Origin: Methylocystis sp. SC2
Lineage (GTDB): Bacteria; Pseudomonadota; Alphaproteobacteria; Rhizobiales; Beijerinckiaceae
Direction: 5' to 3'
Length of the DNA: 64,000 bases
Assembly (NCBI RefSeq): GCF_000304315.1
Contig: NC_018485.1
Coordinates: 776,501 to 840,500, forward strand
Under the pieces are notes generated by a model, which worked only from the letters and a program-made list of their open reading frames with translations, was not told where the DNA came from and ran no database searches. The position numbers and the translations under genes are program-made. The stretch's first letter is position 1; each line of letters begins with the position of its first letter. Positions 1-64,000 of this stretch are shown one piece after another.

Positions 1-10
1 GCCAATCGCA

Positions 11-334
11 TCAAAACGGCAGTTTGAAGCCCGGCGGCAGCGGCAGCCCGCCGGTGAGCGCTTTCATTTTTTCAGCCATCGCCTCCTCCGCCTTGGCGCG
101 CGCCTGCATATGCGCCGTGAGGATCAGGTCTTGAAGAATTTCCTTCTCGTCGGGAGTCAGCAGACTGGGGTCGATGGAGATGCTTTTCATCCCGCCTTTC
201 GCAGTGAGCGCGATCCTCACCATGCCGCCGCCCGCCTCGCCTTCGACGACGGTCTGTTCGAGCTCAAGCTGCGCTTCGGCCATTTTGGCCTGCATCTGCT
301 GCGCCTGCTTCATCAGGCCCATGAAGTCCATCAT
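11..334 (-). CDS. ybaB: YbaB/EbfC family nucleoid-associated protein
   Basis: A 107-residue protein of normal YbaB length. It begins with the family's amphipathic, Met/Gln/Ala/Glu-rich helix (MKQAQQMQAKMAEAQ) and ends in the usual flexible Pro/Leu/Gly tail (LPLPPGFKLPF). The family forms DNA-binding dimers and is typically encoded between dnaX and recR. Here it lies directly downstream of dnaX with a 4-bp overlap, so the two are translationally coupled; recR would be expected just left of the window. Function beyond nucleoid association or a helper role near recombination proteins is not fixed by the sequence. Confidence 0.95.
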   Translation of the reverse strand: MMDFMGLMKQAQQMQAKMAEAQLELEQTVVEGEAGGGMVRIALTAKGGMKSISIDPSLLTPDEKEILQDLILTAHMQARAKAEEAMAEKMKALTGGLPLPPGFKLPF

Positions 335-2205
335 TGCGCTTCTCCGTCGTCTTCCTCGATTGGCGACGCGTCATCATAGAGCGTTTCGGCGGACGCTGCG
401 CCCTCGTCCCTGCCCCGCACGGCGACGATCTGCGCGCCGGGAAAACGCGCGAGCACGCTCGCGACGAGGGGATCCGACTCAAGCGAGGAGCGCCGCTTGC
501 GCTCTTCCGCTTCGCGCTGTTCCTTGAGCGTCGGCGCGCCGCCCGAGGCGACGACCGACACCATCCAGCGCTCGCCGGTCCAAGCCTGAAGCCTCTGCGT
601 TAGAGTCGACGCCAGTTCACGCGCGCCGCCGGGCGCGAGTTCAAATTCGATCCGTCCATGTTCGAACCGCACCAGCCGCACTTCGGATTCGAGCCCGATC
701 TTGAGGCGCATGTCGCGCTTTTGCGCGGCGAGCGCGACAAGCGCATCGAAGCTCTCGATGACGATGCTTGGCTCGGGCGCTGCAGACCTTGGCGCCGGCG
801 CTGCAGAAGGCTGAGGCGCGGCGGAGCGCGGCGCGGACGCGAGCGCCTGGCCGCCGCCGCCTGCCCGCGGCGCAACGCCAGATCCGGCTGGCGCTGCGCC
901 TCGCGTTGAGGGCGATCCAGTCTCGCTCGATGCGTTCTCGCCAAAGCCCAGGCGGCGCAGCGCCTCCGATGGCGCAGGCATGTCGGCCGCATAAGCGAGC
1001 CTGACGAGCACCATATCGGCCGCCGCCAACGGCCGCTGCGCGCCGCGCAATTCCTCAACGCCTTTCATCAAGATTTGCCAGGCGCGCGTGAGCGCGGGAA
1101 CCGAGAGGCGCGTCGCCGCGTCTTCGCCGCGACGTTTCTCTTCGGGCGTCAGCGCCGCCGACTGGGCGGTCTCCGGCGCAAGCTTCAGGCGCGTGGCGAG
1201 ATGCGTGAATTCGGCAAGTTCGAGCAGCACCTGCGCCGGATCGGCGCCGCCATTATACTGATCCTCGAGAATGGCGATCGCCTTGGCGATATCGCCCGAC
1301 ATCGCCGCTTCGAAGAGATCGATGATTCGCGCCTTGTCGGCGACGCCGAGCATCAGCCGCAAATCCTCGGCGGCGATCGCGCCGCCCGCCGAATGCGCCG
1401 CGCCATAGGCGATCGCCTGATCGAGCAAGGACAGCGCGTCGCGCGCCGAGCCTTCCGCCGCGCGCGCGATCATGGCGAGCGCTTCCGGCTCGATGGCGAC
1501 GCCTTCGGCCTTGCAGACCCCCAGCAGGTGATTGGCGAGCAGACCGGCGTCGATGCGGCGCAGATCGAAGCGCTGGCAGCGCGAACGCACCGTCACCGGC
1601 ACCTTGTCGATCTCCGTCGTCGCGAAGATGAACTTCACATGCTCGGGCGGCTCTTCGAGAGTTTTCAAGAGGCCGTTGAACGCGGCCTTCGAGAGCATAT
1701 GCACTTCGTCGATGATGTAGACTTTGGTGCGCGCCATGACCGGGCGGTATCGGGCGTTGTCGATGATCTCCCGGATGTCGTCGATGCCCGTGTGCGACGC
1801 GGCGTCCATTTCGAGCACGTCGACATGGCGCGAATCGATGATCGCCTGACAGTGGACGCCGAGTTCCTCCATATGGATCGTCGGCTGATTGATCGCGGGG
1901 CGGCCTTCTCGCGCCGGCAGTTCATAATTGAAGGCGCGCGCGAGTATGCGCGCCGTCGTCGTCTTGCCGACGCCGCGCACGCCGGTCAGCAGATAGGCCT
2001 GATGAATTCGGTTGAGATCGAAGGCGTTTTCGAGCGTGCGCACCATCGGCTCTTGGCCGATCAGGTCTGCAAAGGTGGTCGGTCGGTATTTGCGCGCCAG
2101 CACGCGATAGGCCGATGGCGGCGTCTGATCGGCGCCAAACAGCGATGGTCCGTCGTCAGGCGCCGGCGATGGCCTCGGCGGATCGTGCTCGTGGTCCATC
2201 TGCAT
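331..2205 (-). CDS. dnaX: DNA polymerase III subunit gamma/tau
   Basis: Clamp-loader ATPase of the replicase. The protein has the RuvB-like AAA+ module: Walker A (GVRGVGKTTTAR), Walker B (IIDEVHMLS), sensor 1 (FIFATTEIDKVP) and the arginine-finger region SRCQRFDLRR. An Ala/Pro-rich linker and a tau-type C-terminal domain follow. The open frame extends upstream to 2256, but those first 17 residues are low-quality, so the Met at 2205 (alternatively 2199) is preferred. The segment that normally carries four zinc-binding cysteines between Walker A and B holds only one (GVHCQAI). The gene follows the SRP RNA and precedes ybaB, the usual alphaproteobacterial order. Confidence 0.95.
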   Translation of the reverse strand: MQMDHEHDPPRPSPAPDDGPSLFGADQTPPSAYRVLARKYRPTTFADLIGQEPMVRTLENAFDLNRIHQAYLLTGVRGVGKTTTARILARAFNYELPAREGRPAINQPTIHMEELGVHCQAIIDSRHVDVLEMDAASHTGIDDIREIIDNARYRPVMARTKVYIIDEVHMLSKAAFNGLLKTLEEPPEHVKFIFATTEIDKVPVTVRSRCQRFDLRRIDAGLLANHLLGVCKAEGVAIEPEALAMIARAAEGSARDALSLLDQAIAYGAAHSAGGAIAAEDLRLMLGVADKARIIDLFEAAMSGDIAKAIAILEDQYNGGADPAQVLLELAEFTHLATRLKLAPETAQSAALTPEEKRRGEDAATRLSVPALTRAWQILMKGVEELRGAQRPLAAADMVLVRLAYAADMPAPSEALRRLGFGENASSETGSPSTRGAAPAGSGVAPRAGGGGQALASAPRSAAPQPSAAPAPRSAAPEPSIVIESFDALVALAAQKRDMRLKIGLESEVRLVRFEHGRIEFELAPGGARELASTLTQRLQAWTGERWMVSVVASGGAPTLKEQREAEERKRRSSLESDPLVASVLARFPGAQIVAVRGRDEGAASAETLYDDASPIEEDDGEAQ

Positions 2206-2277
2206 CCATCCGGCGGCGGACGAGCGACGAACGGCGCTTCTATTGCGCCACGCCATTCGCTGCTCGCCGAAGAAGGT

Positions 2278-2371
2278 GGGAGGCTGAACGAAGACCCGCC
2301 CAAGCTCGTTAGGGCTGCTTCCTTCCGGACCTGACCCGGTTGGCGAGTGAAGCGTCCACCGCCAACCTCCC
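2278..2371 (-). ncRNA. ffs: Signal recognition particle RNA (small bacterial type, 4.5S)
   Basis: The minus strand contains the universally conserved SRP core GGTCAGGTCCGGAAGGAAGC (complement around 2312-2337), covering the GGAA tetraloop and both internal loops. The flanks pair: GGGAGG at 2371-2366 with CCTCCC at 2283-2278, giving one long hairpin of about 94 nt as in 4.5S RNA. The RNA binds Ffh for co-translational membrane targeting. It sits just upstream of dnaX, its usual place in alphaproteobacteria. The exact ends are estimated from the pairing. Confidence 0.93.
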
Positions 2372-2554
2372 GGCCCCTTATTTGGCAGACGAGCGCGCGG
2401 GATGCAAGGCTTCTAACGCATTGAGCTGTGAGCGCTGGCGCCGCTGTGAGATTCCAGCATGACAATGAAGCGTTTGAGTTTTCCTGCCCGCGCCCATCGG
2501 AACAGACCAGACCCCCGCCGCGTTTGAGGATCATCACAGACCCGGAGAACGGCA

Positions 2555-3562
2555 ATGGTCAAGCGGGAGGCTAGAACGCCAAGAAGGCGGAGCAGCGGCT
2601 CCAATGAACCGAGCGCACGAGACACCGCCAGTGAGGCGAGAGGCGAAGCGGAGAAGCCGGTCGACGCGATCGCGATGTTGAGCGCCGATCACCGCAAGGT
2701 CGAGAAGCTTTTCGAGCAGTACAAGCAGGCAAGAAGGCGCGCCGAGAAGTCCAAGCTTGCTGGCGAGATCTGCAAAGAACTCACCGTTCACTCCGAACTC
2801 GAGGAGGAAATCTTCTACCCCGCCTGCCGCGAACACGTGGAAGATTCAAAAATCGACGAGGCGATGGTCGAGCATGACGGCGCGAAAATCCTGATCAGCG
2901 AAATCGCCGTCGGCTCTCCGTCCGACGAATTCTTCGACGCGAAGGTCGCGGTCCTGACCGAATATATTCGCCACCATGTCGAAGAAGAAGAAAAGAGCGC
3001 CGAAAGCATCTTCGCCGAAGCAAAGGCCGGCGGCCTCGACATGGCGGCCCTCGGCAAGAGGATGCAGGAGCGCAAGACGCAACTGATGCAGAAAATGGAG
3101 GAAGGACTGTTTCTGCCGCAGCCGCTCACGCTGGACATCACGATTGGCGAAGAGGACATGGAGGATGACATGGCCGGCCGCGGCGAGTCCGGCCGCGGCC
3201 GCTATCAGGAGGAGGCCCGAGGGCGGCGCGGCGACGAACGCGAAGAGCGCGGCGGCCGCATGCCTGAGCGCGACGAATACGGCCGCTTCATGAACGAGGA
3301 GCAGGACGCGCGATCCTCCCGTGGCGGTCGGGGCGAGACCCATGAGGGCGGACGAGAGGATGAACGGCGCGCGGGCGGCGGCCGCGGCCACGGCGGCTGG
3401 TTTGGCGATCCCGAAGGCCACTCGCAAGCCTCGCACCGGGGGTGGGAGGAGCGCGAAGGCCATCGCGGGCGCGCTGATGAGAGCGAGAGGCGCACCTCCG
3501 GCGCACGTGGCCGCCAAAGCCGTTCCGGCGCCGCGCACCGGGGCGGAGAACATCGGCGCTAA
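2555..3562 (+). CDS. Hemerythrin-domain protein with long Arg/Gly-rich tail
   Basis: 335 residues. Residues about 36-160 form a hemerythrin/HHE four-helix domain with the expected di-iron ligands: H46 (SADHRKVE), H79 and E83 (VHSELEEEIFYP), H107 (VEHDGAK) and H140/H141 (IRHHVEEEE). From about residue 185 the sequence becomes a low-complexity, highly charged Arg/Gly/Glu/His tail with many RGG-like units and is probably disordered. GGAG lies 10 bp before the ATG. A role in O2 or iron handling is plausible from the domain, and in a methanotroph hemerythrin-like proteins could supply O2, but that is inference. It is monocistronic and followed by a terminator-like hairpin. Confidence 0.85.
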   Translation: MVKREARTPRRRSSGSNEPSARDTASEARGEAEKPVDAIAMLSADHRKVEKLFEQYKQARRRAEKSKLAGEICKELTVHSELEEEIFYPACREHVEDSKIDEAMVEHDGAKILISEIAVGSPSDEFFDAKVAVLTEYIRHHVEEEEKSAESIFAEAKAGGLDMAALGKRMQERKTQLMQKMEEGLFLPQPLTLDITIGEEDMEDDMAGRGESGRGRYQEEARGRRGDEREERGGRMPERDEYGRFMNEEQDARSSRGGRGETHEGGREDERRAGGGRGHGGWFGDPEGHSQASHRGWEEREGHRGRADESERRTSGARGRQSRSGAAHRGGEHRR

Positions 3563-3582
3563 GGCAGCTTCTTAATCCAGAT

Positions 3583-3612
3583 GGCCGCGGCTTCCGAGCT
3601 GCGGCCTTTGCT
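3583..3612 (+). terminator. Rho-independent terminator-like hairpin after the hemerythrin gene
   Basis: GGCCGC at 3583-3588 pairs with GCGGCC at 3601-3606, with further partial pairing inside, followed by the T-rich run TTTGCTTTGG. It lies 21 bp after the stop codon. Confidence 0.6.
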
Positions 3613-3662
3613 TTGGCGCGTTCACCTTTCGCCCGGAGCAGGGGTGCGCAGGAGCGGCGCAG

Positions 3663-4844
3663 TTGCTAAAGAGAGCGCAAATTTCGAGGGATTTGCGCTT
3701 GAACGCCGTCACCGCCACTTCAGCAGAACGCGACGCCGCCAGCCTTGCGGCCATTCTTGCGCATTTCGCGCGCGAGGGGTTCGCACGCTGCGAGCCGCGC
3801 CTCCTGCAGCCGGCCCATGTATTTCTGGATCGATCCGGAGAGGATTTCCGCGGCCGGCTTTATCTGACGAGCGATGGCTCGGGCGCTGAATTTTGCCTGC
3901 GGCCGGAATATACGATTCCAGTCTGCCTCGACTATCTCGCCTCCGCTCGGGCGGGCGGTACGGCCGCATATGCATATGGCGGCTCGATCTTTCGCGCGCC
4001 CGAACATGGCGCAAGCGGCGACGGCGAGTTTCTTCAGGCGGGACTGGAGAGTTTCGGCCGCCCGGACCGCGAAGCGGCGGACGCCGAAATTCTGGCCGCT
4101 TCACTCGACGCCGCGGCGGCGGCCGGCGCGACGGCGCTCGAGGTCCTGATCGGCGACGCCGGGCTCGTCGCCGCCTTCCTCGAACGGCTTGAGTTGCCGC
4201 CGGTCTGGCGCCGGCGTCTGGCGGCCGGGCACGCGCGCGGCCAAAGGATATCCGATATTTTTGCGTCGCCCGAGCGCAATGGCGGATCGGAACAGTCGGG
4301 CGTCTTGGCGGCGCTGACCAAAGTCGACCCGTCGGATGCGCGCCGTCTCGTCGAGGATCTGCTGTCCATCGCCGGCATCGCCGCCGTCGGCGGCCGCAGC
4401 GCGGCTGAAATCGCCGAACGTTTTCTCGATCAGGCGACGCTCGCCGAAGGCGCGGGCGTTTCCAAGGAGACGCGCGCGCTGGCGGAGACTTTTTTCACCA
4501 TCGAAGGCGCGCCCGAGTCTGCTTCCGCAGCCATGCGCCGGCTGGCCGTCGACGCGCAGCTTGACCTCTCCGCCGCGCTTGACGCGTTTGACGCGCGCGC
4601 ACAAGCCATCGCCGCGCGCGACCTCGCCGCTCACGAGATCCGCTTTTCGGCATGTTTTGCGCGTCATCTCGACTATTACACGGGCTTCGTTTTCGAGGCC
4701 CGCCACTTCAGCGACGGCGCGCCGGTGATCGGCGGCGGGCGCTATGACCGACTGCTCAAGACGCTCGGCGCGGCGTCGGACATACCGGCGGTCGGCGCAG
4801 CGATCTGGATCGACCGACTTTCGCCGAGCGCGGGAGAAGCATGA
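3663..4844 (+). CDS. hisZ: ATP phosphoribosyltransferase regulatory subunit HisZ
   Basis: 393 residues with a class II aminoacyl-tRNA synthetase (HisRS-like) fold: motif-2-like [14 protein letters not shown] and the C-terminal motif-3-like [15 protein letters not shown]. The HisRS anticodon-binding domain is absent, which separates HisZ from true HisRS. HisZ has no catalytic activity of its own; it forms a hetero-oligomer with HisG, activates it and mediates histidine feedback in the first step of histidine synthesis. The stop overlaps the hisG start by 4 bp, so the pair is translationally coupled. Confidence 0.93.
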
Positions 4845-5815
4845 TGGCGCCCGCGCAAAAACTCATCATCGCCTCCCCGTCGAAAGGCCGGCTGCAGGAG
4901 AACGCCGCCGCCTTCTTCGCGCGCGCCGGCCTGGAGCTGACGCAAGGCCGCGGCGCGCGCGACTATCGCGGCGCCGTCGCCGGAGTCGAAGGCGCGGAAG
5001 TCGCCTATCTCTCCGCGTCCGAGATTACGCGCCGTCTGGCCTTGGGCGAAGCCCATCTCGGCGTCACCGGCGAAGATCTGGTGCGCGAGGAGATCGCCGA
5101 CGCCGACAACAAGGTGGAGCTTCTCGCCCCGCTCGGCTTTGGCGCCGCGAATGTCGTCGTCGCGGTTCCGCAAGCCTGGATCGACGTGCGCTACATGAGC
5201 GATCTCGCCGACGTCGCCGATGGATTTCGCGCGCGCCACGGCCGCGGACTGCGCGTCGCGACGAAATACGTCAACACGACGCGACGCTTCTTCGCCGCGC
5301 AGGGCGTGTCCGACTACCGCATTGTGGAAAGCTCCGGCGCGACCGAAGGCGCGCCCGCCGCCGGCTCCGCCGATCTCATCGTCGACATTACGACGACAGG
5401 CGCGACGCTCGCGGCGAATGCGCTGAAGATCGTCGACGACGGCGTCATTTTGCGCTCGCAGGCCAATCTCGTCGCCTCGCTGACGGCGCCGTGGGACAAT
5501 GCGGCGCGCGAAGCGGCGCGCGTCATTCTCTCACGCATCGCCGCGGAAGAAGAAGCGCGCACGACGCGCGACGTGCGCGCCAGCCTGCCTGCGCCGAGCG
5601 AACATGTTTTGAGAGAGGCCGAGGCGAATTTCGGCGCCGGATTGCGCAACTTCGACGCCGAGTCGGCGACCTTCTCCTGTCCGGCGAAAAAGGTGGCGGC
5701 GCTCGCCGATTGGCTGATCGCCCGAGGCGCCAAGAGCGTCACCAGCGCGCGGCTGGATTATATCTTTCAGGCGGAGAACGCCTTGTGGAGCAAACTGGCG
5801 GCGCGGCTTGGGTAA
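4841..5815 (+). CDS. hisG: ATP phosphoribosyltransferase HisG
   Basis: 324 residues; catalyses ATP + PRPP to phosphoribosyl-ATP, the committed step of histidine synthesis. The start ([18 protein letters not shown]) is the conserved HisG beginning. The PRPP-binding segment [20 protein letters not shown] is present at about residues 178-197. The protein is longer than the ~220-residue short HisG that usually partners HisZ, and its extra C-terminal ~100 residues are typical of Hyphomicrobiales HisG. It is coupled to hisZ upstream, and a palindromic repeat follows directly after the stop. Confidence 0.95.
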
Positions 5816-5819
5816 TAAT

Positions 5820-5926
5820 GTCATTCCCGGCAGGTCGAAGACCTGACCGGGAACCCAGAGCCGCTAAACCGAATCCAAGATTTTTCTGGATTCCCGATCA
5901 CGCGCATCGCGCGTGTCGGGAATGAC
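5820..5926 (+). repeat. Dispersed palindromic repeat, copy 1 (107 bp)
   Basis: Starts GTCATTCCCG and ends CGGGAATGAC, which are exact 10-bp inverted repeats. It contains two hairpins: CCCGGCAGGTC / GACCTGACCGGG at the left and TTCCCGATCACGCGC / GCGCGTGTCGGGAA at the right, joined by an AT-richer spacer. Copies 2-4 lie at 20013, 45455 and 47157. This one sits between convergent hisG and the HDAC-like gene, where it could act as a bidirectional terminator or mRNA 3' end protector. Confidence 0.88.
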
Positions 5927-5937
5927 AAACCGCAAAC

Positions 5938-6957
5938 TCAGGCTTCCATCAAGGCTCCGACATGCGCCGCAACGCTGCGCGCGAGATCTTCCGGGCGATA
6001 ACCGCCTTCAAGCAGCGAGACGATGCGACCCTTGCAGCGTCGCGCGGCGATCTCCATGACGCGCAGCGTGACGTCCCCGAAATCTTCGGCGACGAATCTT
6101 AGTCCGCCGAGCGGATCATGGAGATGAGCGTCGAAGCCGGCGCAAAGAATAATCAGATCGGGCGAAAACGCGTCGAGACGCGGCAGAATGCGGGACGCCA
6201 GCGCCTCGCGAAATTGCGCGCCGCCATCGCGCTTTGCGAGCGGCGCGTTGACGATATTGTCATGCGCGCCGGTTTCGCTCACCGCTCCCGTGCCTGGATA
6301 GAGCGGCATTTGATGCGTCGAGGCATAAAGCGCGTTTCGATCGCTCCAGAAAATCTCCTGCACGCCATTGCCGTGATGCACGTCGAAATCGACGATCACG
6401 ACGCGCGACGCGCCATGCGCCGCGCGCGCATGCAGCGCCGCCACGGCGGCGTTGTTGTAAAAGCAAAAGCCCATCGGCGTGTCGCGCGTCGCATGATGTC
6501 CGGGCGGCCGCATGGCGACAAAGGCGTTCTTGGCGTCGCCGTGCATCACCGCATCGACGGCCGCCAGCGCGCCTCCGGCTGCGCGCAACGCCGCTTCTTG
6601 CGTGGCGCCGTTCATGGCGACGTCCGGACCTATGCGCGCATATCCCTCTGAAGGCGCCGGTTTCGCGAGACGCGCGAGGTGTTCGGAACTATGCGCACGC
6701 AGCAGCGCGTCCCGCGCCGCTAAAGGCGCTTCGGCGCGCATAAGCTCTGCGAAGCGCGCGTCGTCAAGCGCGCGCAGAATTGCGCGAAGGCGCTCCGGCC
6801 GCTCGAGATGAGTCGGTCCCATGTCATGCGCAAGCGCAGCAGGATGTGTGACGAGCAGGGTCGAGGCCGTCGCGGCGCGCGCGCCGAAGGCGAGGCATGC
6901 GCCGGCGCCGGCGATCGCTTCTCGGCGCGTGACGGCGGCGCGACGTTCTTCGGCCAT
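5938..6957 (-). CDS. Histone deacetylase-family amidohydrolase
   Basis: 339 residues from the chosen ATG at 6957; an upstream ATG at 7080 would overlap ada and adds unlikely sequence. The N-terminus (MAEERRAAVTRREAIAGAGACLAFGA) resembles a Tat-type signal with a twin-Arg before a hydrophobic stretch, so export is possible. The core carries the arginase/HDAC zinc-hydrolase motifs: THLERPERL, RPPGHHA, VDFDVHHGNG, DLIILCAGFDAH and SLLEGGY. Bacterial members deacetylate polyamines or small acetylated compounds; the substrate here is unknown. It is divergent from ada. Confidence 0.85.
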   Translation of the reverse strand: MAEERRAAVTRREAIAGAGACLAFGARAATASTLLVTHPAALAHDMGPTHLERPERLRAILRALDDARFAELMRAEAPLAARDALLRAHSSEHLARLAKPAPSEGYARIGPDVAMNGATQEAALRAAGGALAAVDAVMHGDAKNAFVAMRPPGHHATRDTPMGFCFYNNAAVAALHARAAHGASRVVIVDFDVHHGNGVQEIFWSDRNALYASTHQMPLYPGTGAVSETGAHDNIVNAPLAKRDGGAQFREALASRILPRLDAFSPDLIILCAGFDAHLHDPLGGLRFVAEDFGDVTLRVMEIAARRCKGRIVSLLEGGYRPEDLARSVAAHVGALMEA

Positions 6958-7078
6958 TTTCCCGGTCCGTGGCTTCACACATACAGCATAGGATCGCCCG
7001 TCGAACGTGTCAGCCGCATTTGGATTTGACAGCAAGAAACGCATTGCGGCGATCCTCGCAAAAGTTGGATGATGCGGC

Positions 7079-8155
7079 ATGCAGATGAACGACGTGACGC
7101 AGACACATTCGCTCGACCTCGACGAGACGCGCTGGGCGGCGGTCGTCGCGCGCGACGCGCGCCGCGACGGCGACTTCTACTGTTGCGTCGAAACGACCGG
7201 CGTCTATTGTCGCCCCTCCTGCCCGTCTCGGCCGGCGAAGCGAGAAAATGTCCGCTTTTGCGCCACGGCCGCCGAAGCGGAGGCGGCAGGTTTTCGCCCC
7301 TGCCGCCGCTGCCGGCCGGAGGCGTCCTCTCAGCAAGAGCGGGACGCGGAGAAAATCGCCCGCGCCTGCCGAATGATCGAAGCGGCCGAAACGCCGCCGA
7401 CGCTGGCGCAGCTGGCGCGCACGATCGGACTGAGCCCCTATCATTTCCACCGACTGTTTTCACGCATAGCGGGCGTGACGCCCAAAGCCTATGCGCAGGC
7501 GCACCGACGCATGCGCCTGCACGAAGAACTGAAGGAAAGCAGCGCCGTGACCGATGCGATCTATGATTCTGGCTATAATTCGAGCGCGCGGTTCTACGCG
7601 ACGGCGAATGAAACATTGGGCATGACGCCGAGCGCCTATCGCGCCGGGGCGCCGCGCGAAACGATCCGCTTCGCCATCGGCCAATCGTCTCTGGGCGCGG
7701 TGCTCGTCGCGGCGAGCGCGAAGGGCGTCTGCGCCATTTCGCTCGGCGACGACCCTGAAGAACTGCTGCGCGATCTGCAACATCGATTTCCGCGCGCGAG
7801 CCTCATCGGCGGCGATGAGTCATTCGAACGCTATGTCGCCGTAGCGGTGGGCATGGTGGAGCGGCCGCAATCATCTTTCGATCTTCCGCTCGATATGCGC
7901 GGCACGGCCTTTCAGCAGCGCGTCTGGGCGGCGCTGCGCAACATTCCGGCGGGAGAGACGGCAAGCTACGCCGAGATCGCGCGCCGCATCGGCGCGCCGA
8001 AGGCGACGCGCGCGGTCGCGGGCGCCTGCGCGGCCAATCCGGTGTCGCTCGCGGTTCCCTGCCATCGCGTCGTGCGCAGCGACGGCGCGCTGTCCGGCTA
8101 TTATTGGGGAGTGGCGCGCAAACGCGAGCTGCTCGAACGCGAACGCAAACCGTGA
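7079..8155 (+). CDS. ada: Bifunctional Ada: methylated-DNA-cysteine methyltransferase and AraC-type activator
   Basis: 358 residues with three modules in order. First is the N-terminal Ada zinc domain with Cys44, Cys48, Cys75 and Cys78 (GVYCRPSC, PCRRC), where Cys44 would accept methyl from phosphotriesters. Next is an AraC helix-turn-helix at about residues 95-185 (GLSPYHFHRLFSR; SGYNSSARFYATANETLGMTPSAYR). Last is the C-terminal O6-alkylguanine transferase with PCHR (acceptor Cys328). Methylated Ada activates its own gene and other repair genes. The usual SGYRWG after the active site reads SGYYWG. Confidence 0.95.
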   Translation: MQMNDVTQTHSLDLDETRWAAVVARDARRDGDFYCCVETTGVYCRPSCPSRPAKRENVRFCATAAEAEAAGFRPCRRCRPEASSQQERDAEKIARACRMIEAAETPPTLAQLARTIGLSPYHFHRLFSRIAGVTPKAYAQAHRRMRLHEELKESSAVTDAIYDSGYNSSARFYATANETLGMTPSAYRAGAPRETIRFAIGQSSLGAVLVAASAKGVCAISLGDDPEELLRDLQHRFPRASLIGGDESFERYVAVAVGMVERPQSSFDLPLDMRGTAFQQRVWAALRNIPAGETASYAEIARRIGAPKATRAVAGACAANPVSLAVPCHRVVRSDGALSGYYWGVARKRELLERERKP

Positions 8156-8164
8156 ACGGGCGCT

Positions 8165-8776
8165 CTATATGCTTCGAAGCGCCGCATATTCTTCATTGAT
8201 CGCGTCATGCAGCTCTTTCCACAGAGCATTGACGCGCACGTCCGGCCCCCAATTGTAGAGCGCCTTGGCGACCTCCGCGATCGTCTCATTGATGGGTTCG
8301 CTGTCCCCCTCCTCCAACTCGAGAGAGAAAAGCTTCGGCGGCGCCTCGCCTTTCCAGGCGTCCCAATGTTCGTTCGAATAATTGGAGACGCCGCGCTGCG
8401 CCGCGAGCAGTTCCGGCGCATATTTGGCGAAGCGCCGATGCAGCGGCCCATCCGTCTCCTCTGCATGATACGCGTCGCGAACCCTGAAATAGCGCACATG
8501 CTGCAATTCATGCGCGAGGCAGCAGCCGAGCCGCGCGTCGCTCATCCGCGGATCGTAGTAGATTTCGATGCGGCCGTCGGAGAAAGACTGTCCCTCCGAC
8601 GTAAAGCTCTGGCCAAGAAAGTTGAACGTCTTTTTCTGTGGGCTGAGGGTCACTTTGCTGACGTCATAGCCGAACTGCGCCACGAGGGCCGCGAGCGTTC
8701 GCCGCTTCCTTAAGAAATCGGGCGCGTTTTCGATCTCGCTCACCGTCTGCGCGGGCGCGGGGTCGGCATGCGGCAT
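8165..8776 (-). CDS. Uncharacterised protein with HExxH zinc-hydrolase-like motif
   Basis: About 203 residues from the Met at 8776; an in-frame ATG at 8866 would add 30 Arg-rich residues and overlap the next gene upstream. The centre contains LGCCLAHELQHVRYF, an HExxH motif as in gluzincin metallopeptidases, with acidic residues further on (EETDGPLH, NETIAEV) that could give the third zinc ligand. No signal peptide or membrane segment is evident. The family was not recognised. It is probably co-transcribed with the small gene at 8832-9320. Confidence 0.6.
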   Translation of the reverse strand: MPHADPAPAQTVSEIENAPDFLRKRRTLAALVAQFGYDVSKVTLSPQKKTFNFLGQSFTSEGQSFSDGRIEIYYDPRMSDARLGCCLAHELQHVRYFRVRDAYHAEETDGPLHRRFAKYAPELLAAQRGVSNYSNEHWDAWKGEAPPKLFSLELEEGDSEPINETIAEVAKALYNWGPDVRVNALWKELHDAINEEYAALRSI

Positions 8777-8831
8777 GCGCCGAGCGGCCAGCCTTGAGCG
8801 AAGGAAAAACAGCGCGTCAAAGCCCCGCCGC

Positions 8832-9320
8832 TCACGTCCTAGGCCCACTTCCGAACGGCTCCTCATGCGTGATCACCCAATCGAATTCGGGATGCGCCGC
8901 GGCGACATGCTCCCACCATCGCCGGCCGTCCTGCAAGCGCGGCGAGAGATCGTTGACCCGCAGCCGCCGGAACGCGCCGGGACGCTCCTTTACCCCGGCG
9001 ATGACGGCCTCCACCATCGCCCGCCCCAAGCCGCGCTGCAAAGAATTGATCTGTTCGAAAACCAGCGACGGCGGCTCATAGGCGCCGGCGAGCAGAAGCG
9101 CGATCCCGGACGCCTCCGTCCCGTCGGGCGTCGTAATGAGTTTTGGCGAGGTCGAGGCTTTGATTTCAAAGAAACCGCGCCCGTAGGGCCGCGAATCGAC
9201 GTAAAGGCCGAGGGCCGCGAGATTGTCCGAGATGGCCTCGCCGATCGCCAGCAGGGCTGGGTCCGGCTGTCGAACCGCCGGCTTCATCCGCCAGAACCGC
9301 AAGACCTCCCAAAACGCCAT
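8832..9320 (-). CDS. Uncharacterised protein
   Basis: 162 residues from the ATG at 9320, which has AGGAGG 6 bp upstream on the minus strand; the frame stays open to 9404 but would run into hemW. The sequence has a central LQRGLGRAMVEAVIAGVKER that loosely recalls an acetyl-CoA-binding RGxG loop of GNAT enzymes, and a C-terminal WWEHVAAAHPEFDWVITHEE. A GNAT fold is only a guess. It is divergent from hemW. Confidence 0.6.
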   Translation of the reverse strand: MAFWEVLRFWRMKPAVRQPDPALLAIGEAISDNLAALGLYVDSRPYGRGFFEIKASTSPKLITTPDGTEASGIALLLAGAYEPPSLVFEQINSLQRGLGRAMVEAVIAGVKERPGAFRRLRVNDLSPRLQDGRRWWEHVAAAHPEFDWVITHEEPFGSGPRT

Positions 9321-9384
9321 GCCGCCTCCTAGAAGGGGGGCCAGATCGCCGTGCCCTTCCCGCCATTCCATGCGATAAAGGACC

Positions 9385-10554
9385 ATGGCGACACCGATTC
9401 GCAACGCTTTCGACCCGGGCTTTGGCGTCTATGTCCATTGGCCGTTTTGCCTGTCGAAATGCCCCTATTGCGACTTCAACAGCCACGTGAGACGCGGCGA
9501 CGTCGACGAGGACCGCTTCGTCGAGGCCTTCAGCGCGGAGCTTGCGCATCGCGCCGCGCTGACGCCCGGGCGCGAAGTCCGCTCGATCTTCTTTGGCGGC
9601 GGCACGCCGTCGCTGATGGCGCCGTCGACCGCTCAAGCCATTCTCTCCCAGATTTCGAGCCACTGGCCCCTCGCCAAGGACTGCGAAGTCACGCTCGAAG
9701 CCAATCCAACGAGCGTCGAGGCCTCGCGCTTCAAGGGGTTCAAAGCCGCCGGCGTCAACCGCGTCTCGCTCGGCGTGCAGGCATTGAATGACATTGACCT
9801 TCGCGCGCTCGGCCGGCAGCACTCGGTCGCGGAGGCCCTGATGGCGCTCGACGTCGCCAATTCGGTTTTCGAGCGCACGTCCTTCGATCTGATCTATGGC
9901 CGTTCGGGCCAGACGGCCGCCGCTTGGCGAAAGGAGCTGGAGCTGGCGCTCGCCCGTTCGCCCGAGCATGTCTCGCTCTATCAGCTGACGATCGAGCCGG
10001 ACACGATGTTCGAGCGCATGGTCAACACCGGCAAGATGGCGTTGCCCGACGCCGATACGCAGCGCGCGCTCTGGGACGTGACTCAGGAAGTCACCGCCCG
10101 CGCCGGCCTGCCGGCGTATGAAGTCTCCAATCATGCGCGGCCCGGCGCCGAGTGTCGGCACAATCTGGTGTATTGGCGCTATGGCGAATATGTCGGCGTC
10201 GGTCCCGGCGCCCACGGACGCGTCGTCACGCCGCGCGGACGCCGCGCCCAGGCCGCCGAGCGGCATCCCGAGATGTGGCTCACCTGCGTCGAGACCGAAG
10301 GGCACGGCATCATCGAGGACGAATTGCTCTCGTCCGAGCAGGAAGGCGACGAATTCCTGCTGATGGGGCTGCGGCTGCGGGAGGGCGTCGATCCGCAGCG
10401 CTATTTCCTGCTCACCGGCAAACGCCTGTCGCAGTCGCGCATCAGCGAGCTGATCGGCGACGGGCTGGTCGAATTCACCCGCGAGAACAGGCTGCGCGTG
10501 AGTTCGGAAGGCTTCCCGGTGCTCGATGCGGTCGTCGCCGATCTCGCGGCCTAG
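9385..10554 (+). CDS. hemW: Radical SAM heme chaperone HemW
   Basis: 389 residues. The radical-SAM cluster motif CLSKCPYC (CxxxCxxC) sits near residues 26-33 and is followed by DFNSH, typical of the HemW/HemN-like group. FFGGGTPSLM, ANPTSVE and GVQALND are further conserved blocks. HemW binds heme and delivers it to respiratory proteins and lacks coproporphyrinogen dehydrogenase activity. Unlike in many bacteria, rdgB is not directly upstream. Confidence 0.93.
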   Translation: MATPIRNAFDPGFGVYVHWPFCLSKCPYCDFNSHVRRGDVDEDRFVEAFSAELAHRAALTPGREVRSIFFGGGTPSLMAPSTAQAILSQISSHWPLAKDCEVTLEANPTSVEASRFKGFKAAGVNRVSLGVQALNDIDLRALGRQHSVAEALMALDVANSVFERTSFDLIYGRSGQTAAAWRKELELALARSPEHVSLYQLTIEPDTMFERMVNTGKMALPDADTQRALWDVTQEVTARAGLPAYEVSNHARPGAECRHNLVYWRYGEYVGVGPGAHGRVVTPRGRRAQAAERHPEMWLTCVETEGHGIIEDELLSSEQEGDEFLLMGLRLREGVDPQRYFLLTGKRLSQSRISELIGDGLVEFTRENRLRVSSEGFPVLDAVVADLAA

Positions 10555-10578
10555 CGGCGCGCCGCCGGTCTTGTCGCA

Positions 10579-11094
10579 ATGGGCGCGACCGTGTCCTACG
10601 TCGTAAGGCTGTCAACTCTTTCTGACGCAGAGGCGGTGAGCGCCCTTCTGGCGGCGAGCTACTCAACTCTGTTGGCGTCGCATTACGAAAAGGCGCTGCT
10701 CGATCGAGCCTTGCCTTTCATGACGAGAGCGAATCCAACGCTCCTCGCATCCGGCGCCTTCTACGTCGCGCAGAGCAGCCATGGCGAACTCATCGGATGC
10801 GGAGGCTGGTCGCTTGAGAGTCCAGGGACCGCCAAGATCGTCCGAGGGGAAGCCCATATCCGGCATTTCGCCACCCATCCCGCATGGACCCGCTTGGGCG
10901 TCGCGCGTTCAATCATGAATCGGTGCTGCATGGACGCCAAGGCTCGAGACGTAAGCGAACTTCATTGTTGCTCGACCTTCGCCGCCGAAAATTTTTACAA
11001 GGCGTTAGGCTTTAAAACTATAGCGAGGGCGGACATCCCTCTCGACTCGCAGCTCTCGTTCCCGGCCGTGCTGATGCAGCGCGCAGCGCCGTGA
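10579..11094 (+). CDS. GNAT-family N-acetyltransferase
   Basis: 171 residues. Motif A of the GNAT fold is recognisable: RHFATHPAWTRLGVARSIMNRC, with an altered acetyl-CoA loop (RLGVA instead of RGxGxA). A C-terminal block CSTFAAENFYKALGFKT corresponds to motif B. The substrate is unknown. It starts 24 bp after hemW on the same strand and may be co-transcribed with it. It is convergent with the PmoC homologue. Confidence 0.8.
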   Translation: MGATVSYVVRLSTLSDAEAVSALLAASYSTLLASHYEKALLDRALPFMTRANPTLLASGAFYVAQSSHGELIGCGGWSLESPGTAKIVRGEAHIRHFATHPAWTRLGVARSIMNRCCMDAKARDVSELHCCSTFAAENFYKALGFKTIARADIPLDSQLSFPAVLMQRAAP

Positions 11095-11154
11095 GACAGA
11101 TGTCAGTCACATGCAAGCGTCGGCTTCTGCACATGCGCCGAACCTGAGAATGCG

Positions 11155-11185
11155 ACCGGCGCCGCTCCAAGGAGTCGGCGCCGGC
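11155..11185. terminator. Strong hairpin between convergent genes
   Basis: CCGGCGCC at 11156-11163 pairs with GGCGCCGG at 11177-11184 around a 13-nt loop. It lies between the GNAT stop (11094) and the PmoC-homologue stop (11217), so it could terminate either transcript. There is no long T run on either side, so terminator function is uncertain. Confidence 0.4.
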
Positions 11186-11216
11186 CCCGCAATATGCGGC
11201 GGATGGCAGGGCGAAC

Positions 11217-11990
11217 CTAACGTCGATAGAGCTGTTCCAGCGCATCCGCGCCGAGGAGTTCGCGAAGACGGCCGAGGATCAGCAGCACGACGCCAAATAC
11301 TGCAAGCGACATCCAGCCGAAAAAGACGAAGCCCCAGTGCAGCGGACCTGCGAAGCCTTCGTCCATCGCCCAGAACGTGTGACCCCATTCATTGAATCCC
11401 ACATTCGGGATCGTCATGAAGACGCCAACGACTAGAACCACGAAGGCGAGAGAATATCCCTTTGCGAAGGTCGGCAGACGCGTTTTGGCGTAGAAGAACG
11501 CGCCGAGCCCGATGATCGCAAAGAGCGGATATGCAATATAGAAGGTGATGATATTGCTCGGCGTGAAATCCGTGTCGCGCACGGCGGTCATGTGCCAGAC
11601 AGCCGTCTGCTCCGAAAAGAAGCTTAAGCCCCAAAACAGGGCGAGCGAGAAAACGAGCAGCCACTGGACGAGATAAACGAGCCGTCGCGTTTCGGCTGCG
11701 GCTCCCAAATTCGCCAGATCACGATCGCGCGTGCGCCACAGAAAGCCGACAAGGCCGACCGCGCCCAAGCACGACGCGAGAATCGCAAATTGCAGCAGGC
11801 CCATCCAGTAGAGCAGAAACTCGGGGGAGAAGGAATCGAGACCAAATCTCCAGGCGAAGACTTGTTCGTAGAGGCGCAGGATGGCCACGAAGAACATCAA
11901 GACCGCAACGCCGATAAGAACGGGCCTGGCGTCGATGATTCGTTCGGCGCTTCGGGCGGCGGAACGGGCCTCTGCTTTTGTTATGCTCAT
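11217..11990 (-). CDS. Divergent, orphan PmoC-like particulate methane monooxygenase subunit C
   Basis: 257 residues, about the length of PmoC/AmoC, with six predicted membrane helices. Family blocks are clear: RLYEQVFAWRFGLDSF, WHMTAVRDTDFTPS, IPNVGFNEWGHTFW and PLHWGFVFFGWM. By alignment with remembered Methylocystis PmoC, the CuD-site ligands are kept (N200, H204, H218). In the CuC site only H133 remains: the usual Asp129 is Thr and His146 is Asn (TPSNII). GGAG precedes the ATG. There is no pmoA or pmoB nearby. It may be a non-catalytic or specialised paralogue; PmoC-family membership is solid, activity is not. Confidence 0.9.
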   Translation of the reverse strand: MSITKAEARSAARSAERIIDARPVLIGVAVLMFFVAILRLYEQVFAWRFGLDSFSPEFLLYWMGLLQFAILASCLGAVGLVGFLWRTRDRDLANLGAAAETRRLVYLVQWLLVFSLALFWGLSFFSEQTAVWHMTAVRDTDFTPSNIITFYIAYPLFAIIGLGAFFYAKTRLPTFAKGYSLAFVVLVVGVFMTIPNVGFNEWGHTFWAMDEGFAGPLHWGFVFFGWMSLAVFGVVLLILGRLRELLGADALEQLYRR

Positions 11991-12186
11991 AAGTCATCTC
12001 CAAAATTCTGGTTATGCGGGGCATGAACGCCCCCTCGAATGGTTTGATGCGCGCGCTCGGCGGTCGCCGCGTCCGCTCTCGCAGACGTGGCGACAGGATC
12101 CGTTTGAAAGATTTTTCGCGAGCGCGCTCTCGCCGCATCATTTCGCAACGATGGCGGCTGCGTTGAATTTCAGCGCAAGAAAAACG

Positions 12187-12555
12187 TCAGCCCTGTCGGG
12201 GAGGCGCTCGTGGCGATTGCGGCGCGCGCTTTGGCTCGATGCGCGGCGCGTGACTGGACGTCTCCAGCGGCGACGCATGCGCCGCCGTGGGAAAATTCAG
12301 AGCGATCGAAACAATTGGCTTGGAAGGAGGCGCGTCCAACGCGACACTGTGAACAACGCAACAGAATCCATGGCGGTGGCGTTCATTTGGGAAAAGCGGC
12401 GGCTCGCCGCTCCCCGAATCCTGCGGCGCGCAGACCGTTCCGAAGGCGCCTACTCCCAGCGGGACGGCGACCGCGGTCTGCAGGAGCATGAGGAAGGCGA
12501 CGAGCGCCGCAAAAATGCGCGCGCGCTGACGTGTCCGCTGGAAGATTGGATCCAC
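12187..12555 (-). CDS. Small secreted protein resembling DUF2946
   Basis: 122 residues: an N-terminal signal peptide (RIFAALVAFLMLLQTAVAV), then a Cys (TVCAPQ), a HRHGFCCVVH cluster and a Pro/Arg-rich C-terminus ending in RAPP. This layout recalls DUF2946 proteins, which are often found with copper-handling genes. The His/Cys cluster could bind metal. It lies 196 bp upstream of the PmoC homologue on the same strand, which fits a copper link, but assignment rests on layout and not on a firm family match. Confidence 0.5.
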   Translation of the reverse strand: MDPIFQRTRQRARIFAALVAFLMLLQTAVAVPLGVGAFGTVCAPQDSGSGEPPLFPNERHRHGFCCVVHSVALDAPPSKPIVSIALNFPTAAHASPLETSSHAPRIEPKRAPQSPRAPPRQG

Positions 12556-12895
12556 CGCCGCCTCTCGGGTTCCAAGCGCCGAACTTAGGTTTCAATCCTG
12601 GGCGCGGTCAAGCGAGGTGACGAAAAACCGCTGTGCGACGAAGCGACGCGTCAATTTTGATGCAAGACAAAGCGAATGCGCGACGCCGCTTCGCGCCTAG
12701 TTACATCGCTCGCGCTTGATCCCATTTGGTCGGACTCTGGAACAGTGAGACTTGCTTCTCGAATTAGCCTTCCGGCTTCGCCGTCGCTGTGCGGCGACGC
12801 GCAATCTTCGATCGCCTTACGGGTTGAACATGACGTTCCCCCGGGCAGACTCGCCGAGTCGCAGGCGCGACCATAGTTCTATCGGGTGACGCGTT
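12556..12895. promoter_or_regulatory. 340-bp intergenic region between divergent genes
   Basis: It separates the leftward DUF2946-like/PmoC-like pair from the rightward ACP-ligase-acyltransferase gene, so it must hold both promoters. No convincing promoter pair, repeat or RNA motif was identified in it; the GG/GC spacing of a sigma-54 promoter was looked for and not met. Confidence 0.4.
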
Positions 12896-15766
<2,871 letters not shown>

Positions 15767-15808
15767 CTCGACTCGCGACAACTCGCGATCAGCCCCGCGA
15801 CGCGGCCA

Positions 15809-16891
15809 TCACCCCACCTGCCCGCGATGACGCAGGAAGTGGTCGGCGAGCACGCAAGCCATCATCGCTTCGCCCACCGGAACGGCGCGAATGCCGACGC
15901 AGGGATCGTGACGGCCCTTGGTGACGATCTCAGTCTCCTTGCCCAAGCGATCAATCGTGCGGCGCGGCGTCAGAATCGACGACGTCGGCTTCACTGCAAA
16001 GCGCACGACGATGGGCTGGCCTGTCGAAATGCCGCCGAGCACGCCGCCGGCGTTGTTGGACAAAAACTGCGGTCCGTTTGGTCCGGCGCGCATCTCGTCG
16101 GCGTTGTCTTCGCCGGTCAGCTCGGCGGCGGCAAAGCCCGCGCCGATCTCGACGCCTTTCACCGCATTGACCGACATCATCGCCGCGGCGAGATCGGCGT
16201 CGAGCTTGCCGTAAACCGGCGCGCCCCAACCGACCGGAACGCCCTCGGCGACAATCTCGATCACCGCGCCGACGGAGGAGCCGTCCTTGCGCACGCCATC
16301 GAGATAATCCGCCCATAATTCCGCCGCGCGGGCGTCCGGACAAAACAGCGGATTGCGCTCGACCTCCGCCCAATCGAAGCGCGCGCGGTCGATCCTGTGC
16401 GGGCCCACCTGCACCAGCGCGCCGCGAATCGTCACGCCGGCGATCACCTTGCGCGCGACGGCCCCGGCGGCGACTCGCGCCGCGGTTTCCCGCGCCGAGG
16501 AGCGCCCGCCGCCGCGATAGTCCCGGACGCCATATTTCGCGTCGTAGACGTAATCGGCGTGGCCGGGCCGATATTTGTCGGCGATCTCGCCATAATCCTT
16601 GGAGCGCTGGTCGGTATTTTCGATCACGAGCGCGATCGGCGTTCCGGTGGTCACCTGTCGGCCGTCGCGGTCGGCGAAGACGCCGGAAAGAATCTTCGCC
16701 TCGTCCGCCTCCCGCCGCTGCGTGGTGAAGCGGGATTGTCCCGGCTTGCGCTTGTCCAGAAAGCCCTGGATCTCCTGCGCTTCCAGCGGGATATTCGGGG
16801 GACAGCCGTCAACGATCGCGCCGAGCGCCGGCCCGTGGCTCTCGCCAAAGGTGGTGACGCGGAAAAGATGGCCGAAACTGTTGTGGGACAT
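15809..16891 (-). CDS. aroC: Chorismate synthase
   Basis: 360 residues, usual length. It starts [20 protein letters not shown], the conserved FMN/EPSP-site N-terminus. Other signatures are [20 protein letters not shown], the SVGAVIE strand and a late [17 protein letters not shown] block. It makes chorismate from 5-enolpyruvylshikimate-3-phosphate using reduced FMN, the last step of the shikimate pathway. It is a single gene, divergent from polA. Confidence 0.97.
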
Positions 16892-16984
16892 GCGATCTTC
16901 TAGGCTTGGCGCCGGCGACGGTCAAACGCCGGTTTCGGGGTCCGGCGTCATGACGCGGCGCGCGCGCGCCGCTAAGATGGGCGC

Positions 16985-19978
16985 ATGACCCTCACGCATA
17001 AGCCCGTCGGCCCCGGGAGCCACGTCTTCCTCGTCGACGGCTCCTCCTTCGTCTTTCGCGCCTATTTCCAGTCGATCCGACAGGATGCGAAATACAACTA
17101 TCGCTCCGACCGGCTGCCGACCGGCGCCGTGCGGCTGTTCTGCACGAAGCTGTTGCAGTTCGTGCGCGAAGGCGCGGCCGGCGTGATGCCCACGCATCTC
17201 GCCATCATCTTCGACAAGAGCGAGCACTCCTTCCGAAAAGACCTTTATCCCGACTACAAGGCGCACCGCTCCGAGCCGCCGGACGATCTCATTCCGCAGT
17301 TCCCGCTGATGCGCGCCGTCGTGCGCGCTTTCGGCCTCACCCCGATCGAACAGGACGTCTACGAGGCCGACGATCTCATCGCCACCTATGCGACGCAGGC
17401 GCAGGCCAAGGGCGCGGACGTGCTAATCGTCTCGGCCGACAAGGATCTGATGCAGCTCGTCGGTCCCGGCGTCAGAATGTACGACCCCGCCTCGGGCACG
17501 GCGGGAACGAAAGGCGCGCGCGAAGAACGCCTCATCGGCGAGGCCGAGGTCGTCGACTATTTCGGCGTTACGCCGGACAAGGTCGTCGACGTGCAGGCGC
17601 TCGCGGGCGATTCCACCGACAATGTGCCGGGCGCAAAAGGCATCGGCGTCAAGACCGCCGCTCAGCTCATCAATGAATATGGCGATCTCGAAACGCTGCT
17701 CGCCAGGGCGCCCGAGATCAAGCAGCCGAAGCGCCGCGAGGCCCTGACCGAGCCGGATGCGGTCGCGCGCATCCTTCTTTCAAAGAAGCTCTGCGAACTG
17801 GTGCGCGACGCGCCTGTCGTAACCCGGCTCGAAGACCTCGGCCTTCATCAGCCGGACGCGGCGAAGCTTATCGCTTTTCTGCAGGCGATGGAGTTCACGA
17901 CCATCACCCGCCGCGTCGCCGAGATGTATGGCGTGCAGGCGCAGGACATCGAGCCCGATCCCCGATTCTTGGGCGCGGCCGGTTGGCGCGGGCGCGACGG
18001 CGAAGTGTCCGAGATCGCGGCGCCCGCTTCCGAAGCGCCGAACCGCGCCGAGAAAGCGACAAGCGACGCGCTCACGCCCGCGAACCTCGTCGCCGCGCGC
18101 CGCGCCGAAGCGAAGTCGGTCAAGATCGACCGCTCGACCTACGAGACGGTCGTCTCGGCGGAGCGTCTGGACGATTGGATCACCGAAGCCGCTGGCGCAG
18201 GACTCGTCGCAATCAATGTCGAAACGACCTTGCCGGACCCGATGCGTTGCGAACTCATCGGCGTCTCCCTGGCGACCGCGCCCGGACGCGCCTGCTATAT
18301 TCCGCTGCAGCATCGCTCCGGCGACTCGGCTGATCTTTTTTCCGGCGCCAATTTGGTCGAGGGACAGATCCCGCTCGACGTGGCCCTCGCGCGATTGAAG
18401 CCGTTGTTTGAGGACGCCGCGATCCTCAAAATCGCGCACAATATGAAGCATGATCTGCTGGTTCTTTCCCGCTACGGAATCGACGTCGCGCCGATCGACG
18501 ACGCCATGCTCATGTCCTACGCGCTGGACTCGGGGCGTGGCGATCATCGTCTCGAAGAGCTGGCGCGCAACTATTGCGGCCATGACGCTCTAACCTTCGC
18601 CTCCGTCGCTGGCGCGGGCCGCAATTTTCTCGGCTTTGCCCGCGCTGCGCTCACAGCGGCGACGGAATACGCCGCGGAACAGGCCGACATTGCCCTGCGC
18701 CTTTGGCGCGTGCTGAAGCCGCGGCTGTCGGCGGAGCGCATGACCACGGTCTACGAGACCTTGGAGCGGCCGATGGTCGCCACGCTCGCGCGCATGGAGC
18801 GAAGGGGCGTCATGGTCGAGCGCGCGACCCTGTCGCGGCTCTCGGGCGAATTTGCGCAGGACATGGCGCGGCTCGAAGCCGAGATCTTCGAACTTGCCGG
18901 CGAGAGTTTCAATCTTGGCTCGCCCAAGCAGTTGGGCGACATACTTTTCGGCAAGATGGGATTGCCCGGCGCGAAGAAAACGGCCACCGGCGCCTTGTCG
19001 ACTTCCGCCAGCGTTCTCGAAGACCTCGCCGTCGCCGGCAATGATTTTTCGCGCCGCATTCTCGATTGGCGGCAGCTCTCCAAGCTCAAGAGCACCTACG
19101 CCGACGCCCTGCCCGGCTATATCAACGCCGAGACCGGTCGCGTGCATACGAGCTATGCGCTCGCCGCCACGACGACAGGACGGCTCTCTTCATCCGAGCC
19201 CAATTTGCAGAACATTCCCGTGCGCAATGAGGCCGGCCGCAAAATACGCAAGGCCTTTGTCTCGGCGCCCGGCCATGTGCTGATCTCGGCGGATTACTCG
19301 CAGATCGAGTTGCGGCTGCTCGCCCACATCGCCGACATTCCTCAGCTCAGACGCGCCTTCGCCGAAAATCTCGACATTCACGCGATGACGGCGAGCGAGA
19401 TGTTCAATGTGCCCATCAAGGACATGCCGCCCGAAACGCGCCGCCGCGCCAAGGCGATCAACTTCGGCATCATCTACGGCATTTCCGCCTTCGGCCTCGC
19501 CAATCAGCTGAGCATTCCGCGCGAAGAGGCGAGCGCCTACATCAAGCGCTATTTCGAACGCTTTCCCGGCATTCGGGACTATATGGACTCGACGCGCAAG
19601 ACGGTGCGCGAGAAAGGCGCAGTCTCGACCATTTTCGGCCGAATCTACCACTTCCCCGGCATCTCATCGGCCAATGCGTCGGACCGCGCCTTCTATGAGC
19701 GCGCGGCGATCAACGCGCCGATCCAGGGCGCGGCCGCGGACATCATCAGACGCGCCATGATACGGATGGACGACGCGCTCATTCGCGCCGGTCTTTCGGC
19801 GCAGATGCTTCTGCAAGTGCATGACGAGCTTGTCTTTGAAGCGCCGAACGAGGAAGCAGAGGCGACGATCGAACTCGCGCGCCGCGTCATGGAGCAGGCG
19901 CCCGCGCCCGCCGTCCATCTCGCCGTGCCGCTGAAAGTCGATGCGCGCGCCGCCGCCAATTGGGACGAAGCCCACTGA
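16985..19978 (+). CDS. polA: DNA polymerase I (substituted proofreading site)
   Basis: 997 residues with all three domains: N-terminal 5'-nuclease (VFLVDGSSFVFRAYF; EADDLIATYA; SADKDLMQLV; AGDSTDNVPG), 3'-5' exonuclease-like middle (about 385-590) and family A polymerase (SADYSQIELRLLAH; RRRAKAINFGIIYG; LQVHDELVFE). In the exonuclease motifs E413, D490 and Y562 are kept. The residue matching E. coli Asp355 is Asn411 (INVETT), and the one matching Asp501 is Gln566 (YAAEQAD). Proofreading is therefore probably weak or absent. Polymerase and 5'-nuclease residues look intact. Confidence 0.96.
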   Translation: MTLTHKPVGPGSHVFLVDGSSFVFRAYFQSIRQDAKYNYRSDRLPTGAVRLFCTKLLQFVREGAAGVMPTHLAIIFDKSEHSFRKDLYPDYKAHRSEPPDDLIPQFPLMRAVVRAFGLTPIEQDVYEADDLIATYATQAQAKGADVLIVSADKDLMQLVGPGVRMYDPASGTAGTKGAREERLIGEAEVVDYFGVTPDKVVDVQALAGDSTDNVPGAKGIGVKTAAQLINEYGDLETLLARAPEIKQPKRREALTEPDAVARILLSKKLCELVRDAPVVTRLEDLGLHQPDAAKLIAFLQAMEFTTITRRVAEMYGVQAQDIEPDPRFLGAAGWRGRDGEVSEIAAPASEAPNRAEKATSDALTPANLVAARRAEAKSVKIDRSTYETVVSAERLDDWITEAAGAGLVAINVETTLPDPMRCELIGVSLATAPGRACYIPLQHRSGDSADLFSGANLVEGQIPLDVALARLKPLFEDAAILKIAHNMKHDLLVLSRYGIDVAPIDDAMLMSYALDSGRGDHRLEELARNYCGHDALTFASVAGAGRNFLGFARAALTAATEYAAEQADIALRLWRVLKPRLSAERMTTVYETLERPMVATLARMERRGVMVERATLSRLSGEFAQDMARLEAEIFELAGESFNLGSPKQLGDILFGKMGLPGAKKTATGALSTSASVLEDLAVAGNDFSRRILDWRQLSKLKSTYADALPGYINAETGRVHTSYALAATTTGRLSSSEPNLQNIPVRNEAGRKIRKAFVSAPGHVLISADYSQIELRLLAHIADIPQLRRAFAENLDIHAMTASEMFNVPIKDMPPETRRRAKAINFGIIYGISAFGLANQLSIPREEASAYIKRYFERFPGIRDYMDSTRKTVREKGAVSTIFGRIYHFPGISSANASDRAFYERAAINAPIQGAAADIIRRAMIRMDDALIRAGLSAQMLLQVHDELVFEAPNEEAEATIELARRVMEQAPAPAVHLAVPLKVDARAAANWDEAH

Positions 19979-20012
19979 CGGCGCGTCCGGCCGATCCGTT
20001 CGCTCGGGCCGC

Positions 20013-20120
20013 GTCGTTCCCGGCAGGCCGAGGGCCTGACCGGGAATTTAGAGCCACAACAAGAATATCGGGTGTCGCTCTGGATTCCCGATCGTGCGCG
20101 TTGCGCGCGTCGGGAATGAC
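20013..20120 (+). repeat. Dispersed palindromic repeat, copy 2 (108 bp)
   Basis: Starts GTCGTTCCCGG and ends CGGGAATGAC, with the same two-hairpin structure as copy 1 (left CCCGGCAGGCC / GGCCTGACCGGG; right TTCCCGATCGTGCGC / GCGCGCGTCGGGAA). It lies between convergent polA and cysN. Confidence 0.88.
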
Positions 20121-20147
20121 ACCCGAGCAGTTCGAACTGATCTCTTA

Positions 20148-21776
20148 TTACAGGCTCGGATCATTCCCGCTCTGCGAGTCTTTCGTGGCGAGTCCGAAGT
20201 TCAATCGCGACCAGAACCGTTCGTGGAAATAATAGAGCGCGAAGATCGCGATCATTTCAACGCCGGTGATTTCGGCGGCGAGCGCGGCGCTTTGGACGAA
20301 GGCGTAAACGATCAGGAACGTCGAAATGCTCGCCGGCAGGAGCCAGGACAGCGCCTTCACCAGGCTGCGCGTCGGAGTCGGTCGAAACGACTCCCGCGCC
20401 AGCGGCAGTCCTTCCATGGACGCGTAGCTGAGCTCCGTCAGCGGCGGCGCGACGCGGCCATTCGATGCGGCGACGGCTTTGACCATGCCGACCGCGACCG
20501 TTTCATTGGTGATGCGGTCGATGAGAATGAATCCGCCGGTCTCGCGGTTCTCGCCATAGGAATCGCAGGCGATCACGGTCTCGAGCGACAGGCGCGCGCC
20601 GCCGATCTCGTTGAAGGCGAGCGTCGACCCTTCCGGGAGCGGCTGCGGCAGCCCGGTTTCGATATCGATGCGCGCATCGACCGCGGTCACGGCGGCCGGC
20701 GCAGTCTTCGTCCCGAGCTTCAAGAGATAGCTCTTGCCGACGACAAGCGGCTCACGCACCAGCCACAACAGCCTCGCTTCGAGACGATCCCCGGTCTTCG
20801 CCGGCGAGACCGGCGAACACAAGAGATCGCCGCGCGAAATGTCTATCTCTTCGGTGAGCGTGAGGGTCGCCGACTGACCCGAAACGGCGCTCTCGAGATC
20901 GCCGTCGAAGGTCACGATCCTGGCGACGCGCGTGTCGCGCCCTGAAGGCAGAACGCGCACGATGTCGCCCGGCTGAATATTGCCGCCGCTGATGAAGCCC
21001 GAGAACCCGCGGAAGTCGAGATTGGGCCGATTCACCCATTGCACGGGCATGCGGAAGGGCGCGATCCGCGTGGCGTCCTCCACCGCGACGCCCTCGAGAT
21101 AGGAGAGCAGCGGCGGTCCATCGTGCCAAGGCATATTGGCGCTGTGGTGGACAAGATTATCGCCGTCCTTGGCGACGAGCGGCGCGACGTAAATGGACGC
21201 GAAGCGAAGATGGTCGGCGAAGGCATGAAAATCCGCTTCGATCTTGCGGAACACCTCTTCGCTGTAGCCGACAAGATCCATCTTGTTGACCGCGACGACG
21301 ACGTGGCGGACGCCGAACATCGAGGTGATGACGCTGTGACGCCGCGTTTGCGGTAGGATGCCCTTTCGCGCGTCGACAAGCAGAATGGCGAGTTCCGCGG
21401 TCGAGGCGCCGACGGCCATGTTGCGGGTGTATTGCTCGTGGCCGGGCGTGTCGGCGACGATGAATTTGCGCCGGTCGGTCGCGAAATAGCGATAGGCGAC
21501 GTCGATGGTGATGCCCTGTTCGCGCTCGGCCGCTAGCCCGTCGACGAGCAGCGCGAAATCCAGCTCTTCGCCCTGAGTGCCGTGCTTTTTTGAATCGCTT
21601 TCCAGCGCCGCGATAATGTCGTCCGGCGCAAGATCGGCGTCGTACAGCAGACGACCGATCAGCGTCGATTTGCCGTCGTCGACCGAGCCGCAGGTGATGA
21701 ATCGCAAGAGCGGCTTTTCGCCGACCAACCGCGCTGGCGCGCGCGACGGCGATGCGGCAGCGACGGCGCCGTGCAT
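20148..21776 (-). CDS. cysN: Sulfate adenylyltransferase subunit 1 (CysN) fused to a DUF2061 membrane domain
   Basis: 542 residues from the ATG at 21776, which lies 1 bp beyond the cysD stop. The GTPase core has G1 GSVDDGKS (30-37), G3 DTPGHEQY and G4 NKMDL, followed by EF-Tu-like beta barrels. With CysD it forms GTP-driven ATP sulfurylase, making APS. The last ~75 residues (RSLVKALSWLLPASISTFL onward, two hydrophobic segments, then YYFHERFWSRLNFG) match the DUF2061 small membrane domain and replace the APS-kinase domain seen in many fused CysN proteins. The enzyme may therefore be membrane-tethered. Last gene of the sulfate operon. Confidence 0.92.
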   Translation of the reverse strand: MHGAVAAASPSRAPARLVGEKPLLRFITCGSVDDGKSTLIGRLLYDADLAPDDIIAALESDSKKHGTQGEELDFALLVDGLAAEREQGITIDVAYRYFATDRRKFIVADTPGHEQYTRNMAVGASTAELAILLVDARKGILPQTRRHSVITSMFGVRHVVVAVNKMDLVGYSEEVFRKIEADFHAFADHLRFASIYVAPLVAKDGDNLVHHSANMPWHDGPPLLSYLEGVAVEDATRIAPFRMPVQWVNRPNLDFRGFSGFISGGNIQPGDIVRVLPSGRDTRVARIVTFDGDLESAVSGQSATLTLTEEIDISRGDLLCSPVSPAKTGDRLEARLLWLVREPLVVGKSYLLKLGTKTAPAAVTAVDARIDIETGLPQPLPEGSTLAFNEIGGARLSLETVIACDSYGENRETGGFILIDRITNETVAVGMVKAVAASNGRVAPPLTELSYASMEGLPLARESFRPTPTRSLVKALSWLLPASISTFLIVYAFVQSAALAAEITGVEMIAIFALYYFHERFWSRLNFGLATKDSQSGNDPSL

Positions 21777-21777
21777 G

Positions 21778-22695
21778 TTAAAAATATCCTTCTTGCTTCT
21801 TTTGCTCCATGGAGCTGGAGCCGTCGTGGTCGATGAGCCGCCCCTGGCGCTCCGAAGAGCGGCTTTCGCGCATCTCCGCAATGATCTCTTCGAGACTGGC
21901 CGCATCGCTTTCGATGCCGCCGGTCAACGGATAGCAGCCGAGCGTGCGGAAGCGCACCATCTTATGTTCGATGGATTCGCCGGGCGCGAGCTCCATGCGC
22001 GCGTCGTCGACCATGATCAGCGTGCCGCCGCGGCGCACGACCGGCCGCTCCTTGGCGAAATAGAGCGGAACGACGGGGATGTTCTCGCGCGCGACGTAGT
22101 CCCAGATATCCGCCTCGGTCCAATTCGACATGGGGAAGACGCGCAGGCTCTCGCCGGGCGCCTTTCGCGTATTGTAGAGACGCCAGAATTCCGGGCGCTG
22201 ATTCTTCGGGTCCCAGCGGTGCTGCGCGGTGCGAAAGGACAGCACGCGCTCCTTGGCGCGGGATTTTTCCTCGTCGCGACGCGCGCCGCCAAAGGCGGCG
22301 TCGAATTTATACTTGTCCAGCGCCTGCTTCAGCGCCTCGGTCTTCATGATCTCGGTGTGAAGCTTCGAGCCATGAACGAAGGGGCTGATGTTCATCTCAA
22401 TCCCTTTGGGATTGATATATTCGATGAGTTCGAGGCCGAGCTCTTTCATGCGACGGTCGCGAAACTCGATCATCTCGCGAAATTTCCACGTCGTATTGAC
22501 ATGGAGCAGCGGAAACGGCGGCTTCGACGGATAAAACGCCTTCATGGCGACGTGCAGCATCGCCGCCGAATCCTTGCCGATGGAATAGAGCATCACCGGC
22601 CGTTCGCACTCAGCGACGGTCTCGCGCATGATGTGGATGCTCTCGGCCTCGAGGCGATCGAGATGGCCGAGCGAACGCGTCGCAAGCGCCGTCAT
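21778..22695 (-). CDS. cysD: Sulfate adenylyltransferase subunit 2
   Basis: 305 residues from the ATG at 22695 that overlaps the cysH stop (ATGA); a longer frame to 22833 is Arg-rich spurious sequence. It has the PP-loop ATP-pyrophosphatase fold: [14 protein letters not shown] (SxGKDS), [32 protein letters not shown] and [12 protein letters not shown]. It adenylates sulfate in complex with CysN. Confidence 0.96.
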
Positions 22696-23441
22696 AGGCT
22701 CGCCTCTTGCGGCGCGCCACGACGCAGCACGCCGTCGTCGCCGACGTGAAGGCCGCATTCCTTCTTGTTGTCTTCTTCCCACCACCAGCGTCCGGCGCGC
22801 TCGTCTTCGCCGGGCAGCACCGCGCGCGTGCACGGCGCGCAGCCGATCGATAGAAATCCCTTGGCGTGGAGATCGTTGATCGGCACTGAAAACTCCTCGA
22901 CCGCGGCGACGACCGCGTCGCGCGTGTAATCGGCAAGCGGATTAAGCTTGAGCACCCTGTGGGTCTCATCGAAGGCGATGAGCGGCGCCTCGGCGCGCGC
23001 CTGCGACTGGTCCGCTCGAAGCCCCGTCACCCAGCCCGAAACGCCGGCGAGCAGCCGCGACAGCGGTTCAACCTTGCGAACATGACAGCAGGCCTTGCGC
23101 GCGTCCACGGACTTGTAAAAGCCGTTGATCCCCTGCTCTTGGATCAGCGCTTCGAGCGGCGCGGCCTGCGCATAGACCGCGCGAATGCGCCGCGCATAGC
23201 GCGCCTCGGTGCGCTCCCACAGCTCATAGGTTTCGGGAAAGAGCCGGCCGGTGTCGATCGTCGCGACGTCGAAATCGAGGCCCTGCGTGAAAATCGAATG
23301 TGTGACAAGCTGATCCTCGACGCCGAAACTCGTGGTGAAGACGATCCGGCCGGGAATGAACTCGCGCACGAGCAGCAAACGATGATCGAGATCGAGCGGC
23401 GCCAGTCGCGGCGACAGCGTTTCGGGAATCGAAGGCTTCAT
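22692..23441 (-). CDS. cysH: APS-type sulfate-nucleotide reductase
   Basis: 249 residues. It carries both cysteine pairs of iron-sulfur adenylylsulfate (APS) reductases: Cys118-Cys119 (RKACCHVRK) and Cys201-Cys204 (SIGCAPCTR), which together bind a 4Fe-4S cluster. Enzymes with these pairs generally reduce APS directly with thioredoxin to give sulfite. This fits the absence of an APS-kinase domain on the neighbouring CysN. TSFGVEDQ marks the nucleotide-binding PP-loop. It overlaps the DUF934 gene by 4 bp upstream and cysD by 4 bp downstream. Confidence 0.94.
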
Positions 23442-23944
23442 GAACGCACCGCCTTTCGGCGCGCTTCAAGGATCGAGCCGCGCCCGACGTAGCCGCGCTG
23501 ATAGCTCATGGAATAGGCGTTGAGCGCGGCGCGCCACTGTTCTTCGTCCTGCCGATCGGCGAGATCGTCGGGAATTTCGATCGTGTCAAAGCCGCAGCCG
23601 ATCGCGTGAAGATATTGGTCGGCGACGAGACGCCCGCTGGCGCGCAACTCGCCTTTAAACGCCGCGCGCCGCAGCAGGCGCGCCAAAGAGAAGCCGCGGC
23701 CGTCAGCGAAAGCCGGGAAAGCGATCGAGATGAGGTCGAGCCGCGGCAAGGCCGAGATGAGCGCCGACGGCTCCGTCGTGTTCGGAACGATCACGCCGAA
23801 CGTGGCCGTCGGCCCAAGGACCTCCACGGCATGTTCGAGTCGCGGCAATGACACGATGAACTTGCCGGTCTTGGGCAGCGCTTCCTCGTCGGCAAGTCGG
23901 CGCCATGTATCTTCAATGAAGCGGCCGTCAGATATCAGCGCCAT
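23438..23944 (-). CDS. DUF934 domain-containing protein of the sulfite reductase operon
   Basis: 168 residues from the ATG at 23944, which overlaps the cysI stop by 17 bp. The sequence FADGRGFSLARLLRR, GELRASGRLVADQYLHAIGCGFD is the hallmark block of DUF934 proteins, which almost always sit beside cysI/cysH in proteobacteria. No catalytic motif is evident; a structural or electron-transfer accessory role for sulfite reductase has been assumed for the family. A longer frame to 24433 is an antisense-like extension inside cysI. Confidence 0.88.
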   Translation of the reverse strand: MALISDGRFIEDTWRRLADEEALPKTGKFIVSLPRLEHAVEVLGPTATFGVIVPNTTEPSALISALPRLDLISIAFPAFADGRGFSLARLLRRAAFKGELRASGRLVADQYLHAIGCGFDTIEIPDDLADRQDEEQWRAALNAYSMSYQRGYVGRGSILEARRKAVRS

Positions 23945-25652
23945 CTTCGCCCTCCCGACGCAAAACGTCTTTGAAACGCGCATGACCGATGCGGCGCCAG
24001 GTGTCGATAAAGGCTTCGCCTTCCTCGCGTTCGGCGAGATAGTAATCAACGAGATGTTCGACGACGTCGGGCACCTGCTCGGCGGTGACGCCAGGTCCCA
24101 GAATTTCGCCGATCGACGCAGAGAAGGTCGGATCGCCGCCGAGCGTAATCTGATAGGATTCCTGGCCCTTCTTCTCCAGCCCGAGAATGCCGATGGCGCC
24201 GACGTGATGATGGCCGCAGGCGTTGATGCAGCCTGAGATCTTGACGCCGAGCTTGCCGATGCGCCGCTGCCTGGACATGTCGGAGAACCGCTTCGAGATC
24301 GCCTGCGCGATCGGAATCGAGCGCGCGGTGGCGAGCGAGCAATAGTCGAGACCGGGGCACGAGATGATGTCGGAGACGAGGCCGGCGTTCGCCGTCGCCA
24401 GCCCGGCGGCGTCGAGCATGCGCCAAAGCGCAAAAAGATCGTCCTGCTTCACATGCGGCAGGATGATGTTCTGCTCATGGCTGACCCGCAGTTCGCCGAA
24501 GCCGAAGCGCTCGCTGGCGTCGGCCAGCGCCCGCATCTGATCGGACGTGGCGTCGCCGGGGACGCCGCCGATGGGCTTCAACGAAACTGTGACGATGGCG
24601 TAGCCGGGGACCTTGTGCGCGCCGACATTGACGTCGACGAAATTGGCGAAAGCCGGCGACTCCAATTTCGCGGCGCGCAGCGCGGACGACGTCGCCGCCA
24701 GCGAGTCATAGGGCGGCGGCGCGAAAAAGGCGGCGATGCGCTCGAATTCCACGGAGTCGTGGGCGAACGCCGAGCGGTCCATCGCCGCGAACTCGGCTTC
24801 GACCGCGGCGCGGATTTCGTCAATTCCCTTCTCATGGACGAGAATTTTGACTCGCGCCTTGTATTTGTTGTCGCGCCTGCCGAAGCGGTTATAGACGCGC
24901 AGGATCGCCTCGAGAAAGGCGAGCAGATCCTCGCGCGGCACGAACTCGCCGACGACCTTGCCGATAAAGGGCGAACGGCCGAGTCCGCCGCCGACCACGA
25001 CCTGATAGCCGATCTCGCCCGCATCGTTCTTGACGATGCGCAGGCCGATGTCATGCACGAGAATCGCGGCGCGATCATGCGTGGCGCCCGTCACCGCAAT
25101 TTTGAACTTGCGCGGCAGGAACGAGAACTCCGAATGCAGGCTCGACCATTGGCGGAGAAACTCCGCCGTCGGCCGAGGATCTTCGATCTCGTCCGGCGCG
25201 ACGCCGGCGAAATGATCGGCCGTCACATTGCGAATGCAGTTGCCCGACGTCTGGATGGCGTGCATCTCGACGTCCGCCAGCGATTCCAGAATGTCCGGCG
25301 TATCAACGAGCTTGGGCCAATTATATTGGAGGTTCTGGCGCGTCGTGAAATGGCCATAGCCCCTGTCCCACTTGTCCGCGATATCGGCGAGCCGGCGCAT
25401 CTGCCGCGCCGTCAGCGTGCCATAGGGAATCGCGACGCGCAGCATATAGGCGTGCAGCTGCAGATAGAGCCCGTTCATCAGCCGGAAGGGGCGGAACTCC
25501 TCTTCGGTCAGCGCGCCGGAAAGTCGCCGGCGCACCTGCTCGCGAAACTCCGCGACGCGTTCACGCACGAAGGCAGAGTCATATTCATCGTAACGATAGG
25601 TGGTCATCGGCGCATTGGGCCGCTGCGCCACACGCAGATCGACCGCCGTCAT
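23928..25652 (-). CDS. cysI: Sulfite reductase hemoprotein (ferredoxin/NAD(P)H type)
   Basis: 574 residues in the nitrite/sulfite reductase family. The siroheme/4Fe-4S motif is split as SCPGLDYCSLA and ISGCINACGHHHVG. Two ferredoxin-like half domains are visible (HFTTRQNLQYNW; LRVSHEQNIILPHV). The six-electron reduction of sulfite to sulfide is most likely fed by the plant-type ferredoxin encoded upstream, since no CysJ flavoprotein gene is present. Assignment as sulfite and not nitrite reductase rests on the cys context. Confidence 0.92.
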   Translation of the reverse strand: MTAVDLRVAQRPNAPMTTYRYDEYDSAFVRERVAEFREQVRRRLSGALTEEEFRPFRLMNGLYLQLHAYMLRVAIPYGTLTARQMRRLADIADKWDRGYGHFTTRQNLQYNWPKLVDTPDILESLADVEMHAIQTSGNCIRNVTADHFAGVAPDEIEDPRPTAEFLRQWSSLHSEFSFLPRKFKIAVTGATHDRAAILVHDIGLRIVKNDAGEIGYQVVVGGGLGRSPFIGKVVGEFVPREDLLAFLEAILRVYNRFGRRDNKYKARVKILVHEKGIDEIRAAVEAEFAAMDRSAFAHDSVEFERIAAFFAPPPYDSLAATSSALRAAKLESPAFANFVDVNVGAHKVPGYAIVTVSLKPIGGVPGDATSDQMRALADASERFGFGELRVSHEQNIILPHVKQDDLFALWRMLDAAGLATANAGLVSDIISCPGLDYCSLATARSIPIAQAISKRFSDMSRQRRIGKLGVKISGCINACGHHHVGAIGILGLEKKGQESYQITLGGDPTFSASIGEILGPGVTAEQVPDVVEHLVDYYLAEREEGEAFIDTWRRIGHARFKDVLRREGEDGADI

Positions 25653-25969
25653 AACGCGCCCTCGCCCGCCTGCTTGCCGAGATCAAGGCGAACGCTCGGT
25701 CCCTTCACGCGCATCCTCTCTCGATAATGCAACGGCGTCGGCGCGCCGTCGCTCCCGATCTCGACATCGGCGAGATAGACGTCGACCACGCGATTGGCTG
25801 AAATGTCGCGCTTGCCCAAGGCTTCAAGCGCGATCGCCTCTTCGGCCTTCCGGGCGACGCGCGCGCGGCGATGGTCGCGCTCCCAGCCCGAGGGGCCGAG
25901 AAACACCACTTCGCCGTCCGTCAAATTCGACGCGATCAGGATCTGGGGATGTTTGAAGACAGGCATCAC
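25649..25969 (-). CDS. DUF2849 domain-containing protein
   Basis: 106 residues; it overlaps the next gene by 4 bp at each end. DUF2849 proteins occur upstream of cysI in many alphaproteobacteria; the short KHPQILIASNLTDGEVVFLG N-terminus is typical. No catalytic residues are obvious. It is probably an accessory factor of the sulfite reductase. Confidence 0.85.
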   Translation of the reverse strand: MMPVFKHPQILIASNLTDGEVVFLGPSGWERDHRRARVARKAEEAIALEALGKRDISANRVVDVYLADVEIGSDGAPTPLHYRERMRVKGPSVRLDLGKQAGEGAL

Positions 25970-26337
25970 GTTTCCTGCGTCAGCTTTAGCCGAAGGCCGC
26001 TCATCTCGTCGGACCAGATGATCTGGCAGGAGAGACGCGAGTTTTCGTAAAGCATCGGCAATTCATCGAGCTTTTCGACTTCCTCTTCGCGCGGCGGCGG
26101 CACGCGGCGGGCTGATTCGGCGTCGAGAACGACGTGGCACTCCGCGCATGCAAGAGCGCCGCCACAGGTGTTGTCCATGCCGACGCCATGGTCGCGCAAG
26201 ATCTCCATCAGCCGCCAGCCTTCGACGGCTTCGAGTTCATGGACGACGCCGTCGCGATCCTCGACGTGCAGGGTCGGCAGACTCTGCTGCGACGATTCGG
26301 CGGGCCGCCGCGCGACGATATTGTCGATATTGCTCAT
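25966..26337 (-). CDS. 2Fe-2S ferredoxin (probable sulfite reductase electron donor)
   Basis: 123 residues from the ATG at 26337; an alternative ATG at 26412 would add 25 residues. Cluster ligands Cys58, Cys64, Cys67 and Cys104 follow the C-x5-C-x2-C-x36-C spacing (CGGALACAECHV ... SCQIIW) of adrenodoxin/ISC-type ferredoxins. As first gene of the cys operon it likely supplies electrons to CysI. Confidence 0.88.
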   Translation of the reverse strand: MSNIDNIVARRPAESSQQSLPTLHVEDRDGVVHELEAVEGWRLMEILRDHGVGMDNTCGGALACAECHVVLDAESARRVPPPREEEVEKLDELPMLYENSRLSCQIIWSDEMSGLRLKLTQET

Positions 26338-26612
26338 GCCTTGACGCGCCGCCCAGGTCCGCGCCAGCGAGCAGCCACGGACGTTCTGTATTTCGAACGC
26401 ATAAACCTCCAAACCGCACGAATGTCAATTCACGATCTTATTGTGGTGCTTGCGTTTAATAACATATTTCTTGTGTTGTTTAAGCGCCGTCACAATTGGA
26501 GCGCCATCCAAAGTTAGCTGAAACAGAACATGACAAGCGCTAAAAACCATGTTTGTTGACCGCTTGTCATTCACGAACAGCGGCGCCAGCGCGACATGCG
26601 ATAGGAGCACCC
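26338..26612. promoter_or_regulatory. AT-rich divergent regulatory region between the cys operon and the ParA-like operon
   Basis: 275 bp that is clearly more AT-rich than its surroundings, especially 26440-26600 (TTTAATAACATATTTCTTGTG). It must carry the leftward cys promoter and the rightward promoter of the ParA-like pair. It holds the perfect inverted repeat described separately. No riboswitch was recognised. Confidence 0.55.
26531..26569. promoter_or_regulatory. Perfect 9-bp inverted repeat (possible operator)
   Basis: TGACAAGCG at 26531-26539 and its exact complement CGCTTGTCA at 26561-26569, separated by 21 AT-rich bases. The centre-to-centre distance of about 30 bp is three helical turns. 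It ends 43 bp before the ATG of the first ParA-like gene, a suitable place for a repressor or activator dimer. Confidence 0.45.
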
Positions 26613-27449
26613 ATGGTTAAGAAGCCGGTCAAAATCACCAGGGAAGCGCCAGCGAAACGTGAGCCGGAAAGCCGGCCGCGTAAGGCCGAGGCTCCGGCCG
26701 CCGCCGCGAACGCCGCCGCTCGCCCCGCGGTCATCGTCGTTGGCGCGGACAAGGGCGGCGTCGGCAAGACCACGATCGCCAGAGCCATTCTCGACTTTCT
26801 TTCGCTGAACGACATCCACGCGCGAGCGTTCGACACGGAAACGCCGCGCGGCACGCTGCATCGCTTCCACCCGGACGAGACGATGATCGTCGATCTGACC
26901 GAACCCGCGGACCAGATGAAGATCATCGACACGCTGAATACGTCGCAGGCCAAGGTCAGCGTCATCGACGTGCGCGCCGGCGGCTTGAGCCCGGCGCTGG
27001 GGGCGCTGGACGAAATCGGCTTCTTCGATGCGGTGAAAGGCGGCGAATTCCGCTTCGTGCTGCTGCATGTGATCGGACCCTCCATCGCTTCGCTGGAGGA
27101 GATCGCCGAAATCGCGCCCTACGTCACGGACGCCAATTATTTCATGGTGAAAAATCACGTCAACGACACGACCTTCTTCGAGTGGGATCCGCAAACCCAC
27201 GCGAAATATTTCGAGCATGTCGTCACCTCGGGCGAGATCACGATCCCCAAGCTCAGCGAACTCGCCTATGAGCAGGTCGAGCTATCCGGCACGCCGTTCT
27301 CGACGTTCATCGGCAATCAGGACGCGCAGGGCCGGCCGGCGGAGCATTCGTTCGTGTTGCGCGGCTACGTTCGCACCTGGCTGGCGCGAGTCGCCGATGA
27401 GTTCGAACGGGTCGGCCTTCTCGATCTTGTTGGCGAGAAGAGGCGATAG
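26613..27449 (+). CDS. ParA/MinD-like P-loop ATPase
   Basis: 278 residues from the ATG at 26613 (AGGAG 7 bp upstream). A Lys/Arg/Ala-rich N-terminal ~40 residues precedes a deviant Walker A GADKGGVGKTT with both the signature Lys and the P-loop Lys. VSVIDVRAGG is the likely Walker B region. The C-terminal half has no recognised partner domain. ParA-like proteins segregate DNA or position protein complexes; no parB or parS is nearby, so cargo positioning or a regulatory role is as likely. First gene of a four-gene operon. Confidence 0.8.
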   Translation: MVKKPVKITREAPAKREPESRPRKAEAPAAAANAAARPAVIVVGADKGGVGKTTIARAILDFLSLNDIHARAFDTETPRGTLHRFHPDETMIVDLTEPADQMKIIDTLNTSQAKVSVIDVRAGGLSPALGALDEIGFFDAVKGGEFRFVLLHVIGPSIASLEEIAEIAPYVTDANYFMVKNHVNDTTFFEWDPQTHAKYFEHVVTSGEITIPKLSELAYEQVELSGTPFSTFIGNQDAQGRPAEHSFVLRGYVRTWLARVADEFERVGLLDLVGEKRR

Positions 27450-27486
27450 AGGGTCGCGGCGGCGCGCATCTCTTTGCGAAGACCAC

Positions 27487-28200
27487 ATGGCGCGTCGCAC
27501 TCTTGCGTTCTTCGTTTGCTCGCCGCACTCGCGAACCGGCGTGACGACAGCGGCGCGTTTGCTGACTGATTATTACTTGTCGCGCAATGTCGACGTCGAA
27601 GGCTTTGACACGGATTTCCGGGAGCCGCTTTATGCAGTGTTCTTTCCGGAAGCGACGCGCGTCGTCGACCTCAGCGAGATCAAGGGACAGATTTCGCTCT
27701 TCGACCGCCTGCTCGTCGCGGACGAGACGCCGAAGATCGTCGACGTCTGGCATCGCTCCTACGAGCAGCTGTTCGCGACCATCGCCGAAATCGGCTTTCT
27801 CGAAGAGGCGCGGCGGCGCGGCGTTGAGCCGATCGTGCTCTTTCAGACGGACGTCACGGAGAGCGCCGCGAACAGCGCGCTCGTCCTTAAGACCACATGG
27901 CCGGATCTCATGATGAGCGTCATTCACAATTGCGGCGCCTCGCCGCTCGGCCGCGACTCCTTGGCGATTCTTGCGCGCTATCCGGCGAGCGGCAAATTCG
28001 TGATCCCGCGTCTTGAGGCGCCGATCGCGCGCGCGCTCGACGACGTCGATCTGTCGCTGTCGCGCTTTATGAGGGAGCCGCCGCCGGAAGCGTCGATCGT
28101 GGTTCGCGCGGCGCTTAAAGCATGGCTGCTGCCGATCTTCACTCAGTTTCAAAGCTTCGAATTGCGACTGGAGCTGCAGTCGAGCGAATGGCTTCGTTAA
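27487..28200 (+). CDS. ParA-like paralogue with degenerate P-loop
   Basis: 237 residues from the ATG at 27487, 37 bp after the preceding ATPase. It aligns with its neighbour through the same order of blocks: RTLAFFVCSPHSRTGVTTAARLL against the first protein's P-loop, FDTDFREPLYAVFFPE against FDTETPRGTLHRFHPD, and VVDLSEIKGQISLFDRLL against IVDLTEPADQMKIIDTL. In the P-loop the signature Lys is His and the catalytic Lys is Val, so ATP hydrolysis is unlikely. It probably arose by tandem duplication and may be a regulatory partner. Confidence 0.75.
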   Translation: MARRTLAFFVCSPHSRTGVTTAARLLTDYYLSRNVDVEGFDTDFREPLYAVFFPEATRVVDLSEIKGQISLFDRLLVADETPKIVDVWHRSYEQLFATIAEIGFLEEARRRGVEPIVLFQTDVTESAANSALVLKTTWPDLMMSVIHNCGASPLGRDSLAILARYPASGKFVIPRLEAPIARALDDVDLSLSRFMREPPPEASIVVRAALKAWLLPIFTQFQSFELRLELQSSEWLR

Positions 28201-28210
28201 GGAGCGCCCT

Positions 28211-29260
28211 ATGGAATACCGCAAACTTGGAAACAGCGATCTCTCCGTCTCCGCCATCTGTCTCGGCTCGATGACGTGGGGACAGCAGAACAGCGAAGCC
28301 GAGGGCCATGCGCAGCTGGATTACGCCTTCGATTGCGGCGTCAATTTCATCGACACGGCGGAAATCTATTCCGTTCCGCCAAGGCAAGAAACTCAAGGCT
28401 CTTCGGAGCGCATCATCGGCAGCTGGCTCGCCGCGCGTAAGAACCGCGACAAGGCGATCATCGCCACTAAGGTCGCCGGCCGCGGCGACGCCAACTGGCT
28501 GCGTCCCGGAGGCGCCGGAACGGTTCTCGACGCCAAGAACATCGACTCCGCGATCGAGGGATCGCTGAAGCGGCTGCAGACCGACTACATCGATCTTTAT
28601 CAGTTGCATTGGCCGGATCGTTCGCTGCCGCTGTGGGGCGCTGGCGGCACGGTCTATCGACGCCCGACGAAGCGCGACGAAATCCCGATTGAAGAGACGC
28701 TGGAGGCGCTGGCGCGGCTCGTCCAGGCCGGCAAAGTCCGGCACATCGGCCTTTCCAATGAAACGCCATGGGGCGTGGCGCGCTTTCTGCGCGCGGCGGA
28801 ACTCGGCCATGGGCCGCGCGTCGTCTCAATCCAAAACGCCTACAACCTCGTCAATCGCACCTTTGAGATCGGGCTCGCCGAGTTCGCTGAGCGCGAGCGC
28901 GTCGGATTGCTCGCCTATTCGCCGCTCGCGCAAGGATACCTCACCGGAAAATATCAAGGCGGCGCGCGGCCGCCCGGCGCGCGCACGACGCTGTTTGAGC
29001 GCGCGCAGCGTTATGAAAAGCCGGAAGTCGAACGCGCGGTCGCCGCCTATCTGACGCTCGCACAAGATATCGGCGTCGATCCGGCGCAGCTCGCCATCGC
29101 CTTCGTGACGTCCCAGCCCTTCGTGACGTCGAATATCATTGGCGCGACGACGATGGCGCAGCTCAAAGCCGACCTCGCGTCGGTGGAGTTCAGGATCACG
29201 CCTGAAATCGAGCGGCGTATCGACGCCATCCACCATCTCCACAGCAACCCTGCGCCATGA
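28211..29260 (+). CDS. Aldo/keto reductase (Tas-like)
   Basis: 349 residues. The N-terminus MEYRKLGNSDLSVSAICLGSM and the catalytic tetrad are recognisable: Asp and Tyr in FIDTAEIYS, Lys in ATKVAG, His in YQLHWPD. The Tas-type insertion (AGGTVYRRPTKRDEIPIEETL) is present. NADPH-binding residues lie in the C-terminal IGATTMAQLKADLAS. GGAG stands just upstream, 10 bp after the preceding gene. The substrate is unknown. Confidence 0.88.
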   Translation: MEYRKLGNSDLSVSAICLGSMTWGQQNSEAEGHAQLDYAFDCGVNFIDTAEIYSVPPRQETQGSSERIIGSWLAARKNRDKAIIATKVAGRGDANWLRPGGAGTVLDAKNIDSAIEGSLKRLQTDYIDLYQLHWPDRSLPLWGAGGTVYRRPTKRDEIPIEETLEALARLVQAGKVRHIGLSNETPWGVARFLRAAELGHGPRVVSIQNAYNLVNRTFEIGLAEFAERERVGLLAYSPLAQGYLTGKYQGGARPPGARTTLFERAQRYEKPEVERAVAAYLTLAQDIGVDPAQLAIAFVTSQPFVTSNIIGATTMAQLKADLASVEFRITPEIERRIDAIHHLHSNPAP

Positions 29261-29751
29261 CCGGACGCGCAACGCTTCGCGAGGAGACGCCGGAGGATCG
29301 TTCCGCCATACGCGGGCTGCTCGTTGCGGCGTTCGATCGACGCGGCGAGTCCGAACTCGTCGAGGCGCTGCGCAAGGAAGGCGATTTGGTTTTTGGCGGC
29401 GTCGCGGCTGTCGACGGCGTCATCGTCGGCTACGCCGCGCTGTCCAGGATGAACGCTCCCTTTCCGGCGCTCGGGCTCGGTCCCGTCGCCGTCGCAGCGG
29501 CCTATCGCGGAAAGGGGATCGCCAACGCTCTTTTGCGCTGGAGCTTGGCGCGTGCGCAGGACGACCAGTGGCGCGCGATTTTTGTGTTGGGCGACGGCGC
29601 CTTTTACGGCCGTTTCGGATTTCGACCGGAGCTTGCAGCCGGCTTCGACACGCCATATGCGGGGCCGCATTTCATGGCGCTGGCGCTTAACGGCGCGCTT
29701 CCAGCCAAGGAGGGAACGGTAGACTATGCGCCAGCCTTCGAACGTCTGTGA
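29257..29751 (+). CDS. GNAT-family N-acetyltransferase (YhbS-like)
   Basis: 164 residues, overlapping the aldo/keto reductase stop by 4 bp. GNAT motif A is clear: LGPVAVAAAYRGKGIANALL (RGKGIA acetyl-CoA loop), then FVLGDGAFYGRFGFRPE, the YhbS-group motif. The acceptor is unknown. Last gene of the ParA-like operon, convergent with yqgE. Confidence 0.87.
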   Translation: MTGRATLREETPEDRSAIRGLLVAAFDRRGESELVEALRKEGDLVFGGVAAVDGVIVGYAALSRMNAPFPALGLGPVAVAAAYRGKGIANALLRWSLARAQDDQWRAIFVLGDGAFYGRFGFRPELAAGFDTPYAGPHFMALALNGALPAKEGTVDYAPAFERL

Positions 29752-29759
29752 ACAGACGC

Positions 29760-30410
29760 TCAGGCGTGTCCGGCGTGTGTCGACAGCCGTTCTGGATCGA
29801 CGCCGATCGAGCGCAACGCGCGCGCATATTTCGTCCCGAGGTCGTGATCGAACAGCAAAGCGGGATCAGTCGGACAATTCAGCCATCCGTTGCGCTGAAT
29901 CTCTTCTTCGAGCTGACCCGGGTCCCAACCCGCATAGCCGAGCGCCAGCAGCGCGCGGTTCGGACCGCGTCCCGCCGCGATCGCGCGCAGAATGTCGATG
30001 GTCGCCGTGAGCGAAACGCCGTCGTCGATCGGCAGAGTGGAATTGTCCAGGAAGAAATCCGGCGTATGCAGGACGAAACCGCGATCGGTCTGCACCGGCC
30101 CGCCGGACAGAACCTGGATGTCTTCGGCGCGGCTCGGCAGGCTGATGCGCTCCTGAGGCGCAATCACTTGCAGCTGAACGAGCAAATCGGGAAAATTGCG
30201 CACACGGGCCGGCTGGTTGACGATGATGCCCATCGCCCCTTCTTCGGAATGGGCGCAGAGATAGATCACCGAGCGCGCAAAGCGCTGATCCAACATGCTC
30301 GGCATCGCGATCAGCAATTGGCCGTCGAGAAAGCGGCGCTCCTCGGGACGCCCGCTGCGGCGCTCGCTCGCTCTCTCCGCGAAATCTTGCTTCTTTCCGC
30401 TCGGCCTCAT
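29760..30410 (-). CDS. yqgE: YqgE/AlgH family protein
   Basis: 216 residues. The family core is present: [39 protein letters not shown] near the N-terminus and [23 protein letters not shown] near the C-terminus. Function is not established for the family; AlgH was linked to alginate regulation in Pseudomonas. It is a single gene. Confidence 0.92.
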
Positions 30411-30505
30411 AGGGTCATGCTACGCCCGCCGCGTGCTCAGGACAAGCGGCGCAGATCACGTAACTGACTGCCTTGACTGGGGGACGGGGTCGCTAAAGGG
30501 TCACG

Positions 30506-31312
30506 ATGCGTTCAAAATTCTTTCTCTTCGCGCCACTAGCCGTCACGCTGGCGCAGAGCATGCCGGCGGCGTCGCTCGCCGAGACCACGGCCTTCGCCTC
30601 CGCGATCGTCAAGGGAACGGCGTCGAGCGCCCGGCTCTTGTCCGCCGGCCCTCCGCAGGACGGGGCTTACCGCGCCGCCGTCGAGATCGCGCTCGCGCCG
30701 GAAACCATCACCTATTGGCGCCAGCCTGGCGAGTCGGGCGCGGCGCCCGCGTTCGATTTCTCGAGATCGGTCAATGTCGCCAAGGTTGAACCCGCCTTTC
30801 CGGCGCCGAAACATATCGACGAGGCCGGAACCATCGTCGCCGGCTATGATGCGCGCGTCGTCCTGCCGTTGAAGGTGACGCCGCGCGATCCCAACGCGCC
30901 GGTGACGCTCAATCTCGTGCTCGACTACGCCTCATGCGGGAAGATCTGCCTGCCGGCGCGCGCCGATTTGTCTCTTGAGCTGCCGCGCGCCGGCGCATCG
31001 CCGCATGCGGCGGCGATCGCTGAAGCCGAACGGCGAGTGCCAAGAAAACTCAGCGCGGCCGAGGCCAAAAAGCGCTTTGCGGTTTCGCGGAATAACGCGG
31101 ACGGATCGTGGCGGCTGCGCTACCTTGGACCCGGCAAGGCCGAGGACGTCTTTGCCGAAGCGCCCGAGCCGTTCTTCATTGAAAGCACGCGCGCGGGAGA
31201 GGGCTTCGAGCTGAAGCTCTTTTCCGGCAGTAAAGCAGCCAAGGCCGCCGACGCGACGCTAACGATCGTCACCGACGCCGATGCTTTCGAGGCGCCCGCG
31301 CGGCTGGAGTGA
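30506..31312 (+). CDS. Secreted DsbD-alpha-like protein
   Basis: 268 residues with a signal peptide ending near ASLAETTAF. The central domain resembles the N-terminal (alpha) domain of DsbD: VTLNLVLDYASCGKICLPARADLSLEL contains the C-x3-C pair (CGKIC) expected to shuttle disulfides. The DsbD membrane and thioredoxin domains are absent. A periplasmic thiol-redox role is inferred. It is a single gene between yqgE and the glycosyltransferase operon. Confidence 0.75.
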   Translation: MRSKFFLFAPLAVTLAQSMPAASLAETTAFASAIVKGTASSARLLSAGPPQDGAYRAAVEIALAPETITYWRQPGESGAAPAFDFSRSVNVAKVEPAFPAPKHIDEAGTIVAGYDARVVLPLKVTPRDPNAPVTLNLVLDYASCGKICLPARADLSLELPRAGASPHAAAIAEAERRVPRKLSAAEAKKRFAVSRNNADGSWRLRYLGPGKAEDVFAEAPEPFFIESTRAGEGFELKLFSGSKAAKAADATLTIVTDADAFEAPARLE

Positions 31313-31331
31313 GCGCGACGGTCCCTTCGCC

Positions 31332-32627
31332 CTACTCCACTTCAGCGTCGATCGGCGTCGCCGCTTCATGGTCGAGCTTGGGCGTGCGCTTGAACGTCGA
31401 TTTGCGCCCGCGCAGGGTCTGCAGGATCTTCGCGCCATTGGCGAAGGCGAGATAGATCATCAGCGGCGGAATCGATGCGACCGTTTTCACATAATCGGCG
31501 ATGGTCCCGCGCTTGAGCGCCAGATAGGGCGGCAGCGTGATCCCGAGCGCCACCAGCACCGTCATGATTCCGATGATCTCCAACATCCCGGCGAAGGGCG
31601 CGAGCGATCCGTGCAAGATCACGCCAAGGACAAAGGCGATGAGTCCGATGGCGGCCGTGGGGAAGAAAATCTGATGGGCGATCAGCGAGATCGCCATGAC
31701 GCGGCGCGTCAGGCTCCATGGCGAACGCCAGATCGGCAGGACGGTCTTTTGCGCGACCTGCACGAATCCGTTCGACCATCGCCTTTGCTGGCGGCGGAAA
31801 TCCCGGATTCCCTCCGGCACCTGACCGGGAATCGGCGGCTCCGAGACAAACAGCCCATGCCATCCCTGGAGCGCCGCGCGCACGGTGAGATCGAGGTCTT
31901 CGCACAGTGAATAGTCGGACCAGCCGCCGGCGTCCTCGACCGTCGCGCGGCGCCAAATTCCGCCGGTGCCGTTGAACTGAAACAGCCAGCCGGCATGCGC
32001 GCGCGAGCGCTGTTCAACGAGATAATGGCCGTCCTGCACGAGGCCCTGGGCGCGCGTCAGCCAGTTCTTCTCGAAATTCTGGAACTCGCAGCGCGACTGC
32101 ACGAAGCCGATGCGATCGTCAGTCAGAAAAAGCGGGACCGTTCGCTTCAGCCAATTGGGCGGCGGACGGAAGTCGGCGTCGAGCATTGCGATGAAGGGCT
32201 CGTCGGTGAGCGTCAGGCCATGCGCGCAGGCGCCCGCCTTGAAGCCCGAGCGATCGGCGCGCCGCACATGGTCGATCACGGCGCCGCCGATGCGCAGCTC
32301 CGCCGCCACCGCCTCCGCCCGCGCGCTCGTCTCGTCCGTCGAATCGTCGAGAAGCTGGATGCGCAGCCTGTCCTTGGGCCAGTCGAGGAGCGCGACGCAT
32401 CGCAACGACTGCTCGGTGACGAGCGGCTCGTTGAAAACGGGGATCTGCAGCACGACCCGCGGCAGATCCGCGTCAGGGACGGCGGGCGCTTCCGGATCGC
32501 GCACGCCGCGGATCTGGTCGTAGCAGAAGCGGCCGATGACGATCAGATAGCCGATTCCGATCGCCATCAGGATTGAAGCGCAGACCATTGCGACCGCGTC
32601 GACGAGGAATTGAAAAAGCCCCAGCAC
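31332..32627 (-). CDS. Cellulose-synthase-like family 2 glycosyltransferase
   Basis: 431 residues from a GTG at 32627 (TTG at 32630 is an alternative); AAGGA overlapping the end of the previous gene supports this over the ATG at 32705. It has an N-terminal membrane segment, then a processive GT-A core: LQIPVFNEPLV, LLDDSTDET, MLDADFRPP, SLCEDLDLTVRA and the QQRRW motif. Four or so C-terminal membrane helices follow. It likely adds sugar to a lipid or extends a glycan at the inner membrane. Last gene of the seven-gene operon. Confidence 0.85.
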   Translation of the reverse strand: MLGLFQFLVDAVAMVCASILMAIGIGYLIVIGRFCYDQIRGVRDPEAPAVPDADLPRVVLQIPVFNEPLVTEQSLRCVALLDWPKDRLRIQLLDDSTDETSARAEAVAAELRIGGAVIDHVRRADRSGFKAGACAHGLTLTDEPFIAMLDADFRPPPNWLKRTVPLFLTDDRIGFVQSRCEFQNFEKNWLTRAQGLVQDGHYLVEQRSRAHAGWLFQFNGTGGIWRRATVEDAGGWSDYSLCEDLDLTVRAALQGWHGLFVSEPPIPGQVPEGIRDFRRQQRRWSNGFVQVAQKTVLPIWRSPWSLTRRVMAISLIAHQIFFPTAAIGLIAFVLGVILHGSLAPFAGMLEIIGIMTVLVALGITLPPYLALKRGTIADYVKTVASIPPLMIYLAFANGAKILQTLRGRKSTFKRTPKLDHEAATPIDAEVE

Positions 32628-32635
32628 CAAACGGC

Positions 32636-33796
32636 CTATCCTTCTTCGTGCGGAACCGGCGAGGGCTTCGCCCCGGCGCGCGCGTTCACGCTGTCCCTCG
32701 CCCAAACCACCTGGTCAGTGACCCAAGCGTTCAACCAGACCGCGAGCATCGTCGCCTCGCGGACCACAAACACCGCAGGCGCGGCCCATGATAACTGCCA
32801 TCCTTTGGCCACAGAAAGCAATGTCTCAAGCGCAAACCACAGCATAAGCGTCGCCGACGCGGCGGCGATGGGCGCGATCCCGACGAGCGGCGCCGCGAGC
32901 GCCGAAGCGATAACTGCTGGAACCGCTTGGCATATTGGCTCGGCGAGGAAGGAGATGAGCTCGTCGTTGCGGCGGATGACCATCCAGCGCAACTGCCGCT
33001 GATAAACATCTTCGAACGCGCGCGCGCCGAGCTCCTGGCGCACGGGCCTGTGAGAAAAAACCGGTCGCTTGCCGATCCGCCGCATCGCCTTGGCCAAGGC
33101 GTTGTCTTCGCCCACCGTATGGGAAATCGCGTCAAAGCCTCCCGCGCGCAGGAAGTCCGAACGCCGAAACAGCATGATCTTGCCGATGCCATGCCCCTGT
33201 CCCAGCGCCGAGGCGAGAAACAGAATGCGGGCATGCGGACCGTTAATGATCGCGGCTTCGACATGCGCGGCGAAATTCTCAAGTCGCGCGCAATATGGAA
33301 TGGCGCAGACGAGCCCGACTTCGTCCGTCAGCTGCCTGACGTGCTGCGCCAGCGCGTCGGGCTCGAGCAGCACATTGGCGTCCTTCATCAAGATGACGTC
33401 GTGCGTCGCCCGCATGAACGGCGCATAAAGATTATCGACCTTCGGACTTACCGCGAATTTCGCTGTCGAGTGGAGAATGCGCGACGGCACAGACGGGTGA
33501 CGCGCGAGAATGGCGCGCATGCGCTGGACCGCCGGCGCATCGAGGTCGGTCGCGGCGACGGTCACGTCGAAATCGCGATACTGCTGCGTCAGCGCGGACT
33601 CTTGCGTGCGGTCGAACTGATCCTCCAGCATCTTGACGGGAAGCACGACCGAGATCGACGGCTGGTCTCGGCGCGTGGCGCGGCGCGCGACGAGCCAGGG
33701 CTGCGCAATGGTGGCCGCGACAGATATGAACAGCAAAGCGATGGCGATGAGCCAATAGCCGCCTGCGGCCCAAGTGAGGACGGTGTAAGCCGTCAC
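32636..33796 (-). CDS. Ceramide-glucosyltransferase-like (GT21-type) glycosyltransferase
   Basis: 386 residues from a GTG at 33796 that overlaps the SDR stop (GTGA); the open frame continues to 33898 but that part lies inside the SDR gene. It has an N-terminal membrane helix, then GT21 features: SISVVLPVKMLEDQF, KDANVLLEPDAL, GEDNALAKAMRRIG and QRQLRWMVIRR, followed by C-terminal membrane helices. Relatives glycosylate ceramide or hopanoids (HpnI group). The acceptor here is probably the lipid made by the upstream FAS-like genes (inference). Confidence 0.83.
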   Translation of the reverse strand: MTAYTVLTWAAGGYWLIAIALLFISVAATIAQPWLVARRATRRDQPSISVVLPVKMLEDQFDRTQESALTQQYRDFDVTVAATDLDAPAVQRMRAILARHPSVPSRILHSTAKFAVSPKVDNLYAPFMRATHDVILMKDANVLLEPDALAQHVRQLTDEVGLVCAIPYCARLENFAAHVEAAIINGPHARILFLASALGQGHGIGKIMLFRRSDFLRAGGFDAISHTVGEDNALAKAMRRIGKRPVFSHRPVRQELGARAFEDVYQRQLRWMVIRRNDELISFLAEPICQAVPAVIASALAAPLVGIAPIAAASATLMLWFALETLLSVAKGWQLSWAAPAVFVVREATMLAVWLNAWVTDQVVWARDSVNARAGAKPSPVPHEEG

Positions 33797-34650
33797 AAAA
33801 TCTCCCGTTCCGGCGTCTCCGGCACTTCGGCGGGAAACTGGCGCATGACGCCGTCGACGAGCGCCGCCGGCAAGAGGGAGAAGAGGCGCATCGCCCAATA
33901 TATGTAACGCGGAAAGGCGATGACGTTGCGACGGCGGTCCAGCCCGTTTTTGATGATATGCGCCGCTTCTGAGTCGGACATGGCGCTGGGCTGCCAGGAT
34001 TCGACGTTCGTCGACGCCGACGTCCTTGAGAAAGTGCGCGACAGGGGCGTCTTCACGATGGTGCGCGCCGACATGGGCGTCTTCACATAACCCGGCACGA
34101 TCAGCGCGACATGCACGTCATGGGCCGCGAGCTGGGCGCGCAGCGAGTCGGCCCACATGTGCACGCACGCCTTCGCCGCACAATAGGCCGGCGAATGCGG
34201 GAGCGCGCGCACGCCGGCCATCGAGCCGACGATAGCGATTCTGCCGCTCTTACGGGCGCACATCGGCACAATCGCCGGCTCGACCGTGTTGAAGACGCCC
34301 TCGACATTGATCTTGAGCATTGCTCGGACCGCCTCGGGCGTTTCGAGAAGCTGGCCGGGCGAAAGGCCCGTGGAGACGCCGGCGTTGGCGACGAGAATGT
34401 CGATGGGACGCTTTGCATGCGCAGACTGAACGATGCGCGCCATCGCGTCGCGATCCCGCACATCGGCGACATGAGTCTCCGCCTCCTCTGCGCCGGCTGC
34501 GAGACAGGCGCGCGCGGCGGCTTCGAGCCGCTCGGCGTCGCGGCCGAGCAAGACGAGGCTCGCCCCTTCGCGCGCATAGGCGAGCGCCAAGGCGCGCCCA
34601 ATGCCGCTTGAGGCGCCGGTGATAAGAACCCGAACAGCGCTCTTAGCCAT
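33793..34650 (-). CDS. Short-chain dehydrogenase/reductase
   Basis: 285 residues from the ATG at 34650; the ATG at 34683, touching the previous stop, is an alternative. Rossmann motif TGASSGIG, NAG motif (VANAGVS) and catalytic Ser (IVGSMAG) with YCAAK are intact. A C-terminal hydrophobic stretch (IYWAMRLFSLLPAALVDGVM) may associate with the membrane. In this operon it is placed to reduce the 3-ketoacyl intermediate made by the KAS enzyme, as FabG does. Confidence 0.87.
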   Translation of the reverse strand: MAKSAVRVLITGASSGIGRALALAYAREGASLVLLGRDAERLEAAARACLAAGAEEAETHVADVRDRDAMARIVQSAHAKRPIDILVANAGVSTGLSPGQLLETPEAVRAMLKINVEGVFNTVEPAIVPMCARKSGRIAIVGSMAGVRALPHSPAYCAAKACVHMWADSLRAQLAAHDVHVALIVPGYVKTPMSARTIVKTPLSRTFSRTSASTNVESWQPSAMSDSEAAHIIKNGLDRRRNVIAFPRYIYWAMRLFSLLPAALVDGVMRQFPAEVPETPEREIL

Positions 34651-34683
34651 ATGCGCGCCCCGCCCCACGGCGCAGCCGATCAT

Positions 34684-35088
34684 TCATGTGGCCGGCCTCG
34701 GCCGCAAGGTCGCTTCGCCGACGATGCCGGGCGCCCGCGCCGCGCCATAGGCCACCAGACGGACGAAAATCTCGTTTTCGGTGGCGCGCAGCACGCGCCC
34801 CGACAGCTTGACGGTCTCGCCGCGCAGGATCGGCTGCACGAACTTTCCCGCTATGGAGGCGATGACGAGGTCGCCGCGCCAGGCCCTCAGCATCGGTTCA
34901 AACGCGGCCAGAAGCTTCATGCCATGCACCGGCGGCGCGGCGAGCCCGATCGCCGCCGCCACGGCGTCGTCGAGATGCAATGGATTGGCGTCGCCCGAGA
35001 CTTCGGCGTAGCGCGCGAGCGAAGGCGCGTCGAAGGGGCCAATGACGGTCTCCGGCAGTTTGTCGCCGACCTTGATGGGTTCGCTCAT
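34684..35088 (-). CDS. MaoC-like hotdog dehydratase
   Basis: 134 residues from the ATG at 35088 (4-bp overlap with the gene before). The hydratase-2 motif is present: YAEVSGDANPLHLDDAVAAAIG, with the catalytic Asp and His, then PPVHGMKLLA. It probably dehydrates a 3-hydroxyacyl thioester in the chain made by this operon. Confidence 0.85.
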   Translation of the reverse strand: MSEPIKVGDKLPETVIGPFDAPSLARYAEVSGDANPLHLDDAVAAAIGLAAPPVHGMKLLAAFEPMLRAWRGDLVIASIAGKFVQPILRGETVKLSGRVLRATENEIFVRLVAYGAARAPGIVGEATLRPRPAT

Positions 35089-35480
35089 GACGCGCTCCCA
35101 AATCCCGCGCGCGGCACGAGCCGCAATATGGTTTCGATCCGTGCGCAAGGCTCGCCTTGAGGCGTCGCGACGGTCCCGATCATCGTCAGACGCGGCGGCG
35201 TCTCCTCGCTGCTCATGGTGACGCTTAAATCATAACTTTCGCCCGCGACGAGGGGCGCGTCATAGGAAAAGCTCTGCGACTCATGCACCGGCACGACGTC
35301 GCGCTGGTCGCAGAGGTCGCGCACGGCGGAAAAAAGCGAAGGCTCGGCGAGCCAGATCGCCGGATAGGCCAGCGGAACGCTCGCGCCGTCGCCGCCGGTT
35401 TCCTGCGCATAGGCCGCGGCGCGCGCCGGATCGACGCGCAGCCGAAATGGCCCCAGCGCAAGCGGCCGGTCAGACTGCAT
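35085..35480 (-). CDS. Hotdog-fold (FAS1-type dehydratase-like) protein
   Basis: 131 residues, overlapping the KAS gene by 11 bp. RVDPARAAAYAQETGGD at the start and VVPVHESQSFSYDAPLVAGESYDL resemble the N-terminal hotdog half of MaoC-type dehydratases that lacks the catalytic His/Asp. It likely pairs with the downstream MaoC protein as a two-subunit dehydratase. Its partner role is inferred from gene order. Confidence 0.7.
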   Translation of the reverse strand: MQSDRPLALGPFRLRVDPARAAAYAQETGGDGASVPLAYPAIWLAEPSLFSAVRDLCDQRDVVPVHESQSFSYDAPLVAGESYDLSVTMSSEETPPRLTMIGTVATPQGEPCARIETILRLVPRAGFGSAS

Positions 35481-36705
35481 GACGCAGGATCAACACGGCG
35501 TTGATCCCTCCGAAAGCGAAGGAGTTCGACATGGCGGCGTCGATCTTGTGCTTGCGCGCCGCGTTCGGGACGACGTCAAGCGGGCACTTGGGATCGGCCT
35601 CCAGAAAATTGATGGTCGGCGGCGCGATCTGTTCGCGCAGCGCCTGTATGGTGATGGCGAGCTCCAGGCCGCCGCTGGCGCCGAGCGCGTGGCCGTGAAT
35701 TGGTTTCGTCGACGACACCGGCACGACCCGTCCATAATCGCCGAACACGCGCAGAATCGCTTCGGCTTCGGTGATGTCGTTGGCGTGGGTCGCGGTGCCG
35801 TGCGCGTTGACGTAATGGATCTCCTGCGGAGCCATTCCCGCGTCTTCGAGCGCCAGGGCGATCGCATTCGACGCGCCTTCAAGATCCGGCCGCACGGGGT
35901 CCTTGGCGTCGCTCGTCGTGCCATAGCCGGCGAGTTCGCACAGGGGCGCGTGGCCGCGCGCTTTCGCCGCCTCCTCCGTTTCGAGGACGAAAACCGCCGC
36001 GCCTTCGCCAAGCGACATGCCGTTGCGGCCCTTGGAGAAAGGTCGGCACAAGTTCGGGCTCAGCACGCGCAGGCCCTCCCATGCGCGGATCGTCGCGTTG
36101 ATGACGCAGGCCTCGGCGCCGCCGACGATCGCCTTATCCACAAGGCCTTGTCGAATCATCTGCATGCCAAGTCCGATCGATTGGGACGCCGAGGAGCAGG
36201 CGCTGCCGATCGCGAATGTCGGGCCGAGACAAGAATAGCGCATCCCCAGCGTCGCAGGCGCGGCGCTCGGGATGAGCTTGGGAACGCTCAACATCTCCGG
36301 CCGCGTTCCTTCAACATAATAGCGGTAGATGCCGTCTTCGATCGTCGTCATGCCGCCGATGCCCGAGCCGATGATGACGGCCGTGCGCGGCCCGGCGACG
36401 TCCTTGCGTCCGAAACCCGCCTGCGCCACCGCTTCGTCGGCGGCGACGATGCAGAACTGCGTAAAGGGATCGCAGAACGGAAGAACGTTGGATTCGATGT
36501 AGTCGGCGGGATTGAAGTCGGGCACCTGCGCCGCGATCTTGATGCGCCCGTCGTACGGGCGCTCCGTCTTGAGCGGACGAATTTGGGCGACGCCGTCGCG
36601 CGCCGCTTCCCATAGCTTTTGCGCGCCGACTCCAGAGGCGCAGACCGCGCCCATGCCAGAAATAACGACGCGGCGCCCCTCGGCCCGCGCTCGCGAGAAT
36701 GCCAT
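35470..36705 (-). CDS. Beta-ketoacyl-ACP synthase (FabF type)
   Basis: 411 residues, the normal KAS II length. The Cys-His-His triad is intact: Cys170 (GSACSSASQSIG), NAHGTATHAND and PIHGHALGASGG. It condenses malonyl-ACP with an acyl primer. It begins directly after the ACP stop codon. Because it is isolated from the main fab genes and linked to glycosyltransferases, it probably serves a special lipid and not bulk fatty acid synthesis. Confidence 0.93.
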   Translation of the reverse strand: MAFSRARAEGRRVVISGMGAVCASGVGAQKLWEAARDGVAQIRPLKTERPYDGRIKIAAQVPDFNPADYIESNVLPFCDPFTQFCIVAADEAVAQAGFGRKDVAGPRTAVIIGSGIGGMTTIEDGIYRYYVEGTRPEMLSVPKLIPSAAPATLGMRYSCLGPTFAIGSACSSASQSIGLGMQMIRQGLVDKAIVGGAEACVINATIRAWEGLRVLSPNLCRPFSKGRNGMSLGEGAAVFVLETEEAAKARGHAPLCELAGYGTTSDAKDPVRPDLEGASNAIALALEDAGMAPQEIHYVNAHGTATHANDITEAEAILRVFGDYGRVVPVSSTKPIHGHALGASGGLELAITIQALREQIAPPTINFLEADPKCPLDVVPNAARKHKIDAAMSNSFAFGGINAVLILRHAV

Positions 36706-36981
36706 CTACTGCTTCTCGCGCTCTTTCTGGATGTGGTCCGCGATCGCCTCGATCAGACTTTTGACGTCTTTGGCTTCCTGCAGCGACCCGTCCATGGGGA
36801 TGTAGACGTTGAACTTCTCCTCGAGCGCCGTGAGAATCATAACGATGTCGACGGATTTGAGGTCGAGGCTCTCGATTGACGCGTCGGGGGTGATCTTGCT
36901 TTTGTCGACCATGCCTTCCGACGCGATCACTTCGATGATCTCGTCGACGAGCTGATTCTTGTCCTGCGGATTATCAGTCAC
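36706..36981 (-). CDS. Specialised acyl carrier protein
   Basis: 91 residues from a GTG start at 36981 with GGAGG 7 bp upstream. The helix II site reads LDLKSVDIVMIL: the phosphopantetheine Ser is Ser43, but the usual preceding Asp is Lys and the following Leu is Val. The protein therefore differs from housekeeping AcpP and is probably dedicated to this operon. It ends in a charged helix (HIQKEREKQ). First gene of the operon. Confidence 0.87.
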   Translation of the reverse strand: MTDNPQDKNQLVDEIIEVIASEGMVDKSKITPDASIESLDLKSVDIVMILTALEEKFNVYIPMDGSLQEAKDVKSLIEAIADHIQKEREKQ

Positions 36982-37266
36982 GAATCCCTCCGTTTCAGGC
37001 TCCTCGCCGCCGACGACGACCCGCGCTCGCGCGACCCATTGACGCGGCGCCGATCCGACGCCCTTAGATCGGAGCGCGTGGCCAGAACGCCCGCCGCCGG
37101 CTCTTCCGCTCCAGCGCCCCTTTTCCCGCCCTCGGGCGCAGTCGGCACTGGTTAAGGCGTTTGGCCTCGAAAATAAAGCCCGCCGCGCTCTCGGCGGATT
37201 TGCAGTGGCCCGGCGGAGCGCTTCATGCGAAAACGCCGCGCGAAACAACGGAGGGCGACAGCGAAA
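36982..37266. promoter_or_regulatory. 285-bp divergent intergenic region
   Basis: It separates the leftward ACP-KAS-glycosyltransferase operon from rightward mutA and must contain both promoters. Open frames across it are Arg/Ala-rich and not gene-like. No defined operator was recognised. Confidence 0.4.
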
Positions 37267-39132
37267 ATGACGGGACAGGAGACGGCGTTGGCGGGGGTCT
37301 TTCCGCAGGCCACGGACGCGCAGTGGCGCGTCCTCGTTGAGCGGGCGCTCAAGGGCGCGTCCTTCGATACGCTCGTCTCCAAGAGCTATGACGGGCTTTC
37401 CATTGAGCCCATCTACGCGCGCGCCGCGGGCGCGCCCGTCCCGGTTCTACGCAGAAACCCCGGCCGCTGGGCGATTCTCGCGCGCGTCGACGTCCCCAAC
37501 GCTGACGTCGCCAACCGCTTGGCTTTGCAGGATCTCGACGGCGGCGCCGACGGATTGCATCTCGTCTTCGCCGGCTCGATGGGCGCCTATGGCGGGGGTC
37601 TCGTCGGCGACGACGATGACGCCATCGCTCACGCGCTCGCCAATGTTCGCCTCGACTACGGCATTCCGCTGACGCTCGACTCTTCGCCGCGCGCGCCCGG
37701 CGCCGCGCAGGCGCTCATGCGTTTCGTCGACCGCCAACATATTGAACCGTCGCTCACCCGCGTGTCGATGGGCTTCGATCCGCTGGGCGCGCAGGCGCGG
37801 CACGGATTCGCCGCAGAGCCCTGGGCGCAAGCCTCCAAGAACTTCGCCCGGGAGGTGAAGGCGGCCGCCGACGCCGGCTTCGTCTACGCGACCGCGGTCG
37901 CCGACGCCCGCGTCGTGCATTCGGCGGGAGGGACTGAGTCGCAGGAGCTGGCTTTCGCGCTTGCTTCCGCGCTCGCCTATCTCCGCGCGCTGGCGGACGC
38001 GGGAGTCGACCTCGACGCCGCGCGCGGCCTCATCGCGTTCCGATTCTGCGCCGACGCCGACGAATTGCTGGGCGTCGCCAAATTCCGCGCCGCGCGGCGC
38101 CTGTGGGCGCGCGTTGAGGAGTCCTGCGGCCTCTCTCCCAAGCCGGCGCTGGTCTTCGCCGAAACCGCCTGGCGCATGATGTCGCGGCGCGACCCCTGGA
38201 ACAATATTTTGCGTGGGACGCTCGCCGCGTTCTCGGCGGCGATCGGCGGCGCCGACGCCGTCTCTGTCCTCCCCTTCACCCAGGCGCTCGGCGCCCCCGA
38301 CGACTTCGCGCGGCGGCTGGCGCGCGACACCCAGCTCGTGCTGCAGGACGAATCCCATATCGACGCCGTCGACGATCCGACGCGCGGCGCGGGCGGCTTC
38401 GAGGCGCTGACAGACGCGCTGTGCGCGCGGGCGTGGGGCCTTTTTCAGCAGATCGAGGCCGGCGGCGGCCTCCCCAACGCCTTGGAGACGGGGGTCTTTC
38501 AGGCGGGCGTCGCCGAAGCCGCCGCTCTGCGGGCGAAGAACGTCGCGCGCGCCAAGGATAAGCTCATCGGCGCAAATCAGTTTCCCGACATTCACGAGGG
38601 CGCGCTCGACGTTCTCGCGCCCTATGACGCTGCGGCTGAGACCGTTGACCCGCCAAAAGGCGCGCTGACGCGCGCTCCGCTCGCGCCAAGCCGTCTCGCC
38701 GAGCCCTTCGAGCGGCTGCGCGACGAGTCGGACGTCCGCCTCGCCGAATTGGGCGATCGCCCGAAGATTTTTCTCGCCAATCTCGGCCCCGTGGCCGCAT
38801 TCACGGCGCGGGCGAATTTCGCCAAGAATTTCTTCGAGGCCGGCGGCGTCGAAGCGGTTTTTGGGCCCGAAACCGAGTCGATGACCGAGTTGGTCGACGC
38901 CTACCGGGCGTGTGGCGCCAAACTCGCTTGCCTCTGTTCGTCCGACAGGATCTACGGAGACTCGGCGGAAGCGGCGGCGCTGGCGCTAAAGGGCGCAGGC
39001 GCTGGGCTTTATCTCGCCGGCCGGCCGGGCGAACTCGAGGAGCGTCTGCGTCATGCGGGCGTGACGCAGTTCATCTACGCGGGCTGCGACATGCATGGCG
39101 CGCTGCGGCGCGCGCTTTCGGAGGCCAAATGA
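37267..39132 (+). CDS. mutA: Methylmalonyl-CoA mutase small (beta) subunit
   Basis: 621 residues from the ATG at 37267 (GAGGG upstream); a longer frame to 37225 adds 14 basic residues. The sequence matches the non-B12-binding small subunit: YDGLSIEPIYAR, NPGRWAILARVDVP, GRGAGGFEALTDAL-type segments and a C-terminal degenerate cobalamin-like domain without the DxHxxG motif. It forms a heterodimer with MutB to convert methylmalonyl-CoA to succinyl-CoA, part of the ethylmalonyl-CoA/propionate route in serine-cycle methylotrophs. mutB is not adjacent. Confidence 0.9.
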   Translation: MTGQETALAGVFPQATDAQWRVLVERALKGASFDTLVSKSYDGLSIEPIYARAAGAPVPVLRRNPGRWAILARVDVPNADVANRLALQDLDGGADGLHLVFAGSMGAYGGGLVGDDDDAIAHALANVRLDYGIPLTLDSSPRAPGAAQALMRFVDRQHIEPSLTRVSMGFDPLGAQARHGFAAEPWAQASKNFAREVKAAADAGFVYATAVADARVVHSAGGTESQELAFALASALAYLRALADAGVDLDAARGLIAFRFCADADELLGVAKFRAARRLWARVEESCGLSPKPALVFAETAWRMMSRRDPWNNILRGTLAAFSAAIGGADAVSVLPFTQALGAPDDFARRLARDTQLVLQDESHIDAVDDPTRGAGGFEALTDALCARAWGLFQQIEAGGGLPNALETGVFQAGVAEAAALRAKNVARAKDKLIGANQFPDIHEGALDVLAPYDAAAETVDPPKGALTRAPLAPSRLAEPFERLRDESDVRLAELGDRPKIFLANLGPVAAFTARANFAKNFFEAGGVEAVFGPETESMTELVDAYRACGAKLACLCSSDRIYGDSAEAAALALKGAGAGLYLAGRPGELEERLRHAGVTQFIYAGCDMHGALRRALSEAK

Positions 39133-39548
39133 GAATTCTTGTGTTGGCGCTTGCGGCGTGCGTAGCAGCCCAGGGAGCGTCCGCCAAACAGCCGCGGAGC
39201 CAAAAGAAGCCGGAGAACGAACAAGCGCTGACCGGCCCCGTCGGCGATCCAAGCGGCAGATGGAACATCGAAGCGACGACGACCGTCGGGGAGTGTCGCA
39301 GTCTCATTCCGCCGTCCTTTGACATCGTCGGCAATAAAATCGCGGCCGCGCCGGGGCCGGCTGCCTCATTTTGGGGCTATGTCGACGACGACGGCACAAT
39401 CGTCGCGCGATTCACCGGCGAGGGCGAGCGGGTCGTGCGCTTCCACGGAACGCTGCGAGGCGGCAGGGGCTCCGGCCCTTGGTCGTCGTCGACGGACCTT
39501 TGCGGAGGAACCTGGCGCGCCACGCGCAGCGACGCGGCGTCGCAATAG
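39129..39548 (+). CDS. Small secreted protein of unknown function
   Basis: 139 residues from the ATG at 39129, overlapping the mutA stop (ATGA). It has a signal peptide (ILVLALAACVAAQGASA), then a compact domain with two Cys (GECRSLIP; STDLCGGTWRATR) likely to form a disulfide. The family was not recognised. The overlap suggests co-translation with mutA, though a functional link is not obvious. Confidence 0.65.
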   Translation: MRILVLALAACVAAQGASAKQPRSQKKPENEQALTGPVGDPSGRWNIEATTTVGECRSLIPPSFDIVGNKIAAAPGPAASFWGYVDDDGTIVARFTGEGERVVRFHGTLRGGRGSGPWSSSTDLCGGTWRATRSDAASQ

Positions 39549-39558
39549 CGCGCCGCGA

Positions 39559-40905
39559 TTACCGGGGACGCTCCTCGAAGTAGCTGTCGTCGTCGATCGG
39601 GAACTGCCCATCGCCGCGCATCGGACGCGCCGCCTGCACGACCGTCGAGGCCGCCGAATCCGCGGCTGAGCGCAGCCCGAGCCCGTCGCGCTGATAGATG
39701 TCGTCACGGAACTGGGTGACGCCGTCCGGCGCCGCCCACGCGGTGATATAGACCCAGTAGACCGGCACGGCGGGCGTGATCTTGACGTCCACGCGTTCGC
39801 CGGAGGCGATCACCTGGTCAATATGGTCGCGGTCCCAGCCGGGCGTCTCCTTCAGCAGCCAGGCGACGTAGTCGCGAACGTTCTGAAGCCGAATGCAGCC
39901 CGACGAGACGAAGCGGAAGTCGTCGCCAAATACGCCTTTAGCGGGCGTGTCGTGCATGTAAACGCCGTAGGGGTTGGCGATGTCGATGCGCACGACGCCA
40001 AGCGAGTTGAAATCTCCGCCGATGTCCTGTCGGAAGCGGAAATTGAGCGCGTCGAGCGAGCGCCAATTGATCTGCTCGGGCTGCAGCTCCTGATTGTCCT
40101 TGCTGTAGACGCGGATGTGATTGGCGCTGAGATAGTTTGGATCCGCCTGCATCTTCGGGATCAAATCCTTGCGGATCACCGAGGCCGGCACGGTCCAGAA
40201 CGGATTGAAGTTGACCTGGATCGCCTTGGTCTGCATCACCGGCGACTGGCGGTCGATCTTGCCGACGCCGGCCATGTGATGGGTGACGACCTCGCCGTTC
40301 TCGACCGTCTCCACCGAAGCGGCCGGGATGTTGGCGGTGACGTAGCGGTTGCCGAGGTCGTGCGAAAAACTGCGCAGACGCACCAGATTGGTCTCGAGCT
40401 GCTTCAGCCGGGTCTCGGCCGGCACATTCATCGCCTGAATGGTCTGCTGATTGACGACGCCGGTCGGAATGATGCCGTGGCGCGCCTGGAAGCGGCGCAC
40501 CGCCGCTTCGACATAGGAGTCGAACACCGGGCTCGCGCCGGTTTCAGCCCCAATGTCGCCGGAGATGATCAGGCGGCGGCGTAACGCTGAGACCACCGGA
40601 CTGTTCGAGCCCAGCCTCAGCTGCTGGCCGGCCGGCACCTGCGGCCAGCCGCCGTCAGCGGCGATTTCGCGCAAACGCTCGATCGCCGCTTCCGTGGCGG
40701 CTACCGTCTGAGTCGAAAGTATGGGGGTCGTCGAGCGCGAGACGGTCAGGCGGGCGTCGGCGTCATAGCGCTGCGCCCACTCCGCCTGCCCGTCCTGGTC
40801 CCAGGCGGCTGAGGCGGGCGTGAGAGCGACCGCGCCAAGGACGAGCGCGGCGCAGCGGGAAAACTGGAAAATTGCGGATTTTCGCACAGATCGCTCCAAT
40901 CGCAT
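39559..40905 (-). CDS. Murein L,D-transpeptidase (YcbB-like)
   Basis: 448 residues with an N-terminal signal (AALVLGAVALTPASA). Residues ~110-180 hold a peptidoglycan-binding domain (VSALRRRLIISGD; YVEAAVRRFQARHGI). The YkuD catalytic domain contains MHDTPAKGVFGDDFRFVSSGCIRL, with the nucleophilic Cys near residue 336. It makes 3-3 crosslinks or attaches proteins to peptidoglycan in the periplasm. It is a single gene. Confidence 0.92.
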   Translation of the reverse strand: MRLERSVRKSAIFQFSRCAALVLGAVALTPASAAWDQDGQAEWAQRYDADARLTVSRSTTPILSTQTVAATEAAIERLREIAADGGWPQVPAGQQLRLGSNSPVVSALRRRLIISGDIGAETGASPVFDSYVEAAVRRFQARHGIIPTGVVNQQTIQAMNVPAETRLKQLETNLVRLRSFSHDLGNRYVTANIPAASVETVENGEVVTHHMAGVGKIDRQSPVMQTKAIQVNFNPFWTVPASVIRKDLIPKMQADPNYLSANHIRVYSKDNQELQPEQINWRSLDALNFRFRQDIGGDFNSLGVVRIDIANPYGVYMHDTPAKGVFGDDFRFVSSGCIRLQNVRDYVAWLLKETPGWDRDHIDQVIASGERVDVKITPAVPVYWVYITAWAAPDGVTQFRDDIYQRDGLGLRSAADSAASTVVQAARPMRGDGQFPIDDDSYFEERPR

Positions 40906-41071
40906 CGCCGAAGTGTGCTCCGGCGGTCAAGCCGAAAGACGACGCCGCCTAGAGGACCGCGCCGGCTCTTTCGATCGAGTTGTGCATCTTCGGCGTTAAC
41001 AAGGCCCGAATAGTCCGGCGATTTTGTGGCCTGCCGGAGCGCGGCGAACGGCCGCCGCCAAGTCTTCGCTC

Positions 41072-41815
41072 TTAATTCTGCCGCTCGTCCACGCGGACCC
41101 AGCCGCTTATGCCCAGGCGCTCTTGAGGCAGAAAGCGCGACTTATATTCCATCTTGCGCGAACCTTCGACCCAATAGCCCAGATATACATGCGGCAGACC
41201 AAAGGCGCGGGCGCGCTCCGCATGGTCCAGAATCATGAAGGCGCCGAGCGATCTGTGCTCGAGTTCAGGCTCATAGAAGGAATAGACCATCGACAGCCCG
41301 TCGGAGAGCCGGTCCGTCAAGCAGCAGGCGACGAGCGCGCCGATCTCGCCATTGCCTTGGGCGAGACGATATTCGACGAGCCGCGTGTCGACATGGCTGT
41401 CTTCAATCATCATCTGATAGTCGATCATGCTCATGTCGGCCATGCCGCCGTCGGAATGGCGGGCGCTGACGTAGCGGCGAAACAAAGCGTATTGCTCAGG
41501 CGTCGCCCGCGCCGGCCGTGTTTCGGCGACAAGCTCGGCGTTGCGCCGGCGGATGCGCCGCATGCCGCGCGACGGCGTGAACTCGTCGATCTTGACTCGC
41601 ACCGACACGCAGGCTCGGCACTGCTCGCAAGCGGGGCGGTAGGCGATGGTCTGCGAGCGACGGAAGCCGGATTGCGTCAGCGTGTCATTGAGCGCGGGCG
41701 CGCGCAGCCCGATCAGATGCGTAAAGACCTTCCGCTCCTCGCGACCCGGCAAATAGGGGCACGGCGCCGGAGAGGTCAGATAGAATTGCGGCGCGTCGCG
41801 CGGCTCTTTCGTCAC
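41072..41815 (-). CDS. bpt: Arginyl/leucyl-tRNA-protein transferase (ATE/Bpt family)
   Basis: 247 residues. The N-terminal Cys block ([33 protein letters not shown]) and the C-terminal block [24 protein letters not shown] are family hallmarks. Bacterial Bpt transfers Leu from Leu-tRNA to N-terminal Asp/Glu (N-degron pathway feeding ClpAP). Whether this one uses Leu or Arg cannot be read from the sequence. Confidence 0.92.
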
Positions 41816-41900
41816 GCTCTAAAATCCCAGATCCAAAACTAATCTAGAGCGCCCACGCGGCGCGCGCCAAGGGAGATTTGCGGCGTCGAAGTTGCGGATT

Positions 41901-42383
41901 TTAAGACGAGCGCCGTAAAACGATGACGTCCGCGAGCATGTCGTGCAGGCAGCGCTTGTCGCTGGTGAACAGCGAGAGCAGCAGCAGCGGCGGGAATAGC
42001 CAGGTGACATAAAACAGCACGGCGTGGACGGCCGCCTGCAGAAACGGCACCGGGTCTCCGTCCATGGTGCGCATCTCCAGGTCCATGAACGCCATGCCGG
42101 GCGTCGCCATTCTCCGCCCCGACACCGTCAGGCCATTGTAGAAAAAGGCGACGATCGGGAACAGCGGCGGCAGGATGAACGCCGACAATCCGGCGCTGAG
42201 GATGAAAAGAGCGACGAACAGCGCCGCCGACATGCCCGCGACAAGAATAAGATCGAGCGTGACGGCGATGATGCGGCGCGTCCGCACGCCCTCCAGCGCC
42301 TGTGGCGGAATGTAAGGCGCGGCGCGCGCTCCGATGGGGGCCATCGGGCGCTCACGACTGGAAAAGGGATCCCGCTCGGTCAT
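41901..42383 (-). CDS. RDD-family membrane protein
   Basis: 160 residues from the Met at 42383. An N-terminal cytosolic stretch is followed by RRIIAVTLDLILVAG (the Arg/Asp signature of RDD) and three hydrophobic helices; GRRMATPGMAFMDLEMRT is the second family block. Transport or stress roles are reported for some members; the function here is unknown. It lies beside bpt on the same strand. Confidence 0.85.
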   Translation of the reverse strand: MTERDPFSSRERPMAPIGARAAPYIPPQALEGVRTRRIIAVTLDLILVAGMSAALFVALFILSAGLSAFILPPLFPIVAFFYNGLTVSGRRMATPGMAFMDLEMRTMDGDPVPFLQAAVHAVLFYVTWLFPPLLLLSLFTSDKRCLHDMLADVIVLRRSS

Positions 42384-42549
42384 CAATTTACGGCCTTTCT
42401 GGTGGCCCGCCAAAGATCGGCCGCGGTGGGCGGGGTTTCAAGTGCCGAAAACAATAGTTGCGGCGACAGCACACGCAAATTGAACTTGCGTCAGCCAGGG
42501 CCGCGAGCGTAACTTCCTCTTTTGCCTTCCCAGTCCTTTGGAGCAAAAA

Positions 42550-45081
42550 ATGTTTAAGACGATCGTCCTTTTTTCGGACGGCACAGGCAACAGTTCGTCG
42601 TCACCTTTTAAAACTAACGTCTTTCGACTGTATGCTGCGCTCGACATGACGCCGGATAAGGGGCAGATAGCCTATTACGACGACGGCGTGGGCTCATCGC
42701 AGCATCGCTGGCTCGCCGCCATCACCGGCGCTTTCGGTTTCGGACTGAAACGTAATGTATTGGATCTGTACAAATTTCTGACACGTCATTACCGCGACGC
42801 GATGCAGACGCTGGATCTGCCCCCCAGCGAAACGTCTGGCGGACAACTTTATCCTCCTAAGATAGCCTGTTTTGGCTTCAGCCGCGGCGCATTCACCATC
42901 CGCGTGCTCATCGGCCTCGTGGCTTCTGAAGGCCTTCCGCTCAAAGCGGATTCGGAGGCGGAACTCAATAGGCTTGCCGAGCGCGCTTATCAGCAGTTCC
43001 GAGCACGGAATTTTCACACCGTTCTCGGCGTGGAGAATGTTTGGCGCTGGTTTCGGGATAAACTCGTCATCCCCTTTCTCGACCGCAACGAGGACCGCTA
43101 CGATCGTGACAAGAATCGTCAAGTCGATGCGATCGACTTTCTAGGCTTGTGGGACACGGTCGGCGCCTACGGCATGCCGGTCGAAGAGCTGCGGGTCTTC
43201 ATCGACAAATTCATCTTTCCTCTGACCTTCAGCAGTTACGACCTGCTGCCAATCGTCCGCGTTACACGTCACGCTCTTTCGATTGACGATGAGCGCGACG
43301 CATTCACTCCAATCCCTTTTGACGACGCCGACGTGCGTCACGAAGCCGCACGTCAGCGCAGTGAGATCATCGACAAGCTCGTCGAAAGCGGAATGAGCCG
43401 AGAGGAGGCGGAAGAAAAGGCTCATCAGGACGTCTGCGAACGTAGTCAGCAAATCTGGTTCGCCGGCGTGCATGCGAACGTCGGAGGCGGATATCCCGAC
43501 GATAGCCAGGCGATTCTGCCTCTGCGCTGGATAATGATCGAAGCGGAAAAGCAGGGCGTGGTTTTTCTCGACGTCTTTAGGAAAGACGTCGTCGCTAAAG
43601 CGACCGCCTTTGGACAAAGTTACGATTCGCGCAGCGGGCTGAATGCGCTCTATCGGTACAAGCCCCGGGATATTCCCGAGATTTTAAAACAAGCCCGTCA
43701 GCTAACGCTAAGAAAACGCCAGAAGGGCTCTGCGGCGATAGCTGCCGTTCCGGCGCCGCGGCCTTTGATCCATGAGAGTGTGATCTACAGAATGGCGCTG
43801 CGGTTTGAAGGCTATGCGCCAATCGCGCTTCCGCAGCAGTTCGATGTCGTCGACAATACTGGACGCCCCAAGGCGTTTATTGATTTCACGGCGGACGCGG
43901 GGGCACGCCAAGGCAGATTCGCAAATGGCGAACACGCCGGAACACGTGCGAGAATGGCTGGGCTGGCGGAACTTGTCGACAGATTGAAGCCGCCGACACA
44001 GGAGGCGCTCGATCTCGTCAAATGCGCAGTCTTTTGGCGACGCGTTTCCTATCAGGTCACCCTCTGGTCGCTCATCCTGCTTTTATTGATGCCGTTGCTC
44101 GAGCGACGAGAGCCCGACCTGAGTGATCCATTTACGAGGTTTTTTGACTGGATCGTTGGCTTTGTGGCCGGCTACCTTCCCGGTTTCTTGTCGCCATGGC
44201 TCGACGCTTTTCGACAATACCCGCTTGGCGCAGGCCTGTTGCTTCTGCTTTTTAGCGTAACGTTCTGGTGGGGCGGGCGTCTGAGACGCACGATCGCCGA
44301 TCGCTCCCGCTTTGCGTGGCACATGACGAAGCGTCCGTCGCAAGGCGTGCTCGCCCGTCGGTTTTGGGATCCACTCGCCAATGTCCTATTGAATTCGAGG
44401 CCCGCGAATGGCGCTTGGCATTTCGCTTCCAATGTCGCGGCGCCCAGCGCTTTATTCGCCGTGGTCGCTCTGGCCGCTCTCTTTCTCCTCGATCGCCTCT
44501 ATTTCCATTACCGCGCCTCTCAAGGGGAGGTGTGTCAAAGCTCCTCGACGATCGAAGGCCTGTCAAAAGAAACGACTTTCGACTTTTTTGTTGATCGACC
44601 CTGCACCGCTACGGGCCACAGACTGGAAAAAGGCCGCTATTACGCCGCGACTTTCACGATCGAGCAAGATTGGAAAGATGCGACACTCCCGGCAAATCTC
44701 GGCGGCCTCAAGCACGACGAACTCTCACTTGACCAGAAAATCGGTTTTTTTCTGATGGGGCTCGGGATCAAGCGCGTGATAAGCGAGCCATGGATGAAAC
44801 CGATTCTCCAAGTAGGTCCAACTGGCTTCGATCTTATTCCCGGAGAGCCGTACTTTCGCTTCGTCAACGGCTCGCTGAAGAATAACATGACCGTGCGCTT
44901 CAAGTCGCCGGCGGACGGCGAACTCTTCTTCTATGTCAATGACGCCTACACGGGCTTCATTCCGGTCGCAGCGATGCTCGGTCAGGAGAACCCCGATGGC
45001 AGTCTCCGCCACACCTATGGCAATAATGTCGGCAAGGCGCAGATAAAAATCGAACCTCTACCTGCGGAATTCGGGGATTAG
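42550..45081 (+). CDS. Large DUF2235 (Tle1-like alpha/beta hydrolase) membrane protein
   Basis: 843 residues from the ATG at 42550. The N-terminal ~400 residues form a DUF2235 hydrolase: KTIVLFSDGTGNS at the start, nucleophile elbow GFSRGAFTIR (Ser near 113), FLGLWDTVGAYG and WFAGVHANVGGGY (late Asp/His region). Three or four hydrophobic segments lie at about 500-520, 530-550, 560-580 and 630-655. A C-terminal soluble domain ends in NDAYTGFIPVAA, which resembles a cell-surface or PA-IL-like fold only loosely. Relatives include Tle1 phospholipase effectors, but no secretion genes are nearby. Base composition is visibly more AT-rich than its neighbours, suggesting acquisition. Confidence 0.8.
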   Translation: MFKTIVLFSDGTGNSSSSPFKTNVFRLYAALDMTPDKGQIAYYDDGVGSSQHRWLAAITGAFGFGLKRNVLDLYKFLTRHYRDAMQTLDLPPSETSGGQLYPPKIACFGFSRGAFTIRVLIGLVASEGLPLKADSEAELNRLAERAYQQFRARNFHTVLGVENVWRWFRDKLVIPFLDRNEDRYDRDKNRQVDAIDFLGLWDTVGAYGMPVEELRVFIDKFIFPLTFSSYDLLPIVRVTRHALSIDDERDAFTPIPFDDADVRHEAARQRSEIIDKLVESGMSREEAEEKAHQDVCERSQQIWFAGVHANVGGGYPDDSQAILPLRWIMIEAEKQGVVFLDVFRKDVVAKATAFGQSYDSRSGLNALYRYKPRDIPEILKQARQLTLRKRQKGSAAIAAVPAPRPLIHESVIYRMALRFEGYAPIALPQQFDVVDNTGRPKAFIDFTADAGARQGRFANGEHAGTRARMAGLAELVDRLKPPTQEALDLVKCAVFWRRVSYQVTLWSLILLLLMPLLERREPDLSDPFTRFFDWIVGFVAGYLPGFLSPWLDAFRQYPLGAGLLLLLFSVTFWWGGRLRRTIADRSRFAWHMTKRPSQGVLARRFWDPLANVLLNSRPANGAWHFASNVAAPSALFAVVALAALFLLDRLYFHYRASQGEVCQSSSTIEGLSKETTFDFFVDRPCTATGHRLEKGRYYAATFTIEQDWKDATLPANLGGLKHDELSLDQKIGFFLMGLGIKRVISEPWMKPILQVGPTGFDLIPGEPYFRFVNGSLKNNMTVRFKSPADGELFFYVNDAYTGFIPVAAMLGQENPDGSLRHTYGNNVGKAQIKIEPLPAEFGD

Positions 45082-45177
45082 TGGCCGCGCCGCCTTGACG
45101 AGCGCGACTGGATTTCGCAAGGCTCCCGCCAGCCGGCGCGCGCCCCTGCCCGCCCGGAGCAGCTTCGGGAAATGCAC

Positions 45178-45420
45178 ATGGACAGCAACGCCGTCGACGG
45201 CGGACATTTGCGCGCCTTCATCGAGCGGATCGAGAAGCTCGAAGAGGAAAAGCGTGCGATCAGCGACGACATCAAGGATGTCTACGCGGAAGCGAAAGGG
45301 ACCGGGTTCGACCCCAAGGTGATGCGCAAGATCGTGTCGATACGGCGTTTGGATAAGCACAAGCGGCAGGAGGAGGAGGAAATCCTCGACCTCTATCTTT
45401 CCGCGCTCGGCATGGAATAA
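45178..45420 (+). CDS. gapR: GapR-like DUF2312 nucleoid-associated protein
   Basis: 80 residues from the Met at 45178. The whole chain matches the DUF2312 pattern: [20 protein letters not shown] coiled coil, then [19 protein letters not shown] and a C-terminal [14 protein letters not shown]. In Caulobacter GapR binds overtwisted DNA ahead of replication and supports type II topoisomerases. It is conserved across alphaproteobacteria. A palindromic repeat follows 34 bp after the stop. Confidence 0.92.
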
Positions 45421-45454
45421 TCCGGATTCCGGCTGATCACTCCGCTCGGGTCGC

Positions 45455-45563
45455 GTCATGCCCGGCAGGCCAAAGGCCTGACCGGGAATCCAGAGTCACA
45501 ACAAGCGCGTTTGATTTTGCCCCTAGATTCCCGATCGCGCGCGTTGCGCGCGTCGGAAATGAC
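45455..45563 (+). repeat. Dispersed palindromic repeat, copy 3 (109 bp)
   Basis: Starts GTCATGCCCGG and ends TCGGAAATGAC, with the same left hairpin (CCCGGCAGGCC / GGCCTGACCGGG) and right hairpin (TTCCCGATCGCGCGC / GCGCGCGTCGGAA) as copies 1 and 2. Its spacer shares CAGAGTCACAACAAG with copy 2. It lies between gapR and the kinase gene. Confidence 0.87.
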
Positions 45564-45649
45564 AGCCGAACCGTTCAAGCGGATTCCCGACGTCGGAAGG
45601 CTTGGCCGTCATAGGGCGGGCGTTCGGCGAGGCGAAATCGAGGCGCAAA

Positions 45650-47155
45650 ATGGATTTTGGCGCGCAAGATGAAGTCGTGCGCTTTCTCGCCGCGCTCGAG
45701 GGCGGCGCGGAGCGGATCGTCACGACTCACATTTCCATCGTCGCGCTCTGCGGAACCCATGCCTATAAGCTGAAGAAGGCGGTCCGCTTTCCCTATCTCG
45801 ACTTCTCGACGCCCGGACGCCGATGGGAGATGTGCAAGCGTGAAGCGGCGCTGAACACAAGCTTCGCGCCAAAACTTTATCTCGGCGCGCATCGCGTGAC
45901 CCGCGAGGCGGACAGCAGTCTGGCGCTCGACGGCGCAGGCGAGACGATCGACGCGGTGGTCGTCATGCGGCGCTTCGCCGACGGCGACCTTTTGGAACAG
46001 GTCGCACAGGAAGGTCGGCTGACGCGCGACACGGTGGAGTCGCTCGCGCGACTGATCGCGAAGACTCATGACGCGGCGGCGCCGAACGATGAAAAGGGCG
46101 GCGCCGCGGCGATGCGCCGAATTCTGGACGACACGGCTTTGAGCTTGCGCAACGCGGCGGCGGCGAGCGCCGGGCGCATCGATTCGCTTGTCGCGCGCCT
46201 CGACGAAGCCCTCGATGCGCAATCAGCGCTTCTCGACGCGCGCAAGGCGCAGGGCAAGGTGCGCCGTTGTCACGGCGATCTGACGCTGCGCAACATCTGT
46301 CTGTTCGAGGGCGCCCCGACGCTCTTCGACTGTCTCGAATTCGACGAGGAACTTGCGACGATCGACGTGCTGTACGACGTCAGCTTTCTTTTGATGGATC
46401 TATGGCGCATCGGCGCATCCGCTTTCGCAAGTCTGACGTTCAACCGCTATCTCGATGCGCGCGACGAAACGGATGGCCTGCCGCTTCTGCCGTTCTTCAT
46501 GGCGCTGCGCGCCGCCATCCGCGCGCATGTCGAGGCGTCGCAACAAAACGCTGATCGCGCGCGCCTCTATTTCGATCTCGCGATGACTCTGCTTGCGCCG
46601 GCCAAAGCCGCCGTCATCGCCATCGGCGGTCTCAGCGGGTCGGGAAAATCGAGCGTCGCCGCGGCGCTTGCGCCCGTCGTCGGATGTCCGCCCGGCGCGC
46701 GAGTCATCAACAGCGATCGCATTCGCAAACGGCTGTTCGGCGTCGCGCCGACCGCGCGTCTGCCGCAAGAGGCCTATGCAAGCGCCGTATCGGCGAAGGT
46801 CTATGAGGAAATGTTCGACGCTGCGGCGCGGACGGCCGCGCGCGGCTGGCCGGTCATCGTCGACGCCGTCTTCGACCGTCCGCAAGATCGCGAAGCGATA
46901 AAAGCCGCGGCGGAGCGTGCGCAAGCGCCGTTCCTTGGGGTCTGGCTCGATCTCGATCTCGACCGGCGCGCGGCGCGCGTCGATGCGCGCGTCAACGACG
47001 TGTCCGACGCCACGCGCGACGTGCTTAAAGCGCAGATGGAAAAAACGACGGACGAGATCGACTGGCTCAAGATCGACGCGTCGAAAGATACGGCGACGAT
47101 CGCCGCCGAAATTGAGAATGCTTTGAAGTCGTCATCGCAAACCGCCAAGCTGTGA
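45650..47155 (+). CDS. Two-domain protein: APH-like kinase fused to P-loop kinase
   Basis: 501 residues from the ATG at 45650. The N-terminal ~330 residues resemble aminoglycoside phosphotransferase/kinase proteins, with the catalytic loop RRCHGDLTLRNIC and the following LFDCLEFDE metal-binding motif. The C-terminal ~170 residues are a zeta-toxin/gluconate-kinase-like P-loop domain with Walker A GGLSGSGKSS and INSDRIRKRLFG. This fusion is widespread in proteobacteria under the AAA-ATPase label and its substrate is unknown. It lies between two palindromic repeats. Confidence 0.85.
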   Translation: MDFGAQDEVVRFLAALEGGAERIVTTHISIVALCGTHAYKLKKAVRFPYLDFSTPGRRWEMCKREAALNTSFAPKLYLGAHRVTREADSSLALDGAGETIDAVVVMRRFADGDLLEQVAQEGRLTRDTVESLARLIAKTHDAAAPNDEKGGAAAMRRILDDTALSLRNAAAASAGRIDSLVARLDEALDAQSALLDARKAQGKVRRCHGDLTLRNICLFEGAPTLFDCLEFDEELATIDVLYDVSFLLMDLWRIGASAFASLTFNRYLDARDETDGLPLLPFFMALRAAIRAHVEASQQNADRARLYFDLAMTLLAPAKAAVIAIGGLSGSGKSSVAAALAPVVGCPPGARVINSDRIRKRLFGVAPTARLPQEAYASAVSAKVYEEMFDAAARTAARGWPVIVDAVFDRPQDREAIKAAAERAQAPFLGVWLDLDLDRRAARVDARVNDVSDATRDVLKAQMEKTTDEIDWLKIDASKDTATIAAEIENALKSSSQTAKL

Positions 47156-47156
47156 T

Positions 47157-47260
47157 GCCATTCCCGACGTGCGCGATGCGCGCGATCGGGAATCCAGAAT
47201 GAAACCCATCACTCGTGCCATTGCTCTGGATTCCCGGTCAGGCCTTCGGCCCGCCGGGAA
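47157..47260 (-). repeat. Dispersed palindromic repeat, copy 4, inverted and split by an IS
   Basis: Same repeat in the opposite orientation: hairpin TTCCCGACGTGCGCG... first, then the TTCCCGGTCAGGCC / GGCCCGCCGGGAA hairpin. It stops at GGGAA (47260); the missing last four bases TGAC are found at 48644-48647, immediately beyond the insertion sequence. Rejoined, the copy is 108 bp, the same size as the other three. Confidence 0.88.
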
Positions 47261-47267
47261 TGATGGG

Positions 47268-47281
47268 GTGGACGGCCCCGC
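47268..47281 (+). repeat. Left subterminal inverted repeat of the IS
   Basis: GTGGACGGCCCCGC, exact reverse complement of 48627-48640. Confidence 0.9.
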
Positions 47282-47343
47282 CTCAACGGCATCTAAAGTG
47301 CCAAGACGTGGTCGCCGGAGCGCCACAGAGAGGGAGGCCGTCC

Positions 47344-48387
47344 ATGAAGAAGTTTATCAGAATCGGGATTGATTTGGGCAAGCGGTATTTTCAAGTTCAC
47401 GCGCTGGTGAGCGAGGATGGGCGGGCCGTCACGCGCAAGCTGCGGCGGGATGGTTTTCTTGCTTTTTTCGCCGAGGCGGGGCCCTGCCTGATCGGCATGG
47501 AAGCCTGCGGCTCGGCGCATTATTGGGGACGCGAACTGCGCGCCATGGGCCATGACGTGCGCCTGATCCCGCCGATTTACGTCAAGCCCTATGTCAAGCG
47601 CGGCAAGAACGACGCGGTCGACGCCGCGGCGGTGTGCGAGGCCGTGTCGCGGCCAGACATGCGCTTCGTGCCGATCAAAAGCGCCGAGAACCAGGCGAGC
47701 TTGATGCTGCACAAGACGCGCGAGCTTCTGGTCAAGCAGCGCACCATGAGCGTCAATGCGCTGCGCGGACATCTCGCGGAGTTTGGCGTCGTCGCCGCCA
47801 AGGGCGTCGGCCATGCGGGCGAACTGCTGGAAAAAGCCAAGAATGACGCGACGCTTCCAGAAATCGCCAAGGCGACCGTAAAGATTTTCGTCCAGCAGCT
47901 GGAGGCGATCAGCGCCGCGATCGTCGCGCTCGATAAAGAGATCGCCAACGTCCATGCGCAAAGCGAGATCAGCAAATTGCTCGCCGGCGTCCCCGGCGTC
48001 GGCAAGATCGTCGCCACGGCGATCGTCGCCAGCGTCCCGGACCCCAGCGTCTTCAAATCCGCGCGCGACTTTGCCGCCTGGCTCGGCCTCACGCCCAGGC
48101 AAAACTCCAGCGGCGGCAAGGAAAAGCTCGGCGCCATCACCAAGCAGGGCAACCGCTATCTGCGCAAGCTGCTGACGCTCGGCGCGACCTCGCTGTTGCG
48201 CGTGGCCGGCAAACGCAACGGCGTTCTGCGCGATTGGCTCGTCGCCCTCCTGGCCAGGAAGCCGGCGCGGCTCGTGAGCCTCGCGCTCGCCAACAAGCTG
48301 GCGCGGATCATCTGGGCCATGATGACGACCGGCGAGGCCTTCCGAACCCAGATCATGGCGCGCGCAGGGAAGCCCTCGATGGCGTAA
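47344..48387 (+). CDS. IS110-family transposase (DEDD recombinase)
   Basis: 347 residues from the ATG at 47344, preceded by GAGAGGGAGG; the frame is open back to 47215 but that part crosses the IS end. The RuvC-like DEDD tetrad is D10 (GIDLGK), E53 (GMEACGS), D90 and D93 (KNDAVDAAAV). The C-terminal Tnp_20 domain has LLAGVPGVGKIVATAIVAS (helix-hairpin-helix-like) and PRQNSSGGKEKLG with the candidate catalytic Ser255/Ser256. All key residues are intact, so it should be active. Confidence 0.95.
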   Translation: MKKFIRIGIDLGKRYFQVHALVSEDGRAVTRKLRRDGFLAFFAEAGPCLIGMEACGSAHYWGRELRAMGHDVRLIPPIYVKPYVKRGKNDAVDAAAVCEAVSRPDMRFVPIKSAENQASLMLHKTRELLVKQRTMSVNALRGHLAEFGVVAAKGVGHAGELLEKAKNDATLPEIAKATVKIFVQQLEAISAAIVALDKEIANVHAQSEISKLLAGVPGVGKIVATAIVASVPDPSVFKSARDFAAWLGLTPRQNSSGGKEKLGAITKQGNRYLRKLLTLGATSLLRVAGKRNGVLRDWLVALLARKPARLVSLALANKLARIIWAMMTTGEAFRTQIMARAGKPSMA

Positions 48388-48626
48388 CCGTTCGAACCAT
48401 CCAGTTTGGCGAGGGCGAAACATCGACGTGATGAACGACAGGGTCGGAAACGACGACGAAGGACACTCCGCTACGTGTCACGTGCACAAAGCTCGCGGGA
48501 ATGATCAGGAGCCTTCGCAGTCGAACTTCATCAGGGCCAGCGGACATACGCGCCGCGCCAAAAGGCCGGACATATGACCGAAACCCGCCACCAGGTTCAC
48601 CGCGCCGACAAAAAACCGCTTGCCAA
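48388..48626 (+). ncRNA. Non-coding 3' region of the IS; candidate bridge-RNA locus
   Basis: 239 bp inside the IS with no gene-like frame. IS110-family elements encode a structured bridge RNA in their longer non-coding end, which for the IS1111 group is the 3' end. Short self-complementary stretches are present (for example GACACTCCGCTACGTGTCACGTG around 48465-48485). RNA boundaries and guide loops were not resolved by eye. Confidence 0.4.
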
Positions 48627-48640
48627 GCGGGGCCGTCCAC
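48627..48640 (-). repeat. Right subterminal inverted repeat of the IS
   Basis: GCGGGGCCGTCCAC, exact reverse complement of 47268-47281. Confidence 0.9.
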
Positions 48641-48692
48641 ATATGACAATTCGCAAGCGCCAATCATTGTGGCGCGATAAAGCGATCACGGC

Positions 48693-49682
48693 TTATGAAA
48701 TCAGCACCGCGGCGCCCTGCAGCCGGCCCTCGCGCAGATCGGCGAGCGCTTCATTCGCCTGCGCCAGAGGATAGCGCGTCGCATGCATGTTCAGCGGAAT
48801 CGTTGGCGCCAGCGCGAGGAACTCGCGCGCATCTTCGCGCGTGAGATTGGCGACCGAAAGCAGCCGCCGTTCCTCCCAGAGCAACGCATAGGGGAAGCTC
48901 GGAATGTCGCTCATGTGAATGCCGCCGCAGACGACCGCGCCGCCCTTCTTCGTCGCGGCGAGCGCGCGCGGAACCAGTGCGCCGATCGGCGCGAAAATCA
49001 GCGCGGCGTCGAGCGGCTCCGGCGCTGGCGCGTCGGAATCCTGCGCCGACGCCGCGCCGAGCGACAGCGCGAAATCGGCCGCCGCCTGATCGCCGGGCCG
49101 AACGAAGGCATGCACGCGCTTGCCTTGGGCGATCGCGACCTGGGCGATGATATGCGCGGCGGCGCCGAAGCCGTAAATGCCGATTACGTCCGCCGGCCCC
49201 GCCATCTTCAGCGTGCGCCAGCCGATGAGGCCCGCGCACAGCAGCGGCGCGAGCGTCGCCGGATCGCCGATCTCGGGCAACGGGAAACAGTAGGACGCGT
49301 CGGCGATCGTATGGCTCGCATAGCCGCCATCGCGCGTGTATCCGGTGAAGAGCGGATCGTCGCACAGATTTTCGCGCGCGCTCGCGCAGTAGGGGCAATG
49401 TCCGCAGGTATGGCCGAGCCAGGGAACGCCGACCCGCTGTCCAAGCGAGAAGCCGGTTACGCCAGAACCGATCGCGTCGACGCGCCCGACGATCTCGTGG
49501 CCCGGAACGATCGGCAGCTTCGGCCGGGTCAGTTCACCGTCGACGACATGAAGATCGGTGCGGCAAACGCCGCAAGCCTCGATCTTGAGCCGCAACTCGC
49601 CGACGCCGGGCGACGGGATCGGCCGCTCCTCCATGACGAGCGGCGCATGGGGCGCCGGCAGGACCATCGCCGACATCGTCAT
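48693..49682 (-). CDS. Zinc-dependent alcohol dehydrogenase
   Basis: 329 residues, overlapping the GNAT stop by 4 bp. Catalytic zinc ligands lie in CGVCRTDLH and GHE (VPGHEIVG); the structural zinc site is CGHCPYCASARENLC. The nucleotide-binding turn is IYGFGAAAH (GxGxxxH, altered from GxGxxG). It belongs to the AdhP/AdhA-like MDR group; NAD(P)-linked oxidation of a primary alcohol or aldehyde reduction is likely, but the substrate is unknown. Confidence 0.9.
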   Translation of the reverse strand: MTMSAMVLPAPHAPLVMEERPIPSPGVGELRLKIEACGVCRTDLHVVDGELTRPKLPIVPGHEIVGRVDAIGSGVTGFSLGQRVGVPWLGHTCGHCPYCASARENLCDDPLFTGYTRDGGYASHTIADASYCFPLPEIGDPATLAPLLCAGLIGWRTLKMAGPADVIGIYGFGAAAHIIAQVAIAQGKRVHAFVRPGDQAAADFALSLGAASAQDSDAPAPEPLDAALIFAPIGALVPRALAATKKGGAVVCGGIHMSDIPSFPYALLWEERRLLSVANLTREDAREFLALAPTIPLNMHATRYPLAQANEALADLREGRLQGAAVLIS

Positions 49683-50110
49683 GGCAGCGGCTTTCTGAAA
49701 AAAAGCCGCGCATGACCGGGCGGAAAATCCTCAATTTCGCCCGCGCGGGTAAATCCGAGAGCTTCGTAGAAGGCGGACGCCTTCGGATCGAATGTGTCGA
49801 CATAGAGTCCGACGCAGCCGCGCTCCCTGGCGATCCGCTCGGCTTCCGCGATCAGCCGGCGTCCCGAGCCACGCCCGCGCTGAGACTGCTCGACCCACAG
49901 ATGGCGAATATAGAACCAGCGCCAGTGCGACACGCCGTTCAGGCCGGCGACGAGAAGCCCCTCCGGATCACGCGCGACGATGCAGACGGGCGCCTCGTCG
50001 CGCGGCCCGAACCGAATCGCAATCTCTTCGCCGAGCCTCGCCGCAAGCTCGGCCGACTCGGTCGGTTCGATCGACAGACCGATCTTCTCAATCTCGTCGT
50101 CTTTGATCAT
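49679..50110 (-). CDS. GNAT-family N-acetyltransferase
   Basis: 143 residues. IRHLWVEQSQRGRGSGRRLIAEAERIA holds the acetyl-CoA loop (RGRGSG), and DTFDPKASAFYEALGFTRAGEIEDFPPGHARLFF is the C-terminal motif B region. It is coupled to the alcohol dehydrogenase by a 4-bp overlap. The substrate is unknown. It is divergent from the deacetylase gene, with starts about 10 bp apart. Confidence 0.88.
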   Translation of the reverse strand: MIKDDEIEKIGLSIEPTESAELAARLGEEIAIRFGPRDEAPVCIVARDPEGLLVAGLNGVSHWRWFYIRHLWVEQSQRGRGSGRRLIAEAERIARERGCVGLYVDTFDPKASAFYEALGFTRAGEIEDFPPGHARLFFRKPLP

Positions 50111-50119
50111 GATCGAATC

Positions 50120-51091
50120 GTGAGACCCGTCCTCGTCCTGCTAGTGTGGGCCTGCGTCGCCTGCGCCGCAACGGCCCGCGGCGAGGATGACTACTGCGCG
50201 CCCGTCGACATCGCGCCAGGGCCCGCGCCGACCGGCGCGCGGGTGCGCGATTATGCGCCGGTCTTCGAACGCTGCGCCAACGGCCGCGGCGAATTGCGAC
50301 TCGCCGTCCGGCGCATGAGCGTCGACGGAACGCCCCTTCTCCTCACCGTCGATCCGCAGTCACTGCAGACGTCGCTGGAGCGCGCGGCATGCTGGCGGTG
50401 CGAAGAAACAAGCGATGCGGCGCAGGCCGAGACGCGCTATCTCCAGGCGCTGCATCCGCCAGATGATCCGACGCGTCCGCCGGCGCTCGTCAACGCCGGC
50501 CTAATTCACGGCGCCGGCGGCGGCGCCTTTGTGACCGGCGACCTCTGTCCGAGCCGCAAGCCGCTGGACCGCGCCTTTTTCGAGGAACTCGCGGCGCAGG
50601 GGCCGCGCACGCCCGTGATGCTCGCCGTCTCCGGCGGCTGGATCGCCCGCCACGGCGCCGATTTCGCCTGGCTGCGCGAGAAGGCGCGCGGCGGCGCGCT
50701 CGACATCGTCTGGGCCAATCATTCCTACAGCCATCCCTATGTTCGCCGCCTTCCGGACGCGCGGAATTACTTCCTGCGGCCGGGCGTGGACGTCGCTCGC
50801 GAGATTTTCGAGACGGAAAAGCTCATCATCGCCCAAGGCGAAACGCCGTCGGTATTTTTTCGCTTTCCGGGACTCGTCGCCGACGCCGCGCTGCTGGAGA
50901 CCGTTCGCAGCCGGCATCTCATCCCGCTCGGCGCCGACTCCTGGCTGGCGCTCGGCCTAAGGCCACGCCCGGGCTCGATCGTGCTCGTGCATCCCAACGG
51001 CAATGAGCCGATCGGGATAAAGCTGTTTTCACGGCTGATGCGGACCGGCGCGATGCCGCTGCCCCTGCGCCCGATCAATGAGGCGCCATGA
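50120..51091 (+). CDS. Secreted polysaccharide deacetylase (NodB-like)
   Basis: 323 residues from a GTG at 50120 that begins a clear signal peptide (RPVLVLLVWACVACAATARG); the open frame goes back to 49712 but only as antisense of the GNAT gene. The NodB fold shows an Asp motif (FVTGDLCPS), the HxxxH metal pair in WANHSYSHPYVRR, and late blocks FFRFPGLVAD and VLVHPNGNEPIG. The first motif departs from the canonical TFDDGP, so activity is uncertain. It may act on a cell-envelope glycan. Confidence 0.8.
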   Translation: MRPVLVLLVWACVACAATARGEDDYCAPVDIAPGPAPTGARVRDYAPVFERCANGRGELRLAVRRMSVDGTPLLLTVDPQSLQTSLERAACWRCEETSDAAQAETRYLQALHPPDDPTRPPALVNAGLIHGAGGGAFVTGDLCPSRKPLDRAFFEELAAQGPRTPVMLAVSGGWIARHGADFAWLREKARGGALDIVWANHSYSHPYVRRLPDARNYFLRPGVDVAREIFETEKLIIAQGETPSVFFRFPGLVADAALLETVRSRHLIPLGADSWLALGLRPRPGSIVLVHPNGNEPIGIKLFSRLMRTGAMPLPLRPINEAP

Positions 51092-51109
51092 GCCAGCTAT
51101 TTGTTGAGC

Positions 51110-51526
51110 CTATTTGACGAGATTAACTGTGTAGTTGTTGTAGCTGCCGATGTATTTCTCGCGGAAGCCGACCGTCCGGCATGTCGGCGAGCAACAGGTG
51201 TTGATGCACCACTCATAGGCGCTTGGCGGCACGCAAATGTTGAAGGGGCCGCTCCACTTCGTCCCGTCGCTCGATTCGGCGTAATAATAATAATAAGTAT
51301 TAACGCTCTGGAGGTCGCCGCCGAAAACGGTTTTGATCTGGCCGGGCTCCAGTTTCCACCACCCCTTTTTCGTCCAGTCGCCGCCGTCTGAACAGCCCGG
51401 CGAATACCAGAGAAACGACACCCAGACCGTGGCGCTGGTTTTATTGCGGAACTTGAACCAGGCCTGCGCGGCGTTCGGCGCGTAGACGATGCTGAGCGTG
51501 GCCAATAGGATCAAAAATCTGCGCAT
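51110..51526 (-). CDS. Secreted DUF1036-like protein
   Basis: 138 residues: signal peptide (ILLATLSIVYAPNAAQA), then WFKFRNKTSATVWVSFLWYSPGC and KKGWWKLEPGQIKTVFGGDL, the pattern of DUF1036. Six cysteines (including NTCCSPTCRTV) suggest disulfides. A run of Tyr (NTYYYYYAES) is notable. Function is unknown. Confidence 0.75.
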   Translation of the reverse strand: MRRFLILLATLSIVYAPNAAQAWFKFRNKTSATVWVSFLWYSPGCSDGGDWTKKGWWKLEPGQIKTVFGGDLQSVNTYYYYYAESSDGTKWSGPFNICVPPSAYEWCINTCCSPTCRTVGFREKYIGSYNNYTVNLVK

Positions 51527-51569
51527 GGTCCCCTCCCCTGCGAAAATGCGCGGGACGCGATCGAAAAAA

Positions 51570-51863
51570 TTAAGGCTTGGGCGTGGGCTGGGCCGCGGGA
51601 TCGAGGCGGATGGACCGCGCCTTGGTGGGAACTTGCGGCTCTTTGGAAACTTCGCCGACGCCGGGCCGGGCGTCCTCCTCCCCGGAGACGGGCTTCTTTC
51701 TCTGCGGCGCGGGTTCTTCCTTGAGAGGCGCCTTTTCGCCGAAGTGCTCCGTCGGGCTCACGGCGGCGTCGGACGGGGTTCGGCGTTGAGCCTCCGCCGT
51801 CGCGCTCCCAAGAAAAATTGCGGCGCTAAGCGCGGCGATAAGCCAACGATGAGGGCTTGCCAA
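51570..51863 (-). CDS. Small secreted Pro/Lys/Glu-rich protein
   Basis: 97 residues with a signal peptide (LIAALSAAIFLGSATAEA) and an otherwise low-complexity, probably disordered chain rich in Pro, Lys, Glu and Ala. No domain was recognised. It lies upstream of the DUF1036-like gene on the same strand (43-bp gap). Confidence 0.6.
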   Translation of the reverse strand: MASPHRWLIAALSAAIFLGSATAEAQRRTPSDAAVSPTEHFGEKAPLKEEPAPQRKKPVSGEEDARPGVGEVSKEPQVPTKARSIRLDPAAQPTPKP

Positions 51864-52210
51864 TGGGACCTCCTAAATTCTGTTCCGAATATGGACGCGC
51901 GACAAAAAAACGATTGATCAAGCGACGCTAGGCCTGACGCTCGCCGCCGTCAACGTCCGTTTGGCTTGCCCTCAGGCGATGGGGGTCAGCCCTGATCCTC
52001 ATGGCGCCGCGTCGCCAAATCCCTTACATTGACAAGGTTTCCGGCGGCTCTTATCTCTCCGGCGGAAACGCCGCGTCGATCTCGGCGCTCCGCCGTTGGC
52101 GCGACGTCGCAGGCGGATGTTATTCATGCCTTATGCGACGTTCCGCCGGCCGCCGTTCCCCGGCGCGCCGAGAAGGCGGCAGACGCTGCTCGGGAGAAAG
52201 GTTCGCAAGG
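51864..52210. promoter_or_regulatory. 347-bp intergenic region upstream of secA
   Basis: It separates the leftward small secreted genes from secA. An open frame in the secA phase reaches back to 52001, but its sequence is not SecA-like. Apart from the candidate promoter listed separately no structured RNA or repeat was recognised. Confidence 0.4.
52029..52056 (+). promoter_or_regulatory. Candidate sigma-70-type promoter of secA
   Basis: TTGACA at 52029-52034 and TTATCT at 52051-52056 with a 16-bp spacer. It lies about 155 bp before the secA start. The perfect -35 makes it the best candidate in the gap, but there is no experimental support. Confidence 0.4.
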
Positions 52211-55033
52211 ATGATCGGCGCACTCGCCAAGAAGATTTTCGGCACGGCTAACGACCGCCGCCTCAAGACCTACGCGCCGAAGGTCAACGCGATCAACGCC
52301 CTGGAGGCGGACGTCGAAGCGCTGACCGACGAGGCGCTGAAGGACCGAACCCGCCAGTTCCGCGAAGAGCTCGCCGCCGGCAAGACGCTGGACGATCTCC
52401 TCGTCCCCGCCTTCGCCACGGTGCGCGAGGCGGCCAAGCGCACCCTCGGCCAGCGCCATTTCGACGTTCAGCTCATCGGCGGCATGGTGCTGCATGAAGG
52501 CGCGATCGCCGAGATGCGCACCGGCGAAGGCAAGACTCTCGTTGCGACGCTCGCCGTCTATCTCAACGCCCTCGCCGGCAAAGGCGTCCATGTCGTCACG
52601 GTGAACGACTATCTCGCCAAGCGCGACTCCGAATGGATGGGGCAGATCTACAGGTTTCTCGGCATGAGCGTCGGGGTCGTGGTGCATGACCTCATGGACG
52701 AGGATCGCGCCGCCGCCTACGCCTGCGACATCACTTACGGCACCAACAACGAATTCGGCTTCGACTATCTGCGCGACAATATGAAATATGAATTCTCGCA
52801 GATGGTTCAGCGCGGACATAATTACGCGATCGTCGACGAAGTGGACTCGATCCTCATCGACGAGGCGCGCACGCCGCTCATCATCTCGGGCGCCATCGAC
52901 GACAAATCCGATCTCTACAACACGATCGACAGGCTGGTCCCCAAGCTCAATGCCGACGACTTCGAACTCGACGAGAAGCAGCGCACGGTTCATCTGACCG
53001 ACGCCGGCAATGAGCATATGGAAGAGCTGCTGACCGCGGCCGGCGCGCTGACCGAAGGCGCGCTTTACGAAGCGCACAACGTCACGCTCGTGCACCACGT
53101 CAACCAGGCGCTGCGCGCGCATAAGCTCTTCCAGAAGGACAAGGATTACATCGTCCGCAAGGGCGAGGTGGTCATCATCGACGAATTCACCGGCCGCATG
53201 ATGCCGGGCCGCCGCTATTCGGAAGGCCTGCATCAGGCGCTCGAGGCGAAGGAGCGTGTTCAGGTTCAGCCTGAAAACGTCACGCTCGCGTCCATCACCT
53301 TCCAAAATTACTTTCGTCTCTACGGCAAACTCGCCGGCATGACCGGCACGGCGGCGACGGAGGCGAATGAATTCGCCGAAATCTACAAGCTGGACGTGGT
53401 CGAAATTCCGACGAACCGCCCCGTCTGCCGTCTCGACGAGGATGATGAGGTCTATCGCACGTCCAAGGAGAAGCTCGGCGCGATCGCCGCCGAGATCCAG
53501 GACGCGAACGGGCGGATGCAGCCGCTGCTCGTCGGCACGACGTCGATCGAAAAGTCGGAGCAGCTGGCGGAATTCCTGCTCGCGCAGGGCTATACGATGA
53601 TCGACTTCGTCGATCCCAAGGGACTGACCAAGCTCTATGAGGCGGCGCGTTCCGGCAAGCCGTCGAAGCTTTTCGCGGTGCTCAACGCGCGCTTCCACGA
53701 GCAGGAAGCCTATATCGTCGCGGAAGCCGGCGTGCCCGGCGCGATCACCATCGCCACCAATATGGCCGGCCGCGGCACCGACATTCAGCTGGGCGGCAAC
53801 GTCGAGATGCGCGTGTCGCAGGAATGCGCCGGCCTCGAAGGCGATGCGCGCGCCCAGAAGGAAGCGGAAATCCGCGAGGAGGTCGCGGACTTCAAGGAGA
53901 AGGCGATCGCCGCCGGCGGCCTCTACATCATCGGCACCGAGCGCCATGAGAGCCGGCGCATCGACAATCAGCTGCGCGGCCGCTCCGGACGCCAGGGCGA
54001 CCCTGGCCGCTCGAAATTCTTCCTGTCGCTGCAGGACGACCTCATGCGCATCTTCGGCTCCGAGCGCATGGATTCGATGCTGGTGAAGCTCGGCCTGCAG
54101 GAGGGCGAAGCGATCGTCCATCCGTGGATCAACAAGGCGATCGAGAAGGCGCAGCATAAGGTCGAAGCGCGCAACTTCGACATCCGCAAGAACATCCTCA
54201 AATTCGACAACGTCATGAACGACCAGCGCAAGGTGATCTTCGAGCGCCGGCTGGAAATCATGGATGAGGAGAGCGTCGAGGAGCAGACCGCCGACATGCG
54301 CGCCGACGTGATCGATGCGATGGTGTCGCAGCACATCCCCCATGACGCCTACGCCGAGGCCTGGGACGTCGACGGGCTGGCGGCGGACGTCAAAACGAAG
54401 CTCAATCTGGATCTGCCGGTCGCCGACTGGGCGAAGGAAGAGGGCATCGCCGACGAGGAGCTCAAGGAGCGTCTGCTGGAGGCGGCCGACGCCGCATACG
54501 CCGAGCGCGTCGAAAAGAACACCGAGCCGCTGATGCGCATGATCGAGAAGCAGGTCGTCCTGCAGTCTCTCGATACGCTGTGGCGCGAACATCTCATCGC
54601 GCTCGACCATCTTCGGCAGGTGATCGGCTGGCGCGGCATGGCGCAGCGCGATCCGCTCAACGAGTACAAGTCCGAAGCGCTCGAGCTCTTCAAGAGCCTG
54701 ATGACGCGGTGGGACGAAACGGTGACCACGCAGCTGATGCGCGTCGAAGTGTCCTTTGAGGCTCCGCCCTCCGCGCCGCCGGAGCTGCCGCCGATGGAAA
54801 TGTCGCATCCAAATCCAGAGGCGCTGATCGGCGGCGGACAGCAGCTTGCGCTCGATGAACTCAATACGCGTCTCGCGGGGGTCGATTTCTCGGCGCGCGG
54901 GCTCGCGGTCAGCGAAGCGCCCACTGCGCGCGACGCGTCCAATCCCGCCACTTGGGGCAAGGTCGGCCGCAATGAGCCCTGCCCTTGCGGCTCAGGTAAG
55001 AAATACAAGCACTGCCACGGCGCTCTTGTCTAA
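52211..55033 (+). CDS. secA: Protein translocase ATPase SecA
   Basis: 940 residues from the ATG at 52211, where typical SecA sequence begins ([16 protein letters not shown]). It shows Walker [18 protein letters not shown]-like Walker [20 protein letters not shown], second [19 protein letters not shown] and [11 protein letters not shown], and a C-terminal SEC-C zinc motif ([15 protein letters not shown]) that binds SecB. It drives preprotein export through SecYEG. Confidence 0.97.
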
Positions 55034-55049
55034 GCCGAGGCGGACAGCG

Positions 55050-55496
55050 ATGTGGAAGATCAGCGTCTCGGCTCTCCTGTCGACGCTGGCGTCTTCCGCA
55101 TCGGCAAGCGTCGAATGGGTGCAGGTCTCCAAGGACGATTTCTCGACAGTCTACATGGACCCCGGCTCGCGTCGGACCTCGCCCGACGGAATCGTCACGG
55201 TCGACGCGCTGACGGATTACGACGCCGCCTCGCCAAAAGCCGCCGCATTCGGCCTTGCCGAAAAGGGGCTGTCGGAAATCGAAAAAGTGTCGCTCGATTG
55301 CGCCAATCGGAAATACCGGTCCGAGGGCGGCGGCTGGCGCCAGGGCCAGATGGGCCAAGGAAGGATCACCAAGCCTTATCCGCCGAAGGACGAATGGTCG
55401 CCGGTTCCGCCCTATTATGACGGACTCTTCGCCAAGGTCTGCGCGAGCAGGTCCTCGGATGAGCGGTCGGATCGATTTGAACCGTCTGGCGCCTGA
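55050..55496 (+). CDS. Secreted protein resembling surface-adhesin E family
   Basis: 148 residues from the ATG at 55050, 16 bp after secA. A signal peptide (ISVSALLSTLASSASA) is followed by VEWVQVSKDDFSTVYMDPGSRR and DYDAASPKA, the pattern of the small periplasmic surface-adhesin-E-like family, with a Cys pair (SLDCANRKY; FAKVCASR). Function is unknown. It may share the secA transcript. Confidence 0.6.
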   Translation: MWKISVSALLSTLASSASASVEWVQVSKDDFSTVYMDPGSRRTSPDGIVTVDALTDYDAASPKAAAFGLAEKGLSEIEKVSLDCANRKYRSEGGGWRQGQMGQGRITKPYPPKDEWSPVPPYYDGLFAKVCASRSSDERSDRFEPSGA

Positions 55497-55577
55497 GAAT
55501 ATAAGCGCAACGCGGTTGAAGCGCCGCCGTCCCGCGTTCGCGGGCAAGCGGCCGCCGCGGGTTTCCAGGAGCTTGTC

Positions 55578-56798
55578 GTGACCGCCATTGATTTTTCTAA
55601 AGTGCTCGTCGCTCAGGGCGGCGGCCCCACCGCCGTCATCAATCAGTCGCTCGTCGGGGCCGTGCTGGAGTCCCGCAAATTTCGCGAGGTCGAGCGCGTC
55701 TACGGCGCCTTCCACGGCGTTCGCGGCATCGTCAACGAGGATTTCGTCGATCTCACGCAGGAGACGACCCATAATCTCGAACTCGTCGCCTGCACCCCGT
55801 CTTCCGCGCTCGGCTCGACGCGCGACAAGCCGGACCTCAAATATTGTCAGGAAATCTTCCGCGTCCTGCGCGCCCATGGGATCGGCTGCTTCTTCTATAT
55901 CGGCGGCAATGATTCCTCGGACACGGTGCGCATCGTCTCGCAGGAGGCCCAAAGCGCCGGCTATCCGCTGCGGACGGTGCACATTCCAAAAACCATCGAC
56001 AACGATCTGATGGTCAACGACCACACGCCGGGCTTCCCCTCGGCGGCGCGCTGGGTGGCGCAGGCCTTCGCCGGCGCCAATCTCGACAATTGGGCCCTCC
56101 CCGGAGTGTATATCGCGATCGTCATGGGCCGGCACGCCGGCTTTCTGACCGCCGCCTCGGCGCTCGGCAAGAAATTCCCCGACGACGGCCCGCATCTCAT
56201 CTACATCCCGGAGCGCGCCTTCATCGTCGACAAATTCCTCGCCGACGTTAAGGCGACGATGGCGAAATACGGCCGCTGCGTCGTTGCGGCGTCAGAAGGC
56301 GTCTGCGACGAAAACCACACCCCCATCGCCGAAAAGCTGGCCAAGGCGGTGGAGCGCGACGACCACGGCAATGTGCATCTGGGCGGCGGCGCGCTGGCCG
56401 ACGAACTCACCCGCCTCGTGAAGGAACGGCTCGGATTCAAGCGGGTACGGGCCGATACGTTCGGCTATGTGCAAAGGAGCTTCGTCGGCTGCGTTTCCGA
56501 CGTCGACCAGCGCGAGGCGCGCGAGGTCGGCGAAAAGGCGGTGCAATACGCCATTTGGGGCGACCGCGACGGCTCGGTGACGATCCACCGGACCGGCTTT
56601 TATTCGGTCGACTACCACTTGACGCCGCTTGAAGAAATCGCCGCGAAGACAAAAGTGATGCCGGACGAATATATTAGCCCCTGCGGCACGGACGTCACCG
56701 ACGCCTTCCGGATGTATCTGCGCCCCTTGCTCGGGAGCGGCATGCCGGACGCCTATCGCTTGCGGCTCAATCGGGTTCCCAAGATACTGACCGCCTGA
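55578..56798 (+). CDS. pfp: Pyrophosphate-dependent 6-phosphofructokinase
   Basis: 406 residues. The PFK signatures carry the PPi-specific residues: GGNDSSDT (Asp where ATP enzymes have Gly) and PKTIDND (Lys in place of Gly). GGGPTAVINQS is the N-terminal phosphate-binding loop, and MGRHAGFLT the substrate motif. It reversibly interconverts fructose 6-phosphate and fructose 1,6-bisphosphate using PPi, as known for methanotrophs. It is a single gene. Confidence 0.92.
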   Translation: MTAIDFSKVLVAQGGGPTAVINQSLVGAVLESRKFREVERVYGAFHGVRGIVNEDFVDLTQETTHNLELVACTPSSALGSTRDKPDLKYCQEIFRVLRAHGIGCFFYIGGNDSSDTVRIVSQEAQSAGYPLRTVHIPKTIDNDLMVNDHTPGFPSAARWVAQAFAGANLDNWALPGVYIAIVMGRHAGFLTAASALGKKFPDDGPHLIYIPERAFIVDKFLADVKATMAKYGRCVVAASEGVCDENHTPIAEKLAKAVERDDHGNVHLGGGALADELTRLVKERLGFKRVRADTFGYVQRSFVGCVSDVDQREAREVGEKAVQYAIWGDRDGSVTIHRTGFYSVDYHLTPLEEIAAKTKVMPDEYISPCGTDVTDAFRMYLRPLLGSGMPDAYRLRLNRVPKILTA

Positions 56799-57030
56799 GC
56801 CGTCCGGCGAGGGCGCCTTTCTTGCTTCAATAGAGTTTCCAGCGAAGGTTGCAATTTGGTCGTCGTGTAAAATACACTAACTAGTCATGGTTCTCGGGCG
56901 CTCGTCGCTGACGACCGAAACTGGATGGGAAACGGACACGCCAGCCGCTTCCACTTTTTGTTAGTCTGGCGCCGGTTACACAGGTGTTCGGGCAGATTCG
57001 CCCGGCAGTCCGGCCCGATAGGAGAGCAAT

Positions 57031-58296
<1,266 letters not shown>

Positions 58297-58539
58297 CGCC
58301 CGTAGGCGAAGCGAAGATGTGGCGACGGCGACGCACGCGGGTTTAAGCTTGGGCGCCGCAGCGCCTTGAATCGATTGTTCGCGTAACCATTTCCGTTAAC
58401 GGGACCGTCGGGCGCATTCGCCGGCGGTCTTTAACCGGCGCGAAATCGGCGGGCGACCGTATCGCGGCCTAAAGCCAAAGTCGCCCTGCGGACTCGCGCC
58501 GCCGCTTTAGCGGGACGCGTCAAGGACAGGACAAAAAGA

Positions 58540-60963
<2,424 letters not shown>

Positions 60964-60986
60964 TCGTTAGAGCCTTCGACGCCTCA

Positions 60987-61020
60987 AGAGCCCCGCTCCT
61001 CCGAGCGGGGCTCTTTGCTT
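60987..61020 (+). terminator. Rho-independent terminator after lon
   Basis: Perfect 12-bp stem AGAGCCCCGCTC (60987-60998) / GAGCGGGGCTCT (61003-61014) with a 4-nt loop, then TTTGCTTTGG. Confidence 0.88.
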
Positions 61021-61239
61021 TGGGCTGCTGGATACGCGCTGCAGCCCCCAGATTGCATGAGCATTTCGCCGCCGAGCCGCCATTTCCCCCGGAAAACCAG
61101 CGGTTCCGCGCCTTTGGCGGCCGCTAAGCCTTGCTTTTCCTGCGATTCGCGACCAACACTCGCCATCGCTGCGCAACGCCGATTCGAGGTCGCGCATTCT
61201 TACGCCGGGCGGCTGGCAGTGAAGGAGAAGGAAAAAGCC

Positions 61240-61521
61240 ATGAACAAACTGGAACTCGTCGAGCACGTCGCGAGCGAGACGGACAGCTCGAAAGCGGCGG
61301 CGGCCGCCGCCATCGACGCCGTCATCGACGGCATCACGAAGGCCCTCAAGAAGGGCGACGAAGTTCGCCTCGTCGGCTTCGGCACCTTTTCGGTCAAGAA
61401 GCGCGCCGCCGGCAAAGGACGCAACCCGGCGACCGGCGAAGAAATCAAGATTGCCGCCTCCAAGAGCGCCCGCTTCAAGCCCGGCGCGACGCTGAAGACC
61501 GCGCTCAACAAAGCCAAGTAG
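61240..61521 (+). CDS. hupB: DNA-binding protein HU
   Basis: 93 residues from the ATG at 61240 with GAGAAGGA upstream; the frame is open back to 61015 without HU-like sequence. It matches HU throughout (MNKLELVEHVA; VRLVGFGTFSVKKRAA; GRNPATGEEIKI; ARFKPGATLK). It is a small dimeric nucleoid protein that bends DNA, in the common lon-hup order. Confidence 0.96.
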   Translation: MNKLELVEHVASETDSSKAAAAAAIDAVIDGITKALKKGDEVRLVGFGTFSVKKRAAGKGRNPATGEEIKIAASKSARFKPGATLKTALNKAK

Positions 61522-61570
61522 CTGGGCGCGGGAGGCGCTGGCGTCGCAGGATTTTTTGCTACTTCGCACC

Positions 61571-61602
61571 ACGGCCGTCGGAGCCCCGGCGGCCGTAGTT
61601 TT
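61571..61602 (+). terminator. Rho-independent terminator after hupB
   Basis: ACGGCCGTCGG (61571-61581) pairs with CCGGCGGCCGT (61586-61596) with one mismatch, followed by AGTTTT. Confidence 0.72.
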
Positions 61603-61660
61603 GAGCCGGCTTGCCTCGCGAGGCGCCCGCCCTTAAAACCCGCCGGGCGCGCATCGTGTC

Positions 61661-61736
61661 GGGCGGTTAGCTCAGTTGGTAGAGCATCTCGTTTACACCG
61701 AGAGGGTCGGCGGTTCGAGACCGTCACCGCCCACCA
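61661..61736 (+). tRNA. tRNA-Val (anticodon TAC)
   Basis: A 76-nt cloverleaf: acceptor GGGCGGT (61661-61667) pairs with ACCGCCC (61726-61732), D-arm GCTCAGTTGGTAGAGC, anticodon stem TCTCG / CGAGA with loop TTTACAC (anticodon TAC), T-arm GGCGGTTCGAGACCGTC. CCA is encoded at 61734-61736. Confidence 0.97.
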
Positions 61737-61831
61737 TTGGCGCCCTCGAGGCGGCGCGGGCTCGCTGCGGGAATTGGTGTTCCAAAGCCCAGGATTTCGC
61801 TTTAGCTTGTTGGGATAGGAAGGCCGCCCGG

Positions 61832-62500
61832 ATGAAATTGATCAAGACCGTTCTCTTTGCGCTCTGCGTCGCCGCATTCGCCCCCATTTTCGCGCAAGCC
61901 GAAGAGATGAGCTTTCGTGTCGTTGGCGTGAATTCCGACGGCTGCGGCGCAAATTGCCCGCAAGTGATCGCGGCGCAGGGCGAAATCAGCCTGGAGACGC
62001 CCGAGGCCTTCGTCGCCTTCGTGCGCGAAAATGCTCCTGGCGGCAATCTGCACGGAATCGTGCTGCTCGACTCGCCTGGCGGAAAGGTCGTCGGGTCGAT
62101 GGAGCTCGGACAGGCCTTCCGCAAGCTGGGGATGGCGGTGATCGTCGCCCGTCCCGCAGCGGATCAATCTCGTACGATGGCGCTCGTATCCGGCCGCTGC
62201 TATTCGGCGTGCGTCTACGCGCTGATGGGCGGCAGGAAGCGCGTGATCCCGCCGCAAAGTAGCGTCGGCATCCACCGCATGTTCAACTATTCGACGAGTT
62301 TCGACATCGGCGAGGGGGGACTCGTGCGCGAGCGCAATTATGACGATGGCGGCATGCTCCAAACGCTTTCCCGCTACGCGGCGATGATGGGCGTGAGCAC
62401 CGAACTCGTGAAGCTCGCCGAACAGACGTCGCCCGATAAGCTTTACATGCTGACCGGCGCCGACATCGCCCGTTGGCGGCTTGGGTCGCGCAAGCTTTAA
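61832..62500 (+). CDS. Secreted ClpP/crotonase-fold-like protein
   Basis: 222 residues from the ATG at 61832, with a signal peptide (LIKTVLFALCVAAFAPIFAQA). The fold is suggested by HGIVLLDSPGGKVVGSMELG and SGRCYSACVYALMGG, where the Ser in CYSAC corresponds to the ClpP-like nucleophile, and SSVGIHRMF with a possible catalytic His. Such COG3904-type periplasmic proteins are uncharacterised; protease activity is inferred. It lies between the tRNA and pccB. Confidence 0.75.
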   Translation: MKLIKTVLFALCVAAFAPIFAQAEEMSFRVVGVNSDGCGANCPQVIAAQGEISLETPEAFVAFVRENAPGGNLHGIVLLDSPGGKVVGSMELGQAFRKLGMAVIVARPAADQSRTMALVSGRCYSACVYALMGGRKRVIPPQSSVGIHRMFNYSTSFDIGEGGLVRERNYDDGGMLQTLSRYAAMMGVSTELVKLAEQTSPDKLYMLTGADIARWRLGSRKL

Positions 62501-62539
62501 CGCGCCGGATGACAGGCATATCAGCAACCAAGGCAGCAC

Positions 62540-64000
62540 ATGAAACATATTCTCGACGGGCTTGAACGGCGGCGCGCGTCCGCCCGACTGGGCGGCGGCC
62601 AAAAGCGGATCGAAGCGCAGCACGCCCGCGGCAAGCTCACGGCGCGCGAGCGAATCGAACTGCTGCTCGATCACGGCTCGTTCGAAGAATTCGACATGTT
62701 CGTCGCTCACCGCTGCACCGATTTCGGCATGGATCAGGGCGAGAAGATCTCGGGCGACGGCGTCGTCACCGGTTGGGGAACGGTCAACGGGCGCGCCGTC
62801 TTCGTCTTCGCCAAGGACTTCACCGTCTTCGGCGGCTCGCTTTCCGAGACGCACGCGCAAAAGATCACCAAGCTGCAGGATATGGCGCTGAAAAATCGCG
62901 CCCCCATCATCGGCCTGTTCGACGCCGGCGGCGCGCGCATTCAGGAAGGCGTCGCGGCGCTCGGCGGCTATGGCGAAGTCTTCCAGCGCAATGTCATGGC
63001 CTCCGGCGTCATTCCGCAAATCTCGGTGATCATGGGCCCTTGCGCCGGCGGCGACGTCTACTCGCCGGCGATGACGGACTTCATCTTCATGGTGCGCGAC
63101 ACGAGCTATATGTTCGTGACGGGGCCCGATGTCGTGAAGACGGTGACGAACGAGACGGTCACGGCGGAAGAGCTCGGCGGCGCTTCGGTGCATACGACCA
63201 AAAGCTCGATCGCCGATCGCGCCTATGACAACGACGTCGAAGCGCTCCTGCAGATGCGCAGGCTGATCGATTTCCTGCCCTCCTCCAACCAGGAAGAGCC
63301 GCCGGAATGGCCCGCTTTCGACGAGGTGGACCGGCTCGACGAATCGCTCGACACGATCGTTCCGGACAATCCAAACAAGCCATACGACATCAAGGAGCTC
63401 ATCCATAAGATCGTCGACGAGGCCGACTTCTTCGAGATCCAAGATGCGCATGCGCGCAACATCGTGATCGGCTTCGGCCGCATCGAAGGGCGCACGGTCG
63501 GTTTCGTCGCCAATCAACCGCTCGTGCTCGCCGGCGTGCTCGATATCGACGCCTCCAAGAAGGCGGCGCGTTTCGTGCGTTTTTGCGATTGCTTCAACAT
63601 TCCGATCGTCACCCTTGTCGACGTGCCGGGGTTCCTGCCTGGCACGGCGCAGGAATACGGCGGCCTGATCAAGCATGGCGCGAAGCTGCTGTTCGCATAC
63701 GCCGAAGCGACGGTGCCGAAAGTGACCGTCATCACGCGAAAGGCGTTTGGCGGCGCCTATGACGTCATGGCGTCAAAACATCTTCGCGGCGACGTCAACT
63801 ACGCCTGGCCGTCGGCGCAGATCGCCGTCATGGGGGCGAAGGGCGCAGTCGAAATCATCTTCCGCGCCGACCTCGGCGATCCGGAGAAGATCGCTCAGCG
63901 CACCAAGGAGTATGAAGATCGCTTCTTGTCGCCATTCGTCGCCGCGGAGCGTGGGTATATCGACGAGGTGATTACGCCGCGTTCGACCCGCAAGCGAATC
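62540..64000 (+). CDS. pccB: Propionyl-CoA carboxylase beta subunit (3' end outside window)
   Basis: 487 residues read from the ATG at 62540 with no stop before the window ends; the family length is about 510, so only a short C-terminus is missing. Carboxyltransferase blocks are clear: [68 protein letters not shown] and [17 protein letters not shown]. It carboxylates propionyl-CoA to methylmalonyl-CoA, supplying MutAB (mutA lies at 37 kb) in the ethylmalonyl-CoA/propionate route. Confidence 0.95.

Follow-up and report, generated by a model that had tools for sequence, protein, structure and literature searches.

pmoC2Gs, an orphan pmoC gene in a 64,000-nucleotide stretch of Methylocystis sp. 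SC2 DNA (the window; G000:C1:776501-840500 of the 3,773,444-base chromosome), falls, as judged by sequence comparison, within a clade made up of solitary PmoC paralogues that have lost the CuC copper site and kept the CuD site under purifying selection. Genes of this clade are preceded by a DUF2946-like leader ORF; this linkage is new here. The product could quite plausibly be a copper-responsive alternative PmoC with CuD as its only working site.

There is a long-standing dispute over which of the pMMO copper sites carries out methane oxidation. Both CuC and CuD are conserved in all species according to PMC10030591 and CuC in all known methanotrophs according to PMC12576850, and newer work favours CuD (PMC11194816). 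A conserved and expressed PmoC that lacks CuC and keeps CuD is an exception to the conservation of CuC in all known methanotrophs, and it offers a natural reagent for the catalytic-site question.

A solitary PmoC with altered CuC and retained CuD site

The gene and its ligand-coding segments are located as follows.

11217-11990, minus strand: pmoC2Gs, orphan PmoC with CuC ligands lost and CuD ligands kept (ORF, profile, alignment)
11553-11606, minus strand: altered CuC site, codons 129-146 (T129 at 11604-11606, H133 at 11592-11594, N146 at 11553-11555; alignment)
11337-11393, minus strand: retained CuD ligands N200, H204 and H218, codons 200-218 (alignment)

The ORF starts with ATG and encodes 257 amino acids. 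Its product scores 299.4 bits against PF04896, above the cut-off of 26.7, and misses the NCBIfam equivalog cut-offs (NF041641, 300.5 below 319; TIGR03078, 275.8 below 280.6). Comparison with the PmoC chain 3rfr_C by phmmer (E 4.5e-100) aligns residues 1-251 on residues 1-251 with zero gaps. The protein, described in an earlier note on this DNA as PmoC-like along its length, is thus a full-length PmoC, and since the alignment is gapless, residue numbering is the same in both proteins.

Five PF04896 genes are present on the SC2 chromosome. According to PMC3794950, the chromosomal pmoC set comprises two pmoCAB1, one pmoCAB2 and the monocistronic pmoC1Gs and pmoC2Gs. When the five genes are matched to this set, the ORF at 11217-11990 is the one that remains, and we infer that it is the already known pmoC2Gs. 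The function of monocistronic pmoC is termed yet to be identified in PMC3794950. The earlier note overlooked this published identity, for which proteome data exist, as well as the leader at 12187-12555. Its statement that the window holds no pmoA/pmoB partner agrees with our search: tblastn (E 1e-5) with the SC2 proteins PmoA1 and PmoB1 gave no match in the window. Such a match is likewise absent from 16 CuC-less loci on genome contigs, some of which are short.

In Methylococcus capsulatus Bath numbering, CuC is formed by Asp156, His160 and His173 and CuD by Asn227, His231 and His245 (PMC12576850), and the CuD phenylalanine cage by Phe177, Phe240 and Phe248 (PMC11194816). Subtraction of 27 places these residues in the pmoC2Gs product at 129/133/146, 200/204/218 and 150/213/221, respectively. 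After this shift, the ligand roles given in the earlier note agree with PMC12576850. Of the CuC ligands, Asp129 is replaced by Thr and His146 by Asn, and only His133 is retained. All CuD ligands (N200, H204, H218) and all cage residues (F150, F213, F221) are present. Both ligand patterns are those described in the earlier note, and the gapless alignment with 3rfr_C over residues 1-251, together with the residue states of the orthologues, rules out that the lost ligands are merely misaligned. AlphaFold2 model built from the clade alignment (mean pLDDT 75.7, pTM 0.75) is silent on CuD geometry because of low-confidence stretches at residues 1-15, 134-139 and 201-219.

Distribution and evolution of CuC-less PmoC

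Among 207 aligned rows (duplicates included), 110 are of THN/NHH type, 89 of DHH/NHH type and 8 are variants. The 194 distinct sequences, which represent the closest relatives of the query and not the whole family, were sorted by residue 129. Asn146 together with Thr149 occurs in all 112 sequences without Asp129 and in none of the other 82, all of which have His146 and Glu149. Within the CuC-less group, Thr129 is found in 108/112, His218 in 112/112, His204 in 111/112 and Asn200 in 107/112 sequences, and the full set of CuD ligands plus F150, F213 and F221 in 103/112. Asn200 or His204 is changed in six (N200S in four, N200A in one, H204C in one); F150Y occurs in three and H133 is lost in two of the 112. 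The possibility that the substitutions are limited to one assembly thus fails: Asn146 is shared by 112 distinct sequences, and the same Thr/Asn pair recurs across the clade in related genomes. Four distant clade members (P0084, P0112, P0116, P0098) have Ser200; three of them also have Ser129 and one also Asn133.

In a tree of 106 rows (77 CuC-less, 29 CuC-intact), one change suffices to explain the distribution, with branch support of 100/100; the tree is midpoint-rooted, its bootstrap is not fully settled, and Methylococcaceae rows lie on the CuC-intact side. Comparisons with the pmoC2Gs of the window give dN/dS of 0.09-0.24 (19 comparisons). Ten class-specific differences separate CuC-less from CuC-intact sequences, eight of them at positions 122-157, the span that holds the CuC site. 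The CuC-less clade has also lost three glutamates that are fixed in CuC-intact PmoC, E149 (82/82), E69 and E73 (both at least 97%).

The exact codon pattern for EQTAVWHM was found in 25/39 Methylocystis genomes and that for EQTAVWH in 25/397 genomes of the family, within one of 43 genera (Methylocystis only); these counts are lower bounds, since variants escape the pattern. Three of the 14 pattern-negative genomes of the genus (G004, G017, G018) contain no PmoC scoring 291-301 bits, the range of CuC-less copies. One genome, G027, holds two copies of the pattern (G027:C1 and G027:C132).

Three other explanations for the gene were rejected. Phage origin is contradicted by PmoC from viral contigs: 61 of 64 were typed at six sites and all 61 are DHH/NHH, the remaining three being partial. 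Plasmid origin is contradicted by the ten matching plasmid records, all below 60% identity; the two plasmid PmoC that were examined, from M. rosea and M. iwaonis, retain the CuC site. Finally, the sMMO gamma chain (PF02964) occurs in 7/39 genomes of the genus and six of these seven carry the CuC-less gene. With no anticorrelation between the two, CuC-less pmoC is no stand-in for missing sMMO.

A DUF2946-like leader precedes CuC-less pmoC

Upstream of pmoC2Gs, two further features were recognised.

12187-12555, minus strand: DUF2946-like leader, 122 aa, GTG start, Cys and CCVVH, C-terminal PRAPPRQG (ORF, profile, alignment)
11991-12186, minus strand: intergenic region between leader and pmoC2Gs, 196 nt, with GGAG Shine-Dalgarno-like site at 11998-12001

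The N-terminus of the leader contains a hydrophobic stretch, as judged by eye, which may be an export signal. The leader recurs in 14/16 CuC-less loci on genome contigs, and in the other two the contigs end too soon. It is present in L019, which has none of the other searched neighbours in common, and in L018, a short contig. In a wider set of 42 rows it was found in 38, the four misses being contig ends. Once duplicates are removed, 24 loci offer 700 nt or more of upstream sequence, and all 24 have it on the same strand as pmoC; a stricter regular expression recovered it in 22 of them. The same screen detected the leader in 44/44 CuC-less rows (duplicates included) versus 1/68 CuC-intact rows, 8 rows being too short. 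The lone CuC-intact match, an Arg-rich frame 829 nt away, looks like chance.

One Cys, CC, H and PRxPP are invariant in 24/24 leaders, while the remainder varies. The x residue of PRxPP is Ala in 21 leaders, Pro in two (L092, L104) and Gly in one (L086). In 22 measured loci, 45-47 residues separate CCxxH from RxPP, RxPP lies 1-8 residues from the end, and the region between leader and pmoC is 148-257 nt long. Against PF11162 (DUF2946), the leader of the window scores 14.9, below the cut-off of 23.7; the orthologous leader of L019 reaches 33.9, the only one of nine scanned leaders to pass. Leader dN/dS is moderate (median 0.47 of 21). Among the open-licence papers listed in our searches, none joins DUF2946 with pmoC or reports CuC loss, and PmoC/AmoC is unmentioned in the main text of the papers on the DUF2946 proteins CruR and CutF.

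Elsewhere in the SC2 genome, other leader-like DUF2946 ORFs precede, on the same strand, an MbnP gene (L121, G000:C1:1455220-1455567) and an ExbB gene (L122, G000:C1:1407823-1408197; score 23.5, just under the cut-off). In L123, the ORF for a TonB receptor comes after one with a RAPP-like/QAPP motif. The DUF2946 search was loose: at E 1 it also gave matches in 9/14 control genomes, one of them over the cut-off. In the window, the conserved neighbour ORF at 8165-8866 resembles metalloproteases weakly, its matches to DUF2268 and Peptidase_M78 staying below cut-off.

Cis elements and RNA features

The following elements lie upstream of the leader.

12561-12566, minus strand: GAGAGG, Shine-Dalgarno-like site of the leader
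12584-12611, minus strand: promoter-like block TTGACC-N16-CCTAAG
12634-12649, minus strand: conserved sequence box GCGTCGCTTCGTCGCA, preceding the promoter-like block

GCTTGAC is found upstream of the leader in 24/24 loci (15 aligned, 9 by eye). Since GCTTGAC, a -10-like element, a Shine-Dalgarno-like site and the GTG start all precede the leader, leader and pmoC2Gs probably share one transcript. The GCGTCGCTTCGTCGCA box, an imperfect inverted/direct repeat kept in 15/15 aligned loci, is a possible operator. Genome-wide, GCGTCGYTTCGYCGCA is matched exactly at a single place, the box at 12634-12649. Elsewhere it occurs only with one mismatch, at 8 places (reversed control, 5), so that no regulon was defined.

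RNAalifold predicted no conserved stem-loop masking the Shine-Dalgarno site of pmoC in close, mid or mixed sets (mixed-set energy 0). Simulated stalling raised mean exposure of this site from 0.30 to 0.41, with a gain above 0.1 in 9/24 loci (no shuffle control). Rut-like excess of C over G was not found, the leader exceeding coding sequence in only 9/24 loci. Hence neither of the known CruR and CutF output modes is supported. EcfG, RpoH, RpoN and sigma-E-like motifs were not found upstream in the 24 loci.

Expression and possible role

We propose that the leader most likely senses copper as a nascent peptide, in the manner of CruR and CutF. Copper at its Cys/CCxxH residues would alter pausing at the C-terminal PRxPP, and PmoC expression would be set in this way. 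Since the locus is closer to CruR than to CutF in its RAPP ending and long intergenic region, we lean slightly towards production of PmoC2Gs when copper is scarce. It would then enter pMMO as an active, alternative C subunit that requires one copper site fewer and has CuD as working site. This entire scheme, a nascent-peptide-switched pMMO of Methylocystis that has CuD as its sole PmoC copper site at low copper, is tentative and less likely than not. If the leader senses copper, methanotrophs would also regulate a pMMO-type subunit by copper after transcription, for which we found no description in the open-licence papers searched.

Against this reading count the score of the window leader below the Pfam cut-off, absence of CXXC, RNA features that support neither known output mode, moderate leader dN/dS and the conditions of published induction, namely high ammonium and high O2. 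In SC2, PmoC2Gs rises about 5-fold, from an LFQ of 4.50e5 at 1 mM to 2.23e6 at 75 mM ammonium, and PmoC1 is far more abundant (1.83e8 at 1 mM; PMC9600857). The protein is listed there as J7QLZ6 and linked to this ORF by gene name, not by sequence; membrane subunits were poorly recovered, and PmoC1 and the pmoC1Gs product are indistinguishable in that study. In M. bryophila, monocistronic pmoC B1812_06380 is up at 20% versus 1% O2 (LFC 3.9; PMC12319191). This gene is placed at about 4420 kb (G001; locus tags interpolated by hand) and the CuC-less copy at 4400 kb, the next nearest pmoC copies being hundreds of kb off; we infer that the two are the same.

These expression data would fit a non-catalytic, AmoC3-like PmoC that stabilises or rebuilds pMMO under stress, its leader answering export stress or another metal. 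A non-catalytic copper or assembly paralogue was also one of the two possibilities offered in the earlier note, next to a natural test of the catalytic site. Some CutF-like proteins are indeed not copper-specific (PMC9973294). We nevertheless regard this explanation as less likely: CuD ligands and the Phe cage are kept in 103/112 sequences, which is unexpected if metal is unused, leader motifs match those of copper leaders, and the alternative sigma-factor motifs searched for upstream in 24 loci (EcfG, RpoH, RpoN, sigma-E-like) were not found. Preservation of CuD would also suit a membrane copper buffer or loader that acts at CuD and is turned on by copper; under CutF-type leaders, copper increases expression of the gene that follows (PMC9973294). 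However, CutF-type control acts through a stem-loop masking the Shine-Dalgarno site, no conserved form of which was found at pmoC2Gs loci, and CutF-type intergenic regions are mostly short, in contrast to 148-257 nt here; such a copper-excess role is rather improbable. It is very unlikely that CuC-less PmoC tunes pMMO to another substrate, e.g. ammonia, since in spite of its rise with ammonium (PMC9600857) the CuD pocket is unchanged and the gene has no PmoA/PmoB partner of its own. A decaying relic is hardly credible even though two CuC ligands are lost and some distant members also lack N200, H204 or H133, given dN/dS of 0.09-0.24, wide conservation and detection of the protein (PMC9600857).

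Comparison with known systems

The leader most resembles CruR of Bordetella pertussis, in which 45 residues separate CXXC from RAPP, RAPP lies three residues from the end and the intergenic region is 162 nt long (PMC9426467). Both are upstream first ORFs with a metal-type motif, C-terminal RAPP, similar spacing and a long intergenic region. On the other hand, the pmoC2Gs leader has CCxxH instead of CXXC, a rut-like signal was not seen, and the gene downstream is pmoC instead of a TonB receptor. CutF of Rhodobacter capsulatus, also a DUF2946 protein, shares the metal-motif leader and proline-rich C terminus, but no conserved masking stem-loop was found at the pmoC2Gs locus and its intergenic region is longer. 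Neither the CXXC of CruR nor the CxxxC of CutF is present in the leaders; 24/24 have the invariant Cys and CCxxH instead.

Solitary pmoC genes are known from other contexts. Phage-encoded stand-alone pmoC is also solitary, but its CuC ligands are present (PMC7674155). In SC2 itself, pmoC1Gs is likewise a solitary chromosomal pmoC; in contrast to pmoC2Gs, the gene adjoins ftsH and its product is identical to operonic PmoC1 (PMC3794950); in our alignment this product has CuC intact.

With operonic PmoC (3rfr_C; PF04896), the pmoC2Gs product shares gapless alignment over 251 residues, CuD ligands and the Phe cage. It differs by lack of Asp129 and His146, by Thr in place of Glu149, by the ten class-specific differences, by its solitary gene and by a leader of its own. 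AmoC3 of Nitrosomonas europaea, a C subunit that is both solitary and divergent, has a role in stress. The pmoC2Gs product, compared with it by description and not by sequence, is likewise a divergent solitary C subunit.
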